This document shows positions 1 to 64,000 of a stretch of DNA of 64,000 bases, piece after piece; positions within the stretch are counted from its first letter, which is position 1; every line of letters begins with the position of its first letter. Source of the stretch: Fervidicoccaceae archaeon (GTDB lineage: Archaea; Thermoproteota; Thermoprotei_A; Sulfolobales; Fervidicoccaceae); NCBI GenBank assembly GCA_038734945.1, contig JAVYOA010000002.1, forward strand, positions 248,001 to 312,000. Direction: 5' to 3'. Made by a program: the position numbers and the translations under genes. Under the pieces are notes generated by a model. It was not told the DNA's origin. It did not search any database and worked only from the letters and a program-made list of their open reading frames with translations.

Positions 1-1
1 T

Positions 2-316
2 GATATTGACCTATCGAATGAAAATGATTTGAGTGTGGAGGGGTTGAAAATGAGAGTCCTGAGAGTTCCAGGCCACTCTCCAGGAAGCGTTTCTTTCCTA
101 ATTAACGATGGAGAGGCCTGCTTGACAGGGGATACGCTCTTCAGAGGTTTTGTGGGCAGGACTGATTTTCCAGGAGGGAGCGAGGATGAGCTTAAGAAGA
201 GCCTAAGAACTTTAGTTGATTTGCTGGGAGATCAGGCGCTCATCTTGCCTGGGCATGGTCCTGAAACATCAATGAAGAATGAGAGAAAATGGCTTCTCGA
301 ATGGATTGGATATTAG
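2..316 (+). CDS. MBL-fold hydrolase, 3' part only
   Basis: This is the C-terminal part of a metallo-beta-lactamase-fold hydrolase of the glyoxalase II-like group. The reading frame is open to the window edge, so the start and the metal-binding HxHxDH motif lie upstream. Visible motifs are GHSPGSVSF (metal-ligand His), the GDTLF loop with its bridging Asp, and PGHGPET near the end with the last ligand His. Proteins of this type hydrolyse thioesters or related substrates with two metal ions. The substrate cannot be told from the sequence. A flavoprotein gene follows after 12 bases. Confidence 0.85.
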   Translation, partial: DIDLSNENDLSVEGLKMRVLRVPGHSPGSVSFLINDGEACLTGDTLFRGFVGRTDFPGGSEDELKKSLRTLVDLLGDQALILPGHGPETSMKNERKWLLEWIGY

Positions 317-328
317 GAGGGGAAACAG

Positions 329-1045
329 ATGTCGAGCATTCCAAGAATTGTTATCATGGAGGCATCTCCAAGAAAATATGGCAACTCTGCAAAGCTAGCA
401 TATGTTGCTGAGAAGGGGGTGATTGATGAGGGTTGCTCAGCTGAAATTGTCTGGATAGCTGATCTGAGCATAAAGCCATGCATAGGATGCGTTTCAGATG
501 ATATAATGGAGTGCAAGTTTCCATGCGTTATAAATGATGACTTCAACTCCTTTGCGCAGAAGCTCATATCTTCAGAGGGAATAATAGTCTCCACTCCAAT
601 ATACTGGTACATGGTTCCTGGACAGCTGAAAATTCTTCTGGACAGGATGACAAGCCTAGAGAACATGCTCCTTCACTCTGGAAGAAGCCTGCTCGATGGA
701 AAGGTTGCTGCCTTCATTGCTACTGGAAACGATGCCGGGACATCCATGGCAATTTCCTATTTGATGGATGTCTTCAATAGCTACGGATGCCACATACCTG
801 CTTGGGCCCTTGCATATCACCACTCCTATGATGATGTTCTTGAAAATGGATTTGCTGTTATCGATGCTTACAATATAGGAAAGAACGTGTGCAGGCTATC
901 AAAGATATTGAGGAGCGTTAAAGATGATCCCTGGTACACCTTCGATGTTGATGTTGAGGAGCTGAGAAAATTTGCTAGGAAGAGAGCAGAGTCTCAGAAA
1001 GGAGAGCTGCTAGAAAACAGGAGGAGGAAAATCAATGGAGAGTAG
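329..1045 (+). CDS. NADPH-dependent FMN reductase / iron-sulfur flavoprotein family
   Basis: A 238-residue flavodoxin-fold oxidoreductase. The N-terminal ASPRKYGNSAKLA loop is the FMN-phosphate site. STPIYWYMVPGQLKILLDRM around residue 90 is the family signature. Between them is a Cys-rich stretch, CIGC followed by ECKFPC (C-x2-C-x7-C-x3-C), where iron-sulfur flavoproteins carry a cluster; whether one binds here is not certain from this spacing. The start has a strong GGAGGGG ribosome binding site. It overlaps the following Nudix gene by 11 bases, so the two are co-translated. Likely role: electron transfer or quinone/nitro-group reduction. Confidence 0.8.
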   Translation: MSSIPRIVIMEASPRKYGNSAKLAYVAEKGVIDEGCSAEIVWIADLSIKPCIGCVSDDIMECKFPCVINDDFNSFAQKLISSEGIIVSTPIYWYMVPGQLKILLDRMTSLENMLLHSGRSLLDGKVAAFIATGNDAGTSMAISYLMDVFNSYGCHIPAWALAYHHSYDDVLENGFAVIDAYNIGKNVCRLSKILRSVKDDPWYTFDVDVEELRKFARKRAESQKGELLENRRRKINGE

Positions 1046-1499
1046 GGAGAGACCCTACATAGGGGTTGGAGCCGTTGTGTTTGATTCCAGGGGCAGGATT
1101 CTGCTGGTCAGGAGGGGATATCCTCCACAGAAGGGGAAGTGGGCAATCCCAGGCGGGCATCTTGAGCTTGGAGAAACTATTTTCGAGGGAGCGAGGAGGG
1201 AGCTTCTCGAGGAAACAGGATTGGAAGGAGAGCCAAAGTGCATAGTAAATCTTGATGAGCTGATTGTGAGGGATTCCAATGGAAATGTGAAGAAGCATTT
1301 CGTTCTCATAGATGTTCTCTTTGACAGCATCTGGGGATCTCTGAGAGCTGGAAGTGATGCAGTTGAGGCTAGGTTCTTCGATATAGAGGAAATAAAGGAG
1401 AGCGCTGAGGTCTCCTTCTCCACAAGGACCTTTCTGAGAAAGCTTCTGAACAATGAGCTATACTGCATAGAAACCTATGTCAACCAATATGCTGAGTAG
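1035..1499 (+). CDS. Nudix hydrolase
   Basis: A 154-residue Nudix (MutT/ADP-ribose pyrophosphatase-like) hydrolase that cleaves a nucleoside diphosphate linked to another group. A complete Nudix box spans residues 41-63: G41, E47, R55, E56, E59, E60 and G62 match the pattern GX5EX7REUXEEXGU. The start ATG sits inside the end of the upstream flavoprotein gene and has a GGAGG site just before it. The C-terminus overlaps the end of the convergent minus-strand gene by 20 bases. Substrate unknown; house-cleaning or ADP-ribose are the usual options. Confidence 0.85.
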   Translation: MESRERPYIGVGAVVFDSRGRILLVRRGYPPQKGKWAIPGGHLELGETIFEGARRELLEETGLEGEPKCIVNLDELIVRDSNGNVKKHFVLIDVLFDSIWGSLRAGSDAVEARFFDIEEIKESAEVSFSTRTFLRKLLNNELYCIETYVNQYAE

Positions 1500-2073
1500 T
1501 TCTCACTCCCCCCCCCCCACCAACACTCTCTAATTCTGTGCGCTTTATTGTCACAACTATTATACCATCGCGCTTCTCAACATTCCAATTCCCCTCATTG
1601 CCAAGAGCTGCTGAGCTTATCCCTCTGAAAAGCATGTATAGGAAATCCATGCTTTCCTTGTGATCTATTGAGAGGTTTATTATGAGCCTTTTTTCCTTCT
1701 CGTTTCCCCACTCTGGAAATATGTTCGTTTCTCCTACAAAGAGTGTTGCTAATCTCTCTATCAGTACAGCAGGATCATTCTGCTTGAATCTCGCACGCGC
1801 AACTTCATATATGACCTTGCCCAGCTGCTCCACGTCCTCGAGAGGAATTCTTGGTGGCTGAAGGCGAAAGCCCATGGTCTTAAGCGTGTCAAACAGAATC
1901 AAGTCGAGAGCTATATTTTCTGGCTCGTTTATCTTTGCCTTGTAGAGGAGGAGATAGGTTTCAAGGGCCTTATTTGTCAAATTATACATGCTCATGTTTC
2001 TTTTCTTTGCTAGCTCGAGAAGCTCCTCTGCTATATTTTGATCTGCTGCTATGATTTTCCTGCTAAAGGGCAA
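1480..2073 (-). CDS. Hypothetical protein with a poly-Gly tail at a poly-C tract
   Basis: A 197-residue protein of unknown function. The first 45 residues (around NIAEELLELAKKRNMSMYNLTNKALETYLL) look like a ribbon-helix-helix or similar DNA-binding helix pair; that is an inference. The rest is mixed alpha/beta with no motif I recognise. The reading frame crosses an 11-base C run (1508-1518; G on the coding strand), which gives five glycines and then nine residues that overlap the convergent Nudix gene. One G fewer would end the protein with Gly-Glu-stop directly after the run, so the true C-terminus is uncertain. It is a single gene facing away from the next plus-strand gene. Confidence 0.6.
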   Translation of the reverse strand: MPFSRKIIAADQNIAEELLELAKKRNMSMYNLTNKALETYLLLYKAKINEPENIALDLILFDTLKTMGFRLQPPRIPLEDVEQLGKVIYEVARARFKQNDPAVLIERLATLFVGETNIFPEWGNEKEKRLIINLSIDHKESMDFLYMLFRGISSAALGNEGNWNVEKRDGIIVVTIKRTELESVGGGGGVRTTQHIG

Positions 2074-2229
2074 TTCTCTGTGCCACCTATCATAAATATT
2101 ATTCTACATGGATTATATTTAAAACTTATATCAAAATGCTATTAGAAAATGTCTAGTTTTTTACAGGTTTCTTGAAAAAATGCTAAAGTTTTTATATTGA
2201 TATTTTCGGAAAAATAAGAGGGAATTCGC

Positions 2230-2901
2230 TTGATAGATATTGCTAACAGCATGCTACTCTCCGATTTGCTCGTGGCTGTGCTGCTGCTAGTCTACAGCTT
2301 GTTCATCATATTCGTCTTCACAAAAAGAATCTATTCGTACATGATCAAGAGAGGCTTCGGGGAAAAGAGAGCAGCATACTTGAACAGAAAAATTGTTCAT
2401 ATTTCTATCGGGGGATTTGTCTCTGCAGCAATACCTTTCATTTTTCACTACCCCTTTGTCCCAGCGCTAGCTGCCTGGATCCTGGGGTTTTACTTGTTGT
2501 ATAGAAGAGAAAAGGGCTCTCTAATGTACTGGTTTCAGGTTAGGGAAAATGCATACGAAGTTAACTTCGCATTTGCATGGGGAGCAGCTGTCCTAGCTCT
2601 CTGGACTGCTCTGGGGAATCCCTTTGTTGCAATGCTTCCTCCAATGCTTGTTAGCTTTGGAGACGGAGTAACGGGGATAGTTAGGAATCTCATGTTCAAA
2701 AGGAGAACTAAGCACTGGGCTGGAAATCTCGCAATGGCCCTTCTAATGGTACCTATTGGCTTTCTATATGCAGGAGCGGTTGGGGTATTGGCTTCTCTAA
2801 TAGCATCGTACATAGAGAGGTTTGAATTTGGAATAATCGATGACAATGTTCTAATTGTTCTATCCTCGAGCCTGATTATTCTGGGGGCCAGATTAATTTA
2901 G
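2230..2901 (+). CDS. CTP_transf_1-family membrane protein (dolichol/phytol kinase-like)
   Basis: A 223-residue integral membrane protein with about six or seven hydrophobic segments. The pattern LNRKIVHISIGGF near residue 55 and FGDGVTGIVRN...KHWAGNLAM near residues 144-170 matches the CDP-diglyceride synthase/dolichol kinase/phytol kinase superfamily, in which Gly-Asp and the following Lys-x-Trp-x-Gly region bind the nucleotide. A likely reaction is CTP-dependent phosphorylation of a polyprenol or other isoprenoid alcohol. The start is TTG; an AT-rich promoter-like stretch precedes it. Next to it, convergently, are a flippase and a PAP2 phosphatase, which fits lipid-carrier metabolism. The precise substrate is not known. 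Confidence 0.7.
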   Translation: MIDIANSMLLSDLLVAVLLLVYSLFIIFVFTKRIYSYMIKRGFGEKRAAYLNRKIVHISIGGFVSAAIPFIFHYPFVPALAAWILGFYLLYRREKGSLMYWFQVRENAYEVNFAFAWGAAVLALWTALGNPFVAMLPPMLVSFGDGVTGIVRNLMFKRRTKHWAGNLAMALLMVPIGFLYAGAVGVLASLIASYIERFEFGIIDDNVLIVLSSSLIILGARLI

Positions 2902-2909
2902 CATTGCTG

Positions 2910-4418
2910 CTACTCCAGCAGGGGTTCGAGTATTGGCTTAAGTCTCGTGTAGAGGGCAGAGGCCCTTTCCTTTCCAAGAAGTGCCCTTCCTATTTCTCTC
3001 AAATCGCTTAAGGTAATTATCTTCAGCTTTATGTACAGGACATAGGAAAGAGAGAGAAGCAGCATCCCATATATCCAGCTCAATTTAGAGAGATAGAGGA
3101 GGAGGCCAATTGAATATGGCACGCTGAGAACTATTATCAAGCTCCTTCTATCGAAAAACACATTTGCCTTCTTAGCCCTTTCGTAGAAGTACAGGGTTCC
3201 CATGATTGTTCCTATGACGGTTGTTATGGCAACTCCTGTGCCCCCAAGCATTGGTGCAAATATGAAATAGAGGAACACCCTTGGAAGATTCGTGAATGTC
3301 CCGCCCCAGAAAATTGAAGAATAATCTCCATATGCATAGAGAAGGCTCGTCACAAAGCTTGTATATGCAACAAGAGGGGAAGAGAGCAGAAGAATTGTTA
3401 GTGCCGGCCAACCTGCAGAGAGATCCTCTCCGAAAAGAGTCAGGAAAAGCTTTGGATATATCATAACAAATACTCCTATGGGCATCATGAGGGCAAGGCT
3501 GAGTCTGAAAACCCTTGCTCCCGTCCTCTTCCTTCCATCGGACATTCCACTAAGAACGGGAAGGAGGAGGCCGTTCATTGCATTGGATATCATGATAACA
3601 ACATTGGAGAGCTGTGAAGCGATATAGTAGGCACCAGTCTCCAGGCTTCCAATCGAGCCGTAGAGGACAAGGATCCCCATCCACTGGCCAACTGTTGATA
3701 TCAAACCTGGTGCCCAGCTGGGAATCCCTGCCCTGAGGAGCTCCTTAAGCCTATCAATGGAAAAAGTTGGATGGAGCTCGGCAATTCTCAGAGACTGAGC
3801 AGCATTGATCATTCCCTGGAGGAGGGAATTCATCATGTAGCCAACAGCTACCCCCTTCCAACCAAAGCCCAACTCGAAAAGAGATATCCCGAGGATGAAC
3901 TTTATAGCTACTGAGATTATGACGGAGAGAAATATTCTTTTTGTCTGGAGAGCGCTCTGAAGGAATGAGCTAAAGCTCCCAAGAAACGAAAAGAGGTTGA
4001 AAATAGCAGCGAAGAGCATCATGCTTCTTGAGTATCCATATGCACCAGGGAAAAAGTATCCGATGGCTAATATAGTTAAGCTCCCCATTGTATAGACTAA
4101 AAGAGAGAAAATTGAGGCAGTCCAGAGGTATTCGGTTGCGCACTTTCTGGGATTTTCATCGATTCCCAGGCAATATCCAGTGAACCTGCTGAGACCTGTA
4201 TTAATTCCTAGGTTCACCAAACCTCCAACAAGAGAGGAGAGGCCCACAACAACTGAGAGAATGCCAACGATCTCTCCTCCTCCTAGCCTTGATATTATCA
4301 TCCAGAAGAAGAAGCCCTGAAGATTGCTGACTATTGTTGAAAGATAGAGCCAGAGAGCTCCAGAGAAAACCCTTCCAATTTGGCTTTCTCTCTCCAAATC
4401 AATCACTTTCCCCGACAA
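2910..4418 (-). CDS. Polysaccharide/oligosaccharide flippase (MATE/Wzx-like)
   Basis: A 502-residue membrane protein with about 12-14 hydrophobic segments spread over its whole length. The N-terminal GALWLYLSTIVSNLQGFFFW and the LGGGEIVGILSVV stretch are typical of the polysaccharide biosynthesis family of the MOP exporter superfamily. Such proteins move lipid-linked oligosaccharides across the membrane. It ends with a short cytoplasmic tail (TRLKPILEPLLE). The upstream PAP2-phosphatase gene ends only 10 bases before this start, so the two probably share an mRNA. A role in N-glycan or surface-glycan export is an inference from family and neighbours. Confidence 0.8.
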   Translation of the reverse strand: MSGKVIDLERESQIGRVFSGALWLYLSTIVSNLQGFFFWMIISRLGGGEIVGILSVVVGLSSLVGGLVNLGINTGLSRFTGYCLGIDENPRKCATEYLWTASIFSLLVYTMGSLTILAIGYFFPGAYGYSRSMMLFAAIFNLFSFLGSFSSFLQSALQTKRIFLSVIISVAIKFILGISLFELGFGWKGVAVGYMMNSLLQGMINAAQSLRIAELHPTFSIDRLKELLRAGIPSWAPGLISTVGQWMGILVLYGSIGSLETGAYYIASQLSNVVIMISNAMNGLLLPVLSGMSDGRKRTGARVFRLSLALMMPIGVFVMIYPKLFLTLFGEDLSAGWPALTILLLSSPLVAYTSFVTSLLYAYGDYSSIFWGGTFTNLPRVFLYFIFAPMLGGTGVAITTVIGTIMGTLYFYERAKKANVFFDRRSLIIVLSVPYSIGLLLYLSKLSWIYGMLLLSLSYVLYIKLKIITLSDLREIGRALLGKERASALYTRLKPILEPLLE

Positions 4419-4428
4419 GTCTCAGCTC

Positions 4429-5079
4429 TTAGTCCAAGATCCTCTCTCTTTTTCTCAAAATAGATTTATAGAGCTTAATTAGGTGTTTGGACTCAAAGTC
4501 AACAACGTCACTGCAGGCTGCGCCCAAAAATACTCCAACAACTACATCGCTGGTCCAGTGAACTGCTAGGAAAATTCTGGAAAAAGATATTAAAATTACA
4601 TATGACCAGCCCAAAAGTGCCCAGAGCCTTCCCTTCTTCGATAGAAAATAGGATGCAACTGATGCTCTGGAAGAATGACCTGAGGGGAAGGAATAAACAT
4701 CGGAGAGGAGGGAGAAGATAGAAGGTGAAGATACCAGTATTTCTCCTGGCCTTGGCGAAGCAGTGAAATATTTGAGCGCCAAAGTTATTAACGATGTCAA
4801 TACGAGCGCTGATACGAAGTTGAGAAGTTCTATCCTGAATCCTCTAAACTTCATCAGCTGATATATTGCAATCAATACTATGACAATTGCAAATGAATAT
4901 ATGCTGGCCGTTTCTGTAATTATCCTCATGACAATGTTTTCGGATGATGGGAAGAGCGAATAAATGCTTTCGTCTATGCCCCTGAATGCCCCCAGCTCTC
5001 TCGCAGCTATGAGTGCGAGCGTTGCCGCAACCAGCAGAGCAGCTCTGGCTGCCCTCCATCTTTTATTCTTCAAGCTCAA
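4429..5079 (-). CDS. PAP2-superfamily membrane phosphatase
   Basis: A 216-residue membrane phosphatase with all three PAP2 motifs: KYFTASPRPGE (motif 1, Lys and Arg-Pro), FPSGHSSR (motif 2, with the proton-donor His) and SRIFLAVHWTSDVVVG (motif 3, with Arg and the nucleophile His). About five or six transmembrane segments surround these motifs. The family hydrolyses phospholipid or polyprenyl (pyro)phosphates, often to recycle the lipid carrier of glycan synthesis. The start is TTG at 5079. It lies directly upstream of the flippase gene on the same strand. Confidence 0.85.
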   Translation of the reverse strand: MSLKNKRWRAARAALLVAATLALIAARELGAFRGIDESIYSLFPSSENIVMRIITETASIYSFAIVIVLIAIYQLMKFRGFRIELLNFVSALVLTSLITLALKYFTASPRPGEILVSSPSIFSLLSDVYSFPSGHSSRASVASYFLSKKGRLWALLGWSYVILISFSRIFLAVHWTSDVVVGVFLGAACSDVVDFESKHLIKLYKSILRKRERILD

Positions 5080-5137
5080 TGCACCGTTGACATGCTCTTA
5101 TTTAATCCAGTTAATCTATTTTTAAATTTGAGCAAAA

Positions 5138-6049
5138 ATGAGGTATCCTGGAGTTAGAATTGGAGAGATTTTTCTCAATGCATTGAAAAATGAGGACCCT
5201 GAAATTGAGGTAGAGGAGAGCGTTGCATCTGTTTCCCTTCCTGGGGCTCTGGGCAAGTATCCAGGAGTGATATTAACCGAGGATCCGCTTTCTCTTCTGC
5301 TAATTTCAGCTGGCACAAGCTGTGCTATATCTCTTTCTCCAACAGTGGGAGAATCGGCTCTTGCATCATCCGCAGCATTCTTGGGAAAAAAACTAGCATT
5401 TCTCAGCTCCTATTCAATTTCAGAAGGAGAAATAGAGCTCAAAGTTCCCGAAACAATGTTCGATAGCTGCCTAGCTTATTTGAGCGATCCCAACTTTCCA
5501 ACGGGAAGGATTCTCAGCGTGGAGGAAGCTGAAGCTCTTATGAAATTTTTCGACTTCCTCCTGATAGACAGCACATATTCCTTCATGCTAAGAGGAAATG
5601 AGGGAGACCTCATAAGGAGAGAGCACGAAGCCCTTCTAAACAAATCCAGAGACAATTTAGCTTTCATTCTCAGGCTGCACAAGACATATGGCTTGAAAAG
5701 GTACCCAGCCTATCTAGTGATATCCAGCTCTCATAGATTTCTGGAGACGCTGCTTATGCTGGTAGGATGGACCAGAAATGGGATCTCCTCAGCATATATG
5801 AAAATTCTTTCTGATCCGATAGTTAGGGAAAGTGTTAGGAAAAGCGCTCAGATGCTGAACGAGGCTGCTTCTTATCTTAAAGAGAGCTTGAGGAAGCTGG
5901 GATGGGAAACTGTTCACTCCGATATGCCATACTTTCTGATAAAGGGCAGCGGCACGCTTCCAAGCAGTATCCGAACAATGAAGTTGAATGAGTTCGTTGG
6001 AATCAGCCGTGAATATATGCTTGCTATGCCCATGGACTCTAGCAATTGA
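5138..6049 (+). CDS. Divergent PLP-dependent aminotransferase fold I protein
   Basis: A 303-residue protein that resembles class I/II aminotransferases of the histidinol-phosphate or threonine-phosphate decarboxylase type. SDPNFPTGRILSVEEAEAL (about residue 114) matches the NPxNPTG region, and LHKTYGLKRYPAYLV (about residue 185) matches the SKTxGLxGxRxGY region, with the Lys that would bind PLP. It is about 40-60 residues shorter than usual and the glycine/arginine pattern after the Lys is changed, so its activity is uncertain. The start is ATG at 5138. Its stop overlaps an alternative TTG start of the next gene. Confidence 0.65.
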   Translation: MRYPGVRIGEIFLNALKNEDPEIEVEESVASVSLPGALGKYPGVILTEDPLSLLLISAGTSCAISLSPTVGESALASSAAFLGKKLAFLSSYSISEGEIELKVPETMFDSCLAYLSDPNFPTGRILSVEEAEALMKFFDFLLIDSTYSFMLRGNEGDLIRREHEALLNKSRDNLAFILRLHKTYGLKRYPAYLVISSSHRFLETLLMLVGWTRNGISSAYMKILSDPIVRESVRKSAQMLNEAASYLKESLRKLGWETVHSDMPYFLIKGSGTLPSSIRTMKLNEFVGISREYMLAMPMDSSN

Positions 6050-6105
6050 ATATTTACGAAAAATATTTTAATATTGACATATGGAAAAAATCACGGTTGA
6101 CAACC

Positions 6106-7398
6106 ATGGGACAGAGCGAAAAGGAGCTTCTGAAAGAGGCAATAAAGCTCATACATAGGGGAGAGAGCATAGAGAGCATAAAGGCAAAGTATGGAGATCT
6201 TCTCCAGAAAGTGAACCCAGTTGAGATCCCAGTGATAGAGCAGGAGCTCGTGAGGGAGGGGCTTCCCATTCAGGATATTCTGAAGCTTTGCGATCTCCAT
6301 GTAGAGCTTTTCAGAAGCGCTCTAGAGGCAAAGGAGCTCAGGAATGTTCCCAGAGGTCATCCCCTTTCCAATCTATTGAGGGAGAACGAGCATATCTTGA
6401 GGAATGCGGAGGGCCTAGCTGTTCTATCTCAAGCTCTTTTAAAGGGAAATGAGGAGGAAAGAAGGAGGATTTTGGACTCTTTGAAGAGGTACATTTCAGA
6501 GCTGAAGAAAATAAGGATCCATTATAGGAAGAACCAGATGATCCTATTTCCTTATCTTGAGAGGAGAGGTATAAATGCCATTCCCAGAGTTCTATGGGGG
6601 AGAGAGGATCAGGCTATAGTTAAGATAAGAGAGCTTGAGAAACTTCTGGAGCAGGACAGCGAAAAATCATTGGAAAAAATAGCTTCCCTTTCCTTGGAAA
6701 TTTCGAGAGAGATAGCTGATTTGGTCTTCAGAGAGAACAAGATTCTTTATCCAACTCTCTGGTCTCTGCTCAGTGATGGAGAGTGGGCAGCAATAGCTCA
6801 GCTGAGTCAGGAGCTAGGATATGTTGTTGCTCCAGAGGTTGATGTGTGGAGAACAGAGGAGGAGCCAATTTTTCCCTATCAGTTAAGCGAGGATGGAGGA
6901 AAAGTTGTTCTGGAAAAACTTCCTCCAGAAGTTAGAGGCCTTGTTGAATCAGCTGTATTTGAAAGCTTTGATGTCAAGAGAGAGGGAGATATTGAGCTGA
7001 GGACTGGATTTCTCTCCAGGGATCAGCTCGAGGGAATCTTCGATTCTATTCCCCTAGAGCTAACATTTGCAGACAGCAATGACCGCATAAAGTTCTTCTC
7101 CAAGTCAAGATATATGGGGGGCTTTCCAAGGAGCAAGAGCATAATTGGAAGAAGGCTGGAGTTCTGCCACCCGCCGAGGCTTGAGAACTATGTCCGTCTT
7201 AACGTGAATTTGCTGAAGGAAGGTAAGCTGCCATACAGAGAGTTCTGGACTAGGTCTGGAGACAGAATATTGAGGGTTATCGTTGCAGGGATAAGGGGAA
7301 GGGACAACGAATATCTGGGAACGCTCGAGATTGTTGAGGACTTCACAGAAGTGCTGAAGAATCCAGAGGAGATAGTGAAAAAGATAGTGGTGCTCTGA
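6106..7398 (+). CDS. DUF438 / hemerythrin-like / PAS sensor protein
   Basis: A cytoplasmic sensor-like protein of about 430 residues. The first ~80 residues are DUF438 (LLKEAIKLIHRGESIESI...). A hemerythrin-like HHE helical bundle follows, with His and Glu ligands in NEHILRNAEGL, HYRKNQMILFPYLERRG and FRENKILYPTLW. The last ~110 residues form a PAS domain ending LGTLEIVEDFTEV. Such bundles bind a di-iron centre or another O2/NO-reactive cofactor. I take ATG 6106 as the start; the frame is open from TTG 6046, but that part is AT-rich and looks like a promoter. An HTH regulator follows one base after the stop. Confidence 0.8.
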   Translation: MGQSEKELLKEAIKLIHRGESIESIKAKYGDLLQKVNPVEIPVIEQELVREGLPIQDILKLCDLHVELFRSALEAKELRNVPRGHPLSNLLRENEHILRNAEGLAVLSQALLKGNEEERRRILDSLKRYISELKKIRIHYRKNQMILFPYLERRGINAIPRVLWGREDQAIVKIRELEKLLEQDSEKSLEKIASLSLEISREIADLVFRENKILYPTLWSLLSDGEWAAIAQLSQELGYVVAPEVDVWRTEEEPIFPYQLSEDGGKVVLEKLPPEVRGLVESAVFESFDVKREGDIELRTGFLSRDQLEGIFDSIPLELTFADSNDRIKFFSKSRYMGGFPRSKSIIGRRLEFCHPPRLENYVRLNVNLLKEGKLPYREFWTRSGDRILRVIVAGIRGRDNEYLGTLEIVEDFTEVLKNPEEIVKKIVVL

Positions 7399-7399
7399 G

Positions 7400-7780
7400 A
7401 TGATGAGCCCCTTTCTCATAGCATACCGCTATGTGCTGCCAAGCATAAGGAGATATCTTGTAATTGAGCTTGCAAGGAGGGGAAGGAGCGAATATGATAT
7501 TGCAAAGATGCTAGGAATATCAGTGAGCGCTGCTTCGAGATATATAAATGGGAGGAGGGGTGCTCTGCTTAATTTAGAGAGCGATGATATGACAAGGAAG
7601 GAGATAGAGAGGCTAGCTTCCGAGCTGGAGAAAGGAAAAGATGTGGATGTTGAGGAAAAGCTTCACATTATAGCAGCATCACTGCTCTCGAGAAAAGTTC
7701 TCTGTCCATTCCACTATGAAATGGATCCCTCTCCTCCTCCAGCCAATTGCTCGGTCTGCTCCACATTGTTTGCAAAGTAA
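7400..7780 (+). CDS. HTH transcriptional regulator with C-terminal Cys/His motif
   Basis: A 126-residue predicted DNA-binding protein resembling the small archaeal regulators of COG2522. A helix-turn-helix covers residues 29-52 (YDIAKMLGISVSAASRYINGRR). The C-terminus carries C102, H105, C117 and C120 (CPFH, then CSVC), which could bind a metal or an iron-sulfur cluster. The start (ATG 7400, or ATG 7403) directly follows the stop of the DUF438 sensor, so the pair is very probably one operon and may form a redox- or gas-responsive switch. That function is inferred. Confidence 0.75.
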   Translation: MMSPFLIAYRYVLPSIRRYLVIELARRGRSEYDIAKMLGISVSAASRYINGRRGALLNLESDDMTRKEIERLASELEKGKDVDVEEKLHIIAASLLSRKVLCPFHYEMDPSPPPANCSVCSTLFAK

Positions 7781-7782
7781 TG

Positions 7783-8349
7783 CTATTTTGCATAGATCTT
7801 CTTCAAGGCTTTTTTTGGATCGTGCTTCTTTCTGCTTGTTTGCTTGTGCTTGACTTTTCCCCTCTCTCTACTCTTCCTCAAAGTGTTGTGCTTCTCAATG
7901 CTATGAGCATCTTTTTTCTCCGGTGTTCCTAAATTCTCATCACTGCCTTCAGTCCTAGGAAGTTGCTCAATTTTTCCTCCTTGTTCGTTCAGCTGCGATG
8001 AATTGGAGATTGTGGAACTAGGATCACTTTTATTAAATTCCGGATTTTCCAAGCTAAAGGCTTCTCTCTTTATAGAAGCTGATTCAATACTAGCTGCTTC
8101 ACCTGAATTTTCCTCAGCAGTCCTGTCTTGTTCATCTGATAAGGAAGAAATCTGGGATCCTTCATTGCTATATGTCGTTCCGCTAACATTTATCCAGTTG
8201 ATTGCTGCGAGAGCTATCAGGCCGAGTATTAAAGCCAATCCGAGATAGCCCGGACTGATGCTCAGCTCCACCAGAAGAAGTATGGATAATGCTGCCAATG
8301 CTATGAAAGAACTTGCCAATATCTTATCTCTTCTCCATACTTTTGCCAT
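7783..8349 (-). CDS. Small membrane protein with long charged tail
   Basis: A 188-residue protein that I do not recognise. Two adjacent hydrophobic segments lie at residues ~10-50 (SSFIALAALSILLLVEL and LGLALILGLIALAAINWI). A Ser/Glu/Asn-rich region of about 90 residues follows and looks disordered. The C-terminal ~35 residues are Lys/Arg-rich. The layout suggests a membrane anchor with a basic tail that could bind nucleic acid or acidic partners; this is inference only. It converges on the HTH regulator gene with two bases between the stops. Confidence 0.6.
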   Translation of the reverse strand: MAKVWRRDKILASSFIALAALSILLLVELSISPGYLGLALILGLIALAAINWINVSGTTYSNEGSQISSLSDEQDRTAEENSGEAASIESASIKREAFSLENPEFNKSDPSSTISNSSQLNEQGGKIEQLPRTEGSDENLGTPEKKDAHSIEKHNTLRKSRERGKVKHKQTSRKKHDPKKALKKIYAK

Positions 8350-8443
8350 TCCTGCTCAGCTCTTCAATTTTAAATATGCATAGTTTTAACATTCCTGGAT
8401 GCAATTAGAGATTGTTTAGAGTATAAAAGAGGGAGGACTAATC

Positions 8444-9430
8444 ATGGATGAAAGATCTTTCAGAGAGCATATTGATAGATGGGAGTCCCTTGCTCTGAAC
8501 GGAATAAATGAGGGAGGAAAAGTCGAATGCGAAATGGATGGAAGGATAAAGAGGATCATATTTGCCGGCATGGGAGGATCTGGGATAGTTGGGGACTTTT
8601 TCCTAGATCTGGCCCATCACTATAGTTTTCCATTCGATATATATTCTGTAAAGGGCGATTACATCCCTTTTCCAGTCAGCTCTGAGGACCTGGTTGTTCT
8701 CCTCAGCTACTCTGGCGACACAATGGAGACTCTCTCTATATTCAACCAAGTCAGAGAGACAGCTAGGGTTTTAGCAGTTACTAGTGGAGGAATGCTCCTC
8801 TCTCTTTCCATGGCCTCCCCACCTGCTTGCGCAATAAAGCTATCAAAGGGGCTTTTTCCAAGGCTGGATCTTCCTGAAATGCTATATGCAGTTTCCTCAT
8901 TCCTCTCAAAGAACTTTGGAATAAGATTTCTCTCGAGAGAGAGGCTGCTTAGCTCTCTCTCAGCATTTAGATTGGACTTGAGGGAAGAAGTATTGAATGC
9001 AGCGAGATCGATTTTCGGATATTTTCCAATCTTCTTTGCTTCAAGACCATATGCATCTGTTGCTCTTAGACTCAAGAACGACCTTTCTGAGAACTCAAAG
9101 ATTTATTCCTCTATTGAAATTATCCCAGAAGCAATGCACAATACAATAGAATCGCTATGGAAGCTCAGAAACAATCACAAGATATTTTTCGTAGCAGGAA
9201 GACATGCCTTTGGCGACATCTTTGTAAGGGCTTTTTCCGAAGTCCTCGGAGATAGGATAGACAAGGTGCTTCTTAGGGGAGATGACTTAATCTCAGAGCT
9301 AATTTATGGCTATAGGCTATCAGCATATATTAGCCTTGAGCTCTCTTCACTCTCTAAAGTTAATCCTGTTAAAACTGAAGCGATAGACAGATACAAGATG
9401 TCGCTCAAGAAAATCCTTGAAGAAAATTGA
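8444..9430 (+). CDS. Bifunctional phosphoglucose/phosphomannose isomerase
   Basis: A 328-residue enzyme of the archaeal PGI/PMI family (two SIS domains), which interconverts glucose-6-phosphate or mannose-6-phosphate with fructose-6-phosphate. AGMGGSGIVGDFF near residue 45 and LLSYSGDTMET near residue 87 form the sugar-phosphate site. EAMHNTIESLW near residue 230 carries the conserved Glu/His pair of the family. It feeds glycolysis and the mannose-derived sugar nucleotides used for glycans. A strong GGGAGG site lies seven bases before the ATG. It is transcribed alone and converges on cbf5. Confidence 0.88.
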   Translation: MDERSFREHIDRWESLALNGINEGGKVECEMDGRIKRIIFAGMGGSGIVGDFFLDLAHHYSFPFDIYSVKGDYIPFPVSSEDLVVLLSYSGDTMETLSIFNQVRETARVLAVTSGGMLLSLSMASPPACAIKLSKGLFPRLDLPEMLYAVSSFLSKNFGIRFLSRERLLSSLSAFRLDLREEVLNAARSIFGYFPIFFASRPYASVALRLKNDLSENSKIYSSIEIIPEAMHNTIESLWKLRNNHKIFFVAGRHAFGDIFVRAFSEVLGDRIDKVLLRGDDLISELIYGYRLSAYISLELSSLSKVNPVKTEAIDRYKMSLKKILEEN

Positions 9431-9432
9431 TC

Positions 9433-10473
9433 TCACCATGTTCTTGGATAGAGAGACCTTTCGATTATAACCTCCTTCATCTTAGCAATAGGCTTCTCTT
9501 CAATTGCTGCCTTCTCCATATCTGTCCTGAAAATCTTGGCTGTTCCAACTAGCTCTCCTCTAGCCGTTAGTACAGCAGCTGCTCCTCCCTGTTTCAGATC
9601 CTCTGTATAGGCAATAATCCCCCCAACACCCAAGGGTGCTCCATGTGCAACAGCTGAAACAGCTGTGTCCTTAACAACAATTATGGGAAGTCCGCAGGAT
9701 AGCACCTCAGCAGGATATATTATTCGATTCAGCTCATCTTCTTTTCCCTCACTTCTCCATAAATAAACAGCCTCACTGAGCCTCTGCATCGATACGCTCA
9801 TGTTCTCGGTGAACGGTCCAGATCTAGTTCTTCTCAGCTCTCTCATGTGTGCTCCTGCTCCAAGAAGAAGGCCCATATCATGGCATAGCTTCCTCATATA
9901 CGTACCTGCATCGCACAGAACTCTCATTAGAACGTGCCTTCCCTTCACTTCCAGCACATTGAGCTCATGTATCCTTCTCTTTCTTACCCTTCTCCTCACG
10001 TTCGATCTGACAGGTGGCCTCTGGTAAATCTCTCCCCTGAACTCATCTGCAACTTTCCTTATTTCCTCCTCACTCACCTCAGAGTGCAGCTCCATGACGC
10101 ACACATACTCCTTCATGCTATGCACAACATCAGGCATTACCTTTGTTGCTTTTCCCAGAGCTATGGGTAGTACACCAGTCACCTGCGGGTTTCCCCGGGA
10201 TAGCTATCCCTCTAGGGTCCCGCCGTGACCTGCCTTATTCACGTTGAGCATTCTCTTAACATATGCCACAATCTCATGGCTAGTTGGTCCAGGGGGCTTG
10301 TCCACGACGATTATGCCATTCACTAGCTTTTTCTCTACAGTCTCTTCATTAGAGCTCAGCGGCTTAAGCGCTTTGATTTTCTCTGAGAGAACTTTCCATT
10401 CTCTTCTCTCACTGCAGAACTGGGAAAGCTTCCTGTCTATAAATTCCAGGACTTCAGCAGATTCCATTTCCAT
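9433..10473 (-). CDS. cbf5: Cbf5 tRNA/rRNA pseudouridine synthase, interrupted by an intron
   Basis: This is the catalytic subunit of archaeal H/ACA ribonucleoproteins. Unspliced, the frame stops at GHGGTLEG-stop and resumes at [14 protein letters not shown]. Joining 10473..10212 to 10190..9433 gives one 339-residue protein reading [20 protein letters not shown], the TruB/Cbf5 active-site motif, with catalytic Asp at residue 88. The Asp codon is split (G|AC) by the intron. A PUA domain forms the last ~80 residues. ATG 10473 has an AAAGGTGA site. It is the last gene of the ribosomal superoperon, its usual place after rpl14e. Splicing is inferred from motif continuity and a bulge-helix-bulge fold. 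Confidence 0.93.
10191..10211 (-). other. 21-nt archaeal intron in cbf5 with bulge-helix-bulge motif
   Basis: On the minus strand the exon pair gcggg/cccgc closes the structure. A four-base-pair central helix (ccct with gggg) is flanked by three-base bulges aga and aaa, and the intron core gggat-agct-atccc is a perfect 14-base palindrome that folds as a hairpin. Cutting after the second base of each bulge removes exactly 21 bases and restores Thr-Leu-Asp-Pro-Gln. One unpaired A opposite the aaa bulge is the only departure from the ideal motif. The intron carries an in-frame TAG. Cbf5 introns at this region are known from crenarchaea. Confidence 0.9.
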
Positions 10474-10566
10474 TCAACTTTCACCTTTTTTCACTTCAAC
10501 ATTTCCAGAATAAATCTGTTTTAGAAGAAATAATTTCTGTTGATGATGGAGGAAAGAAGTAGGCTT

Positions 10567-10866
10567 TTAGGCTCTCAGAGGAGAAAGCGAAGGCAGTTTA
10601 ATCTTCTCTCTCATGAACGACGTCAGTCCAGCAGATTCCAATGCCCTTTCAACGTCCTCATCGCTTGCCCCTTTTTCTATATTTATTTTCTGCTCCAAGG
10701 GCTCCACATGGTTAACGTTGGTTCTCCTCCTCCTCACACCGGTGAGCTTCTTTGGTCCAGTAACTACTACAAAATTCTCATCGATTATATCCACAATAAC
10801 GCACTTCCTTCCAGCTTCCCTTCCATAGGTCTTAACACATATCCTTCCTATTTCTATTGCTGGCAT
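10567..10866 (-). CDS. rpl14e: Ribosomal protein L14e
   Basis: A 99-residue large-subunit protein with the KOW-type start [19 protein letters not shown], then [16 protein letters not shown] and [18 protein letters not shown], as in archaeal and eukaryotic L14e. It binds 23S rRNA. It lies between cmk and cbf5, its normal place in archaea. A TATA-like element upstream (near 10912-10921) suggests that it can also be transcribed from its own promoter. Confidence 0.93.
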
Positions 10867-10911
10867 GGGAATTCAGCACCTCTCTCGCAGAAACTGTTAT
10901 TGTTCTAAGGC

Positions 10912-10921
10912 TATTAAATTT
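10912..10921 (-). promoter_or_regulatory. Probable TATA box for rpl14e-cbf5
   Basis: The minus strand reads CAAATTTAATAG here, about 50 bases before the rpl14e start. A GAGAGGTG ribosome binding site lies between. The spacing to a start site near 10,890 fits archaeal promoters. It would let rpl14e and cbf5 be made independently of cmk. Confidence 0.4.
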
Positions 10922-10937
10922 GTTCGCTCTCCTAAAC

Positions 10938-11492
10938 TTAAGTTCTTTTTCTCCTCCTGAATATATCAACAATTCTGTCAATGATTGCATTGACTTCCTC
11001 TATGCTCATGATCTCTGTGCTGAGAGTGAGATCATATATAGAGAGATCAGTTATGTCAATGCCATATAGCCTTCTGAATCTGAGAGCATGGCTGTATTCT
11101 CTCTGGGCTGTTTCAATGAAAACCTCTTTTTCATCCCTTCCCTCTCTCGACGCTATTCTCTTGACTCGGGTTCTGATGCTGGCATAAAAGTAGATTTTGA
11201 AATCTGCGATATTCTTAACAACCCATGGTACTAAGTGTCCCTCTATAACAACGTTGCCCTTCAGAGCTTCCTCCAAGCTCCTTTTGTCAACATAGTAGTC
11301 AATCCATTTTTCCTTCTCTGCAAGCTTGTTGAGGTCAACTAGGCTAATCCCAAGCTCTGAGCTCATCTCTCTGAATATGGCTCCTGCGCTTTTGTACTCC
11401 AAGCCCAAAAGATCAGCAATCCTCTTTGCATAAGTAGTTTTTCCGCTTCCTGGAGGACCTCCAATGGCAATAACGGTCCCGCTTTTTTTCAA
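10938..11492 (-). CDS. cmk: Cytidylate kinase
   Basis: A 184-residue archaeal cytidylate kinase that phosphorylates CMP/dCMP with ATP. The P-loop GGPPGSGKTT is at residues ~10-19. The archaeal pattern SAGAIFREMSSELGISLVDLNKLAE and the VVIEGHLVPWVV Walker-B-like strand are present, as is the Arg-rich lid (RIASREGRDEKEV). The start is TTG 11492, with GAGGTG upstream. Its position between rpl34e and rpl14e is conserved in archaea. Confidence 0.92.
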   Translation of the reverse strand: MKKSGTVIAIGGPPGSGKTTYAKRIADLLGLEYKSAGAIFREMSSELGISLVDLNKLAEKEKWIDYYVDKRSLEEALKGNVVIEGHLVPWVVKNIADFKIYFYASIRTRVKRIASREGRDEKEVFIETAQREYSHALRFRRLYGIDITDLSIYDLTLSTEIMSIEEVNAIIDRIVDIFRRRKRT

Positions 11493-11566
11493 GCTAAAAT
11501 CACACCTCAGATTTCATGAGGATCATTGAAAAAGCAAGTAATAAAAAAATAGCATGAGAAGGAGGG

Positions 11567-11851
11567 CTAAGATGCAGCCATAGCCTCTCTTCTCACTTCC
11601 AATTTGATGAAGGATGAAAGGCACCTGTGGCAGAGAACTCCTCCGAAAAATCTGTTGGGCCTCTTCTCTGAAAGAGAAAACGCTCTCATTCTATATGATG
11701 AGAAAACTGGGACTCCTCTCAGCTCCCCACCGCAGACAGCACACCTTGCCCTTCCCTTTCTTCTCAATCTGACGTGAATTACAGTTTTTCCTCCAGGAGT
11801 TCTAACTCTTATTCTTGCTCTTGTCCTGCTTCTCATGGATGGCCTAACCAT
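11567..11851 (-). CDS. rpl34e: Ribosomal protein L34e
   Basis: A 94-residue large-subunit protein. It begins with the Arg-rich MVRPSMRSRTRARIRVRTPGG and contains a zinc-binding pair CAVCGG ... CHRC, as in L34e. It follows adkA after 24 bases, so the DUF106 membrane-protein gene usually found between adkA and rpl34e in archaea is absent here. Confidence 0.93.
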   Translation of the reverse strand: MVRPSMRSRTRARIRVRTPGGKTVIHVRLRRKGRARCAVCGGELRGVPVFSSYRMRAFSLSEKRPNRFFGGVLCHRCLSSFIKLEVRREAMAAS

Positions 11852-11875
11852 GATGAGCCACCATGAGACCTCCTC

Positions 11876-12493
11876 TTAGATTGTATCAATTACCCTTAAT
11901 ATTGACTCTGCTGCATCCTTGGCCTTTCCTCTCTCGTTCTCAACATACAGCACACTGGCTCCCACGAGAACAGCACTTGATATAGCAGCAGTCCTAGCAA
12001 AAGCCATCAGATCTCTTATCTCTTCTATTCCCCTCTCCTGAATATCTTTCCTATTCCTCGTACTATCTTCCAGCTGCCTCCTCAGGATTTCCTCTGGAGG
12101 CGCCTCGATGACTACAATTACATCTGGGAGTAGCTCAGAAACAACATGGCCTGGAAGGCCTGGCCATAAACCGCTTGATGTCTTTACTATCGCATGGGTA
12201 TCAACCAAAAGGATGCCTCCATTTCTCAGAACCTCTTTTGCCCTTTCGGAGATATCCCTCGCAGCCATTTGCTGCAGCTTGATTTGAACTCTGTGGGATA
12301 GCCTTCTTATCTGATCCCTCGATAGAACTAGGCCGTCTGAAATTGCCCTTTTCAGCATATAGTCCCCGAAATTAGCTATCAGAAATTCAGTTCCTCTTTG
12401 TTTCAGCAGGGAGGAGAGCTCATTTATGACTGTAGTCTTTCCAACTCCCGGAACTCCTGTAACTATTATGGTTTTCACTGTCCTATCTGACAT
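11876..12493 (-). CDS. adkA: Archaeal adenylate kinase
   Basis: A 205-residue adenylate kinase of the archaeal AdkA type, which interconverts ATP, ADP and AMP. The P-loop GVPGVGKTT is near residue 13. ILLVDTHAIVKTSSGLWPGLP in the middle is diagnostic of AdkA, and DSTRNRKDIQERGIEEI forms the lid region. It follows secY after 38 bases, as in most archaea. Confidence 0.92.
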   Translation of the reverse strand: MSDRTVKTIIVTGVPGVGKTTVINELSSLLKQRGTEFLIANFGDYMLKRAISDGLVLSRDQIRRLSHRVQIKLQQMAARDISERAKEVLRNGGILLVDTHAIVKTSSGLWPGLPGHVVSELLPDVIVVIEAPPEEILRRQLEDSTRNRKDIQERGIEEIRDLMAFARTAAISSAVLVGASVLYVENERGKAKDAAESILRVIDTI

Positions 12494-12531
12494 TTCAACT
12501 CACTCCTCAGACTTTTTGAAAAATGTGATAG

Positions 12532-13932
12532 CTACTCTCCCATTATCCTGCTCAGAATGGGATATGCTTCAAGGGCTCTCTCTCTAGCTATCATAGCGTA
12601 GTACTGATTGATTATTCCAACAGCAAGAAGAATCCCTGTCCCTGAGCCGTATGCTCCAAAGATGTCTGCCAGTATTGCTATGAGAGCCACTATTATGCTG
12701 CTCAGAACAGTCAGCGGATATATATACTTAGCAAGCATTCTCTCGAATACCTTCGGATTCCTCCTGACTCCCGGTATGTCTAGCTCTCCCTTAATTAGCC
12801 TGTCAGCCTGCTCAGCCGGTCCAAGGCCAGCTATCTCGACCCACATGTAGCCAAATAGTATTGAAAGAGCCATCCAAGATAGAGTGAAGATGAAGAGCTT
12901 TCCAAGATCAGCAACAGCAGTGCTAAATCCTCTTGGAGGACTCAAGTAATATGTAAGCGTTGTGAGTATTTCATAGCCAATATTGCTCGTCCCAGAGATC
13001 GAAGCAAGTGCATTGGAGAATAGCTGAAAATCTGAAACTATTATTCCAATGAGAAGAATTGGTATATTGGTCACATATAGGAACTGGAGGGGTATTTTGC
13101 TCCTTATTCCTCCATACTTTTGGGCTGTAACTGGAACCTCTACTCTCATTCCTTGAAGGTAAACCAGAACGATTATTGTTATGAATGTGGCTATAAGACC
13201 TATGAGGTCGGGAAATCCGTTTCTAGCCACTATGCTTGTCAAATTGCCCTGAGAACTAGCCTGTATTATGTAGGGAACAAGGCCTATCTGCTGCGTGTAC
13301 TGAGGAGTGTATCCAAAGAGATCCCAGAACATGGTCTTGGCCACTCCAGCCAATATAAAGAGAGATATGGCGCTTCCAATTCCCCATCCTTTTTGGAGCA
13401 TCTCATCGAATACCATGACGAGGTAAGTGGCAAATGTTAGCTGGAGAACAACAGCTATCCTAATAGCCCAAGACGCCTGGGATCCTGTTATTGGGTTTCC
13501 TACATATGGCCAATATCTACTTGCTAGGACATATGCGAGGGCCTCAAAGATTCCAAAAAGAAGTGAAAGTGTTTTCTGGGCTTGGGTAAAGGTTCTCCTG
13601 TCATCTGGATCGCTCAAATCAAGGTCTATTAGCTTAGCTCCCACTAGAATCTGCAGTATAAGTCCACCTGTGACAATTGGTCCTATTCCAAGCTCCATAA
13701 GGGTTCCTATGTTGGCTGCAAAAAGTATTTGAAACAGCGATATCTGTGATTGCTGTGTGGTTGTCACCCCGTAGAGAGGGGTGTCTGCCATTATAAGATA
13801 GAGGATCAGAACAATCCCTGTCAGCAAAAATCTTCTGTATAAACTCTGCTTTCTAGAGGGCTTGTGGACCGTGGGAAGATAGCTGGCAATTGAAGCTAGA
13901 GTCTGAAGGACCCCCATCAAGCACACTCTCAT
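12532..13932 (-). CDS. secY: Preprotein translocase subunit SecY (Sec61 alpha)
   Basis: The 466-residue channel subunit of the Sec translocase, with ten transmembrane helices. The N-terminal YLPTVHKPSRKQSLYRRFLLTGIVLILYLIM is the first helix region, followed by the plug segment (DTPLYGV) and LGIGPIVTGGLILQILVG in TM2. The ATG at 13932 overlaps the rpl15 stop as ATGA; an in-frame ATG 15 bases later is an alternative. It sits in its standard place between rpl15 and adkA. Confidence 0.95.
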   Translation of the reverse strand: MRVCLMGVLQTLASIASYLPTVHKPSRKQSLYRRFLLTGIVLILYLIMADTPLYGVTTTQQSQISLFQILFAANIGTLMELGIGPIVTGGLILQILVGAKLIDLDLSDPDDRRTFTQAQKTLSLLFGIFEALAYVLASRYWPYVGNPITGSQASWAIRIAVVLQLTFATYLVMVFDEMLQKGWGIGSAISLFILAGVAKTMFWDLFGYTPQYTQQIGLVPYIIQASSQGNLTSIVARNGFPDLIGLIATFITIIVLVYLQGMRVEVPVTAQKYGGIRSKIPLQFLYVTNIPILLIGIIVSDFQLFSNALASISGTSNIGYEILTTLTYYLSPPRGFSTAVADLGKLFIFTLSWMALSILFGYMWVEIAGLGPAEQADRLIKGELDIPGVRRNPKVFERMLAKYIYPLTVLSSIIVALIAILADIFGAYGSGTGILLAVGIINQYYAMIARERALEAYPILSRIMGE

Positions 13933-14384
13933 TCTGAGGCTTCTTCTAATAGCTTCACTTCTCCACCAGCAGCTCTTATCTTCTCAACAGCATTCTTTGA
14001 AGCCTTTTCAACGATAACTTCAACTGGCACTCCTATCTTTCCAGTACCAAGGAGCTTCTTTATTCCGAGCTTCTCCAAATTAACCACATATTTTCCGCTT
14101 TCAATTGAAACCCCTTCTCTGTTACCTCCAAGGAGAAGTTCTTCCAGCTGCAGTAAGTTTATGCTCTTTTCTTCCCCTAGCTTCTCCTGCGGACTGGTAA
14201 ATCCATGCTTCCCTATCCACCCTGGAGCATACTTTCTCATCCAGCTTTCCTTGTGCTTAAGCATACCAGCAGCTCCTCTTCCTCCCTTGGAGCCCTTTTT
14301 CCTATGCTGTCCTATTCTTCCCCAGCCCATTGTCCTTGTTCTTCCCCTCAGCTTTCTGCTCTTCTTCCTGAATCTAACTGCCAT
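13929..14384 (-). CDS. rpl15: Ribosomal protein L15
   Basis: A 151-residue large-subunit protein. It begins MAVRFRKKSRKLRGRTRTMGWGRIGQHRKKGSKGGRGAAG, the basic, glycine-rich N-terminus typical of archaeal L15 (eukaryotic L27a), and it has KLGIKKLLGTGKI in the C-terminal half. I prefer ATG 14384 because GGTGAT lies at a good distance; the frame is open three codons further. Confidence 0.95.
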   Translation of the reverse strand: MAVRFRKKSRKLRGRTRTMGWGRIGQHRKKGSKGGRGAAGMLKHKESWMRKYAPGWIGKHGFTSPQEKLGEEKSINLLQLEELLLGGNREGVSIESGKYVVNLEKLGIKKLLGTGKIGVPVEVIVEKASKNAVEKIRAAGGEVKLLEEASE

Positions 14385-14395
14385 TTGAATCACCG

Positions 14396-14905
14396 TCAGG
14401 CCATTCTGAGGATGAGCTCATTTATCGAGCTCCCTCTATATCCGAGCTCGCCACCAACTTTATACTCTCTCCTCGTGCTTTTTTTAAAGCCTCCCTTTGG
14501 GGGATGGAGCCTAAATACTGGCTTTATCTTATCCTGCTCGTGAAGCTTTATTTCTCCTCTAGTTATTTTTTCTGCAAGCTCACTAATGGAGTTCAAACCA
14601 AATAGTCTTTTTACAGCCTCATCGCTGATTCTCCTGTTGCCCAAGAGCCTCCCTCTCTTCCTGAGAACTATCTCCAGAGTTCCCTGATCGATTTCCCCCC
14701 ATGTAACAAGATGCCTGACCTTGTTCAGCATGCCCTCCAGTCCTGGAAGATCGCTAGGATATAGCGCCATGCTGTACTTTCTTGTAAGCCTAAGGAGCTG
14801 AAGAGTTCTCTCTTCCTCTTTCTTAACGTTCACCCTTCCCTTTATTCTAATTACAGCCAGCAATCTCTTGCCCTCCTGTCCTACAATAGTGCCTTCAGCC
14901 TCCAA
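14396..14905 (-). CDS. rpl30: Ribosomal protein L30 (eukaryotic L7 type)
   Basis: A 169-residue protein with the L30 core RLLAVIRIKGRVNVKKEEERTLQLLRLTRKYSMAL and the long archaeal/eukaryotic extension ending HPPKGGFKKSTRREYKVGGELGYRGSSINELI. The start is TTG 14905 after GGGGGAG. It binds 5S/23S rRNA. It lies between rps5 and rpl15 as usual. Confidence 0.94.
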   Translation of the reverse strand: MEAEGTIVGQEGKRLLAVIRIKGRVNVKKEEERTLQLLRLTRKYSMALYPSDLPGLEGMLNKVRHLVTWGEIDQGTLEIVLRKRGRLLGNRRISDEAVKRLFGLNSISELAEKITRGEIKLHEQDKIKPVFRLHPPKGGFKKSTRREYKVGGELGYRGSSINELILRMA

Positions 14906-14916
14906 TTTTTCTCCCC

Positions 14917-15555
14917 CTACTTTCTCCAGTCCTCAACTGTAACGAACTTATATGTGTTCTTAAGAGCATTGTAGGTTGCCTTTGCGAAGTTATAAGTAGT
15001 TCTGGTCTCCCCATAAGTCCTGGACCATACGTCCTTTATCCCAGCAAGTCTCAGCACTGTTTTTGCTATATCTCCTGCTACAAGGCCTGTTCCCTTTGGG
15101 GCTGGATATAGAACTACTTCAACGCTGCCACTCCTACCAACAGTTCTGAAGGGTACGCTATGCGAGGTACCACATAGGCACTCCCAGCTTCCGCATCCCC
15201 TTCTGACCGGTACTATGTTCAATTTCGCATTTATTATTGCCTTATCAATTGAGAACCTCAGCTGCTTGGCCTTTCCTGTACCTATTCCAACGAATCCATC
15301 CCCATTTCCTATTACGACTACGGTCTTGAATCTGGACAGCTCTCCAGCATCAGTCTGCTTTTGGACAATTCCAACATCTATTACTTCATGCTGCAGGTTG
15401 GGAAGCAGATAATCGACTATTTCTGGCTCTAGAATAGGGAGGTTCTGCTCGAAGAGCTCCTTCAGATTTGTTATCTTGCCTTCCTTAACCATTTTTCCGA
15501 CTTTTGTCTTTGGAACCCACTCCTCAATGGATGCTCTCTCTTCCTCAATTGACAT
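14917..15555 (-). CDS. rps5: Ribosomal protein S5
   Basis: A 212-residue small-subunit protein. The S5 signature [28 protein letters not shown] near residue 95 and [25 protein letters not shown] in the C-terminal domain are clear. The protein takes part in decoding accuracy. I take ATG 15555 (MSIEEE...) because it follows an AGGAGGGG site that lies in the end of rpl18; an in-frame TTG at 15582 is less likely. Confidence 0.95.
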
Positions 15556-16156
15556 TGCTACCACTCCCCTCCTTCTCATCAATATTTCTTAGAACTTGTT
15601 CAAAGTGTTTTGGATAATCGGAAGGGTCCAGTCCCCTCTTCAAGAGAAGGGAAAATATCCTGCTAAACTTTTCAGGCGAGGATTCCTTGAGTTCCCTCGC
15701 ATATGATGCAACATGCTCTCCTTTTATTCTCTCAGTGCTTGGTAGAACTTCCTCTGAAACCGGTACTTTTAGCCCTGCATCAATTGCCCCCTTTATGACT
15801 GCGAATACTCTGCTCTCCTTCACCGGTGACCTGAGGCCAATATCTGGAATAGCTGCGGAAATTCCCCTTTTCATTGCCCGTTTTCCAAGCAGATAGCCTG
15901 TCAAATATGCTGCCATTGTTGATGCTCCAGAACCAAGCCATCCATAGGACTTGAATAGCTCTATGCTGTGCGCAGAGACCCTAACTATATCTCCTCTTGG
16001 ATCGAAGTCTACTATTTTTGCCTCGATGTACTTGTTCGTTCTTCTTATAACGAGCCTACTCCTCCTTGAAAGTACCTGTATGTATCTCTTCCTGTAGTTT
16101 GTCTTTCCTTCCCTTCTTCTCCTTCTGGCTACCTTGTATCTTGCTCCTCCAACCAT
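15545..16156 (-). CDS. rpl18: Ribosomal protein L18
   Basis: A 203-residue 5S-rRNA-binding protein of the archaeal/eukaryotic (L5e-like) type. It starts [38 protein letters not shown] and contains the [20 protein letters not shown] region. Its end overlaps the rps5 start by about 11 bases. Confidence 0.95.
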
Positions 16157-16162
16157 TTCAGC

Positions 16163-16618
16163 TTACCTCCTCACAGCCATTTCTTTCTCGAGGTGCATTC
16201 TGAGATCGGAGAGAGAGTTGAAGGCCCCTCCTTTTGCCAGGTTGTAATATTTTCTATACGTCTTTGCGTCAATCGCTTTCTTGTCTCTCAGATACTTCAG
16301 ATATGCCCTCATTTTTCTTATCCTATTTATCCATGCCCTCTTAGGATCCTGTCTTGCCGTTTTTTTGCCCTTTCTAGAGCCGTATCCTCTCCTCTCGCTC
16401 TTGGACTTCTCTCTGAGCCTTCTCCACCTTCCTCTGCTGTTGGATTTGGGAGGAACAGCAGTTATGATCCCCCTCTTTATCAGCCTTCTAATGTCTTCAG
16501 CAGTAATTGCCGATTCGACCTCCTCCAGCTCTTCCTTCCCTGCATTAATTCTTATCCTGGATATACCAACGTTCAGAATTTCTGCAGCCATTCTCTTCTG
16601 CAGCGTGAAGTCGGTCAA
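16163..16618 (-). CDS. rpl19e: Ribosomal protein L19e
   Basis: A 151-residue large-subunit protein with LQKRMAAEILNVGISRIRI at the N-terminus and the basic WRRLREKSKSERRGYGSRKGKKTARQDPKRAWINRIRKMRAYLKYLRD stretch of L19e. I place the start at TTG 16618 (MTDFTLQ...), because AAGGAGGT lies eight bases before it; the open frame extends seven codons further into rpl32e. Confidence 0.94.
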   Translation of the reverse strand: MTDFTLQKRMAAEILNVGISRIRINAGKEELEEVESAITAEDIRRLIKRGIITAVPPKSNSRGRWRRLREKSKSERRGYGSRKGKKTARQDPKRAWINRIRKMRAYLKYLRDKKAIDAKTYRKYYNLAKGGAFNSLSDLRMHLEKEMAVRR

Positions 16619-16619
16619 G

Positions 16620-17003
16620 CTACTCAACCTCCTTTTCATTTGCTATTTTGAAGCCCTTCTCCCTCAGAAGTCTGGTCAGCTCCATCCTCTTCTTCTTTCC
16701 AAGCTTTCCGCTCAGATAGATGATGTGCTTCTTTGGATCCAGAGAGCTCAGCTGGGAGACATTTTCAACAACTGCAGGAAACAGCCCAGATGGATGGACA
16801 CCTCTTATTATTTCTGGATTTTTATATCCTATTTCAACCGATGGAGGAAAGCCCTTGTACTTAAGTCGCATTTTGTTGTCGATTCCCTTCGGCTTTCTCC
16901 ACCTATCTCTGTTCTTGAACTTTATGAGCTCGTGGAAGAGCCTCCTGTGGAATTCTGGCTTATCTTTCTTTAATCTAAGTCTAAGCACCTTGAGCTCGCT
17001 CAT
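16620..17003 (-). CDS. rpl32e: Ribosomal protein L32e
   Basis: A 127-residue protein with the L32e core KPEFHRRLFHELIKFKNRDRWRKPKGIDNKMRLKYKGFPPSVEIGYKNP. I take ATG 17003 after GGTGG as the start. Its stop lies one base before the start of rpl19e, so translation is probably coupled. Confidence 0.94.
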   Translation of the reverse strand: MSELKVLRLRLKKDKPEFHRRLFHELIKFKNRDRWRKPKGIDNKMRLKYKGFPPSVEIGYKNPEIIRGVHPSGLFPAVVENVSQLSSLDPKKHIIYLSGKLGKKKRMELTRLLREKGFKIANEKEVE

Positions 17004-17005
17004 TC

Positions 17006-17548
17006 TCAACCACCTTTCTCATATATGTAAATTCCATCCATGAAGACCCTGCGATCGAATTCGCTTATTTTTGTAGCTCTCTCAATGTTGGCTGCTGTTT
17101 GACCAACCGCTTCTATGTCAATTCCCTCTACGATTACATCCTCCTTTGTGGCCTTCACTGTGACTCCAGGAAGTATCTCAGCTATTCTTGGAGACTTTTC
17201 TCCGAGAAAGTTCTTTATCAGAACTTTGTTCCCCTTCACTTCAACTGAAATTGGGAAGTGAGAGAATACAATTTTTAATTTATATACATAACCCTTTCTT
17301 ACTCCCTCTATCATGTTCTTAATATGGGAGGAGACTGTTCCAACGAGCGCCTTCTTCTTTCTGTTAGCGAAATTAGCTTCAACTATGACTTTCCTGTCCT
17401 GTTGATATATCGATATTCCCAGAGCATGAGAGAAGTCTCTCTCAATCTTACCCTTCGGTCCGCTGACAATCACTTTCTTTCCCTCTATTGATACAGAGAC
17501 ATCCTCAGGAATATCAACAGATCTCAAAGCCCTCACTGCCTTGACCAT
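17006..17548 (-). CDS. rpl6: Ribosomal protein L6
   Basis: A 180-residue large-subunit protein. The repeated L6 folds are seen as VSVSIEGKKVIVSGPKGKIERDF at the start and ISVEVKGNKVLIKNFLGEKSPR in the second half. KVGTVSSHIKNMIEGVRKGY is the typical helix between them. It binds near the GTPase centre. AGGAGGGG precedes the ATG. Confidence 0.95.
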   Translation of the reverse strand: MVKAVRALRSVDIPEDVSVSIEGKKVIVSGPKGKIERDFSHALGISIYQQDRKVIVEANFANRKKKALVGTVSSHIKNMIEGVRKGYVYKLKIVFSHFPISVEVKGNKVLIKNFLGEKSPRIAEILPGVTVKATKEDVIVEGIDIEAVGQTAANIERATKISEFDRRVFMDGIYIYEKGG

Positions 17549-17563
17549 TTTATTTTTCCCCTC

Positions 17564-17965
17564 CTAGTATACGTAACCTAGAATCACTCCACCAGTTCCC
17601 TTTTCCAATGCTTCTCTTGAGGACATTATGCCCATAGGAGTTGAGAGAATTAGGACCCCTATTTCTCTGGATGGAAGCTTCTTTTTTATCCATGTTGGTA
17701 AGTTGGTGAGCTCATATTTCTTTATGCTGTACCTCGGCTTGATAGCTGCAGCCCTGTTTATCCTTCCAAGCAGCTGCACTTTTACCTTGCCCTGCCTTCC
17801 ATCATCTATATATTCTATCTCACCCAAATATCCCTCTCTCTGAAGGAGCCTGAGAACTTCTATGATCATTCTGGAGGCCGGGGCTATAATTGCCTCTTTC
17901 TTTGCCCTTTTTTCACTGTTAGTTATTGAATTGAGAGCATTAGCGAGTGGATCCACTACTACCAT
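17564..17965 (-). CDS. rps8: Ribosomal protein S8
   Basis: A 133-residue small-subunit protein that organises the central domain of 16S rRNA. It starts MVVVDPLANALNSITNSEKRAKKEAIIAPAS and ends with LSTPMGIMSSREALEKGTGGVILGYVY, the S8 C-terminal signature. ATG 17965 is chosen because GAGGTGAT precedes it; the open frame reaches GTG 17977. Confidence 0.95.
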   Translation of the reverse strand: MVVVDPLANALNSITNSEKRAKKEAIIAPASRMIIEVLRLLQREGYLGEIEYIDDGRQGKVKVQLLGRINRAAAIKPRYSIKKYELTNLPTWIKKKLPSREIGVLILSTPMGIMSSREALEKGTGGVILGYVY

Positions 17966-17980
17966 TTCTGATATCACCTC

Positions 17981-18145
17981 TCAACTGAACTTTCTGAAGC
18001 CCATCTCATATGCTACCTCACGGAAGCACTGCCTACATAGGTAAATATTATATCTCCTAATAACTCCTCTTCTGGAACCGCATCTCTGACATTTGATCAC
18101 AGCCTTTCCGTACTTTCTTTCCCTTGGAGATACGTATTTTGTCAA
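17981..18145 (-). CDS. rps14: Ribosomal protein S14 (zinc-binding)
   Basis: A 54-residue small-subunit protein with a four-Cys zinc site: CQRCGS and CRQC around [28 protein letters not shown] place the start at TTG 18145 ([14 protein letters not shown]), six codons inside the longest frame, because GAGGTG lies five bases upstream and the length then equals that of archaeal homologues. Confidence 0.94.
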
Positions 18146-18155
18146 AGCAAACACC

Positions 18156-18728
18156 TCAGACAATTCTCACACTGAATTGGGAGACCAATAGAGCTGCTGC
18201 CTCATCCTTCGTAACTCTATGTCTTCTGGGGATCCTCTTAGCCCTTTTTATCTTTCTCCTTGAAACCCTATAACCAGGCCTCTCTATTGTTATGCACACA
18301 TCCATTCCAAAAACCCCTATTTCTGGATCATATCTCACTCCTGGAATGCTTATGTGCTCCTTAATTCCAAAGGATACGTTCCCGAAATCATCAAAGCTTG
18401 AATATTTTATTTTGTTCCCCACAGCGTCAAATGCTTTCTTCAGGAATGATATAGCCTTTTCGCCCTTGAGTGTAACTGCAACTCCTATATTCTCTCCTCT
18501 CCTGATTCCAAAGTCTCTAATTGTCTTCTTTGCCTTTCTGAAGCTGGGCTCCTGTCCTGTTATCTCCTTTAGAACCTGGGCAATTCTGGCAAGCCTCTCG
18601 CCTCCCTGACCAAGCCCCACGTTCACTGTTACCTTGACAATTTTTGGCTTTCGCATTGGGTTTCTCTCCCAGCTCCTGAAGATCTCCTGGAACCTCTCTT
18701 CCAATGCTTTCGAAACTGTACTGCTCAT
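18156..18728 (-). CDS. rpl5: Ribosomal protein L5
   Basis: A 190-residue 5S-rRNA-binding protein. [58 protein letters not shown] is the L5 core, and [24 protein letters not shown] is the C-terminal signature. ATG with a GGTGAT site. It precedes rps14. Confidence 0.95.
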
Positions 18729-18738
18729 GTCAAATCAC

Positions 18739-19470
18739 CTATTCCAGCTTAACAGCTGGAGATTCCCTCCCAACTACGTATATGTAATTAAGGCTTGTTT
18801 GAACGAGCGAGGAATCCTCTCCCCTGATTGTGACAAGGCTCATTTTCTTTCTTGCTCCCCTCTTTATCTCTACTATTTTTCCCCTTGCTCCTATGTTCTT
18901 TCCTCCTATGACGACAGCATAAGAGCCTTCAGCCAGAGGGAAGTAGTCCACCGGGCTCATCTCAGGAATTCTCACTAGCACTGTGGACAAAACTGTTGGC
19001 TGTCCATTGATTGAGAGCTCTCCTTCTCTAAAGATAATATTGCTTCCATCGAACAGATTCAGCTGGGTCAACCCTCCTCTTACAGTTGTCTTGTTCTCTA
19101 TTCTCAGCGGCTTTAGCCTGGATTCTTCCTCATTTATTTCCACGGGTTTCAGGAAAATTCTCTCATCTGGAACTAGACGGTAGAACTTCTTCACCGGAAC
19201 TACTTCGATGACATCCATAACTCCCACGGGAAAGCTGAAGTCCCTTCTCACTCTCCCATCAACCTTTATGAGCCCTCTGGAAAGTGCTTTTCTGACCTCT
19301 TTTCCGGTTAGAGCTAGCTTCAAAACATCCCTTATTAAAACTCCCAGTGGAATTGCCCTCTCAATTGGATGGGGTCCAGGGCTTGGCTTAGCTACCCAGT
19401 GCCTTCCTTTTACACTTATTGGCCAGAAAGTTGGAGCCTCGTAGCTCCTCAGATGCTTACTTCCACCCAT
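18739..19470 (-). CDS. rps4e: Ribosomal protein S4e
   Basis: A 243-residue protein found only in archaea and eukaryotes. It begins MGGSKHLRSYEAPTFWPI. An S4-type RNA-binding patch (ALTGKEVRKALSRGLIKVDGRVRRDFSFPVGVMDVIEV) and a KOW-like C-terminal part (GKNIGARGKIVEIKRG) follow. GTG 19479 is an alternative start. Confidence 0.95.
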   Translation of the reverse strand: MGGSKHLRSYEAPTFWPISVKGRHWVAKPSPGPHPIERAIPLGVLIRDVLKLALTGKEVRKALSRGLIKVDGRVRRDFSFPVGVMDVIEVVPVKKFYRLVPDERIFLKPVEINEEESRLKPLRIENKTTVRGGLTQLNLFDGSNIIFREGELSINGQPTVLSTVLVRIPEMSPVDYFPLAEGSYAVVIGGKNIGARGKIVEIKRGARKKMSLVTIRGEDSSLVQTSLNYIYVVGRESPAVKLE

Positions 19471-19475
19471 TCTGG

Positions 19476-19889
19476 TCACTGCTTCTCCCCCTCCTCCTTT
19501 GTCTCTTCTGCCTCAACGGCCTTTCCGCTCCTCTTCTCAATTATCTTCCTTCTCTCCTTGTCTTTCAGATCAAGCTTCGTTATGATTACCTTGCTGGCAT
19601 GGATTGGTATGAATGAGGGTGTTCCACTTGCCTTCTCTCTTGTAAGTCCCTCAATAAAGATCCATCCCCTCTCTCTATTGACCCTGGTAACTTTTCCTTC
19701 CTTGCCTCTGTTGTCCCCCCTCACAACCTTGACTGTATCTCCAACTTTAACAGGCATATTTCTGACACCATACTTCTCTCTGAGCTCCTTCGAGAGAGGA
19801 GCGGTTACTAGTCTATTCCTCAAGTGAAGGGGCATGTTAAACAGCGCTTTTCTTTGCTTTTTCGGTTGAATGCTTTTAGTGATCGACAT
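19476..19889 (-). CDS. rpl24: Ribosomal protein L24 (eukaryotic L26 type)
   Basis: A 137-residue assembly-initiating protein with the KOW motif VKVGDTVKVVRGDNRGKEGKVTRVNRERGWIFIEGL near residue 50. It starts MSITKSIQPKKQRKALFNMPLHLR; ATG 19889 has GAGGTGA at a good distance. The Glu/Lys-rich tail ends in the rps4e ribosome binding site. Confidence 0.95.
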   Translation of the reverse strand: MSITKSIQPKKQRKALFNMPLHLRNRLVTAPLSKELREKYGVRNMPVKVGDTVKVVRGDNRGKEGKVTRVNRERGWIFIEGLTREKASGTPSFIPIHASKVIITKLDLKDKERRKIIEKRSGKAVEAEETKEEGEKQ

Positions 19890-19902
19890 TTCCACGTTCA
19901 CC

Positions 19903-20319
19903 TCACACTATTATGGATGCCATGTTAGCTATCCTAGGCCATCTCTCAACAGCTTCTCTAGCAACTGGACCTCTAATTTCGCTTCCCTTCAGTGTTCCTT
20001 CTGGGGTTATTATTACAACTGCATTGTCCTCAAAGCTAACCCATGTGCCATCGCTTCTCCTATAGGGTCTCCTCTGTCGTATAACTACAGCAGGAAGGAC
20101 CTGCTTTCTCATCTCTGGTATTCCTTTCTTAACTGAGACGATCACCTTATCTCCTACTCCAGCCTGAGGGACTCTTCTCAATCTCCCCCTGTAGCCGGGA
20201 ACTCCTATTATCATTGCCACTCTTGCTCCGCTGTTATCTGATACATTTACATATGAGCCTACCTGCAGGCCTTGTGCTACTTTTATTCCAGAGAGGGCAA
20301 CTGCTCCTCTTTTGACCAT
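19903..20319 (-). CDS. rpl14: Ribosomal protein L14 (uL14)
   Basis: A 138-residue large-subunit protein at the subunit interface. [26 protein letters not shown] and [36 protein letters not shown] are classical uL14 stretches. ATG with GAGGTGA upstream. Confidence 0.96.
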
Positions 20320-20325
20320 GTATTT

Positions 20326-20667
20326 TCACCTCACCTTTCCAAGCACAACGAAGGATACAGTTTTGCTGATGGGCCTTGTTTCTCCGATTAGAACCTTGTC
20401 TCCTACCTTGACTTCCACGCATGGAGGCAAATGAGCGTGAATCTTGCTCCTTCTCCTCTCGTATCTTCTGTACTTTCTATCGAAAATCATGTAGTTGTGC
20501 TCTATCACAACTGTTCCATCCATCTTGTCCGAACTTATCACTCCCTCTATAACGAGTCCCCTGACCTTTATAGTTCCATGAAATGGGCAATTGGGATCCT
20601 CGCATTTCTTCGAGGGGATCTGAATGCCCTCAATGCCAGGATTCTTCTCCTCCTTTTTTCTAGGCAT
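20326..20667 (-). CDS. rps17: Ribosomal protein S17
   Basis: A 113-residue small-subunit protein of the archaeal/eukaryotic S11 type. It contains [57 protein letters not shown] and ends [28 protein letters not shown] 20667 shares one base with the rnp1 stop and follows GAGGTGG. Confidence 0.95.
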
Positions 20668-20948
20668 CAAAGCCACCTCTTTCCCGTTCTTAAGATTTCC
20701 TTTGTTCTCTCCTCGGGTCTGCCGAGGATATCAATACCGGATATTACTCTCTCGTCTTTTCTTCCTGGATTGATTCTCAAAACTATGTTCCACTTCAACA
20801 GCTTCAACTCCTTTCCTTTTTCAATTAGTATGATTGTGTTCTTGGTCTCTCCAGCAATTATTCCTCTTCTCTTGTTCAGAGATGGATCTGCTGAGCTCAT
20901 GACCTCTGCCTCTGCTCCCAAAATTTCCGAATATGTGGGAAGTCTCAC
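20667..20948 (-). CDS. rnp1: RNase P protein component 1 (Rpp29)
   Basis: A 93-residue Rpp29-type protein subunit of RNase P, which matures the 5' end of tRNAs. The Sm-like fold stretch [34 protein letters not shown] is characteristic. The GTG start overlaps the rpl29 stop (GTGA), and the stop overlaps the rps17 start. The location between rpl29 and rps17 is conserved in archaea. Confidence 0.92.
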
Positions 20949-21157
20949 TTGCCTTCACCCTGCTTTTTTCTTTCCTCAGACTCTATGGTCAGTATTCTGG
21001 CTAGGGTCTTTCTAAGTGGTCTTATCTTTCCAGGATTATCGATAGTCCCTATGTGTGCTTGCATAACCAGCTTCATCAGCTCAACCCTAATTTCGTTGAG
21101 CTTCTCCTTTCTCTGCTCCGGGGTCATCTTCCTTATCTCATCCGGACTGAGGCTCAC
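20945..21157 (-). CDS. rpl29: Ribosomal protein L29
   Basis: A 70-residue helical protein near the polypeptide exit. It reads LSPDEIRKMTPEQRKEKLNEIRVELMKLVMQAHIGTIDNPGKIRPLRKTLARILTIE, the usual two-helix L29. The start is GTG 21157, inside the end of rps3, with GGAGGTGA six bases upstream. Confidence 0.94.
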   Translation of the reverse strand: MSLSPDEIRKMTPEQRKEKLNEIRVELMKLVMQAHIGTIDNPGKIRPLRKTLARILTIESEERKKQGEGK

Positions 21158-21866
21158 TGCTGTTCACCTCCTGCTGCTCTTCAGCTGGCTCTTCCTTCTT
21201 CTCTTCCTTAGGCTTGGCCTCAACTTCCTCCTTCTTCTGAATGAATTCCTGCAAATTTATACCAGCTTCCTCTGGAGTGCGTATAAGCAAGGTATCCTTC
21301 GTTCTCTGCGGCTTCACTATTATGACCTTCACACCATAAATTCCAGGCTTGAGAAGGGCATGAGCAACTGCTTTGTCAACGATATAAGTTACCTGTTCAC
21401 CAGTCTTGTAAATTTTCCCCGCCCTGAACTTCTCGTATCTGGCTCTCTCGCTTGTTATTTTTCCGCTTATTATTATTTCCGCTCCTATTGCTCCAGCACT
21501 CATTATTCTCTTCAATGCCGCGAAGGCAAGCCTTCTAAAATGAAAGCCCCTCTCCAGCGATACGGCCAATCTAAAGGCAACAACTCTCGCATCCAGGTCA
21601 GGATTTTCGACTGGCATTACAGTTATTTGAGGATTCTCCAAGCCAAAATAATTTTCAAAAATTGTGGAGAGATTCTTTATTGTTTGGCCCCTTCTCCCAA
21701 TTATGAGAGCGGGTCTTTCTACCTTTATTACTACTCTGGTACCCAGAGGAGTCCTGTACACATCGACTCCCGAATATCCTGCTCTATAGAATTGTCTTGC
21801 CAGGTATTCGTCAACTTTAACAAGAGACATTGACTTCTCGATGAAATATCTCTTCACGTTTACCAT
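21138..21866 (-). CDS. rps3: Ribosomal protein S3
   Basis: A 242-residue protein at the mRNA entry site. It starts MVNVKRYFIEKSMSLVKVDEYLARQFYRAGYSGVDVYRTPLG and contains the KH motif LIIGRRGQTIKNL and the C-terminal S3 domain GAIGAEIIISGKITSERARYEKFRAGKI. The end is Glu/Lys-rich. It overlaps rpl29 by 20 bases. Confidence 0.95.
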   Translation of the reverse strand: MVNVKRYFIEKSMSLVKVDEYLARQFYRAGYSGVDVYRTPLGTRVVIKVERPALIIGRRGQTIKNLSTIFENYFGLENPQITVMPVENPDLDARVVAFRLAVSLERGFHFRRLAFAALKRIMSAGAIGAEIIISGKITSERARYEKFRAGKIYKTGEQVTYIVDKAVAHALLKPGIYGVKVIIVKPQRTKDTLLIRTPEEAGINLQEFIQKKEEVEAKPKEEKKEEPAEEQQEVNSSEPQSG

Positions 21867-21879
21867 AACCTTCTCACCT

Positions 21880-22350
21880 TCATGCCTCCTTAACTACTAT
21901 TTCTATATTGGAGTGTCTTCTGTACTTTGGGGTTGATCTCCCAAAAGCTCTTGGCATGTACCTCTTCAGAACGAAGCCCTTCTTGACAGAGATGTGAATT
22001 ATTCTGAGCTTCTCGACATCTAGATCCTTTCCCTCTGCATTCGCCTCAGCGTTCCTTATGAGCTTCAACAGTATCTTGGCTGCCTTCACTGGGTATTTTC
22101 CCATTGGGATCCCCCATCTATCACTCAAACCGCTCTTGTGGGGTATCTTTTTGTTATGAGTCCAGTTTGGAACAGGCTCCTCCAACCTGATTACCTTCTC
22201 CAGGAACTTCTTCGCATCTTCTGTCCTCATTCCCTTTATAGCATTAGCTAGGTTGATTACCTTCTTGGGGCTTATCGGCGCATCCCTTGCCACAGCCTTA
22301 GCAATAGAGCGCTCATCCTCAAACTTAACACTGTATCTCCATGCTCCCAT
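21880..22350 (-). CDS. rpl22: Ribosomal protein L22
   Basis: A 156-residue protein lining the exit tunnel. ERSIAKAVARDAPISPKKVINLANAIKGMRTEDAKKFLEKVI, then KAAKILLKLIRNAEANAEGKDLDVEKLRIIHISVKKGFVLKRYMPRAFGRSTPKYRRHSNIEIVV, match archaeal L22 (L17e). It lies between rps19 and rps3. Confidence 0.95.
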   Translation of the reverse strand: MGAWRYSVKFEDERSIAKAVARDAPISPKKVINLANAIKGMRTEDAKKFLEKVIRLEEPVPNWTHNKKIPHKSGLSDRWGIPMGKYPVKAAKILLKLIRNAEANAEGKDLDVEKLRIIHISVKKGFVLKRYMPRAFGRSTPKYRRHSNIEIVVKEA

Positions 22351-22361
22351 TGATATCTACC

Positions 22362-22778
22362 TCACTTGAGAGCAGTGAACATGGAGCTCCTTGTTGCCTT
22401 AAGGCCAGGCTCTCCATGCTTTACTGATTTGGTTGTTGGAGAGAACTCTCCAAGCCTTTTTCCTATCATTTCTGGAGTGATCCTGACTGGAACAAATTCC
22501 TTTCCATTGTAGATAGCTATGGTTAGACCAAGCATTTCAGGTAAGATTATCATGCTCCTCTGATGAGTTCGGATTATCTTCTTTGAGGTCCTTCGAGCTT
22601 TTCTTATTTTCTGAAGGAGCTTGATCTGCTGGGGGGTGAATCCCCTTATAATGCTCCTCCTTTCTCTCGATGGAAATAGCTTCACTAAATCATCCATTGG
22701 AACATCGATGAGCTTATCTATAGTATACCCTCTATACCTTATTCCTTTCCACTCGCTATCTATCTCTATGTTGCTCAT
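22362..22778 (-). CDS. rps19: Ribosomal protein S19
   Basis: A 138-residue small-subunit protein (eukaryotic S15). [34 protein letters not shown] is the archaeal N-terminus, and [36 protein letters not shown] is the rRNA-binding signature. I choose ATG 22778 (MSNIEID): the length is then typical, and the longer frame starts within a leader hairpin. A TATA box lies about 95 bases upstream of the ATG, so this gene probably opens a new transcript. Confidence 0.94.
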
Positions 22779-22816
22779 ACCATACTTCCCTTCTGAATTT
22801 TTTGGATTAAGCTTGA

Positions 22817-22830
22817 GGTCCAATAGGACC
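22817..22830 (-). promoter_or_regulatory. Leader hairpin before rps19
   Basis: A perfect five-base-pair inverted repeat (ggtcc-aata-ggacc) lies in the predicted 5' leader of rps19, about 40 bases before the chosen ATG. It is short. It might serve in transcript stability or autoregulation; this is inference. Confidence 0.35.
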
Positions 22831-22870
22831 AGTGCAAGTTTAAACTCGCGTAAAAACGTTATTGATTCCC

Positions 22871-22880
22871 GGTTTATAAG
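22871..22880 (-). promoter_or_regulatory. Probable TATA box for the rps19 operon
   Basis: The minus strand reads GACTTATAAACC. A start site about 26 bases downstream (near 22,850) gives a ~70-base leader. The promoter lies between the VWA gene and rps19, so the ribosomal genes after the insertion do not depend only on transcription through it. Confidence 0.5.
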
Positions 22881-22928
22881 TCTGACCTTGAAGCTATATA
22901 TGGTTGATAGTATAGGATTCCTGCAGCA

Positions 22929-24257
22929 TTAAAGATAAGCTTGAACCTCAGCATCAAGAACTTCCTTGAGCTCATTAACGTGTTTTTCCGTTGTATAAAC
23001 AAATATCTTAATGTTCTTTCTCCTTAACCTATTTATCACATGCACATAGGATTCGTCTGCAACGGTTTGCTCCATGTCGCTCACAATTATCAGATTGTCT
23101 CCAGGCTTCAGCGCAGCCTCAACCTTTCTCAGGGCCCTTGAAATATTAGTGTATCCAGATGTGCCGGCAGCGATTATCTCCTCTATTAAATGCAGCTTGG
23201 AATGCCATTTTTTCATTGATATTTGCTTTACATCCTCATCGAAGAGATAGATTCTCTTCAATGTATCGTATAGAGAAGCTACGAGGGCCACAGCCTTACC
23301 ATAATGTTTTCTCATGCTATCGCTCTTGTCAATCAGAAGAACTGCCTCCTTCTTTCTTATCCTGCCAATGTATACGGGCACTGGATAATTATTTCTCATT
23401 GTCAAGTAGACTGTCCTTCTGACATCGAACCTGGACTTTCTCTGAACGCTTCTTATTTTTCTTCCTCTCTCGCTTTTTTGTCTAGCACTATTCATCATGC
23501 TGTACGCTATTTGCTCTGCCAGCGATCTTTTGCCCTTCATAATCAGGTACTTTATGACATCTGCTGTGAACTCCTCTCCCATTTCTCTTGAAAGCACTGA
23601 GAGAGCCCAAGGAAGCTCTGGATTATATGCTAATTTCCCAATAGTTCTCTCAATAAACGAATACCTGTTCCCCAGGGATCTACCCTCCTCGCTCTCATAG
23701 GATCCCTTTCTCTTCTGGGATGCTCTTGCTATATGATCTTTCAGAAGTTCAAGATAAGCCTCGTTTCCAGTTCTATAGTAATTTCTGAGCATTTCTATCT
23801 TTCTGTATATATTCAACTTCTCGAAGTTCTCTATGGTATCCAGCTTCATTCTCTTCAACTTCTTGAAACTCATCTTTTCCATATCTTTCCAGGTAAGCTC
23901 ATACCCTTCAGTTCTTCTCCTTTCTGTTGTTTTCCTCCTTTCCTTCCTCTCCCTTTTTTCATGTGGCGCTTCCTTTTTTTGCTCTTCAATTTTCCTCTTG
24001 TATGGAGAGCCTCTGAGGACTTTCTCCAGCTTCTCGACGTCCTCCTGCCTTTTAGCAAAGACGCTGAGCAGAACCTTTGAGAGGGGAAAATAGTTGTAGT
24101 GAGTTAGCATCCTCGCTGTTCTATATAATCTTATAGCTTTCTCAATCTCCCCCGAGCTAATTTTTGCTCCCATCTCTCTCATAGCATGTGCTATTCTGAC
24201 TATCTTCTCTATTTCCTCATCATCATTGAATGAAAGATCCTCTCTTGCTGAGGTCAT
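22929..24257 (-). CDS. VWA-domain (CoxE/MoxR-partner) protein
   Basis: A 442-residue protein of the VWA type that works with MoxR AAA ATPases. The first ~300 residues are helical and very rich in Lys, Arg and Glu. The C-terminal VWA domain has a complete MIDAS metal site: DKSDS at 310-314, the Thr in GTSGYTNIS near 370, and the Asp in VSDMEQT near 394. Such pairs act in protein remodelling or metal/cofactor insertion into large complexes. It follows the MoxR gene after seven bases. It is unusual to find it between rpl2 and rps19. Confidence 0.82.
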   Translation of the reverse strand: MTSAREDLSFNDDEEIEKIVRIAHAMREMGAKISSGEIEKAIRLYRTARMLTHYNYFPLSKVLLSVFAKRQEDVEKLEKVLRGSPYKRKIEEQKKEAPHEKRERKERRKTTERRRTEGYELTWKDMEKMSFKKLKRMKLDTIENFEKLNIYRKIEMLRNYYRTGNEAYLELLKDHIARASQKRKGSYESEEGRSLGNRYSFIERTIGKLAYNPELPWALSVLSREMGEEFTADVIKYLIMKGKRSLAEQIAYSMMNSARQKSERGRKIRSVQRKSRFDVRRTVYLTMRNNYPVPVYIGRIRKKEAVLLIDKSDSMRKHYGKAVALVASLYDTLKRIYLFDEDVKQISMKKWHSKLHLIEEIIAAGTSGYTNISRALRKVEAALKPGDNLIIVSDMEQTVADESYVHVINRLRRKNIKIFVYTTEKHVNELKEVLDAEVQAYL

Positions 24258-24264
24258 AGCTCAG

Positions 24265-25284
24265 CTATACCCTCCTTTCCAAATGCATTTTCACTATCTC
24301 CATTATGATGCTCTCTTCTTCTGGTCTCTTCACAAGGGTAGCCTTAGCTCCATCTATTAGATCCTCGCTCCTAACCTTCTCGTGGTTTCTCAGTTGAGCT
24401 ATCCTGGCACTTATTCCCATCCATCTGACGCTATCGGCTACTCCAGGTCTGTAGAGAAGGTCGGTTTTCCTTATTTCCTCTATAGCTCTGAGCGCTGCTA
24501 ACACTGTATCCTCATCATACAGATCAACAGCTCTTCCAAGCCTCAGTTTCAATATCTCTAGCTCTTTGTTCAAGGTAGGATATCCGAAGGTTATCCTGAC
24601 TACCCTGCGCATAAATGCATCGCTGAGCTCATTTTGAGCAAGATCCTCTGGATTGCTTGTAAATATTATTTGAAATCCCTCTCCAGTAGCTCTGTAGACT
24701 TTCTTCAACTCAGGGATGATTATTCGCCTTTTGTCTATGATGTCTAGAAGCAAATTTTGGAACTCCTCGCTGCTTCTCCTAATTTCATCAATCAGTATGC
24801 CGCTGTCCAAGATTAGAGAAGCTAGAAGAGGTCTGGGGACAAAGGAGTTCTCGTTGAAACCTTCTTTGTATGCTCTGAGTGGATGGAAATCGCCAATAAC
24901 TCTATATTCATCGTAGTTCTCACTGCATGGCAGCACGAAAGCCCTTCTGCCTGCCCATAGCGTTAGCAGTGCCTCTCCTATTTCCGTCTTTCCGGTACCC
25001 GGAGGACCTTCAAACAGAACTGGAAAACCCTCAATGAAAGAGGAAAAGACGAGCGTTATTACATCCTCATCCACCAGCAATTTGTACTTCTCTCTCAGAA
25101 CCCTGGCTGCTTCTCTGGGATTTCGTACGCTGGGCATCCTCTCATATGCCTTGTCATAAATTTCATAAACTTTTTCCACTATGGAGTCCTGAGTCTCTAT
25201 GGACTCTTCCTCCATTTTTTCGGTCATTTTTTCCACTTTCTCAACGATCTGGAGAACTGCTTCAAGATAAAAAATTGAGTTCAA
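24265..25284 (-). CDS. MoxR-family AAA+ ATPase
   Basis: A 339-residue AAA+ ATPase. Walker A is FEGPPGTGKT (residues 91-100), Walker B is GILIDE (162-167), sensor 1 is IIFTSNPEDLAQ, and the arginine-finger region is DAFMRRVVRITF. The first ~65 residues are a helical extension. MoxR ATPases act as chaperones with VWA partners, and such a partner is encoded directly downstream. The TTG start overlaps the stop of the 81-residue gene upstream. No target protein can be named from the sequence. Confidence 0.85.
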   Translation of the reverse strand: MNSIFYLEAVLQIVEKVEKMTEKMEEESIETQDSIVEKVYEIYDKAYERMPSVRNPREAARVLREKYKLLVDEDVITLVFSSFIEGFPVLFEGPPGTGKTEIGEALLTLWAGRRAFVLPCSENYDEYRVIGDFHPLRAYKEGFNENSFVPRPLLASLILDSGILIDEIRRSSEEFQNLLLDIIDKRRIIIPELKKVYRATGEGFQIIFTSNPEDLAQNELSDAFMRRVVRITFGYPTLNKELEILKLRLGRAVDLYDEDTVLAALRAIEEIRKTDLLYRPGVADSVRWMGISARIAQLRNHEKVRSEDLIDGAKATLVKRPEEESIIMEIVKMHLERRV

Positions 25285-25526
25285 ACGTTAATATAATCTA
25301 CTTTGATACCTCTCTCCTTTCCGATAATTGAGCTAACAATTTCCACTATTTTTTTCTCCAGGCCTGGTTCCAATGACTCTCCTTTAAATTCTATGTATCT
25401 GAATTCCTTCACGAAAGATCTGTGCTCAATAGGCTCCATCCCCATCAGATTGGATAGAATTTCCTTTATTTTGTTGTGCTCGTCATCATAGAATGTCGTA
25501 TAGAAAATTCTGTAAGCCTTCGTCAA
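25281..25526 (-). CDS. Small hypothetical protein upstream of MoxR
   Basis: An 81-residue protein that I do not recognise. It reads as a small alpha/beta fold: a beta strand (AYRIFYTTFYDD), a helix (EHNKIKEILSNLMG), strands (SFVKEFRYIEFKGE), a helix (PGLEKKIVEIVSSIIG) and a last strand. The TTG start has GGTGAT upstream. That site lies directly after a C/D-box sRNA, and the stop overlaps the MoxR start, so it belongs to the inserted MoxR/VWA group. Function unknown. Confidence 0.6.
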   Translation of the reverse strand: MTKAYRIFYTTFYDDEHNKIKEILSNLMGMEPIEHRSFVKEFRYIEFKGESLEPGLEKKIVEIVSSIIGKERGIKVDYINV

Positions 25527-25537
25527 AGATAATCACC

Positions 25538-25600
25538 TGCGGTCTCAGTTTGCACCCCTCATCAATGGGACCTCAGCAAATGTAGTGCGATCATTCCGCA
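25538..25600 (-). ncRNA. C/D-box sRNA (rRNA/tRNA 2'-O-methylation guide)
   Basis: The minus-strand spacer between rpl2 and the small orf has the full C/D-box layout. A terminal stem TGCGG/CCGCA closes it. Inside are a C box AATGATC (last bases differ from RUGAUGA), a 12-base guide, box D' CTGA, eight bases, box C' TGATGA, a 10-base guide and box D CTGA. Spacings fit archaeal sRNAs, which direct fibrillarin to methylate rRNA or tRNA. I could not assign targets. The weak point is the imperfect C box. Confidence 0.72.
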
Positions 25601-25606
25601 GAGGGG

Positions 25607-26344
25607 CTATTGAGTTCTCTGGACTTTTCCTTTTCTTCTTCCCGTTCTTCTAGCAGCTATATGCCCTACTTTTCTTCCTGGCGGCGCTCTTCTTGAGACT
25701 GTTGTAGGTTTGCTCTCAGATTGGTGGCTTCCTCCTCCAAAAGGATGAGAAACCACGTTCATAGCAACTCCTCTGACCTTAGGCCACGGTCTGGATTTTG
25801 CCTTCCATTTGTAATAGGCATTTCCAGCCTTCATGAGAGGCTTCTCTATTCTTCCTCCTCCTGCTGCTACTCCAATCGTTGCCCTCGAACGAATGTCTAT
25901 CTCCTTGATTTTTCCGCTGGGAAGTACCACTGTTGCCGTAGCTAGGCTCTTTCCCGTAATCTGAGCATATCCCCCTCCAACTCTCACCAGCTTTCCACCA
26001 TCTCCAGGCTTGAGCTCAATATTGAAGATCTGCGTACCCTCCGGAATCGACGAGAGAGGAAGTATGTTTCCGTTAGCGACCTTCGCCTGTGGACCTATTT
26101 CAATGATCTGCCCTACATAGCTACCTTCCGATGCTGGAGAGTAGAAGACCTCCCCGTTCTCCAACTTTATTTCTGCTAGAGGCGTCCAGCGTCCAGGGTC
26201 ATGAACTATATTTGTTATGATGCCCCGAAATGTCCTATCCAACGGAAGCTCGGGATACCTAGCTGGAGCAACTCTAAGATGAGTTGGAGCTCTGAATGTG
26301 GGGGATCCCCTTCCTTCCCTCTGTGATAGAATCTTTTTTCCCAC
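25607..26344 (-). CDS. rpl2: Ribosomal protein L2
   Basis: A 245-residue protein at the peptidyl-transferase centre. It starts GKKILSQREGRGSPTFRAPTHLRVAPARYPELPLDRTFRGIITNIVHDPGR and ends with KVRGVAMNVVSHPFGGGSHQSESKPTTVSRRAPPGRKVGHIAARRTGRRKG, the L2 signature with the conserved His. It is followed by an sRNA and a foreign gene group rather than directly by rps19. Confidence 0.96.
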   Translation of the reverse strand: MGKKILSQREGRGSPTFRAPTHLRVAPARYPELPLDRTFRGIITNIVHDPGRWTPLAEIKLENGEVFYSPASEGSYVGQIIEIGPQAKVANGNILPLSSIPEGTQIFNIELKPGDGGKLVRVGGGYAQITGKSLATATVVLPSGKIKEIDIRSRATIGVAAGGGRIEKPLMKAGNAYYKWKAKSRPWPKVRGVAMNVVSHPFGGGSHQSESKPTTVSRRAPPGRKVGHIAARRTGRRKGKVQRTQ

Positions 26345-26355
26345 TCTTTCTCACC

Positions 26356-26616
26356 TCACAGGAGACCAAGCCTTGTTGCTATTTCCTCTGCATTGAATTC
26401 GGGATGTAGCTTTATGAATGCCCTCTTCTCTCCCCTCATTGTTATCAGTGTCCTAACTTTTTCCACTCTCACTCCGAATCTCCTCTCGAACTCTTCCTTT
26501 ATTTGGAGCTTCGTAGCATTTCTCTGCACAACGAAAAGCAGAGTATTGTATTTCTCTATATAGTTAATTGCCTTTTCAGTATGCACCGGATAAAGCAGAA
26601 CCTGCTCACTACTCAC
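26356..26616 (-). CDS. rpl23: Ribosomal protein L23
   Basis: An 86-residue protein near the exit tunnel and a docking site for SRP. LLYPVHTEKAINYIEKYNTLLFVVQRNATKLQIKEEFERRFGVRVEKVRTLITMRGEKRAFIKL is the L23 fold. It overlaps the end of rpl4 by eight bases. Confidence 0.95.
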   Translation of the reverse strand: MSSEQVLLYPVHTEKAINYIEKYNTLLFVVQRNATKLQIKEEFERRFGVRVEKVRTLITMRGEKRAFIKLHPEFNAEEIATRLGLL

Positions 26617-27427
26617 TCTTTATCACCACCAAGCCTGAGAATCTTTTGTTCAGCTCCTCCAAAGCTCCATTGCTTATGACTGTAAGTCTTCCTGGAACTC
26701 CTCCAGGAGCTAGCATGGCTACAGAAACATCTCTCGCATTAGAGACATCCACACCGGGGAAGTTCCTGACGGCTCTAGCAAATGGGCTATTTGCTGACTT
26801 TAAAATGAACAGAACGCTTCTGGGCTCGACGTATCTTCTTCCTCTCATCTTCCCCTTTCCTGCCCTTATCCTCGTCCTTTCATATGATCTCTCTATATCT
26901 TCCCATACTCCAATTTTCCTCAGAAATTCCCTTGCAAGCAGAGCCCTGTTGATATTCGATTCTACATCGTCCTCAACTATGATTGGTAGGCTGTCTCCGT
27001 GATAAATGTGTCCTCTTTTGAGAACAAGCTCCTTGTAAGATGTAGCAGCCAGAGCTGAAGCTGTAGCCAATCTTTTTTCCTTCTTGTTTATTTCCTCATG
27101 TATCTTCTCTTCCACCCTGGGAGGATGCGCTAGCCTCCCTCCAACGGTCATATTGGCCAATGCTCCAATGGAGGTATCTGGAATTCTAGGAACTCTTGCT
27201 AGTCCCCTCCCTACCCCAAGACTTACTGCTGGCGTTCTCTTTCCAGCCATTGGATCCCTACCCTTTGGCTGAAGTCCTGCTGTGAACTCTGATAGAAATG
27301 CTCTTTTCACCAGATCCTTCCTCACCGGGATGCTGAAGATTGAGGGCAATGTAATGTTCCCCTTGGCTTCTCCTGAAGAAGAGAAGAGAATGGTTTGTTT
27401 GGGCAGTGGTTTAATTATTAGTACCAT
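26609..27427 (-). CDS. rpl4: Ribosomal protein L4
   Basis: A 272-residue protein of the archaeal/eukaryotic L4 type. The extended loop includes GRDPMAGKRTPAVSLGVGRGLARVPRI and GRLAHPPRVEEKIHEEINKKEKRLATASALAATSYKELV. LNKRFSGLVVIKSE closes the protein. It is the second gene of the rpl3 operon. Confidence 0.95.
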   Translation of the reverse strand: MVLIIKPLPKQTILFSSSGEAKGNITLPSIFSIPVRKDLVKRAFLSEFTAGLQPKGRDPMAGKRTPAVSLGVGRGLARVPRIPDTSIGALANMTVGGRLAHPPRVEEKIHEEINKKEKRLATASALAATSYKELVLKRGHIYHGDSLPIIVEDDVESNINRALLAREFLRKIGVWEDIERSYERTRIRAGKGKMRGRRYVEPRSVLFILKSANSPFARAVRNFPGVDVSNARDVSVAMLAPGGVPGRLTVISNGALEELNKRFSGLVVIKSE

Positions 27428-27437
27428 TCGGCATCAC

Positions 27438-28487
27438 CTATATCTCTCCAATTCCATGTATGTATGTTATCCTTGGAGCACCTTCCGGAACAAATGGAGC
27501 AGGCCTAATAGGATATCTCAAAATAATAGGTCTCTTTCTTGGTCCTGGGACGCTTCCTGCAAGAATGACGAAGTCGCTCTTTATTAAGCCATATTTGTGC
27601 CATCCGCCAGGAACATTGAACTTCTTCAGCAGTTCCTCTCCATGCTTTGAAACATCTCCTATATAGATTATCCTCTTATTGTAGTCAACTCTTTGATGGA
27701 ATCCCATCTGCCCTGCCTGAGGAGCTGTTGAGACAGAACCGAATCCTGGTCCTCTTGCTCCTATCTTCCTTGCAGCCTTTCTGTGCTTGTGCCATCTTGG
27801 AAGCACTTTTATGCCAAACCTCTTCACTGGTCCCTGGAATCCCTTGCCTTTTGTTATCCCAATGACGTCGACAAAGCTACCATTACTGAATATCTCCGAT
27901 ACGGTAAATTTCCTGCCAAGAGATGATGTGGCGAACTCGAGCTGTTTCTTTATATCTGTTCCTGAGAGGGCAACCTCAATTAGCTCAGGTTTCTTCTTTG
28001 ATATCCCTCCAGCAAGCATGGGTTGAGAGAGCATTAGGGCTCTCAGCTCAACTATTCTCTCAAGCGATGACTCTATTTCCTCGAGCTTCTTTGAGGAGCT
28101 TTCCTTGCCTGGGTTGAATCTCTTTATTAGCCTTTCTATGTTTGCAGAGGAAAGGACTGAGCTATCAGCCCACACATCTGTGAATGGTTGCTTTCCATGG
28201 TTAGTGTCAAATTCATATGCTCTAAATCCTGCAAGAATCATTGGAGGAGTTTCCAGTATTGTTACTGGCATGAATATTTGCTTCCCATATGTCAGAGATG
28301 TTCTTCTATCATCTATTATCATGGAGTGAGTCATTCCCACTTTATATCCAAGGAACCCTACAGGGAATATTTTTTCATGTGATACTGTTGGCCAGCTTCT
28401 CACCCTGCCTAGGATTCCCTCAGCTCTCTTTCTCGGCCTTACTGCCAGGCTACCCCTTCGTGGGGCACTCTTCTTTCTATGTCCCAT
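27438..28487 (-). CDS. rpl3: Ribosomal protein L3
   Basis: A 349-residue protein of the archaeal type. It starts GHRKKSAPRRGSLAVRPRKRA and has the motif FVDVIGITKGKGFQGPVKRFGIKVLPRWHKHRKAARKIGARGPGFGSVSTAPQAGQMGFHQR, the L3 core with the rRNA-binding loop. It opens the ribosomal cluster, with a TATA box and a leader hairpin upstream. Confidence 0.96.
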   Translation of the reverse strand: MGHRKKSAPRRGSLAVRPRKRAEGILGRVRSWPTVSHEKIFPVGFLGYKVGMTHSMIIDDRRTSLTYGKQIFMPVTILETPPMILAGFRAYEFDTNHGKQPFTDVWADSSVLSSANIERLIKRFNPGKESSSKKLEEIESSLERIVELRALMLSQPMLAGGISKKKPELIEVALSGTDIKKQLEFATSSLGRKFTVSEIFSNGSFVDVIGITKGKGFQGPVKRFGIKVLPRWHKHRKAARKIGARGPGFGSVSTAPQAGQMGFHQRVDYNKRIIYIGDVSKHGEELLKKFNVPGGWHKYGLIKSDFVILAGSVPGPRKRPIILRYPIRPAPFVPEGAPRITYIHGIGEI

Positions 28488-28502
28488 GGTTCACCATCTG
28501 CC

Positions 28503-28544
28503 GAGAGTAGCCCGGATCCCATTTCTTTTTCCCGGGTCTCTCTC
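28503..28544 (-). promoter_or_regulatory. 5' leader hairpin of the rpl3 operon
   Basis: On the minus strand the leader between the TATA box and the rpl3 ATG folds into two five-base-pair stems, GAGAG/CTCTC and CCCGG/CCGGG, with a three-by-three internal loop and a 16-base apical loop. By TATA spacing it sits at the very 5' end of the mRNA. A role in stability or feedback control by a ribosomal protein is inferred. Confidence 0.45.
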
Positions 28545-28565
28545 CAAGCTGTTTCTAAAGAGAAG

Positions 28566-28573
28566 TTTATAAA
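28566..28573 (-). promoter_or_regulatory. TATA box of the rpl3 operon
   Basis: The minus strand reads GCTTTTATAAACTT. A start site about 26 bases downstream lies near 28,543, giving a leader of ~56 bases before the rpl3 ATG. The gene upstream on this strand ends over 120 bases away, which fits an independent promoter. Confidence 0.6.
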
Positions 28574-28698
28574 AGCTTCGATGGTTGTGTTGCTTCGAGA
28601 CAAGAATGACAAAACCATTATTATAAAACATCAACGAAATAAACACATCACTTAACTTTATTAATGATCCTTCTCTCTTTTTAGCATTCAGTTCATTT

Positions 28699-29109
28699 CT
28701 ATTTCTTGATGAGCGCTACAGCTTCTATTTCCACCTCGAAGTTCTTCGGTGGTTTCGCACTTACAACCGATCTAGCTGGCTTGTGCTCTCCCATTATCTC
28801 TGAATAGGCTTTGTTGAAAGCATCAAAATTTGAAATGTCGCTGAGAAATACAGTGACTTTCACTATGTCCTCGAGTCTGCCTCCAGCCGCCTCAACTACT
28901 GCTTTCACGTTAAGTAGGCACCTCCTTGTCTGCTCTTCTATATTTCCACTAATTGGCTGCCCAGTTTGGGGATCGATGGGAACCATTCCGGAAATAAATA
29001 GCAGACTGCATGCCTTACCATCATTGCAACTCAAATTATCAATTAGAATGCCCTGCGAATAGGGGCCTATTGGTTTTGGGGCATCCTTTGTATATACTAC
29101 TTTAATCAT
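28699..29109 (-). CDS. RidA-family deaminase
   Basis: A 136-residue Rid (YjgF/YER057c/UK114) protein. It reads APKPIGPYSQGI near the start, LLFISGMVPIDPQTGQPI, the family helix QTRRCLLNVKAVVEAAGGRLEDIVKVTVFLSDI and the end ARSVVSAKPPKNFEVEIEAVAL. The Arg in PARSVV and the Glu near the end form the active site. RidA hydrolyses reactive enamine/imine products of PLP enzymes. It works as a trimer in the cytoplasm. Confidence 0.9.
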   Translation of the reverse strand: MIKVVYTKDAPKPIGPYSQGILIDNLSCNDGKACSLLFISGMVPIDPQTGQPISGNIEEQTRRCLLNVKAVVEAAGGRLEDIVKVTVFLSDISNFDAFNKAYSEIMGEHKPARSVVSAKPPKNFEVEIEAVALIKK

Positions 29110-29159
29110 GGTCTCACCAATACTATCTTCAAGTTTCTAAATATAAATTACCCTATTTA

Positions 29160-30011
29160 TCATTGAGAAAACTTCAAGATGGAAACAACTGATAGAACTA
29201 TTGGAATCGCTTCCTCTGTCCTCACAGTTCTTGTACCTTGATTCATCACGAAATTATATATTCCATTGAAGTATTCGTTTACATCTATAGAAAGCTCCTT
29301 TGCTATATCATACAGCCCCCTGTATGGCTCTCCGAAAACCAGTGTAATTTTCCATCCGCTTGTTCTCATGATCTCGCTAACTCTGCGGAGATTCTCCCAT
29401 ATCGGTTCGCCCAACCGTGAAGTTCCAATGACCGCCCTGGTTCCAGCTACTCGCTTCAAATATGAGTGAAGATAGCCAACGTTTTTGACTTCATAACCAA
29501 TCCATTCATCAGAAGACTCTATTCTTTCGACCTTGAGAGGATGAGCTGAGGTCACCCTAAAAAGGAAAACATCCCCCACCTTAATTCTGTTAGTTTCACT
29601 GGCTTCCACCCAAGTTGGAGCTCTGAGGCCAATATCAACCAGGATCCTCCCCCTTTCAACTTTTTCAACTAAACCTTCCCTAAGCTCTCCTTCTCTAGGG
29701 CTTGGCTTGACGGTGTGGGTTGGTGACTGCAAGGGATAAGCGAGACCAAGGTATTTCAGTTCCTTTCTTTTTCCATAAATTTTCCTCCTCAGATAGGGAG
29801 GAGTCCTAAAAACATTCAAGAGAAGGGCGAATCTTTTACTGGGTTCAAAGCACTCTTTCTTCCTCCTGCTCCTATAGAGAAGGATGCGTGATACCCTGAA
29901 TATCGAGGCATATCTGGCTATGATATTTGCTTTTATTGTTTCCCTAAGAATATCAGGCTCATTCTCCAATGTGCAGTATGGGAGAAGAAGCTCAATATCT
30001 ATGGGAAACAC
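29160..30011 (-). CDS. SPOUT-class RNA methyltransferase (Methyltrn_RNA_3/COG2106)
   Basis: A 283-residue protein of the archaeal/eukaryotic SPOUT family next to rpl3 in many archaea. The N-terminus IDIELLLPYCTLENEPDILRETIKANIIARYASIFRVSRILLY is typical. A central OB-like insert covers residues ~110-160 (GLVEKVERGRILVDIGL). The SPOUT C-terminus has LVFGEPYRGLYDI, NEYFNGIYNFVMNQGTRTVRTEEAIPIVLS, the knotted SAM site. It probably methylates rRNA; the site is not known from sequence. The start is GTG. Confidence 0.85.
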   Translation of the reverse strand: MFPIDIELLLPYCTLENEPDILRETIKANIIARYASIFRVSRILLYRSRRKKECFEPSKRFALLLNVFRTPPYLRRKIYGKRKELKYLGLAYPLQSPTHTVKPSPREGELREGLVEKVERGRILVDIGLRAPTWVEASETNRIKVGDVFLFRVTSAHPLKVERIESSDEWIGYEVKNVGYLHSYLKRVAGTRAVIGTSRLGEPIWENLRRVSEIMRTSGWKITLVFGEPYRGLYDIAKELSIDVNEYFNGIYNFVMNQGTRTVRTEEAIPIVLSVVSILKFSQ

Positions 30012-30039
30012 ACCACCTAAGAAAAGGTATCATGAAATG

Positions 30040-30180
30040 TCATGAGGATTTCTTGGTCTGACCTCCTCCTTTCTTCGCACCTTTCTTTGCCTTTTCCTCT
30101 GCACTGGTCTCGGACTTTTGTGCCCTCTCTCCTGCGCTGGAAACTCCCATGAACAGAGTTGTTCTCTGCCTTCCTCCCAT
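30040..30180 (-). CDS. Small lysine-rich hypothetical protein
   Basis: A possible 46-residue protein starting MGGRQRTTLFMGVSSAGERAQ and ending in a Lys/Gly-rich tail. The frame is open 44 codons further upstream, but that part contains a TATA-like TTTAAATT (near 30,221) and reads as non-coding. It lies 28 bases before the SPOUT methyltransferase, on the same strand. The composition resembles small ribosome- or nucleic-acid-binding proteins, but I do not recognise it. Confidence 0.45.
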   Translation of the reverse strand: MGGRQRTTLFMGVSSAGERAQKSETSAEEKAKKGAKKGGGQTKKSS

Positions 30181-30360
30181 CTCAAACAACCTCAATACTG
30201 TTTTTAACTTCAGAGTTAATTTAAATTTTGGGGGCGATGAGCTATTTGCCGAGTGCCAACAGAGGGATGACGAGAGAAGCTGAGCGATGCCCCCTTTACT
30301 GAACCAAATCATGCAGTTTTATATAACAATGAGATAATTGAAAATAAGCGGTGCATATTC

Positions 30361-31086
30361 ATGAGCTCAGAGCATCATAGAAGAATTTCTCCACTAGCTA
30401 AAATTGGAGCTGGAGCTATCATAAAGGAAAATGCAGTAATAATTGGAAAATCAACAATTGGGGCGAGAAGCTATGTAGATTCCGATGTGATTGTAGGATA
30501 CCCAGTAAGAAGGAGAATAAAGGACATGCAGGCAGGCAATATTTTCGATTTTGAGACGGATGGAAGCTATGTAGGAGAAGAATGCTTAATCAGAAGCTTC
30601 TCTGTTATCTATGAAAGAGTTAAGATTGGCAACAGAGTTGAGACAGGACACAGAGTTTTGATAAGAGAAGACACAGAGATAGGTGATAATAGCATAGTAG
30701 GAACTGACACGGTCATCGATGGTAGAGTTAAAATTGGAGAAAGGGCAAGAATTGAAACAGGCGTTTATATTCCTCCTCTGACAATCATAGGAAGAAACGT
30801 CTTTCTTGGGCCAAGAGTTGTATTTACGAATGACAAATATCCTGTAAGTACAAAATGGATAGGGGTTGTGGTTGAAGACGATGTTGCTATAGGAGCTAAC
30901 TCCACAATCATAGCAGGTGTTAGGATAGGAAGAGGATCTGTTGTTGCATCAGGAGCAGTTGTGACCAAGGATGTTCCTCCCAACGTCGTTGTTGCCGGTA
31001 TTCCAGCAAGGATTATTTCCAGTAGAGATGAGTACGAGAGGAAGAAGAAGGAATATGAGAGCTCACCAATCGGGATGAAAATATAG
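30361..31086 (+). CDS. Left-handed beta-helix acyltransferase
   Basis: A 241-residue hexapeptide-repeat transferase. Imperfect I/V-G-x-x-x-x repeats run from about residue 15 to 215, for example IGKSTIGARSYVDSDVIVGYP, VKIGNRVETGHRVLIREDTEIGDNSIVGTDTVIDGRVKIG and VVEDDVAIGANSTIIAGVRIGRGSVVASGAVVTKDVPPNVVVAGIPARII. The last part is the acetyltransferase signature that contacts acetyl-CoA. It probably acylates a sugar or sugar nucleotide. It is divergent from the small Lys-rich gene. Confidence 0.85.
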   Translation: MSSEHHRRISPLAKIGAGAIIKENAVIIGKSTIGARSYVDSDVIVGYPVRRRIKDMQAGNIFDFETDGSYVGEECLIRSFSVIYERVKIGNRVETGHRVLIREDTEIGDNSIVGTDTVIDGRVKIGERARIETGVYIPPLTIIGRNVFLGPRVVFTNDKYPVSTKWIGVVVEDDVAIGANSTIIAGVRIGRGSVVASGAVVTKDVPPNVVVAGIPARIISSRDEYERKKKEYESSPIGMKI

Positions 31087-31101
31087 GAAAATCATGCTAG
31101 T

Positions 31102-33972
31102 CTATTGGTCCCAATACTTCCTGTTTTTAATATAGTTCTTTTCCTCATCATAGAGGGCTTCAATGAAATTCTTCCATCCGAGCTTGAGTTTTGAGAGGGC
31201 TCTCGATGCTGACCTAGGGCCAACTCCGTATGGAGCAAGTGCAATCACCGCATTTTTCCCATAATTTATTACAAGCTTTGCTCTCTTTACAGCTTCATCG
31301 AAATATTCCTTTTTCTTTCCATCGAGTTTTTTCTTGTTCAATCCTTCCCTCACTGCAGTCAGAAATTCCAAGTTTCCTGGAGGAATTGGTACTACTGCCC
31401 TGGAGCGGCACTTTCCACACTCTATTATCATGGGTAGATCCTTTATCTTGGACCTCCATTCATATCCGCAGCTGAGGCACTTCATTATTACCTCCTTCTC
31501 CATTATCCTCATCTCCAGAGTCTTCAAAGCAAGCTCTCTCGGTATCCCTTCTGCTGCATAGGAAATTGGATTTTCTCCTCTTATACTATGAAGCGTATAG
31601 GGGCTAAGTCCTCTTACAGGCTGCTTGATTATCTTTATCCATCCCTCTCTTATCCCTCTGAGAAGCTTGAGAACGACTTCCATATCTGTTTTTTCGAACA
31701 TTATCTCTCTCAGAGCCTCCTCTCCCACAACAGTATCTTTGTAATATCTCAGAATCTTCTTTGAGTCCTTAATGCTATAGTTTTCCCCAAGCGCACCCAT
31801 TTTTCTAGCAACGAGAATCATCCTATATCGGAATGCATTGGATTCCTTTATGGCACTCCTCAGCATCTCATCAAGCTCATATTCTTTCTGGGAAGCAAGG
31901 CCATATATGCTATCCTCGAGATTCTCGGTCCTCAATAATGAAGATTTCTCTATGAATAGCTTATAAGGATCGCTCTTTATAGATACCCCTCCTCCCATTC
32001 GTGATAAAATATACTTTCCGAGAATTAGTGCTAGTGTGAAGTTTCCCTTAGTGCCCAGAGGAACATGGATTACTGTCAAAGATTCATCTTCCCCTTTTTC
32101 CACAACGAGATGATCAGGATGAGGTAGGATAAAGCCTCTTTTTTGCTGCTCTCCACAAACGCGCATGATGTTTTCGTATACCGTAGAGGTTAGAGATCTG
32201 TACTCTGCTCTAATTTTTTCGAAAGGTTCCCCATAGCATATCCTTCTTAGAAGGGAAATAGCTTCACGTGCCACATTCCTTGATACAGGAATTAGATCTC
32301 CCGTCCATGAGGGGGGCAATCCCTTATGCTCTTCCACTTCCTCCACAATAATTCTATCATCTTCGATGCTGAGAACCTTCCATTCTCTTCCTCTGAGTAT
32401 GAAAGTTCTATCGTTCTCGAGCTCAGAGAAAACAAACTCAGCATCGAGAGAACCAACAAGCTCGTTATTTACTGTCATTACAGGTACCTTTCTCGTATCT
32501 GCTATCATGTTAGTTGAGTAGTAATACTCCCTTGACCTATAGCCTGGAAGGATTTCTCCATTCTCACTTATTTTCAACAAACCTATGTTCGAGGCAAAAT
32601 TCAAAATTTCATTGAGCTTTTCTCCAGAAAGATCTTTGAAAGGATATGCCTTTCTCAGCACTTCCAGAATCTCCTCCTCTCTCCTAGCATCACCAGCCAG
32701 GACCATACCAACTGCCTGATGAAGTGCAACATCTAGGGGCTCCCATACTATATTCAGATCCTCGTACTTTCCTTCAAATGCCCTTCTAGCTATAACAACG
32801 GATTCAAGCATATCTGTTATATCATGAATAGAGAATATAGTTCCTCTAGATATCGATCCCAGTCTGTGCCCGCTCCTTCCAATTCTCTGTATCAAGCGAA
32901 GAACCTGGCGAGGTGAATTAAATTGAATTATTTGGTCAACTGCCCCTATATCAATTCCCAGCTCTAGGCTGGATGTAGCTATTATGCCCTTCAGCGATCC
33001 TTCCTTCAGCTTCTTTTCAGCTTCAGTACGAACGCTAGCTGATAGGCTTCCATGATGAACTTCCACATCCTTGTAGCCCAGCTCCCTGAATTTGTAGGAT
33101 AGAAATTCGGCTGTATCCCTAGTGTTTGTGAATAATATTGTGCTTTTTTTCTGCTCCATTATTTTTCTAAGCTCCTTAATCACTTTGTAGTTGATGTCTT
33201 CACTCTCATTTTCTTCAAAGGGGATGGAGCGTACATCGATTATCATTTTCTTCATTTCGTTCTCCTTTATCTCTGCACATTCTGAACAAGAAAGGAGCTT
33301 TTTCACTGTATTGAACTTTGATATAGTTGCAGAAATAGCAACGAGCTGAAAAGAGCCAATTTTTTTCCTCAGTCTCTCGAGAACTACCGAAAGCATTGCT
33401 CCCCTTTCATTCTCAATCAGTTCATGGACCTCGTCTATGACTACCCATCTTATATCGGAAATGATGTTTTTGAAGGCTCTGTGAGTTACTATAATGGAAA
33501 AGCTCTCTGGAGTTGTTATGAACCAGTGATGCTTCCCTTCAGTGAATTCCCTCCTCTCCTTCCTCGATGAATCCCCGTGCCTGACAATGCTTCTCAGACC
33601 CATTTCATTTGATATCTCCCTCATTCTAACATAGATATCTCTATTCAGGGCCCTCATTGGCGTTATATAGACCATCAATGGATTCCCTTTCCAGCTGTTC
33701 TGTTCAACCATCATAGAGAATATTGGGAAAAGCGCTGCTTCGGTTTTTCCGCTACCAGTTGGAGCTGATATTATTACGCTCTTTCCCATGAGTATCAGTG
33801 GTATTGACTTCTCCTGAATCGGAGTTGGTTTAATGTATCCGTATTTTTCGAGAACTGCCTGTAGTTTTGGATGCAGGTCTCTGAAGACTTCCGAGCTCTT
33901 AAGCACCTTTCCGAACCTCTGAATTTTTGGAATTTTTTCGAAGCAATAGCAGCATCGAATTTTTATTTTCAT
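31102..33972 (-). CDS. Lhr-type superfamily 2 helicase
   Basis: A 956-residue ATP-dependent helicase of the archaeal Lhr group. Motif I is APTGSGKTEAA (residues 70-80), motif II is DEVH (180-183), motif III is ISAT, and the second RecA domain has ATSSLELGIDIGAVDQIIQFNSPRQVLRLIQRIGRSGH. A winged-helix and Lhr-specific region follows. A four-Cys zinc motif (CLSCGYEW, then CGKC) lies near residue 850, and CCYC stands near the N-terminus. Such enzymes unwind 3'-tailed duplexes in repair. It is monocistronic and converges on the acyltransferase. Confidence 0.88.
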   Translation of the reverse strand: MKIKIRCCYCFEKIPKIQRFGKVLKSSEVFRDLHPKLQAVLEKYGYIKPTPIQEKSIPLILMGKSVIISAPTGSGKTEAALFPIFSMMVEQNSWKGNPLMVYITPMRALNRDIYVRMREISNEMGLRSIVRHGDSSRKERREFTEGKHHWFITTPESFSIIVTHRAFKNIISDIRWVVIDEVHELIENERGAMLSVVLERLRKKIGSFQLVAISATISKFNTVKKLLSCSECAEIKENEMKKMIIDVRSIPFEENESEDINYKVIKELRKIMEQKKSTILFTNTRDTAEFLSYKFRELGYKDVEVHHGSLSASVRTEAEKKLKEGSLKGIIATSSLELGIDIGAVDQIIQFNSPRQVLRLIQRIGRSGHRLGSISRGTIFSIHDITDMLESVVIARRAFEGKYEDLNIVWEPLDVALHQAVGMVLAGDARREEEILEVLRKAYPFKDLSGEKLNEILNFASNIGLLKISENGEILPGYRSREYYYSTNMIADTRKVPVMTVNNELVGSLDAEFVFSELENDRTFILRGREWKVLSIEDDRIIVEEVEEHKGLPPSWTGDLIPVSRNVAREAISLLRRICYGEPFEKIRAEYRSLTSTVYENIMRVCGEQQKRGFILPHPDHLVVEKGEDESLTVIHVPLGTKGNFTLALILGKYILSRMGGGVSIKSDPYKLFIEKSSLLRTENLEDSIYGLASQKEYELDEMLRSAIKESNAFRYRMILVARKMGALGENYSIKDSKKILRYYKDTVVGEEALREIMFEKTDMEVVLKLLRGIREGWIKIIKQPVRGLSPYTLHSIRGENPISYAAEGIPRELALKTLEMRIMEKEVIMKCLSCGYEWRSKIKDLPMIIECGKCRSRAVVPIPPGNLEFLTAVREGLNKKKLDGKKKEYFDEAVKRAKLVINYGKNAVIALAPYGVGPRSASRALSKLKLGWKNFIEALYDEEKNYIKNRKYWDQ

Positions 33973-34030
33973 TTTTCAGAATATTAATCTGAGTCCATTG
34001 TAAAAACAAGCACATTTTCAGGTGAGAAAA

Positions 34031-34945
34031 ATGAAAGTTCTAATAGCTGGAGGTGCTGGCTTTCTTGGATATGAAGCAGCAAAGCACTTCGCGAAAAAGG
34101 GGCATAAAGTAATATTGTTAGATCCAGCAGCAAATCAGAATCAAATTTTGAGCGAAAATGTTGAGATAATTTCCGATTCTATAAAAAACATAGAGAATTT
34201 TGGAAATTCTATTGGAAAGACTGACCTAATAATTCACTCAGCCTGGGATTTTACCGAAGATGTTAAAAGAAGCATCAACGAGAATCTTCTAGGAACTCTG
34301 TCACTAGCGGAGTTCGCTCTGAGCTCTGGCTCCCGAAGGTTTGTTTTCTACAGCAGCTCAGTTATCTATGGAAAGCCTGTTTCCATTCCTATTGCTGAGG
34401 AGCATCCTTTGAATGTGGAGGAATCAAGGGCCCCTCTCCATGCACTATTGAAGCTATATACGGAGAAGCTTCTCTTGCATTACCACGCTTATAAGCATCT
34501 TCCTTTGACCATCTTCAGGATTTGGTGGAGCTTCAATGATGAGAGAGCTCCTGGAAAAACATACAGAGAAATTTTGGCAAAAATCAAGAAAGGAGAAAGG
34601 ATCGAGGTCCCTGCCGGAGCAGGGGGAAGCATAGTCTATGCTCCCGATCTTTCTCTGGCAGCAGAAAAGGCACTAGAAACAGAAGAAGCGAATGGAAAGA
34701 TATTCAATGCTGTGAGCTTCTTTTTTGAATGGAGTGAAGTGCTAAGGAAAATAGCAGAGAGAGTGGGCTCTAGGTCAGAAATTGTTGAAACTAGAGGCGA
34801 ATGGAATGGACCAGGATTTCTAGAAGGAAGATGGCAGCTCGATGACTCAAAGATGAGAAGAATTCTTAACATAAATGTAGATGCAAATGAGAGGGAAAAG
34901 AAGTTCATCGAAGTCTCCCTAAAGATGCTGGAAAAGCTTCCATAG
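34031..34945 (+). CDS. NAD-dependent epimerase/dehydratase (extended SDR)
   Basis: A 304-residue extended short-chain dehydrogenase. The Rossmann motif GGAGFLGYEAAKHF is at the N-terminus. DLIIHSAW is the second strand, SSSVIYGKP carries the active-site Ser/Thr region and YTEK gives the catalytic Tyr-x3-Lys. It probably epimerises or dehydrates a nucleotide sugar. ATG 34031 is chosen because GGTGAG lies at a good distance; the frame is open from GTG 34022. Eight T residues follow at 34,988. Confidence 0.85.
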   Translation: MKVLIAGGAGFLGYEAAKHFAKKGHKVILLDPAANQNQILSENVEIISDSIKNIENFGNSIGKTDLIIHSAWDFTEDVKRSINENLLGTLSLAEFALSSGSRRFVFYSSSVIYGKPVSIPIAEEHPLNVEESRAPLHALLKLYTEKLLLHYHAYKHLPLTIFRIWWSFNDERAPGKTYREILAKIKKGERIEVPAGAGGSIVYAPDLSLAAEKALETEEANGKIFNAVSFFFEWSEVLRKIAERVGSRSEIVETRGEWNGPGFLEGRWQLDDSKMRRILNINVDANEREKKFIEVSLKMLEKLP

Positions 34946-34987
34946 TCCTGACTTTACTCATCTGAAAGCTCATTTCTAAGAACTATG

Positions 34988-34995
34988 TTTTTTTT
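34988..34995 (+). terminator. Poly-T terminator after the epimerase gene
   Basis: Eight T residues lie 43 bases after the epimerase stop. T-runs without a hairpin are the usual intrinsic termination signal in archaea. Confidence 0.5.
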
Positions 34996-35036
34996 CCCTG
35001 TCCTAAAAAAGTGAAAATCCTTCAGAAGAGGGAGTT

Positions 35037-35044
35037 AAAAAAAA
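35037..35044 (-). terminator. Poly-T terminator after the MFS gene
   Basis: Eight A residues on the plus strand read as eight T residues directly after the MFS stop codon on the minus strand. This fits archaeal termination. Confidence 0.5.
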
Positions 35045-36334
35045 TTATTTTTGTGCGGGCTGTGTTGGCTGGGCAGGAGGAGTAGGAATAGCTGCTGCTT
35101 TTTTCTTCGGCTTCTTTAGAATCCATGGATTAACGAGTACTGCTGCTATCAAAGCTCCAATGCCAAGGCCAATTATAGAGTATGTGTATGTTCCAAAGGT
35201 AACAAGCAGCCATGCTGTTATGTATCCTGAAATAAGCCCTCCCCAGCTCTTTGCTGTGTAAGTTATACCATAGTTGGTGGTAGCATATCTTGGACCGTAG
35301 AAGTCCCCTATAAATGCTGGATTGAAAGCGAAGACTGCCCCTGCAAATAGCATTGCGAGAACTACGAAGGCAGCAAACCCGGTTGGATTGGTGGCCGTTA
35401 GACCAAGAGCTATCATGAAAACTCCAGCTAGAGCATAGAATAGAGTTGCAGTGAGTTGCCTCCCAATATAATCGGAGATCCATCCTCCAAGTATTCTGCT
35501 AAATCCATTTGCCAGAGGATATGCTACCAAGACAAAGTTCAATATTGTTGCGGGAATCTTGTTCTCCTTAGCCATAGGTTTCACTTGCGCACCAAACAGT
35601 AGAGCGATTGCTGCTACTATTGTGAAAGAAATGTAGATCAGCCACCACTGTGGGGTCTTTAGCATTTCATACCATTTCCAGTTCACTGTATCCTCCTTCT
35701 TCTCCTCTTTCTTTTCTTCCTTCTTTTCCTCCGTCTTTTGCTGCTTCTGCTGTTGCTGCTGTACGAACTCAGGGTACTTGTAGAAGAATGTAAAAGGCAA
35801 TATGAATATCAACATCAGAATTCCAACATATAGAAAGGCGGTTTTTGTTCCATAGTTAGTAATCCATGCCTGGAAGGGTAAGTTGAATATTGCTGTTCCA
35901 GCACCGAAGCCGAAGGTTACAATTCCAGTTGCCAGTCCTCTTCTGTCAGGGAACCACTTCACTGCTGTTGCTGCTGACATCCCATAGAGCATGCCTACCC
36001 CAATTGAGCCAATTGTGTAGTAAATATACAGCTGAATGGGAGAGGTTATTGTAGAGCATAGGAGAAAGCCCAGGGAAACAAGCAGTCCAGCCAATATTGC
36101 TATATTTCTTGGGCCAATCTTATCAGCAAAATAACCAGAGAAGGGCTGGACAAATGTAGCAGCATAAGTATAAAGTGTGAAGGCAACTTGAATTGTGGTC
36201 ATCGACCACTTCAGATCCGTGTTCAGACCGGAGGCAAAGAGCGACCAGGAATATTGATATATGCTAATGAACATCATCACTATTACTGCTCCAACCAACA
36301 CAACCCATCTTTGCTTATACTTGGTTACATCCAA
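35045..36334 (-). CDS. MFS transporter (OFA-like)
   Basis: A 429-residue major-facilitator carrier with 12 hydrophobic segments. The pattern LYTYAATFVQPFSGYFADKIGPRNIAILAGLLVSLGF (motif A) and the order of helices resemble the oxalate/formate antiporter group. The central cytoplasmic loop is extremely charged (Gln run, then repeated Lys-Lys-Glu-Glu). A Pro/Gln tail ends the protein. The substrate is probably a small carboxylate; that is inference from the subfamily. Confidence 0.8.
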   Translation of the reverse strand: MDVTKYKQRWVVLVGAVIVMMFISIYQYSWSLFASGLNTDLKWSMTTIQVAFTLYTYAATFVQPFSGYFADKIGPRNIAILAGLLVSLGFLLCSTITSPIQLYIYYTIGSIGVGMLYGMSAATAVKWFPDRRGLATGIVTFGFGAGTAIFNLPFQAWITNYGTKTAFLYVGILMLIFILPFTFFYKYPEFVQQQQQKQQKTEEKKEEKKEEKKEDTVNWKWYEMLKTPQWWLIYISFTIVAAIALLFGAQVKPMAKENKIPATILNFVLVAYPLANGFSRILGGWISDYIGRQLTATLFYALAGVFMIALGLTATNPTGFAAFVVLAMLFAGAVFAFNPAFIGDFYGPRYATTNYGITYTAKSWGGLISGYITAWLLVTFGTYTYSIIGLGIGALIAAVLVNPWILKKPKKKAAAIPTPPAQPTQPAQK

Positions 36335-36412
36335 AGAAAATCACCCATGAAATTTTTGTTAGTTATATTCTCTATTAAAAAATTTCTATTATAATGGAGT
36401 GGGAAAAAAATA

Positions 36413-37372
36413 TTAATATGGTACAACTAATCGTCCCACCTTAGCGGATTCTTCCCAGAATACCCATTCCTCCTCTATCATCTTGTCCAGCTTATCCATA
36501 TCCTCTTCCTTCAGATGGCTGAATCTTCCCTGCAGAGTGAGATATTCCCTCACGTGCTTCCTCGGCTTTGGTCTATAGTTCAGCTTGAAGTGACCCTCGA
36601 TCTGCTCCCACAGAGCCCACATTCCCGTCTCAATTGCCAGCCTCGATAGATTCACGGTATCAGCAGGGGATGAGAACCATCCCTTGGGGCATGGCAACAA
36701 CACATGTATCAACGAGGGACCTCCTGAGTTCAATGCCCTTTGAACTTTGTTCATTAGATCAAGGGGGGGCCACAGCGTTGCCGTAGCTACATACTTCACC
36801 TTTGGATGTGCTGCTGCTACGAGAGCCATGTTCTTCTTAAGCCTTGTATTGCCGATAGGCTTGACTTTTCCTGCTGGTGTGAATGTTGTTGTTGCTCCCC
36901 ATGGAGTTGTGCTCGATGCCTGTACTCCTGTGTTCATATATGCCTCATTGTCATATACTACATATAGCAGTCTCTGATAGTCGTATGACAGACCCATTGA
37001 TAGACCAGAGAAGCCTATGTCTGCCATAGCACCGTCTCCACCCATTACAACAACGTTTATGTCCTCAAGCTTTCTCTTTCCCTTCAGCATCAGAGTTCTG
37101 AGAGCTGATGCTACTCCTATTGCTGCTGCTCCTCCTCCTCCAAGCTGCGTGTGATGCCATGGAACCGAGTATGGTGAAGTAAGGAATTGGTGGGCATTGG
37201 CTACATACATGCATCCTGTTGGTCCAATAAATATGGTATTAGGTCCTGCTGCTTTCGATATCAATCTGTATCCTAGAGCTGGCCCACACCCTGCACAGGT
37301 TCTTCTCCCTGCTGTGTAATAGTCCACTCCAGGAATTTCCTTCACACTTCTGAATGCGACCTGGCTGCTCAT
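36413..37372 (-). CDS. porB: 2-oxoacid:ferredoxin oxidoreductase, beta subunit
   Basis: A 319-residue thiamine-diphosphate-binding subunit. RTCAGCGPALGYRLI near residue 23 has Cys ligands for a 4Fe-4S cluster, VVMGGDGAMADIGFSGLSMGL near residue 108 is the TPP/Mg motif, and NEAYMNTGVQASSTTPWGATTTF is the conserved active-site stretch of pyruvate synthases. It decarboxylates pyruvate to acetyl-CoA with ferredoxin as acceptor. It is the last gene of the gamma-delta/alpha/beta operon; its ATG overlaps the alpha stop. Confidence 0.9.
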   Translation of the reverse strand: MSSQVAFRSVKEIPGVDYYTAGRRTCAGCGPALGYRLISKAAGPNTIFIGPTGCMYVANAHQFLTSPYSVPWHHTQLGGGGAAAIGVASALRTLMLKGKRKLEDINVVVMGGDGAMADIGFSGLSMGLSYDYQRLLYVVYDNEAYMNTGVQASSTTPWGATTTFTPAGKVKPIGNTRLKKNMALVAAAHPKVKYVATATLWPPLDLMNKVQRALNSGGPSLIHVLLPCPKGWFSSPADTVNLSRLAIETGMWALWEQIEGHFKLNYRPKPRKHVREYLTLQGRFSHLKEEDMDKLDKMIEEEWVFWEESAKVGRLVVPY

Positions 37373-38604
37373 ATATCTTCACCCCTTAGAGTGAGCCAAT
37401 ATGCTTTCTTCTGAGGTTTCTTGTGAGCAGATTCCATCACCTTCTCAGCTACTTGAGTGAAGTGCTCCACAGTTGGTTCCCTCCCTCCGAGGAATAGGAA
37501 GTCAAGGAGCTCAGGTTTTGATCCTGCTTCGTACAATGTAGTTGCAACTTCATGATAGAGGGATCCTGTACCGAATGGTGAGCCAAACGAGTAGCCGAAC
37601 TCGATCACTCCTGCAGCTTTCACACCATCGAGGACCTTCAGCAGCTCCTCAGCTGGGAATGGTCTTACATATCTTAGCCTGACAGTTCCAATCTTCATTC
37701 CCTTCTTTCTCAGCCTATCAGCAACTAGCTCTATGTCCTTCATATACGCTCCCATGCTTACCAAAGCGAATTCAGCATCCTCCATTCCAGTCGTCTCAAT
37801 GAATGGTGGATATTCTCTACCAGTGTATTTAGCGAAGTCCTTCCAGGCCTCCACGATTACCTGCTTTGCTCTCTTAGTAGCAACATCCACTGCTTTTCTC
37901 TGCTCTGGTCCAATTAGAGATGGTGCTATATGCTGAGCCTTGGTTATTGGTCCCTCTGCTGGATCTAGCTTGTACGGAGGTCTGTAAGGTGGCAAGAAGT
38001 TCGTGGCCTGCTCCTTTGTAACTGGAACTACTGGTGTAGCAACATGAGTTATAGCTGCTCCATCTAGGGCAATGAAGTGAGGCAGCAGCACTCTTCTGTC
38101 CTCAGCAACCCTGTATGCGACCAAGGTCATATCCGAGGCTTCCTGCACAGTCTTTGCCCAGGATATTAGCCATCCGAAGTCTCTGAACATCAGAGCATCA
38201 GACCACTCCATTCCGAAGTTACCTGGATCGTCAAGTGCTCTTGTTCCTATAGCAGCCACCACAGGAAGTTGACTGAGTGCCGTGACAATTATAGCTTCAG
38301 CAGCAAATGCCAGTCCTACTCCGCTACTTCCAGCGAAGACCCTGGCACCAACTGCTGATGCATGCTTCACTATCTCGAACTGGCTGTGCTCTGAATCAGC
38401 AACTATGATATCAGCAGTGAACTCTCCGTTTGCAATCATAGATGCTAGTGCATTCATTATTCCCGTATAAGGCCTGATCGGATAGGCTGCTATTACATCG
38501 ACATCAGCAATTTTCACTGCCTCTGCTATTGCTCTGGCTCCATTCCATACCTTTGCTTTCGGTTTTTCAATTGTAATTGGGGGCATAGGTTTAATTGCGG
38601 ACAT
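37369..38604 (-). CDS. porA: 2-oxoacid:ferredoxin oxidoreductase, alpha subunit
   Basis: A 411-residue alpha subunit. The pyrimidine-binding domain I reads NGARAIAEAVKIADVDVIAAYPIRPYTGIMNALA, domain III contains HASAVGARVFAGSSGVGLAFAAEA, and the C-terminal domain II reads GTVRLRYVRPFPAEELLKVL. The motif YPIRPYT corresponds to the YPITPST substrate loop of pyruvate oxidoreductases. Start ATG, 10 bases after the gamma-delta gene. Confidence 0.9.
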   Translation of the reverse strand: MSAIKPMPPITIEKPKAKVWNGARAIAEAVKIADVDVIAAYPIRPYTGIMNALASMIANGEFTADIIVADSEHSQFEIVKHASAVGARVFAGSSGVGLAFAAEAIIVTALSQLPVVAAIGTRALDDPGNFGMEWSDALMFRDFGWLISWAKTVQEASDMTLVAYRVAEDRRVLLPHFIALDGAAITHVATPVVPVTKEQATNFLPPYRPPYKLDPAEGPITKAQHIAPSLIGPEQRKAVDVATKRAKQVIVEAWKDFAKYTGREYPPFIETTGMEDAEFALVSMGAYMKDIELVADRLRKKGMKIGTVRLRYVRPFPAEELLKVLDGVKAAGVIEFGYSFGSPFGTGSLYHEVATTLYEAGSKPELLDFLFLGGREPTVEHFTQVAEKVMESAHKKPQKKAYWLTLRGEDI

Positions 38605-38614
38605 TCATATCACC

Positions 38615-39754
38615 TCAGAATCCATACTCCCTCTGTTCGAATCTTCTGAGGACCTCCTCATCCTTGAGGCCCTCGAGGTATTCTAGTTCGGACACCATCG
38701 TTATTGCTTTGACCGGGCACACTGTTGCGCAGGTTCCACATCCCTTGCAGTACTCATAGTCGACCTTGATGGGGGCAAAGTCTATTGCACCATCTGGGCA
38801 GTAGTAGTGGCATAGCTTGCAGTCAGTGCACTTGTTCATATCTATGATTGGCCTCTGCCATCTCCATGGTGTTGTGAAGCCTAAGTTCCTCTTTCCAGGT
38901 TGGGGACCAAACTCTATCAGTCCAGGAGCGAGAACTTCCCATCTCGGCATAGCAGCAAGCCTTGAAGGATATGTTTGAGCCTCAGCGGCAGCCTTCTGAT
39001 AAGCATAGTATACTTCTGGATTCCAGAACTCACCAGTGAACTCTGGGAGCTCGATTTCCCTCTTTATCTTCCTGGCCATCTCTGTTTCTTCAGCAAGAAC
39101 ATGAACCTCCTTGACAGAAGCAGCTTCATATCCCTTCCTTACCGATTCCTTCTTTTTCTCCTTTCCTAGAACATCAAGTGCGCTGAGCAAGGAATCGAGG
39201 TCCACCCTATCCCAGGCTCTTGCCAAGGCTCCAAGCATCGGATAGGCAATTGCTGAATCTATCTTGGCTGCGCTTATTGTTACAACTTTTCCGAACCAGT
39301 CCTGCGCCAAGTTGTACTTCTTCACCAATCTCACTACATCATCTGGAGATATTGATGTGTTCACAAGGAGAACTGCATCCTTCTTGGCTCCATCAAAAAG
39401 AAGGGCTCTCTGCGAAGTCTTTTGCAATAGCAGGCTGGAGCTGAATACTGCTATCACGTTAAAGAGCTCTCCAACTGGCTCAACCTCCTCGTGCAGAAGA
39501 ACAGGGACCTTTGGCTTTCCGAAAACTGTGTAGAATATCATTGGAATGTAGTTTCGCTCGGGGCTGTCGTCATACCTCATGTAGTAATACGTTTCTATTC
39601 CTTTCACCGATCCTGCTTGCGCTAGAGTCTGCGAGAAGGATGTCATGTCTGCTGTATGGTCCACGCCCAGTCCATGTGCTATTACCCAATCAAGCTCTTC
39701 GTATTCTGGATATCTTTCCACTTTTGGTGTAACCCTCACTAATTTTACTGGCAA
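38615..39754 (-). CDS. porG: 2-oxoacid:ferredoxin oxidoreductase, fused gamma-delta subunit
   Basis: A 379-residue fusion. The first ~200 residues are the gamma domain (HGLGVDHTADMTSFSQTLAQAGSVKGIETYYYMRYDDSPERNY ... VLLVNTSIS). The C-terminus is a two-cluster ferredoxin delta domain: CTDCKLCHYYCPDGAIDF and CKGCGTCATVCPVKAI. It moves electrons from the TPP site to external ferredoxin. The TTG start has GAGGTGA. It heads the operon; the promoter lies in the AT-rich spacer and is next to an inverted repeat. Confidence 0.9.
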   Translation of the reverse strand: MPVKLVRVTPKVERYPEYEELDWVIAHGLGVDHTADMTSFSQTLAQAGSVKGIETYYYMRYDDSPERNYIPMIFYTVFGKPKVPVLLHEEVEPVGELFNVIAVFSSSLLLQKTSQRALLFDGAKKDAVLLVNTSISPDDVVRLVKKYNLAQDWFGKVVTISAAKIDSAIAYPMLGALARAWDRVDLDSLLSALDVLGKEKKKESVRKGYEAASVKEVHVLAEETEMARKIKREIELPEFTGEFWNPEVYYAYQKAAAEAQTYPSRLAAMPRWEVLAPGLIEFGPQPGKRNLGFTTPWRWQRPIIDMNKCTDCKLCHYYCPDGAIDFAPIKVDYEYCKGCGTCATVCPVKAITMVSELEYLEGLKDEEVLRRFEQREYGF

Positions 39755-39780
39755 ATTTTCACCTCGCTTTATTAGTGTAA

Positions 39781-39814
39781 ATAATTTATTATAAATGAAA
39801 ATCGCATGATTTTC
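39781..39814 (-). promoter_or_regulatory. Promoter region of the por operon with inverted repeat
   Basis: On the minus strand a TATA-like CATTTATAATAAA (39,785-39,797) lies about 35 bases before the TTG start. Directly upstream of it is a perfect seven-base inverted repeat, gaaaatc-gcat-gattttc (39,797-39,814). The location fits an activator or BRE-overlapping operator. Regulation is inferred. Confidence 0.4.
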
Positions 39815-39942
39815 CGCTGTTGATTCAATAATAATAAAAATTTATAATATTTTATAATTTTTAAAAAAATAAAACTAAAAAGAAAAATTAATTTTTTAGA
39901 AATAAAAATAAAACTTCTCATTCCTCAAACTTTTTATTCCCC

Positions 39943-39950
39943 TATAAAAT
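39943..39950 (+). promoter_or_regulatory. TATA box of the acidic/basic small protein gene
   Basis: CTATAAAA lies ~26 bases before a start site near 39,973. GGAAGGAGTG follows and acts as ribosome binding site for TTG 39991. Confidence 0.45.
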
Positions 39951-39990
39951 AAAGAAACATTGTCACGGCTTCTTGGAAGGAGTGATAGCT

Positions 39991-40248
39991 TTGAGTGAGG
40001 AGGAGGAAGTGGAGGAGGAAAGCACACAGGAAATTGTGGAGGAGACGGAGCGCGCAGCAGAAAGCGAGGCAGAAGAAGAACTGGAAGTTACTCCTGAAGA
40101 TATGAAGGTAATGGTAGATATAATAGAGAAGATAGAAGAAGCGTATGAGGGAAAGCTATCTTCAAAGGAGCTAGAGAACATATACAAGACAAAGGCCGAA
40201 AAAAAGGTGAAGGAAAAGGAGAGGAAAGAAAGAAAGAAGAAAAAATGA
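39991..40248 (+). CDS. Charge-polarised small hypothetical protein
   Basis: An 85-residue protein I do not recognise. The N-terminal ~45 residues are almost all Glu, with Ser/Thr/Ala. The middle (DMKVMVDIIEKIEEAYEGKLSSKELENIYKTK) looks like two helices. The last ~20 residues are Lys/Glu/Arg repeats. It is probably largely disordered. I place the start at TTG 39991, after GGAGTG; TTG 39973 is also in frame. It converges on gapN. Confidence 0.6.
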   Translation: MSEEEEVEEESTQEIVEETERAAESEAEEELEVTPEDMKVMVDIIEKIEEAYEGKLSSKELENIYKTKAEKKVKEKERKERKKKK

Positions 40249-40256
40249 CTTTTTAT

Positions 40257-41768
40257 TTATATTAGATACTCAAAGACTCTTCTTCCTCTATAGCTGTATA
40301 TGATTGTCTTGACTGCCATAACTTCCTCAATGCTGTAGGCTATACTCTCTCTTCCAATGCCACTCTCCTTTCTCCCGCCATACGGATAATACCCTATTCC
40401 ATGCCTTGGTATATCATTGACATAAATTGCTCCATATTCAAGATATCTTATCAGCTTTCTAATTCTGTTTATATCCTTTCCAAAAATTGATGCATCTAAT
40501 CCAAAGCGTCTGTTGTTAGCTAGCCTTATTGCCTCATCATCGTTTTCATATTCAAATATGATTGCTACTGGCGCAAAAATTTCCTCCTTGTAGAGGAGAA
40601 TATCATTTAGCTTGCTTTTATCGCTTATTTCTATTAATGTGGGTTCCACATAGTTTCCGCCCAGCCTTTTTCCCCCATAGAGGATCCTCCCTCCCTTTTG
40701 AACTGCATCCTCAATCCCTCTCATCATATCCTCAACTGCTTCAGCAGAAATTAGAGGCCCCATTGTTACGCTGGGATCCCTGGGATCTCCTATCTTCACC
40801 TTTGAAAGGTTCTCCACTATCTTATTTTTCAGCTGTTCAAATATGGAGGTGTGAGAGATTATCATTTTAATAGCATCGCATCTCTGTCCAGCATAGCTGT
40901 ATATGCCGGCTGCTATTAGCCTCGCAGCATCATCTATCTCTGCATCTGGAAGAACTATAGCTGGATCCCCTCCGCCTAGCTCCATCAAGTACTGCTTAAT
41001 TCCTCCAACCTTCAGAACTCTTTTCCCAGTCTCACTGCTTCCAGTTAAGCTTATTACTCCAATTCTACTATCAGCTACAATTCCATCCATCTCACTTCCT
41101 GGAACGGTTATTACCATTAAAGATTCTCTTGGAAAGCCTGAAGCCTCAGCCACCCTCGCAAAGAGAATGGAGGGAACTGGAACCTGTGTTGGAGGCTTTA
41201 TTATTACAGCATTTCCTGCTATTGCGCTGTACGTGAATTTAGCTACTGTATCGAACAAAGGATAGTTGAACGGAGAAATTGCAAGGACAATCCCATAGGG
41301 CTCTTTCCTTACAATGCTCTCAGTTTCCAATGTGGACTGGTCCCAATCGCCTGGTATATAGTCACCATACATCTTTCTGAGATCCAGCTCTGACCTCCTC
41401 AGCCTCTCAATGCTCGCATTTACCTCCCCGCTAGCCTGCTCCCTAGTTTTTCCTGCTCCTATTATGAGAGAATCTATGAATATGTTTTTGTGCTCCTCGA
41501 TGAGCTCAGCCATTTTCTCGAGATATTTCATCCTCTTATATCCTGGAGTATTTCTTATCTTCCACCTACCGCTCTCATGCAGTTCCTTTATGTAGGGCTC
41601 GACTTCCTCATATGTGAGCCTTGGAACAGTTCCTACTACACTTCCATCTATTGGAGAATATATTTTCTGCTCATTCTTTCCAAAGATCCATCTTCCAGCA
41701 AGATATGCTCTGTATCTCCTCATCCCTTCTCTTTCTTCGAATGCTGGCGAGAAGAATTCTTCGCTCAT
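40257..41768 (-). CDS. gapN: Non-phosphorylating glyceraldehyde-3-phosphate dehydrogenase (GAPN)
   Basis: A 503-residue aldehyde dehydrogenase that oxidises glyceraldehyde-3-phosphate directly to 3-phosphoglycerate with NAD(P)+. Catalytic Cys297 is in YAGQRCDAIK, the general-base Glu is in MELGGGDPAIVL, and the oxyanion Asn is in AISPFNYP. The stretch GIYSYAGQRCDAIK is characteristic of archaeal GAPN. In crenarchaea this enzyme gives the glycolytic direction irreversibly. The upstream AT-rich region reads as its promoter (TTTTTATATTC), and AAAGGGAAG is the ribosome binding site. Confidence 0.9.
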   Translation of the reverse strand: MSEEFFSPAFEEREGMRRYRAYLAGRWIFGKNEQKIYSPIDGSVVGTVPRLTYEEVEPYIKELHESGRWKIRNTPGYKRMKYLEKMAELIEEHKNIFIDSLIIGAGKTREQASGEVNASIERLRRSELDLRKMYGDYIPGDWDQSTLETESIVRKEPYGIVLAISPFNYPLFDTVAKFTYSAIAGNAVIIKPPTQVPVPSILFARVAEASGFPRESLMVITVPGSEMDGIVADSRIGVISLTGSSETGKRVLKVGGIKQYLMELGGGDPAIVLPDAEIDDAARLIAAGIYSYAGQRCDAIKMIISHTSIFEQLKNKIVENLSKVKIGDPRDPSVTMGPLISAEAVEDMMRGIEDAVQKGGRILYGGKRLGGNYVEPTLIEISDKSKLNDILLYKEEIFAPVAIIFEYENDDEAIRLANNRRFGLDASIFGKDINRIRKLIRYLEYGAIYVNDIPRHGIGYYPYGGRKESGIGRESIAYSIEEVMAVKTIIYSYRGRRVFEYLI

Positions 41769-41851
41769 CTTGGCTTCCCTTTTTTAATTTTAAATTGTGT
41801 AAGAATATAAAAATTTAATAAAATTTTTGCTAAAAATTTTGCTTTTTTAGG

Positions 41852-41949
41852 CGCCGGGGGCGGGATTTGAACCCGCGCTCCCCCAATGGGGAACTGGCTC
41901 ACCAGCTCTGTCTCCAGGCCAGCCCCTTAGTCCGCTCGGGCACCCCGGC
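41852..41949 (-). tRNA. tRNA-Ser (GGA), with a 12-nt intron
   Basis: Mature arms on the minus strand: acceptor GCCGGGG/CCCCGGC with discriminator G, D stem CCC/GGG, anticodon stem CTGGC/GCCAG, long variable arm TCCCC/GGGGA, T stem GCGGG/CCCGC with TTCAAAT. Anticodon GGA lies at 41,913-41,915. A class II tRNA with discriminator G fits serine. The CCA end is not encoded. The 5' end directly abuts the stop codon of the nucleotidyltransferase gene, so it is probably processed from that transcript. Confidence 0.93.
41900..41911 (-). other. 12-nt intron of tRNA-Ser
   Basis: The anticodon loop has 19 bases. A bulge-helix-bulge fold can be drawn: central helix CUGG/CUGG (two G-U pairs), bulges AGA and TGA. 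Cutting after two bases of each bulge removes 12 bases after position 37, the canonical archaeal tRNA intron site, and leaves a normal seven-base loop. Confidence 0.85.
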
Positions 41950-42654
41950 TCAATATTTTACTTCACCCTTCCTCAAAGCTTCGTCTGCTTCCTCCAAGTC
42001 CTTATGGCTATCAATGCTTTTCCAATAGATACTATTGTATTTTTTGCCCTTTAATTTCTTCTCTTCTGCCAATCTAGGCAGAACTTCTGTTTCGTAGTTA
42101 CCCAGTTCTGGAAAATATTTCAGAGCGCTTCTGCTGAAATATATAACTCCTGCATTGATCCAGATTCCCTCTATAATAGGTTTCTCTCTGAAATTAACTA
42201 TGAATCCTCTTTCATTGACTTCAACAATTCCAAAGGGGCTCTTGAGGGGAGATAGGGAGATAACCCCCAGAATATTTTCATCCATTTCCTCTTTAAGCTC
42301 CAGAGGATTCAAGTTTGTTATAATGTCGCCATTTACGAGCAGAAACTCCTCTTCTGCTATCAGCTTTTCTGCCCTCTTCACAGCCCCAGCTGTCCCCAAC
42401 GGACGATCTTCTGCTGAATATTTTATTGATACACCCCACTCTCTGCCATCTCCAAAGTACTCCTGTATTTTGCTTCCTAAATGTCCTATGAGTAAAATGA
42501 AATTTCTAAATCCGTGGCTCTTTAACCACTCAATCTGCCACTCTAGTATGGGCTTTCCTCCCACTTCTATCATTGGCTTAGGAAGCGTGTCTGTATACGG
42601 TCTAAGCCGCTTTCCATATCCACCAGCAAGTATAAGGGCAATCAATTTCTCCAC
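41950..42654 (-). CDS. Sugar-phosphate nucleotidyltransferase
   Basis: A 234-residue NTP-transferase that forms nucleotide sugars from a sugar-1-phosphate. LILAGGYGKRLRPYTDTLPKPMIEVGGKPILEWQI is the nucleotide-binding and catalytic start (GGxGxRLxPxT...PKP). EFLLVNGDII carries the metal-binding Asp. It lacks the beta-helix acyltransferase domain of longer family members. Glucose-1-phosphate or mannose-1-phosphate are likely substrates. tRNA-Ser follows without a gap. Confidence 0.87.
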   Translation of the reverse strand: MEKLIALILAGGYGKRLRPYTDTLPKPMIEVGGKPILEWQIEWLKSHGFRNFILLIGHLGSKIQEYFGDGREWGVSIKYSAEDRPLGTAGAVKRAEKLIAEEEFLLVNGDIITNLNPLELKEEMDENILGVISLSPLKSPFGIVEVNERGFIVNFREKPIIEGIWINAGVIYFSRSALKYFPELGNYETEVLPRLAEEKKLKGKKYNSIYWKSIDSHKDLEEADEALRKGEVKY

Positions 42655-42703
42655 CTTTTCCTAATAAAAGGTTTTTATTTCTAAAAAAATGTTTTTTTAA
42701 AAA

Positions 42704-44032
42704 TCAGATATGGGCTCCTGTTCCCCACTTCTCCAGTGCTCTTCTAAGCTCCTTCTTCTCTCTCGCATATTCCTGAAGCGGGATTCCGCTCATTGCAGCT
42801 TCCATTGCTTGTCTCACTGCTCTTGCTCCTGCTGCTGGACCATCTGGATGACCTATTGTACCTCCGCCTATTTGTATTACAATATCGTTCCCAAGCCTTC
42901 TCATAACTTCAGGAAGTGTCCCGGGATGGAGACCTCCCGAGGATACTGGGAAAGCCGGTTTTATGCTGTAGAAGTTCTGCTCTAAGTGCTCATACTCTCC
43001 ATTTTCCGGGACGTATTTCTCCTCTCTTAGGAGTTTTGCCATTCTGATAACATCGATTGCCTTAGCATCCAGCTTCCCAACACCGGGAGTCCCTATGTGA
43101 AGCTGGTCCATCCCTATGAGCCTATAAAGCTTAGCAAGGGTAAACATCGAGATTCCATGATCTGGATTTCTCGTGAAAGCGGCATGCATAGCTCTATGTG
43201 CATGAATTGCAAGGTTAAGTTCCTCAGCCAAATCTCTCACATATGTAAGAGAGGACCATCCAGAAACTACAACATCTACCATTATATGGGGATTTCCCAA
43301 GTCAGCTACAAGCTTCATTCTTTTTTCCATCTCCCTTATATCTGATGTGATATTGGCAAGCCAAGTCTTGCGCTCTCCTGTTTCACTCTCAGCTCTTTCT
43401 ATGGCTCTCATTATAGCCTCAGCTCTTCTCTGAAAAGAGCAGAAGCTTGGACTAGCAAGGTTCTCATCATCCTTCACAAAATCCATGCCTCCGACTAATA
43501 GCTCATATGCTAGTTTGCCTACTTCCTCTGGCGAATATCCAACCTTTGGTTTGGGGACTGTTCCCACGATCGGCCTATCCTTTATACCGAGAGCTTCTCT
43601 AACTCCCAGAATTCCTTTTCCTGGTCCCTTGAACCAAGAAATAAATTGCTGGGGGAGGTATAGATCCTCAAGTCTCAGTGAACTTATCCTCTTCATGCCA
43701 AATATGTTCCCAGCAACAGATGCCAGAAATGCAGGTAGGTTGCCTTGTTCAAATAGTTCAAGAGGATATGCCACTTTAACATAATAGTATCCGCCATCAA
43801 TTTTCTTGAAAGAAAAGGCCCTTCCTTTGAGTCTGTCAACTCTTGATTCATCGTACCAGACATACAGGGTGGTCCATGTTCCCACACTGCTCTCTGCTGC
43901 TAATCCCCCAGCAGCCTCTTCAGGAGTGAATCCTTCTGCTGGCTTTACCTTGAACACAGCTATTACGTCGTTCTTTGGGTCTGGAACATAGCTGGTGTCC
44001 ACAAAAGGAGCATACGGCTCCTCGTCACTCAA
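42704..44032 (-). CDS. rbcL: RuBisCO large subunit, archaeal form III
   Basis: A 442-residue ribulose-1,5-bisphosphate carboxylase. The GGMDFVKDDENL motif carries the Lys (residue ~187) that is carbamylated, with the Asp and Glu that bind Mg. HAHRAMHAAFTRNPDHGI and SSGGLHPG are the other active-site loops, and GNDIVIQIGGGTIGHPDG is the phosphate site. In archaea form III works in nucleotide salvage: ribose-1,5-bisphosphate from AMP is isomerised and carboxylated. No small subunit is present. I choose TTG 44032 with AAAGGTGAT upstream; GTG 44041 is the alternative. Confidence 0.93.
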   Translation of the reverse strand: MSDEEPYAPFVDTSYVPDPKNDVIAVFKVKPAEGFTPEEAAGGLAAESSVGTWTTLYVWYDESRVDRLKGRAFSFKKIDGGYYYVKVAYPLELFEQGNLPAFLASVAGNIFGMKRISSLRLEDLYLPQQFISWFKGPGKGILGVREALGIKDRPIVGTVPKPKVGYSPEEVGKLAYELLVGGMDFVKDDENLASPSFCSFQRRAEAIMRAIERAESETGERKTWLANITSDIREMEKRMKLVADLGNPHIMVDVVVSGWSSLTYVRDLAEELNLAIHAHRAMHAAFTRNPDHGISMFTLAKLYRLIGMDQLHIGTPGVGKLDAKAIDVIRMAKLLREEKYVPENGEYEHLEQNFYSIKPAFPVSSGGLHPGTLPEVMRRLGNDIVIQIGGGTIGHPDGPAAGARAVRQAMEAAMSGIPLQEYAREKKELRRALEKWGTGAHI

Positions 44033-44119
44033 TTCTATCACCTTTATTTAAATTAATAATGAAAATTTTTAAACTTCTTTACAATTTAAAAAGGTTTTGT
44101 ATGGAAAAAGGCGAGCTCC

Positions 44120-45448
44120 ATGGTGAAAATAATCGATACTACCTTGAGAGATGCTCACCAGTCTCTGATGGCAACGAGGCTGAGAATCGATGATGCCAGG
44201 AAGCTGGCTGAAAAGCTAGATTCAGCAGGATTTTTCAGCCTTGAAATCTGGGGAGGGGCAACTTTTGATGCAGATCTTAGATACCTGAATGAAGATCCCT
44301 GGCTCAGATTGAGGGCAATTAGTGACGTTATGAAGAAGACAAAGAAGCAGATGCTCCTGAGGGGAATGTCCCTCGTTGGCTATGAGCCCTATCCCGAAGA
44401 TGTTGTCAAGGAGTTCGTGGATGCAAGCTATAGAAATGGAATAGACATTTTCAGGATATTTGATGCCTTGAACGATATTGACAACATGAAATTGCCCATA
44501 AAGGAAGCAAAAAAGATTGGAGCCATTGTTCAAGGAACACTTACTTACTCAATTAGTCCAATTCATACTGTGGATTACTATGTGAACTTGGCAGAAAAGG
44601 TTGCTTCCCTCGAAGTAGATATAATTACAATAAAGGACATGGCAGGACTGCTGGATCCCATCACTGCTCAGGAGCTAATTAGGAGAATAAGAAAAGAGCT
44701 GAGAATACCTATAAATGTCCACACACACGATTCTATGGGTCTATCAACTGCTACATACTTCGCTGCTGTTCAAGCGGGAGCGGATTACATAGATACAAGC
44801 GTGTATCCTCTCGCCTATGGTGCTGCTCAGCCAGCAATCCAGAGCGTGTACTTCATACTGCCTAGGGAAATGAGGGAGGAAATAAACCTCTCGGCAATAA
44901 ACGATGCTTTCTCCATGCTGAGAGATATCATACAATCGAAATACTCGAAGGAATTCGATCAGCGGCTCCAGGTTCCCAATCCTCAGGCCCTCGTGCACCA
45001 AATTCCGGGAGGTATGATCTCTAACTTGATATATCAATTGAGGGAAATGGGACAGCTGGATAAGCTCGATGAGGTCTTGGAGGAGGTGCCGAGGATAAGA
45101 AAAGAGCTCGGATGGCCTCCATTAGTTACGCCAATATCTCAGATGGTAGCAGCACAGGCTGTTCTGAACGTGATATCTGGGGAAAGGTACAATCTCGTAG
45201 TAGAGGAGCTGAAAGCCTATGTTCATGGAAAATACGGCAAGCCACCAGGAACAATAGAACCTGAAATAAAGAAAATCATTGCCCCCCAGGAGGAATCCAT
45301 TGATAAAAAGATGAATTTGCGGGATTGTGAAGAAAAGGTAAGGAGGATCTTGGGCACATACACAAAAGAGGATGTTCTCTCCTACTGCCTTTTCCCCAAT
45401 GAGGCTGAGAGCTTCTTCAGATCCAGGATAAAACTCCGAACCCCTTAG
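44120..45448 (+). CDS. Carboxyltransferase domain protein (pyruvate carboxylase/oxaloacetate decarboxylase type)
   Basis: A 442-residue HMGL-like carboxyltransferase. DTTLRDAHQSLMATRL at the start, WGGATFDADLRYLNEDPWLRLRAI, KDMAGLLDP (the biotin-facing Lys region) and NVHTHDSMGLSTATYFAAVQAGADYIDTS (metal ligands His-x-His) are all present. The C-terminal conserved domain ends near ILGTYTKEDVLSYCLFP. A biotin carrier domain is missing; family members are usually longer. It probably works with a separate biotin protein, or it is a decarboxylase. It is divergent from rbcL with 87 bases between. Confidence 0.85.
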   Translation: MVKIIDTTLRDAHQSLMATRLRIDDARKLAEKLDSAGFFSLEIWGGATFDADLRYLNEDPWLRLRAISDVMKKTKKQMLLRGMSLVGYEPYPEDVVKEFVDASYRNGIDIFRIFDALNDIDNMKLPIKEAKKIGAIVQGTLTYSISPIHTVDYYVNLAEKVASLEVDIITIKDMAGLLDPITAQELIRRIRKELRIPINVHTHDSMGLSTATYFAAVQAGADYIDTSVYPLAYGAAQPAIQSVYFILPREMREEINLSAINDAFSMLRDIIQSKYSKEFDQRLQVPNPQALVHQIPGGMISNLIYQLREMGQLDKLDEVLEEVPRIRKELGWPPLVTPISQMVAAQAVLNVISGERYNLVVEELKAYVHGKYGKPPGTIEPEIKKIIAPQEESIDKKMNLRDCEEKVRRILGTYTKEDVLSYCLFPNEAESFFRSRIKLRTP

Positions 45449-45471
45449 CATTTCCCTTCCACATGGATAAG

Positions 45472-45480
45472 CTTTATAAT
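45472..45480 (+). promoter_or_regulatory. TATA box of tRNA-Phe
   Basis: CTTTATAAT lies about 30 bases before the 5' end of the tRNA, the usual distance for an archaeal promoter of a tRNA gene. Confidence 0.65.
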
Positions 45481-45505
45481 TTTGAAAAACACTCTGTTTC
45501 TTGAT

Positions 45506-45608
45506 GCCGCCGTAGCTCAGCTGGGAGAGCGCCCGAGGATGTTGGCCTTCCCAGCATCCGGCGAAGCTGAAGACCGGGCTGTCGGGGGTTCAAGTCCCCC
45601 CGGCGGCA
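45506..45608 (+). tRNA. tRNA-Phe (GAA), with a 30-nt intron at 30/31
   Basis: Mature arms: acceptor GCCGCCG/CGGCGGC, discriminator A, D arm GCTC/GAGC with loop AGCTGGGA, anticodon stem CCCGG/CCGGG, loop CTGAAGA (anticodon GAA at 45,569-45,571), variable CTGTC, T stem GGGGG/CCCCC with TTCAAGT. The CCA end is not encoded. The anticodon stem only forms after an intron between positions 30 and 31 is removed. Confidence 0.94.
45536..45565 (+). other. 30-nt non-canonical intron of tRNA-Phe
   Basis: Central helix CGCC/GGCG is flanked by three-base bulges CGA and AAG, and an internal helix GGATG(TTGG)/(CC)CAGCATCC closes the intron. Cutting after two bases of each bulge removes 30 bases between positions 30 and 31 and leaves a perfect anticodon stem. 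Introns outside 37/38 are a mark of crenarchaeal tRNAs. Confidence 0.88.
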
Positions 45609-45835
45609 TTTCTTACAGCTGAAAACTTATCTCTCTAGGATAAATGGGGGCAGTGCTTATTTGGCTAGAAAAATTTCCATGACTTTCATGCAGAGTGGTA
45701 ATGGGTACTGCTAGGCTGTGGAGAAGAAATAAAACATGCCAGCAAGCCCTACAGAGACCTAGAGAAGAAACTGGAGAAATCGAATCCAATTCTCATAAAA
45801 ATTGCTGACTTGCAGCAACTAAAGTTTTCAAAAAA

Positions 45836-46453
45836 TCATTTCTTTGAAAAGGTAACATCTCTTCCAGCTAGGCTTCTGTTGAGAAGTGATGTGTGTTCGA
45901 AGCTAAGCGAAGAATAGAGCATTGGAATTAAATTCAGCTTCTCTCCATCCACATTTATTTTATTCATCAGCATTATCCCTCTATCAAGATCAGCTGTATA
46001 TACATAGAGCTCGTTCTCCTCGAGATATCTCCTCACAACTTCATCTTTTAAAGAATGCTCGACAGCTCCAGCCAAGAATGCTCTTACATGGAAGAACAGC
46101 TTGGCTTTGAGATTTGTTTCCGCAAGGGCTCTCAAAAAGCTCTTCAGAGATCTTTTCAGATCTTCAACTGGCAGCTCTCCCCCATATAGCAATAGGATTG
46201 CATCTGGATTGAACTTCGCAACTCTCTCTGCTATTTCTCTATCATTTTTATCTGGCTCAACTATGAAATTGTATGCTACTCCCCCCCTCTCAGTAAAAGC
46301 AGCTATAGCAGATGAGGAGAGAACGTTGCAAATCAAGTTGCTTACGCTTACTGCTGCAAGCTTGCTTATCCCCATTCTTCCTATTAGCTTTCCCACTTCT
46401 CTTCCTGTGAGAATTCTCAGCTGAACCTCTTCTTCATATGTAGTTATAGCCAT
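45836..46453 (-). CDS. Hypothetical protein
   Basis: A 205-residue protein I do not recognise. It has alternating helix/strand pattern with AVSVSNLICNVLSSSAIAAF, NPDAILLLYGGELPVEDLKRSLKSFLRAL and ELYVYTADLDRGIMLMNKI. The fold could be Rossmann-like (a strand NPDAILLLYGG followed by a helix). No catalytic motif is seen and no signal peptide. It lies alone; the two neighbouring genes point away or are tRNA. Confidence 0.55.
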   Translation of the reverse strand: MAITTYEEEVQLRILTGREVGKLIGRMGISKLAAVSVSNLICNVLSSSAIAAFTERGGVAYNFIVEPDKNDREIAERVAKFNPDAILLLYGGELPVEDLKRSLKSFLRALAETNLKAKLFFHVRAFLAGAVEHSLKDEVVRRYLEENELYVYTADLDRGIMLMNKINVDGEKLNLIPMLYSSLSFEHTSLLNRSLAGRDVTFSKK

Positions 46454-46576
46454 ATGGCATCACTATGATATGTTATATTGTTAGTCAAATATAAATCATC
46501 TATACATATTTTTTGAAAATAGTTAAATCTTTCAGGAAAATAAAGGAAGACGAGCAATATTTAGAAGGTGTTTATT

Positions 46577-46936
46577 TTGAAAAAGATCAGCATAATAGTT
46601 GCAAGAATGCCTGAGCTGGGAATTTCAAAGCTCATTTCTGCTGTGGAGAGAATATATGACCTTGGAAGCGTTCCTATCCCCCTAATATATCCTCTTCACT
46701 ATGATCTTCAGTTGATGGACTGGGATAGGGGAAAGTATTTCGCTGAAAACCTCATAAAACAGCTCAGAGAGAGTGTTGGTTTTGAGAATCTACCACTTCT
46801 GATAGTTGGAGAAAGAGGACTCTATGCTCCTTATCCTTACATTTGCTTTGAGGAGCAGAAGGTTTGTCTTCTGACTGAGGAGAAAAAAATCGATGAGGTT
46901 GTGAGGATCATTGAGGAATGGGAGAAAAATATGTGA
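46577..46936 (+). CDS. Small hypothetical protein
   Basis: A 119-residue protein of unknown function. It starts with a strand (LKKISIIVARMPELG), then has LGSVPIPLIYPLHYDLQLMDWDRGKYFAENLIKQL, a strand LPLLIVGE and a C-terminal helix DEVVRIIEEWEKN. The order resembles a small alpha/beta (thioredoxin-like) fold, but no CxxC is present. I place the start at TTG 46577, six bases after AGAAGGTG; GTG 46568 is in frame. It converges on rps10. Confidence 0.5.
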   Translation: MKKISIIVARMPELGISKLISAVERIYDLGSVPIPLIYPLHYDLQLMDWDRGKYFAENLIKQLRESVGFENLPLLIVGERGLYAPYPYICFEEQKVCLLTEEKKIDEVVRIIEEWEKNM

Positions 46937-46957
46937 GCTAAGGTAAAAAGAGCTGCT

Positions 46958-47266
46958 CTAAATAAGCTCAATTTCTATATATACGTCCTCTGGAACTCTC
47001 ACTCTCATTATTTGCCTCATTATTCTCTCGTCACTCGCTATGTCTATGAGTCTCTTGTGTATTCTCATTTCCCAGTGCTCATAATGCTTTGATCCTTCAC
47101 CGTGAGGAAGCCTAAGGACAGGAACTACTAGCCTCTTTGTTGGTAGAGGCACAGGTCCCCTAAGCCTAACTCCACCTTTCTCTGCTATTGCCTTTATCTG
47201 CTGGGTTACCTTCTCTAGGCTCTCCACGTTATTGCTCCACAGCCTTATTCTGGCAATTGTTGGCAC
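46958..47266 (-). CDS. rps10: Ribosomal protein S10
   Basis: A 102-residue small-subunit protein. [72 protein letters not shown] is the archaeal S10 (eukaryotic S20) sequence. It follows tuf after about 50 bases, the normal archaeal order. Confidence 0.95.
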
Positions 47267-47316
47267 TTTCTATCTCCTCAATCATTAACTTTTTCAAAAA
47301 ATCCCTCTTATGAACT

Positions 47317-48627
47317 TCATCCCTTTATCTGGACTTGCTCGGGCACTACATCGATCACAATTCCAATTCCAATTGTCTTCCCCATATCTCTCATTGCGAA
47401 TCTTCCCAGCTGTGGGAATTCGCTGAACTTCTCTATTACCATTTGCTTTATCGGCGCGAACTTCACTATAGCTGAATCACCTGTCTTTATCATCTGTGGA
47501 TTCTTCTCTGCCTCTTTTCCAGTCCTCGGATCCAGCTTGCTCACAATCTCAACAATCTTTGCTGAGATGCTCGCTGTATGTGCATGTATTACCGGGGTAT
47601 ATCCCTTAGTTATAGCGCTGGGATGCTGATAAATGAACACTCTTGCAGTGAATTCCTTTGCAACGGTAGGAGGATTCGTGATGTGTCCTGCAACATCTCC
47701 TCTCTTTATATCCGTCTTCGTCACTCCCCTAACGTTGAATCCTATGTTGTCTCCAGGCTCAGCCTTCTCTATTTGTGTGTGGTGCATTTCTATGCTTCTG
47801 ACCTCTCCAACTATGGCTGGAGGCATGAAGACCACTCTGTCTCCTTTCTTGAGCACTCCAGTCTCCACTCTTCCTACAGGAACTGTTCCAATTCCGCTTA
47901 TGGCATATACAGCCTGTATGGGTATTCTGAGCGGCTTGTCAACAGGCTTTGGAGGGATCTGGAGGTTGTCGAGAGCCTCAACCAATGTAGGTCCGTTGTA
48001 CCATGGGAGATTAGGGCTCCTCTCTATCAGGTTATCTCCTATCCATCCTGATATTGGTATGAATGGAATCTTTGAGGTGTCGTAGCCGAGTCCCTTCATG
48101 AACTTGGTCATCACATCAACGACTTGCTTGAACCTCTCCTGGCTGTATGGCGGCTCAGTGGCGTCCATCTTGTTAACTGCCACTATTATCTGATCAATCC
48201 CCATCGTCTTAGCTAGCAAGAGGTGCTCCCTTGTTTGCCCTTCTGGGCTCATTCCAGCCTCAAATTCTCCCTTTCTCGCAGAAACTACCAATATAGCAGC
48301 ATCAGCTTGGCTTGCTCCGGTTATCATGTTCTTCACGAAGTCCCTGTGTCCCGGAGCATCAATTATCGTGAAGTAATACTTCTTGGTCTCGAACTTCATG
48401 AAGGACAGATCTATTGTTACTCCTCTATCTCTCTCCTCCTTCAAGTTATCGAGCAACCAAGCATACTTGAATGACTCCTTTCCCCTCTTCTGAGCCTCTG
48501 CCTCGAGCTCTGCCATCTTCTTTGGATCGATGAATCCGAGCCTATATAGAATGTGCCCTACTGTTGTGCTCTTTCCGTGATCGATGTGCCCTATTACTAC
48601 CAAATTCAGGTGCGGTTTTTCGCTCAT
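47317..48627 (-). CDS. tuf: Elongation factor 1-alpha
   Basis: A 436-residue GTPase that brings aminoacyl-tRNA to the ribosome. G1 is [10 protein letters not shown]2 region [10 protein letters not shown]3 [13 protein letters not shown]4 NKMD. Domains 2 and 3 follow from about residue 230 ([26 protein letters not shown]). It is separated from rps12 by the inverted rps7 pair. Confidence 0.97.
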
Positions 48628-48752
48628 TTGACATCATCCTCATTATATCTTTTTTATGCAACCGCTTAACTCAATGTTTTGGGAGAATTATAAGCTTTTT
48701 TAAGATTTATATTTATTTTCGCTCTTGGTTAGAGGAAAGAACAACATCAAGA

Positions 48753-48760
48753 CTTTTAAT
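48753..48760 (+). promoter_or_regulatory. Possible TATA box of rps7
   Basis: CTTTTAAT is centred 26 bases before ATG 48783, which would give a leaderless mRNA. A second candidate (GATTTATATTTA, near 48,705) would give a leader of ~50 bases. Confidence 0.35.
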
Positions 48761-48782
48761 CTCCAAACATTTAAAACCCTCT

Positions 48783-49418
48783 ATGCATTCAGAATACTTA
48801 CATGCTTTGAGAGCTGCTGGTGAATTAAGGGTGGAGGAACAACGAATCTACTCTAGAGAGATAAAGCTCTTTGGCAAGTGGACATATGAGAATATTGATG
48901 TGAGGGATCCAAGCCTGAAGAAGTATATTTGCCTGAGGCCTGTATTCCTCCCTCACACAGGAGGAAGACATGAGCATGACAGATTCGGAAAGTCAAGGGT
49001 TCCAATAACAGAGAGACTCATAAACAATCTAATGAAGCATGGAAGAAATATGGGGAAAAAGCACTTAGCATATAACATCGTGAAGAATGCATTCGATATA
49101 ATATATCTGAGAACAAAGCAGAATCCTCTTTCTGTCCTGGTGAGAGCTATAGAAAACGCTGCTCCCCGAGAGGAAACAACTAGAATCATGTATGGAGGAA
49201 TAATATATCATGTTGCTGTCGATGTTGCACCCCAGAGAAGAGTGGATCTGGCTCTCAGGCACATAACTGATGGAGCAAGGAACTGCGCCTTCAACAATCC
49301 AAAGCCTATAGAGGAGTGCCTGGCAGATGAAATAATTGCTGTTGCCAATAACGATCCGAAAAGCTATGCTATCTCAAAGAAGGAAGAAATAGAGAGAATA
49401 GCTCTGAGCTCCAGGTAA
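48783..49418 (+). CDS. rps7: Ribosomal protein S7
   Basis: A 211-residue small-subunit protein. [81 protein letters not shown] and [54 protein letters not shown] are archaeal S7. I start at ATG 48783; the open frame upstream is antisense to the tuf start. In most archaea rps7 lies between rps12 and tuf on the same strand; here it is inverted. Confidence 0.93.
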
Positions 49419-49546
49419 TAGAGCTCAAACAATTTTTAGCATCATCTGAAAACCTTATTCTTTTGGGCAGGGAAGGTCAGATTATTTAACCCCTGAATAT
49501 ATTCAAGAGTAATTTGGGAACTTCTCAGAAGAAAGAGGGCTTAGTG

Positions 49547-49999
49547 ATGGGTGAGCTTAAAGAAAAGAGGGGGGATGTACTTTACAAAACGAAGTACATT
49601 GAAACATACATCGCTTCCGAGGAACCCCTCGTTCCCGTTATTGTTCTGTTTCTCGATAATGGAGAGGAGCTTGAGCTCTTCAATGTCCCCCTCGAGATTG
49701 CCAAATACATAGCAGAGGGAGGGCCTGCCGGAGACATAAGAGTTTCGGAAAGGGCCACCCTGTTTGACCTGATCTGGTCCCATGAGGATATAATAAATCT
49801 CCTGAAGGAAGACATAGACTCAATAATAATAGATGAGTATGATGAGAAGACAATGCTTTACAGCGCAAAGGTGATATTCAAGAACGGAGGGGTAGCTCTG
49901 GAAAGGAGGTTTGTTCCAAGTCACGCAATATTCCTTGCAATTATAACTGGAAAGGATATTCTTGTCTCAGAAAAGGTGCTCAAGAAAAGACCAAAATAA
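49547..49999 (+). CDS. Bifunctional nuclease (BFN/DUF151) domain protein
   Basis: A 150-residue protein of the DUF151 family. VPVIVLFLDNGEELELFNVPLEIAKYIAEG, SIIIDEYDEKTMLYSAKVIFKNG and RRFVPSHAIFLAIITGKDILVSEKVLKK match the family pattern, in which the last part corresponds to RPSDAIALAL. Plant members have nuclease activity; the archaeal role is not known. ATG 49547 follows GAGGG. It lies 128 bases after rps7 on the same strand, in the inverted segment. Confidence 0.75.
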   Translation: MGELKEKRGDVLYKTKYIETYIASEEPLVPVIVLFLDNGEELELFNVPLEIAKYIAEGGPAGDIRVSERATLFDLIWSHEDIINLLKEDIDSIIIDEYDEKTMLYSAKVIFKNGGVALERRFVPSHAIFLAIITGKDILVSEKVLKKRPK

Positions 50000-50076
50000 T
50001 CAATAGGTATTGGAAAAGCTTCTTTCTAAACAACAATAGGCTCTTTTTTAAAAGCTGGAAATAAAATATAAGGAGA

Positions 50077-50520
50077 TCATCTTACAGGTTTCTGCTTCTT
50101 TCCCTTCATTAGTGCGTCAAGGGAGACGCCATTTACCATGACTACCTTGAATCTTACTCCTGGAATATCTCCCATGGACTTTCCCTTTGGACCACCTATG
50201 CCCTCAATGATCACTTCGTCGTGCTCATCTATGAAGTTCAGACCACCGTCTCCTGGAACGAATGCTGTTACCACTTTCCCATTCTTCACAAGCTGAACTC
50301 TGACGCACTTTCTCACCGCTGAGTTGGGCTGTCTTGACTCTACTCCTACCTTCTCAAGAACAATACCTCTAGCCCTTGGAGCTCCCTCAAGCGGATCGGT
50401 CTTTCTCTTGAGATCCAGCATCCTTCTCTTGAACTCTCTCTGGCTCCATTTGAATCTAAGTCTCTTTCTCCTGAGAGTTCTCGCGGCATATAGGCCGAGA
50501 GGAGATTTCTTACCGGGCAA
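50077..50520 (-). CDS. rps12: Ribosomal protein S12
   Basis: A 147-residue decoding-centre protein. [76 protein letters not shown] and [40 protein letters not shown] are typical. TTG 50520 is chosen as start (GAGGTG six bases upstream, usual length); the open frame is three codons longer. Confidence 0.95.
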
Positions 50521-50583
50521 CAACAGCACCTCTTCTTTTTCCCTATTTACATCAAATTTAGCGGTTTTTATAATTTCTCGAGA

Positions 50584-51015
50584 CTAGACTATCACCACGT
50601 TCGTTATGTCGAAATATCGCTTCAGAATTATCCTTGCCCTTGTCACGTTCTTTCCATTCTTTCCTATGGCAATGCCTTTATCGCTTGGCTCCACAGATAT
50701 GTAGACTACTTTCTTGTTTGGTCCCTCTATGACTTTGACTCCTTTCACCCGCGCTGGGGCTACAGCATTTTTTGCCAATTCTTCAACGGATGAGCCGTCC
50801 TCAATTATCTCTATGTCCTTGCCAAAAATTTTCTTCAGTTTCTTTATGTTGCTGCCACCTTTTCCAATGGCAGCTCCAACATCGCCCTTTCTCACTACGA
50901 AAATTATCATATTGTTTTCATTGTCTATTACGCAGTCCTTTACCACTGCTCCTGTAATATCCTGGAACAGCGCTATATATCTGAGCTCCTCTGGCGTTAG
51001 TCTGATTTCCGGCAT
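50584..51015 (-). CDS. nusA: Archaeal NusA-like transcription factor
   Basis: A 143-residue protein with two KH domains and no S1 domain, as in archaea. The KH loops are DVGAAIGKGGSNIKKLKKIFG and GIAIGKNGKNVTRARIILKRYF. It binds RNA; a role in termination is likely. ATG 51015 has GCGGTGA upstream. It lies between rpl30e and rps12 as usual. Confidence 0.92.
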   Translation of the reverse strand: MPEIRLTPEELRYIALFQDITGAVVKDCVIDNENNMIIFVVRKGDVGAAIGKGGSNIKKLKKIFGKDIEIIEDGSSVEELAKNAVAPARVKGVKVIEGPNKKVVYISVEPSDKGIAIGKNGKNVTRARIILKRYFDITNVVIV

Positions 51016-51029
51016 AAAAGCTTTCACCG

Positions 51030-51332
51030 CTAGCTCTCAATGAACTCCAGGATCTTTGAGTCACCAGGGTCGACTACTGCTGCTACTTGTACTGGAAACG
51101 GCTTTCCGAGCATTCCTCCCATTTCTACGGATGTTCCCTCGTATACATATATGGGTATGTTGGAAAGTCTAGCATAGTACTCCACATCCTTTCTCACCGA
51201 GGGATCTGTATTGGAGGCAACTATGATCATTTTAGCTTTCCCATGTCTGATGGCCAAGATCGATTCCCTTGATCCAAGAATTACCTTTCCGGTTCTGAGA
51301 GCGTTTTTAAGCTCACTTTCCAAGCTGCTCAT
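51030..51332 (-). CDS. rpl30e: Ribosomal protein L30e
   Basis: A 100-residue kink-turn-binding protein: [74 protein letters not shown]. The ATG overlaps the stop of rpoA2 (ATGA). It is in the same family as L7Ae. Confidence 0.94.
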
Positions 51333-52537
51333 TTCCCGCTCACCTTTTCATTCTCATTTTTTGTGGAGGAGGTTCCTCCCACATTGATATAGAGCTCAAC
51401 CATCCCCGTTCCTACAGGAATTATCTGTCCGACTATAACGTTTTCCGTTACTCCCTTCAATTCATCGGTCTTCCCCTGTGTAGATGCCTCAAATAAATGT
51501 TTCGTTGTCATCTCAAATGCTGCCTTGGAAAGGAAGCTTGTTTTCTCTCCAGATACTCCATGCCTACCTATCTGTCTTACTTTTCCTGTCAGGGTCATTA
51601 TGTCTGCCACCAATAAGACATGCCTAACATCGACATCCAATCCCTGCTCCCTGAGGACGTTCATGATCTCGCTTATTATGACCCTTCTTGCTGCCTCTAT
51701 TCCAAGAACTTCCTCTGTCTCATAAACGCTGTTTGTCCTCGTTCTCCTTGGATCAACTCCCGGAACCTTGAGAACCTGTGCTAGGTTTGAGCCATCTGTT
51801 ATTATGACAAACTCCTCTCTTCCGTCTGGACCCTTCCTCGACTGTATTATCGCTCTCCTTATTCCAGCTATTCCCTTCAGCTTAGTGTTGAGAACTCTTT
51901 CTCTCTTTTTTGAGATATAGGAGAGGTCACCAGTTTCCTTCAGAGATATCTCTATTCTGTAATCCCCAGTTATCTCCACATCACCTATGTTGATCTTCTT
52001 CAGAGCATTATGAACGTCCTCAACGCTCAGGCCCTTGTCAGCCAGCATCTCAGGGTCAAGCTCTATAATTATTGTTCCCGAATAGAGGTCCGCCTCAACT
52101 AGGCTTGCAACGTTTTCAACCCTCGTATATTCTATCCTCCTCGCAACCTCCTTCGCCTTTTCTCTGTCATATCTGTGAGCCTCATCTAGGTATACTTCCA
52201 TCATTGGAGTGGATGGCGTCTTTCTCGCATCAACAATTTCTATCAATCTGGGAAGACCGAGGGTGACGTTCAATTCCCTGACTCCAGCATAGTGGAATGT
52301 TCTCAGCGTCATCTGGGTTCCCGGCTCTCCTATGCTCTGCGCTGTTACTGTTCCTATAGGCTCTCCTGGCTCCACGAGGCTGCTCAAATAAGTCTCCACA
52401 GTCAAATCAATTATCTTGTCAAGCTCCTCACTGCTCAGGCTTTTTCTCTTGAGCTTCTCTGCAAGCTCATTAACAATCCTCTCTGGAAGAGCGTTGTTAG
52501 CTCTCTTTCTTATATAAGCTGCAATGTCATCGCTCAT
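51329..52537 (-). CDS. rpoA2: DNA-directed RNA polymerase subunit A''
   Basis: The 402-residue C-terminal part of the largest subunit, which is split in archaea. [30 protein letters not shown] is the bridge-helix/trigger-loop region. [31 protein letters not shown] is the conserved C-terminal stretch. ATG 52537 with GGAGGG; it starts three bases before the end of rpoA1 on the map, so translation is coupled. Confidence 0.96.
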
Positions 52538-52539
52538 GT

Positions 52540-55188
52540 CTACTCCCTCCATCCAACGACTCTTTCAATGATTCTGTCAATGTTGACAGCTCTACCGTGA
52601 TCGCTCTTTGCTGGATCAACTTTATCGTTTCCGTAGGCAAACTCAACCACAGTTCCATCTGGAAGCCTTGCTGAGCCATCATATTCGATTCTGACATCGA
52701 GAAGTGCATTTATCAGCCTTCTCTGCATATATCCGCTTTGGCTTGTTCTCACTGCAGTATCAACCAATCCCTCTCTCCCTCCTGCAGCATGATAGAATAG
52801 CTCGATTGGGCTGAGTCCTGATCTGAAACTATTGTAGACGAATCCTCTCGCGTATGGGGAGAGATCGTTCTGCTTGAAATGCGGCAGAGGCCTCCCTCTA
52901 TATCCTCTATTTATCCTCTCTCCTCTAATAGATTGCTGACCTAAAGCGGCGCTCATCTGCGTTAAGTTGAGAATGTTGCCTCTTGCTCCAGTTCTCGCCA
53001 TTATGAATGCATTGTTGAAAATGTCCAAATAGCTTGCCGCTATTTCACCAGCATCATCTCTGGCCTTGCTCAGCCTCTCCATGATCTTTGTTTCAACCGT
53101 TTCCTCTATAGTCCTTCCCGGAAGCGGCTCCAGCTCGCCCCTCTCTGCCTGCTCTATTATTTTCTGAACATCCTCTTCCGCCTTCCTCAGGATTTCCCTT
53201 ATCTCCTTCTGGGCCTCTGGTGGAATGTCAACATCGTCCAGGCTCATTGTGAAGCCGAATTTCTCAATGTACCTTATGAACATCTTGAACATCTTGTCTG
53301 CAATTTCCCTCGCGAAGTCAGCACCATACTCCTTGACCAGCCAGTGATATAGGCTCTCAGGTTGCTGTGCTCCAATGCTCTTCTTATCTATCACACCTGT
53401 CAGCATTTTCCCATTCTTTATCACTATGTATGAATCGTGGAGGCAATCTTCATCCTCGCACTTCAGCTTTCCTGCATTCACGGAGGACTTCATTTTAAGG
53501 GTGAAATCCTCTGGAAGGAACATTGAGATAAGCTGCTTCCCTGTCCAGAGCTCCCTCGGGCTATATATGGTTGGCTCTGGAAGCTCTCCGGTGTATCCTG
53601 CAACGCTCAAAAGCTCAATCACGTCCTCCTTAGTAAGAACTGTTGCTTTACTGGTAAGCAGGTATCCTCCGCTTATGTAGTCCTGTAGCCCTCCTATTAT
53701 GGGGCCTCCATATCTTGGGGAGAGAATGTGCTTCTGAACAAGCATGAGCTCTCTAGCTTCGGCTCTTGCTTCCTCTGTCTGAGGGATGTGGAGGTTCATT
53801 TCATCTCCATCAAAATCGGCGTTGTATGGAGGACATACGAGGAGGTTAAGACGGAAGGTTCTTCCGGGAAGAACTTTAACAATGTGTGCCATTATGCTCA
53901 TTCTATGAAGGCTCGGTTGTCTGTTGAAAAGCGCTATATCACCATCTATCAAGTGCCTTTCAACTATGTATCCCGGAGCTAGGGAGCTGGCAAGGGCCTT
54001 TCTATCTTTATAGTACCTTAAATCGATCCTCTTCCCGTCCGGCCTTATAATGTAGTTGGCACCGGGCCACTTATATGGACCATTTATCACGTAGTTCCTC
54101 AGCTCATCTATGTTCCAAGGCGTGACTCTAACAGGTATCGTGAGTATTTTTGCAGCTTCCTCCGGAACGCCAACCTCGTTTATGCTAAGATTGGGATCAG
54201 GAGATATAACTGTTCTAGCGGAAAAATCAACCCTCTTGCCTGAAAGATAGCCTCTGAACCTTCCCTCCTTTCCCTTGAGTCTCTGAGCAAGCGTTTTCAG
54301 CGATCTCCCTGTTCTGTGCTTAGCTGGAGGGATTCCGGGAACTTCATTGTCTATGTATGTTGTGACGTGGTACTGGAGAAGTTCCCATAGATCATCTATC
54401 ACTATTGGCGGGGCAGCAGCATCCATGCTTTCCTTCAATCTCTGATTTGCCCTAATGATATCAACGAGCTTGTGGGTTAAATCATCTTCAGCCCTAATTC
54501 CTGTCTCAAGCATGATGCTTGGTCTAACCTGCACCGGTGGAACAGGAAGGACTGTTAGAACGAACCACTCCGGCCTCGATTCCTGCGGATCTATTCCAAG
54601 AAGCCTCACATCATCATCTGGAATGTTGGATAGCCTGTTCCTTATTTCATCGGGAGTTAGCTTCCTATAGCTCCCCCTCTCCTCCTCATAGAACGTTGTC
54701 GGCCTCTCCAGCTTTATCTTCTTCTGCGGAGCTCCGCAATGTGGACATATTGCTGTTTTTGAGGCCTTGCTCTTCAAATGCTCGTGGAATGCTGGGAGAA
54801 GGAAAGGAAGATGCTTCTCCAGTCTTCTCTGAAGATCCAGGTACTCCTTTGCTTCTTCGTCTTTGAGCAGTATTCTTCCGCACTTCCAACATGTGGACTT
54901 GAGCAAATCGTGGATGTACTTAACATATCCAACATGAATGACAGGCTTTGCCAGCTCTATGTGTCCAAAATGTCCAGGACATGTTTGCATAGTTCCTCCA
55001 CAAACGGGGCACTTCTGCCCAGGCTCTATTACTCCAAGCCTGGGATCCATGACTCCGCCCTGTATTGGAAGACCATCGTCATCGTAAGTATCTGCAGTTA
55101 TTATCTGAACTTTGCTCATTCTCCTTATCTCATCTGGTGAAAGGACACTTAGCTTTATTCCAGATATCCTTTTTATTGGATCTGACAT
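52540..55188 (-). CDS. rpoA1: DNA-directed RNA polymerase subunit A'
   Basis: The 882-residue N-terminal part of the largest subunit. Zinc sites are [17 protein letters not shown] and CWKCG ... CPHCG near the start. The catalytic metal site [13 protein letters not shown] lies around residue 457. [20 protein letters not shown] is the conserved switch region. I choose ATG 55188 (MSDPIKR); GTG 55197 is in frame. Confidence 0.97.
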
Positions 55189-55197
55189 CCTTCTCAC

Positions 55198-58100
55198 CTA
55201 CTCCCCCATCAAATCACTTATCTTGAGCCTGGGCATTATCCCCATGCTCATCATTTCTTGAAGAAGGAGCTTGAAGCCGTAGGCCATCTCTACCATGTGA
55301 AGATCTCCCTTGTCTCCGTGAATTGGGCAAACATATGCCTTCCTTGTCCTATCGTACCATCCTATGTGTCCGCACTTGCTGCAAACATAAACTGTTGTCT
55401 TATCGCTGCTCTCCAGAAGTCTCTCCCTCAACAGCATTGCCGTTCCATGACCAATTAGAACATCTCTCTCCATCTCGCCGAACCTAAGTCCTCCTTCTCT
55501 CGCCCTTCCCTCTGTGGGCTGTCTCGTGAGAAGCTGGACGGGACCTCTTGCCCTTGCATGGAACTTATCAGCAACGATGTGGTGAAGCCTCTGATAATAT
55601 ACAATGCCAATCATTATAGGTTTTCCTATTACTTCTCCAGTCCTTCCATCATACATTACTTCCCTTCCATCTGGTGAGTAGCCTTTCTTCAGAAGGCTTA
55701 GCTTTATTTCCTCAATTGGTTCCTTGCTGAAGGGAGTTGCATCTATGAACTTACCTGTAAGGGCAGCTGTCTTTCCAGCGAGAGTCTCGAGAAGTTGTCC
55801 CAAGGTCATTCTTGATGGGAAAGCGTGCGGATTTATTATTATGTCTGGGACTATTCCATCCTCTGTATATGGCATGTCGTATTGGGGAATCAGAAGCCCT
55901 ATTACTCCCTTCTGTCCATGCCTGGAAGCAAACTTGTCACCTATTTCGGGAATTCTATAATCCCTCACCCTGACCTTAACGAGCTTATCTCCTTCCTGTG
56001 TTTCTGAGACGAATACTGCATCGACAACTCCCTTTTCTCCATACCTGATGGTAATGCTGGTATCCTTCCTCACATTTGCGCCGAAGCCATACTCTCTGAA
56101 CTCCTCGAGGAATCTAGGCGGACTTGTCTTTCCGATCAGAGCCTCTCCATCCTTGACCTCAACCTCTGGAGAGACAATACCATCGGAGTCCAGCTTTTTG
56201 TAGATTTCAATCCCTCTGAAGCCCTTCACTCCTGACTCTGGTATCTCTATTTTGTCCTCCTGTCCACCAGGATACTTCTTCTCCTCTGTCACATATAGTC
56301 TGTAGAAAGTCGATCTCATGAATCCTCTTTCTGTGCTGGACTTGTTGAATATGAGAGCATCCTCGATGTTATAGCCTGTAAAGGACATTATCGCCACAAT
56401 TGCGTTCTGCCCTGCTGGCCTATCATTGTATCCTATAACGCCTAGGGGCTTTGTTTGAACGAGGGGCTTCTCAGGATGGTGGAGAAGATGAGCTCTGGAG
56501 TCAGTTCTCACTGTGAAGTTTGCCGAATACAAACCAAGAGCCTGCTTTACCATGGCTGATTGGTAGGTATTTCTCGGAGATTGGTTGTGATCTGCATATG
56601 GAATTGTGGAGGCGGAAGTCCCAAAGATCCCTGGAACCCATACCTCCAGATGAGTGAATTCCTCAGCTCCTTCTCTAAGCAGATCGGCCGGGTTAAGTGC
56701 TATATATGCATTGTCCTCCTCATCAGCATCCAGGTACTCTATTTTCCCTTCCTTAACAAGATCGGAGAACTTCTTCTCTCCTCGCTTCAACTGCTCTATG
56801 TCTTTCCTAGTTATCAGGGGCTTCCCGTTTTTTAGAAGAATGAGCGGCCTCCTTATTCTTCCTGCATCTGTGTTTACGTAGACCTCCTTCACATTTCCAT
56901 TTTCAAAATAAGCGATGTTGACTTCATGATGAAGTTCATTTCTCCTCCTCAGCTGCCTAACAGCTTTGGCTAGCTTCTCCCCGTCCTGAACGAATCCTAT
57001 GAGCTTTCCGTTCAGAATCACCTTGGACCAGCTGAGATATTTGCTCTCCCCCTTCTCTGAGGTCTCCTTGACTGCATCGCTGAGGGGAACAACTCCAAGC
57101 TTCATCAGAGTTTGCTTAACCTTCCTCTCATCTATTCCCACAGTTATGTATGTGAGGAGAGAGAGGCTCTTCACTAAGCCACAGTTGGGTCCCTCAGGCG
57201 TCTCAAATGGACACATCCTTCCCCACTGCGTTCCGTGGAGGTCTCTGGCCTTGAAGAGTGGCTGACTCCTGCTCAGAGGCGATACAACCCTTCTCAGGTG
57301 GCTCAGCATGCTCATCCAGTTTGTTCTGTCAAGAAGCTGGCTAACTCCCGTCTTTCCTCCAACCCATGTACCAGTTGCGAGGGCATGCCTTATCTTCTCA
57401 GTTAGAACATCTGGCCTGACGATTCCGGATAGCTTGAACCTTCTATTCCTTGCAAGGGACTTTTCTGCCTGATATTTAAGATCCTTTGTGAAGCTCTTCA
57501 GAGCAGATCTGAATAGAGTTGCGAGAAGATCACCAGCAAGCTTTAGCCTCTTGTTAGCATAGTGATCTCTATCATCGGGCTGTCTCCAGCCCAAATACAG
57601 CTCCAGGACCATGGATGCCATCTGGGCAAGGAAATATCCCTTTTCCTTTCTGCTGCTCGGAGATGAGCCCAAATGCGGAAGGAAGTACTTGTCGATTATC
57701 TGTTTTGCTCTTTCAATTCTGTTCTCTCTTGGTTGACCTATAGCAACTCTTCCTCCTAGATAGTCCAGAGCATCATCGGAGGTCATTATCTCCTTTGCTA
57801 CTTCCAAGCTGGGGAGAAGATGGTTCTGAATCTCGGGGTGGAGGCTCACTGCATATGCTATATCCTTGTCTGATTCAAAGCCAAGAGCCCTCATTAGGAT
57901 TGCGAAGGGAATTCTTCCTGGTATTCCTCCAAAGCTCACACTCATTGTTCCATCTCTATGCAGATCGAGAACTATGGAGATCCTGTAGGATCCTGTGCTT
58001 GAAATTACCTTGGCGCTATAGAGAATGTTGGTGTTTGGCTTCCCCTCATCCACAAGGATCCTGTTAGTTACCATGTCCTCCTGGGCAACAAGAACCTTCT

Positions 58101-58632
58101 CCGTTCCGTTTATTATGAAATATCCTCCAGGATCGTAGGGATCCTCGTTTATGCTTATGAGCTTCTCTGGAGGCAAAGAGCTTATGGGATCCAGGCTGGA
58201 TTTGACCATTACGGGAAGATCCCCTATATACACTTTCTCCTTCACATTCTCAATTCCGTTCTCAATGAGAGATATTTCCAAGTACATGGGGGAAGCATAG
58301 GTGATGTTTCTCACTCTAGCCTCAAATGGTGTGATCTCAACCTCAGAACCGTCTGCCTCTCTGGAAATTGGCTTGAGAACCTCCAGCTTACCTAGCTTGA
58401 ACTTGAGATCCTTCACTGAGAGCTCTATCTCACCCTGTTCATTGACAATTTCCTGCAGCATTTCGCTGACAAAACGGTTATAGGAATCAAGGTGCTGTCT
58501 GGAGAGACCTTGTTCCTCTATGAATTTTTTAGCAAGAAGCCACCTGTTATCCTCGTTCAAAAATGAAATATCTATAGTCTTCTTACCCTGCTCGATCGAT
58601 CCAGAAGAGCTTTCTTCTGCTTCCGAGGACAT
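55198..58632 (-). CDS. rpoB: DNA-directed RNA polymerase subunit B
   Basis: The 1,144-residue second-largest subunit, undivided, as in Thermoproteota. GTQWGRMCPFETPEGPNCGLVKSLSLL, SFTGYNIEDALIFNKSSTERG, RDYRIPEIGDKFASRHGQKGVIG and the C-terminal zinc site (CSKCGHIGWYDRTRKAYVCPIHG) are all seen. ATG 58632 overlaps the rpoH stop. Confidence 0.97.
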   Translation of the reverse strand: MSSEAEESSSGSIEQGKKTIDISFLNEDNRWLLAKKFIEEQGLSRQHLDSYNRFVSEMLQEIVNEQGEIELSVKDLKFKLGKLEVLKPISREADGSEVEITPFEARVRNITYASPMYLEISLIENGIENVKEKVYIGDLPVMVKSSLDPISSLPPEKLISINEDPYDPGGYFIINGTEKVLVAQEDMVTNRILVDEGKPNTNILYSAKVISSTGSYRISIVLDLHRDGTMSVSFGGIPGRIPFAILMRALGFESDKDIAYAVSLHPEIQNHLLPSLEVAKEIMTSDDALDYLGGRVAIGQPRENRIERAKQIIDKYFLPHLGSSPSSRKEKGYFLAQMASMVLELYLGWRQPDDRDHYANKRLKLAGDLLATLFRSALKSFTKDLKYQAEKSLARNRRFKLSGIVRPDVLTEKIRHALATGTWVGGKTGVSQLLDRTNWMSMLSHLRRVVSPLSRSQPLFKARDLHGTQWGRMCPFETPEGPNCGLVKSLSLLTYITVGIDERKVKQTLMKLGVVPLSDAVKETSEKGESKYLSWSKVILNGKLIGFVQDGEKLAKAVRQLRRRNELHHEVNIAYFENGNVKEVYVNTDAGRIRRPLILLKNGKPLITRKDIEQLKRGEKKFSDLVKEGKIEYLDADEEDNAYIALNPADLLREGAEEFTHLEVWVPGIFGTSASTIPYADHNQSPRNTYQSAMVKQALGLYSANFTVRTDSRAHLLHHPEKPLVQTKPLGVIGYNDRPAGQNAIVAIMSFTGYNIEDALIFNKSSTERGFMRSTFYRLYVTEEKKYPGGQEDKIEIPESGVKGFRGIEIYKKLDSDGIVSPEVEVKDGEALIGKTSPPRFLEEFREYGFGANVRKDTSITIRYGEKGVVDAVFVSETQEGDKLVKVRVRDYRIPEIGDKFASRHGQKGVIGLLIPQYDMPYTEDGIVPDIIINPHAFPSRMTLGQLLETLAGKTAALTGKFIDATPFSKEPIEEIKLSLLKKGYSPDGREVMYDGRTGEVIGKPIMIGIVYYQRLHHIVADKFHARARGPVQLLTRQPTEGRAREGGLRFGEMERDVLIGHGTAMLLRERLLESSDKTTVYVCSKCGHIGWYDRTRKAYVCPIHGDKGDLHMVEMAYGFKLLLQEMMSMGIMPRLKISDLMGE

Positions 58633-58877
58633 CAACCAATCACCACCAATCTATAGACAACAGCCTTTCCCGTCAGCTCATCCTCCCTCTCTATTCTTAT
58701 GAGCTCCCCCGGCTGTGCCCCAAGCTCTCGGGCAACCGGATCGCTCGTCCTAATGAGAGGCAACTGATTAATTGAAATATTCAGCTCCTTCAATATTCTT
58801 GGAACCTCGGATATTGGTATTCTCTCATGCTTTGGTACGAGAACGTGGTCTAACACGCTAAATTTCTTTGGGGACAT
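58632..58877 (-). CDS. rpoH: DNA-directed RNA polymerase subunit H
   Basis: The 81-residue H subunit (Rpb5 C-terminal domain): FSVLDHVLVPKHERIPISEVPRILKELNISINQLPLIRTSDPVARELGAQPGELIRIERE. It opens the RNA polymerase operon. GGAGGT lies ten bases before the ATG. A TATA box and a leader hairpin are found upstream. Confidence 0.95.
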   Translation of the reverse strand: MSPKKFSVLDHVLVPKHERIPISEVPRILKELNISINQLPLIRTSDPVARELGAQPGELIRIEREDELTGKAVVYRLVVIG

Positions 58878-58908
58878 AACCTATGATACCTCCAATATTT
58901 TTCATAAA

Positions 58909-58925
58909 GGAAGACTTTCTCTTCC
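58909..58925 (-). promoter_or_regulatory. Leader hairpin before rpoH
   Basis: A six-base-pair inverted repeat (ggaaga-ctttc-tcttcc) lies in the predicted 5' leader of the RNA polymerase operon, between the TATA box and the GGAGGT ribosome binding site. Its role is unknown. Confidence 0.35.
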
Positions 58926-58975
58926 ATTCAAAGATCACTAAAACATTTTGGGCTATTCTATTGCTCCATAATTGG

Positions 58976-58985
58976 GTTTTTAAAG
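58976..58985 (-). promoter_or_regulatory. TATA box of the rpoH-rpoB-rpoA operon
   Basis: The minus strand reads ATCTTTAAAAACCC. A start near 58,954 gives a leader of ~77 bases before the rpoH ATG. Confidence 0.5.
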
Positions 58986-58989
58986 ATTA

Positions 58990-59959
58990 TCCTCATTTCA
59001 GTTTTTTCTAAATGCTTCCTTTAAATATGAGAAAGGGCTCTTTATGTCTTTTCTAATTGCTTCCTGTCGTTCAATTCTTCGATCTTCTTTTTAAACTTTT
59101 TGCTCAATTTTCGGAAAATTGAATTGCACGCTCAGGAGCCGGAAATCTGTGAAAACTGTGTTGTAGCAGAATCAACATTGAAAAACCAAACACTTAAATC
59201 AAATTGACTGCCTTTTCAAAATCTGAACAAGCATTGTAGGTCTCAGCTCTTTTGGTGCTCTTCTTAGATATTTTTAGGCAGGTCTTTTTTTGCTCCTTTC
59301 TTTTTCACCTTCTTTGAAGGAGTTTTTCCTTTATGTTTTAATTGAACTCTAAGGATGGTTTATATTGTAGCAAAATTCCCCCAAATTGTAACTTTTTGTT
59401 TTAAACCCGAAACAACCTGATTTTTGAACTAAGTGTCTGAAACTTGTTTTGAAACTTTTCTTTCAATCGCAACACACATGGCGGGTAGCACAGTTTCTGA
59501 TCCCATCTTCCCCTTCTTAAAGAAAGAAGGTTCTGGAGAGGTTTAGGGCTACATTCCTATAGAAGCTGAATTTAAGCCTTGAGCCTTGTCTTGAGAGCAA
59601 TTACCTCTATAAAGGTGAGGACTAAGAGGATATGCTAAATTTTCATAAAATTTGCCACACTATCCCTACACAAAATGAGGAAATTATTTGTAAAAGTGGT
59701 TCTGTGCCACCTATGTTATTTATTATGGTTCTTATATGATGTTTTATGTGTTGGTTTTGTTTGTGTACGTGTTATTAATGAAATCAGTGTCGGCATAAGT
59801 TGCTTAGTGGGCGGTGGAGCTAATTTTTGTTATAATTATTTAAAAAAGCAATCTGATGGAAGTCTCACTTAGATGCTTAGCATATTGATATAGTCTCCGA
59901 TATGAGAACAAAATTAAATAATAAAAATAAAATATCATAATTCGCCCAAATTCTTCTCG
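58990..59959. other. Long stretch without a convincing gene; possible decayed coding remnants
   Basis: About 970 bases between the rpoH promoter and the next gene. On the minus strand short frames of 20-35 codons follow one another in different phases: one around 59,430-59,515 (starting M-G-S-E-T-V-L-P), one around 59,360-59,425, and Lys-rich pieces near 59,210-59,360 separated by a shift at a seven-A run. This looks like a decayed gene, perhaps a mobile element, but I recognise no domain. The plus-strand 65-codon frame at 59,675 has no support. No CRISPR, tRNA or clear repeat is seen. Confidence 0.35.
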
Positions 59960-60739
59960 GTGGCTATATTGAGGCTTAAGACTTCATGCCGCTTTCATGC
60001 TTATAAACTTCTCAACGCTATAACCGGCGTAGTAGCTGAGAAAAAATGCGACTGCATCTCCTTAAGCGGTGGCATTGACACCTCTGTAGTAGCGGTCGCA
60101 GCTGCAACTGCCGGTCTTAAACCAAGAGCCTATGTTGTTGCCTATGAGAGCGGGTTGCCTAAGGATCTATACTATGCTGAACACGTCTCTAGATTTCTCG
60201 GGCTAGAGCTCAAGTACGTCATAGTAGACAGAGACAAAGCTATGAACTTAGCTAGAAAGGTCACTGATTGCTTTGGCAAAGAGAACCTAGACTCACATGG
60301 CGATGGAGGATGCATTGAGATGAGAAATGATGTAGTGTTCTATGCTGTACTCGAAGAAACACTCAAGGACGGCTGTTCGTGTGTCTTCCTTGGCTCTGGG
60401 GGTGACGAGCTATTTGCTGGGTACAGCTTCATGCTTGAGCTCACTAGCTCAGAGTTGGAAGAAGCTATATGCAAAATGATAAGAGGGAGATTCCCCGAAC
60501 TCCAAATAGCTGATTGTATTGGTGCGAAGGCTGTAGCCCCATTGCTTGACGAAAGGGTTGTAAATGTCGCCACCACTATACCGATGGAGTGCTTGAGGGG
60601 CATACCTCCTCGGGGTAAGGAAGTCCTTAGGTATATATTAGAGGAGAAGGGACTCTGGGAGATAGCAGAGAGGCATAAGGCTCCAGCAGAAGAGGGCTCT
60701 GGGACTAAATCCTTGTGTGTTTCTATATATGATAGATAG
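59960..60739 (+). CDS. Asparagine-synthetase-like ATP pyrophosphatase, no glutaminase domain
   Basis: A 259-residue protein with only the synthetase half of the AsnB family. The PP-loop is ISLSGGIDTSVVA near residue 35, with Thr in place of the usual Ser. LGSGGDELFAGY near residue 140 is the second family motif. The enzyme should adenylate a carboxylate and pass it to ammonia or an amine. The N-terminal glutaminase domain is missing and no separate one is nearby. GTG 59960 or TTG 59969 starts it. A Dph6-like gene follows after 38 bases. Confidence 0.78.
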   Translation: MAILRLKTSCRFHAYKLLNAITGVVAEKKCDCISLSGGIDTSVVAVAAATAGLKPRAYVVAYESGLPKDLYYAEHVSRFLGLELKYVIVDRDKAMNLARKVTDCFGKENLDSHGDGGCIEMRNDVVFYAVLEETLKDGCSCVFLGSGGDELFAGYSFMLELTSSELEEAICKMIRGRFPELQIADCIGAKAVAPLLDERVVNVATTIPMECLRGIPPRGKEVLRYILEEKGLWEIAERHKAPAEEGSGTKSLCVSIYDR

Positions 60740-60777
60740 CTGATGATCCTCGTTGAACCTCATCGGGGGATCTGGAT

Positions 60778-61398
60778 ATGAGGGTAGCGTTCGTTTCTGG
60801 CGGCAAGGACTCCTACTATGCTGTCTACAAGTATGGCGGAGTAGACCTTGGAGTAATGTTGGTGTATGACTTTCCGAGACCTAGTCCACACACAGTGAAC
60901 ATCGGTAAGAGTCTAGAGTCTCTACTAGCATGCAGTATTCCAGTGTTGGTTGCTAAGCTGAGCAAGGGCCGAGAGTTTGAGGAGACAGCAGATCTCCTGA
61001 AGAGGATCTCCCCGACCATAATAGTGGCTGGTGATGTGTACGTAGAGGATCACTTGAAGTATATGGAGAGGTTGGCTAAGGCTATAGGTTCAGATCTTGC
61101 TGAACCCCTGTGGAGCTACGATCCAGTGGAGCTACTCTATAGAGAGATAAGGGATGGTATTAGACCTGTGATCATAGGAGCCGTAGATAGCCTGAAAGGA
61201 TATTTAGGGAAAACTCTTACACCAGATATGTTGGAGGAGTTCGTCCGCTACTCGAGGACTGTGAATGTTGACCCCTTAGGGGAGCATGGGGAATATCACA
61301 CACTGGTATCTGATGGACCGCTCCACAAGCAAGGAATTTCTTTTAGGCCAGTAGGAGTAGAAGATTTTGACTCATACAGCATCTTGAGGCTCATCTAA
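60778..61398 (+). CDS. Dph6-like ATP pyrophosphatase (diphthine-ammonia ligase family)
   Basis: A 206-residue PP-loop ATPase of the COG2102 family. VSGGKDSYYAVYK is at the N-terminus, and DPLGEHGEYHTLVSDGPL near residue 165 is the family signature. The group includes Dph6, which amidates diphthine on EF-2 with ATP and ammonium. It may be the cell's Dph6, or a paralogue, given its neighbours. ATG with GGGGGAT upstream. Confidence 0.82.
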   Translation: MRVAFVSGGKDSYYAVYKYGGVDLGVMLVYDFPRPSPHTVNIGKSLESLLACSIPVLVAKLSKGREFEETADLLKRISPTIIVAGDVYVEDHLKYMERLAKAIGSDLAEPLWSYDPVELLYREIRDGIRPVIIGAVDSLKGYLGKTLTPDMLEEFVRYSRTVNVDPLGEHGEYHTLVSDGPLHKQGISFRPVGVEDFDSYSILRLI

Positions 61399-61464
61399 GT
61401 TACATTGATAAAGAAAAGAATAATAATTATCTTAAATGCTATTGTGCGTGGAAATAGTTCTACA

Positions 61465-61693
61465 ATGGTTGAGAACCTTTTAGATCAGCTCCCTCCAATT
61501 TACTCGAGACTTAGAGATCTAGGCGGTGCTCTCGAGCGTCCTTAAGGACATTGCAGTTCCAAAAATAATGCTGGGGATGAAGCAGATAAAGTCAACTAAA
61601 TATGGAACATATATGGAAAGTCGAAACAGTTTTCAAAGCATGCTCATACCAATGCTCTCTACATTCTCATTCTTGAAAGCCGGCCTTAGCTGA
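61465..61693 (+). pseudogene. Possible frameshifted gene remnant
   Basis: Frame 1 starts ATG 61465 and reads MVENLLDQLPPIYSRLRDLGGALERP before a stop at 61,543. Frame 2 continues across this stop as VLKDIAVPKIMLGMKQIKSTKYGTYM... to a TGA at 61,691-61,693. One missing or extra base near 61,525-61,540 would join them into ~75 residues. I do not recognise the product. Together with the promoter after it this is all that I see in the gap 61,399-61,772. Confidence 0.3.
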
Positions 61694-61726
61694 ACCTTTA
61701 TATGAGCCAAGTCCAAATATTTTTCG

Positions 61727-61739
61727 TTTTTTATATAAT
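61727..61739 (+). promoter_or_regulatory. TATA box of the cobT operon
   Basis: TTTTTTATATAAT, with a start site expected near 61,761, is 12 bases before ATG 61773. It separates cobT and the following genes from the two ATP-pyrophosphatase genes. Confidence 0.55.
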
Positions 61740-61772
61740 TTGATATTCTATCATTATCTTTGGGTCTTAAGT

Positions 61773-62882
61773 ATGGCAGAGCAAAGCATAGTCAAGGTAT
61801 TAAATGGTAGAGAGGTGTGGGATGAAATCACCTCCCGAGGATTCAGTAATGTGCTTTCCGTTTACTTCATCGCTTCAACTAAGATTTCCACGATTCCTGG
61901 AATAAGCCTAGCTGGAGTCAACTCGGAGCTTACTCTCTACACTCCAGCCCTTGATGTTGAGTACTTGACCCTAGGAAAGCCGAAGTCACTGCCCATTGTC
62001 CCGACGACACCAGATGGAGTGCCTACTCCAGCTCTATTAACAAGAGTTGCCATACAGCTTTCAGGGATCCCTTACCTAGTTGTAAACTGTGGAAGCTATA
62101 TAGATCCCCAGATACCGCATGTGGACATACCAGGCAAAGCTGTTGGAGGAAGGATCGATGTTGAGGACTCTCTCACTCCAGAGGCTGTATCTAAACTTTT
62201 CGATGGTTCGAGAACTCTGGGAAAGATGCTTGGGTCGGAGAGCTCTCTTCTGGTTGTAGGTGAATCTATGCCTGGAGGGACAACTTCGGCTATGGCCATT
62301 ATGGAGGCGCTAGGCTATAGAGCCGTTGGAAGGGTGAGCAGTGCGAGTCCATCAAACCCACATGACCTGAAGAGAGAAGTCTTTGAGAGCGCTGTTAAAA
62401 GAGTTGGAAAAAGGCTTCCGCTAGTTGAACCACTAGAGGTAGTTAGCCACTTCGGAGACCCCCTCCATATATCGATTACAGGTTTTCTCGCTGGAGCGCT
62501 TGAGAGAGGCGCCAGAGTTATATTGGCAGGTGGCACCCAGATGTCTGCTGTACTCGCCCTGGCTAGAGCTCTCGGTATTCGCTTTGGCGGTAGAGTAGCC
62601 ATAGGCACCACCCGCTGGATTGTCGAGGACAGGAGCTCAAACCTTTTGGGGCTTGTTAAAGATATATATCCAGATGTTCCTGTAGCCTATGCTGATGTGA
62701 ACTTCTTGAGCGTTAGGCATCGGGGTCTCAGAGCTTACGAGGAGGGGTATGTTAAGGAGGGGGTTGGAGCTGGTGGCACTCTGATAGTTAGTGCTCTCCT
62801 CAGGAATATTAACATGGAAGAGTTGTTGAAAGCGGTGCAGGAAGAGTATGAGAGGGTCGTTAGTCTTGCCCAAGAGAGCTAG
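61773..62882 (+). CDS. cobT: Archaeal CobT: nicotinate-nucleotide base phosphoribosyltransferase
   Basis: A 369-residue enzyme of the archaeal CobT (TIGR00303) family. It makes alpha-ribazole phosphate or an adenine analogue for the lower ligand of cobamides. LGKPKSLPIVPTTPDGVPTPALLTRVA, GESMPGGTTSAMAIMEALGY and ITGFLAGALERGARVILAGGTQMSAVLALARALG are diagnostic. ATG 61773 is preferred because a TATA box ends ~33 bases before it; the frame is open from 61,740. Confidence 0.87.
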   Translation: MAEQSIVKVLNGREVWDEITSRGFSNVLSVYFIASTKISTIPGISLAGVNSELTLYTPALDVEYLTLGKPKSLPIVPTTPDGVPTPALLTRVAIQLSGIPYLVVNCGSYIDPQIPHVDIPGKAVGGRIDVEDSLTPEAVSKLFDGSRTLGKMLGSESSLLVVGESMPGGTTSAMAIMEALGYRAVGRVSSASPSNPHDLKREVFESAVKRVGKRLPLVEPLEVVSHFGDPLHISITGFLAGALERGARVILAGGTQMSAVLALARALGIRFGGRVAIGTTRWIVEDRSSNLLGLVKDIYPDVPVAYADVNFLSVRHRGLRAYEEGYVKEGVGAGGTLIVSALLRNINMEELLKAVQEEYERVVSLAQES

Positions 62883-63873
62883 ACGCTTAGATGCAGACAC
62901 TATACTGAGAGGTTTCGACAGCCCTATGGAGGTAGTCTCAACACCCCCACTAATCACCCCAGACAGGCCTATAAGAGGGGAAGTGGAGGTCCTAGTATTT
63001 AAGAGGGTAAGGACCGAGGAAGTGGAGAACCCCATAAAATACTATACGCGAGTTGCTAGAACGCTAGGCCTGAAAAGAGCCCTGATGGTCACAACCTCGG
63101 TGTCTTTAGACGATAAATTCAGTTACATAAGGGTTGAGAAAGCTGTTGCCTTTCTTTACATGACTGCGAGCCCAAAGCCCCCGGTATGCTCAGATTCTGT
63201 TACATGCCTTCCCCTTCTCTTTGGCACAATCAATGCAGTTGCTGTAGATTACCAGCCGCTGAGCTATAATGCTCTAGTAGATCTATTGAGAACCTCAGCT
63301 GAAGCGAAGGTTTTAGCTTCAATCGACCCTCTGCTGCGATGTAGAACCTGGTCGCCAGAGACGGTGTCTGATTCTATATTGATCCTCGAGCCGTCGGAAG
63401 TGAATGAGAGAATCGCTTTTGCAGGTATATCCACTAACATTGGGAGGCTGCTAGACGTGTTCTCTGAAGTTTCTTCCGGCTGCCTCATACCCGAGGTAAA
63501 CATATCCAAAGCTAAATCTCTTGCCTTGAAGCCGCTAAAGAGAGCTCAGCAAGATCCTAATGTTTGGGCCCTTTTAGTTGCAGCCAGAGAGCTAGACCTT
63601 CTTGGACTAGCCGGAAGCATACCAGAGATAGCCAAGGAAGAGCTCGAGGAGGACGGCAAAAAATTAGTTGCTGATGAGGTCATCGACACAGCTTTACTCA
63701 CATACCCAGCTGGACTCAGTGGCTTGTTCATAATATACCGGGTCGATAGGCAGAAAGACTACGGCATTGTTGACCATGAAGAGCTCGGCGTTTTCATGGA
63801 CTATGTGCTTTCAGCATTACTAGTATGCATGATAGTAGATCTCCTTGCTAGGGTAGATAGAGATGAGGAATAG
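62848..63873 (+). CDS. CbiZ-CobZ fusion: adenosylcobinamide amidohydrolase / alpha-ribazole phosphatase
   Basis: A 341-residue two-domain protein. The first ~200 residues resemble CbiZ (GTINAVAVDYQPLSYNALVDLLRTSAEAKVLASID, FAGISTNIGRLLDVF), which cuts the aminopropanol side chain from salvaged cobinamides. The last ~140 resemble the PgpA-like CobZ phosphatase (DPNVWALLVAARELDLLGL, LVADEVIDTALLTYPAGLSGLFIIYRVDRQKDYGIV). It overlaps cobT by 35 bases; TTG 62866 is an alternative start. Confidence 0.72.
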   Translation: MRGSLVLPKRARRLDADTILRGFDSPMEVVSTPPLITPDRPIRGEVEVLVFKRVRTEEVENPIKYYTRVARTLGLKRALMVTTSVSLDDKFSYIRVEKAVAFLYMTASPKPPVCSDSVTCLPLLFGTINAVAVDYQPLSYNALVDLLRTSAEAKVLASIDPLLRCRTWSPETVSDSILILEPSEVNERIAFAGISTNIGRLLDVFSEVSSGCLIPEVNISKAKSLALKPLKRAQQDPNVWALLVAARELDLLGLAGSIPEIAKEELEEDGKKLVADEVIDTALLTYPAGLSGLFIIYRVDRQKDYGIVDHEELGVFMDYVLSALLVCMIVDLLARVDRDEE

Positions 63874-64000
63874 GGTCATTTGTGTAGTGATGGCTGGTGG
63901 TGAGGGAAGAAGATTTGGCAACCCAGAGAAGTTCATGGAGAAGGTATGTGGGGAGCCGATACTTTCCAGACTCGTGAAGCAGCTAGAGAGGCTCTGCGTG
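63863..64000 (+). CDS. cobY: CobY: GTP:adenosylcobinamide-phosphate guanylyltransferase, 5' part
   Basis: The first 46 codons of a nucleotidyltransferase reading VICVVMAGGEGRRFGNPEKFMEKV and EPILSRLVKQLE, cut by the window end. The GGEGRRFGxPEK loop binds GTP. In this context it is the archaeal CobY, which activates adenosylcobinamide phosphate. The ATG overlaps the stop of the CbiZ-CobZ gene. Confidence 0.75.
   Translation, partial: MRNRVICVVMAGGEGRRFGNPEKFMEKVCGEPILSRLVKQLERLCV

Follow-up and report, generated by a model that had tools for sequence, protein, structure and literature searches.

In the window, by which we mean the whole 64,000-nucleotide stretch of archaeal DNA that was analysed, genes for a MoxR-type AAA+ ATPase and a VWA protein lie between rpl2 and rps19, and in the relatives that we surveyed the linkage of this pair to rps19 is real and old. 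We propose that the two proteins may form one AAA+ remodelling machine that has been kept for ribosome production or assembly, a tentative reading taken from gene context only (probability roughly 0.45). The genes follow one another on the minus strand in the order rpl3, rpl4, rpl23, rpl2, small orf, MoxR, VWA, rps19, rpl22 and rps3, and the features at and around the rpl2–rps19 interval are these:

25607-26344, minus strand: rpl2 (uL2), Pfam Ribosomal_L2_C at 1.9e-42
25281-25526, minus strand: small orf of 81 aa with a TTG start, ferredoxin-like fold, not an obligate part of the MoxR–VWA pair
24265-25227, minus strand: MoxR-type AAA+ ATPase, 320 aa from the ATG at 25227, Pfam AAA_5 at 1.8e-18
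22929-24257, minus strand: VWA protein, 442 aa, Pfam VWA_CoxE at 1.3e-14
about 22870-22880, minus strand: TATA-like promoter element of rps19, CTTATAAACC, kept in the spacers of relatives
22362-22778, minus strand: rps19 (uS19), probable ATG start at 22778, Pfam Ribosomal_S19 at 1.1e-31

The gene calls bear out the preliminary description of this DNA in placing three genes on the same strand between rpl2 and rps19. Its claim that the three are tightly spaced stands for MoxR and VWA, which are 7 bases apart, and falls for the small orf, which lies 80 bases from rpl2 and whose overlap with MoxR depends on a probably false TTG start. The alignment of MoxR with its orthologues sets in at residue ∼20 of the TTG-start version, which makes the TTG at 25284 doubtful, and MoxR probably starts at the ATG at 25227; since the orthologues have their starts at the equivalent of this ATG or close to it, ∼53 bases would separate the small orf from MoxR. 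As for the TATA box that had been assigned to rps19, CTTATAAACC is kept upstream of rps19 in the window and, among the relatives whose spacer can be aligned, in the three closest (G001, G002 and G004); given this conservation, to assign rps19 a promoter of its own is sound. Cotranscription of the inserted genes with L2, as predicted from the layout, is plausible.

Two other features of this part of the window were recorded. The spacer between rpl2 and the small orf (25537-25602, minus strand) contains a C/D-box-like element, AUGAUC...CUGA...UGAUGA...CUGA, flanked by CUGCGG/CCGCAG. The GGGTGCAAA core before its last box is kept in four genomes of family f1, whereas the complete set of boxes is present in just two, the window genome and G002; the element matched nothing in Rfam, and no rRNA target exceeded the shuffled guides. 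A RidA-like gene (28699-29109, minus strand) was recognized by eye from the sequence. It is flanked by rpl3 and by the gene at 29160-30011, whose homologue stands immediately before rpl3 in several relatives.

We searched 203 genomes of this class of heat-loving archaea with a MoxR profile built from 25 sequences. One orthologue per genome was found in 88 genomes from nine families, of which f12, f13 and f14 are outside the order, and so the insertion is not peculiar to one strain; the tie of MoxR–VWA to ribosomal-protein genes is kept in all nine. The group is specific to the class and sharply bounded: complete members have E values between 1e-145 and 1e-167, and outside it no homologue in the phylum does better than 2e-37. 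Linkage was assessed in the 71 genomes that carry MoxR and a listed rps19 on the same contig. In 54 of these the gene immediately upstream of rps19, on the same strand, is MoxR, in 15 MoxR is <10 kb from rps19 in other arrangements and in two it is far away. The arrangement is beyond chance: in a genome of 1.5 Mb the probability that a given gene falls <10 kb from rps19 is ∼1%, against the 69 of 71 observed, where the genomes share ancestry and are not independent. The refuting case named in the preliminary description, the same trio elsewhere in relatives with no ribosomal link, applies only to the two exceptions (G049 and G071); there the pair is separated from rps19 by 88-112 kb and has kept ileS and the small gene as neighbours. 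In f4 and f8, where the ribosomal cluster has come apart and rps19 is parted from rpl22, MoxR–VWA still lies within a few kilobases of rps19. A literature search found no paper describing this MoxR–VWA locus.

As a separate observation, a conserved gene of 130-160 aa, divergently oriented from MoxR, occurs only in f4 and f8 and could be a lineage-specific partner. It is located at:

L053, 6616-7098
L054, 12899-13369
L055, 12028-12495
L057, 2528-2998
L058, 1993-2415
L137, 4370-4822
L140, 7164-7568

The trees of both proteins track those of the ribosomal proteins (Mantel r 0.84 for MoxR and 0.85 for VWA, P = 0.001), which indicates vertical inheritance. Families f1, f4, f6, f9 and f10 were recovered intact in the MoxR tree, and VWA has evolved ∼2.5 times faster than MoxR. 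The MoxR profile did not find the pair, among the 203 genomes, in the whole of families f2, f3, f5, f7 and f11, in G005 or in part of f9. This absence is best read as repeated loss, a less likely alternative being a later origin of the pair with respect to f5 and f11, as the deep branching is poorly resolved here. Two genomes lacking the pair show the site itself. In G136 (f9) rpl2 and rps19 are 54 bases apart, and in G005, a member of the window's own family (f1), the cluster is broken at precisely this point into rpl3-rpl4-rpl23-rpl2-small and rps19-rpl22-rps3, the two halves (L129 and L136) lying 57 kb apart.

Both proteins of the pair have kept their active elements. Among 25 MoxR orthologues the Walker A motif GPPGTGKT, the Walker B DE, the sensor-1 SN and the arginines RR are invariant, as are about 90 of the ∼317 columns of the orthologue alignment. 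The VWA protein consists of a helical N-terminal part, a basic linker, a finger-like segment (residues ∼277-300) and a C-terminal VWA domain with a complete MIDAS, whose residues D310, S312, S314, T370 and D394 are invariant in 24 orthologues that otherwise share ∼20% identity. In the AF2 model a helix (279-289) and a strand (296-299), both of moderate confidence, immediately precede the MIDAS strand, and Foldseek matched the fold to NorD (9qhe_G, from the NorQD complex), human MDN1-MIDAS (8ql1) and Ro60. The VWA protein is also very basic: its pI is 9.8 in the window and 9.4-10.7 in 27 of 27 orthologues from every lineage, whereas the median of 92 other long ORFs is 7.8. This high pI is suggestive only, since the remaining VWA paralogues tend to be fairly basic too, most of them at pI 8.6-9.7. 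A match of VWA to TIGR01029 (S7) at 8.5e-4 was taken as chance, as it scored 19 bits against a cut-off of 135.85.

How might such a pair act in ribosome assembly? In the simplest model MoxR would form a hexameric ring, which VWA would plug through the finger preceding its MIDAS, as happens in NorQ–NorD and probably in Midasin. The MIDAS face, together with the basic helical N-terminal part of VWA, could grip a ribosomal precursor, and an ATP-driven twist of the VWA domain could then strip or reposition a protein or RNA element. From the position of the pair among rpl2, rps19, rpl22 and rps3, the likeliest client would be an assembly intermediate of either subunit. The repeated losses suggest an efficiency or quality-control factor, not one that is essential across the class. 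A chaperone role in ribosome assembly is compatible with all of the evidence. Against such a role, the families without the pair (f11, f5, f2, f3 and f7) still build ribosomes, two genomes keep the pair with ileS away from rps19, and rps19 has a promoter-like element of its own.

The main rival explanation is that the pair serves a different growth-related process and the ribosomal cluster merely provides it with high, growth-coupled expression. Genes for ileS, the small protein, PCNA-like proteins and a Cas4-like nuclease occupy the same neighbourhood without assembling ribosomes, many families have lost the pair, and the TATA-like box of rps19 is conserved. With informational genes as diverse in function as ileS and the PCNA-like genes in this neighbourhood, position alone is weak evidence of function. 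Against mere hitch-hiking speak a linkage to rps19 that outlasted the rearrangements parting rps19 from rpl22 in f4 and f8, and a VWA protein that is consistently very basic. We regard it as a serious rival that is somewhat less probable than our preferred reading. Codon adaptation to ribosomal genes did not discriminate (0.70 for MoxR and 0.74 for VWA, background 0.58-0.78).

The assembly reading concerns MoxR and VWA, and the small orf is a neighbour of the pair, normally the gene before ileS, and not an obligate part of it. The preliminary description had named conservation of all three genes as support for a functional link and had suggested that the small orf may be a partner or substrate adaptor; neither a unit of three nor an adaptor is supported, as the small orf is kept without MoxR in ten genomes, the f9 genomes that have MoxR–VWA lack it and show no ileS beside the pair at rps19, and homologues of the small orf directly precede ileS in f6, f8 (G024), f10 (G016), f13 and f14. 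The window copy matched no Pfam family and reached no NCBIfam cut-off, while its AF2 model (pLDDT 94) gave ferredoxin-like matches by Foldseek, which ruled out a ubiquitin-like MIDAS ligand. In G061 (f14) the order is rpl2-small-ileS-(other genes)-MoxR-VWA-rps19, and the window therefore looks like an old small-ileS-MoxR-VWA insert minus ileS, which in the window genome is now at G000:C9:110865-113375. The small ferredoxin-fold protein would then be a neighbour left from this ileS-linked insert.

The recurrent company of ileS raises the question whether the pair acts on some other part of the translation apparatus, for example on isoleucyl-tRNA synthetase or a multi-synthetase complex. In several families ileS and the small gene are upstream of the pair, ileS adjoins MoxR in G024 of f8 and G016 of f10, and f6 keeps small-ileS-(Cas4-like)-MoxR-VWA together even far from rps19 (L072 and L142). 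We consider this improbable, as the pair stands at rps19 in f9 without these neighbours, and ileS and the small gene are present in genomes that have no pair. In addition, an uncharacterized ferredoxin-fold gene of ∼81 aa immediately before ileS recurs across several families (L044, L059, L130, L131, L132 and L133), and in f6 a Cas4/PD-(D/E)XK-like nuclease gene is located just upstream of MoxR (L044:7457-8146, L075:4124-4783 and L072:6504-7067).

We also considered a metal-insertion or respiratory-enzyme chaperone of the NorQ–NorD or CoxD/E kind that is found here by happenstance. The VWA_CoxE match of the VWA protein fits with this, and so do the best single-domain PDB matches of MoxR, which were CbbQ (33.7 bits), a Midasin AAA domain (28.8 bits) and NorQ (28.6 bits). 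However, no nor, cbb or cox genes were recognized beside the pair in the loci examined, and all curated NCBIfam cut-offs were missed (81.6 of 475 bits for MadB, 47.1 of 266.8 bits for GvpN), and we doubt that such a chaperone is what the pair encodes. A defence system can be set aside, as PADLOC yielded merely weak AAA cross-hits.

The whole-chain PDB search with MoxR was topped by Midasin (6e-25), a score that is a sum over several AAA domains; as single Midasin domains score no better than CbbQ, the view of Midasin as clearly the closest AAA relative was weakened. MoxR had no RavA match in the PDB at E 0.01. As a control, another MoxR paralogue of the same genome matched RavA at 6e-31 and not Midasin, which indicates that the grouping of the window MoxR with CbbQ, NorQ and Midasin is specific. 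Elsewhere in this genome, beyond the window, there is a second MoxR, which is RavA-like, and a VWA gene lies ∼2 kb from it (G000:C2:95390-95698 and 93424-93753; L003 and L167).

Finally, we compared the pair with known systems. Ro60, a TROVE-VWA RNA-binding protein, resembles the window VWA in having a helical N-terminal part followed by VWA, and it was among the top Foldseek matches and gave a weak sequence match (0.009). In contrast, the full-length superposition of the two is poor (TM 0.26, rmsd 19 Å), and we know of no MoxR partner of Ro60. RavA–ViaA likewise combines a MoxR AAA+ protein with a VWA partner, but it is a different paralogue of the genome, not the window MoxR, that is RavA-like. 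MoxR/VWA pairs are a general module, according to a 2015 paper (PMC5898192). Of the features of such pairs (AAA+ clade 7 with a VWA partner), the window pair has an intact AAA+ module in MoxR, with AAA_5 above cut-off, and an adjacent VWA gene with a complete MIDAS (DxSxS-T-D). With NorQ–NorD it shares separate tandem AAA+ and VWA genes, the complete MIDAS and the VWA fold. The AF2 model also places a putative finger-like segment just before the MIDAS strand, at the position of the NorD finger, which inserts into the NorQ pore (PMC13036017, PMC9976466). Unlike NorQ–NorD, the window pair is in a ribosomal gene context without nor genes nearby, its MoxR reaches only 28.6 bits to NorQ, and the N-terminal part of its VWA is strongly basic and differently built. 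NorQ and CbbQ are encoded in operons with their target enzyme genes, whereas the neighbours here, in the loci examined, are ribosomal, ileS, PCNA-like or unrelated.

In eukaryotes, pre-ribosomes are remodelled by the AAA+ motors Rea1, Rix7 and Drg1; energy-driven ribosome assembly in archaea is, to our knowledge, poorly charted. A vertically inherited MoxR–VWA pair beside rps19 is a concrete, testable candidate, and the species that have lost it, repeatedly, in nature can serve for comparison. Should the pair act on ribosomes, the MoxR/VWA chaperones would gain a new class of clients, with a bearing on the origin of Midasin. The pair is not a Midasin, because the defining single chain with six AAA domains is absent: there are two proteins of 320 and 442 aa and no long linker. 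The MIDAS of Midasin binds UBL domains of ribosome assembly factors; the candidate partner examined here, the small orf, is ferredoxin-like, and no UBL-containing partner was found. A bolder reading, in which a dedicated archaeal ribosome-assembly motor is built on Midasin's principle, an AAA+ ring with a MIDAS-VWA that grips a pre-ribosomal client, from two small genes embedded in the ribosomal-protein cluster, and corresponds, independently or as an ancestor, to what Rea1 does in eukaryotes, seems to us less likely than not. The machine of our preferred reading would still be Midasin-like in principle, and the pair may work like Midasin, by analogy: the fingers of MoxR/VWA systems have been linked to Rea1/Mdn1 in published work (PMC9976466, PMC13036017), the AAA domain is of the dynein-related AAA_5 type and matches several Midasin AAA domains (the best single one at 28.8 bits), the VWA fold matches MDN1-MIDAS, and both systems have a link to the ribosome, here by gene context.
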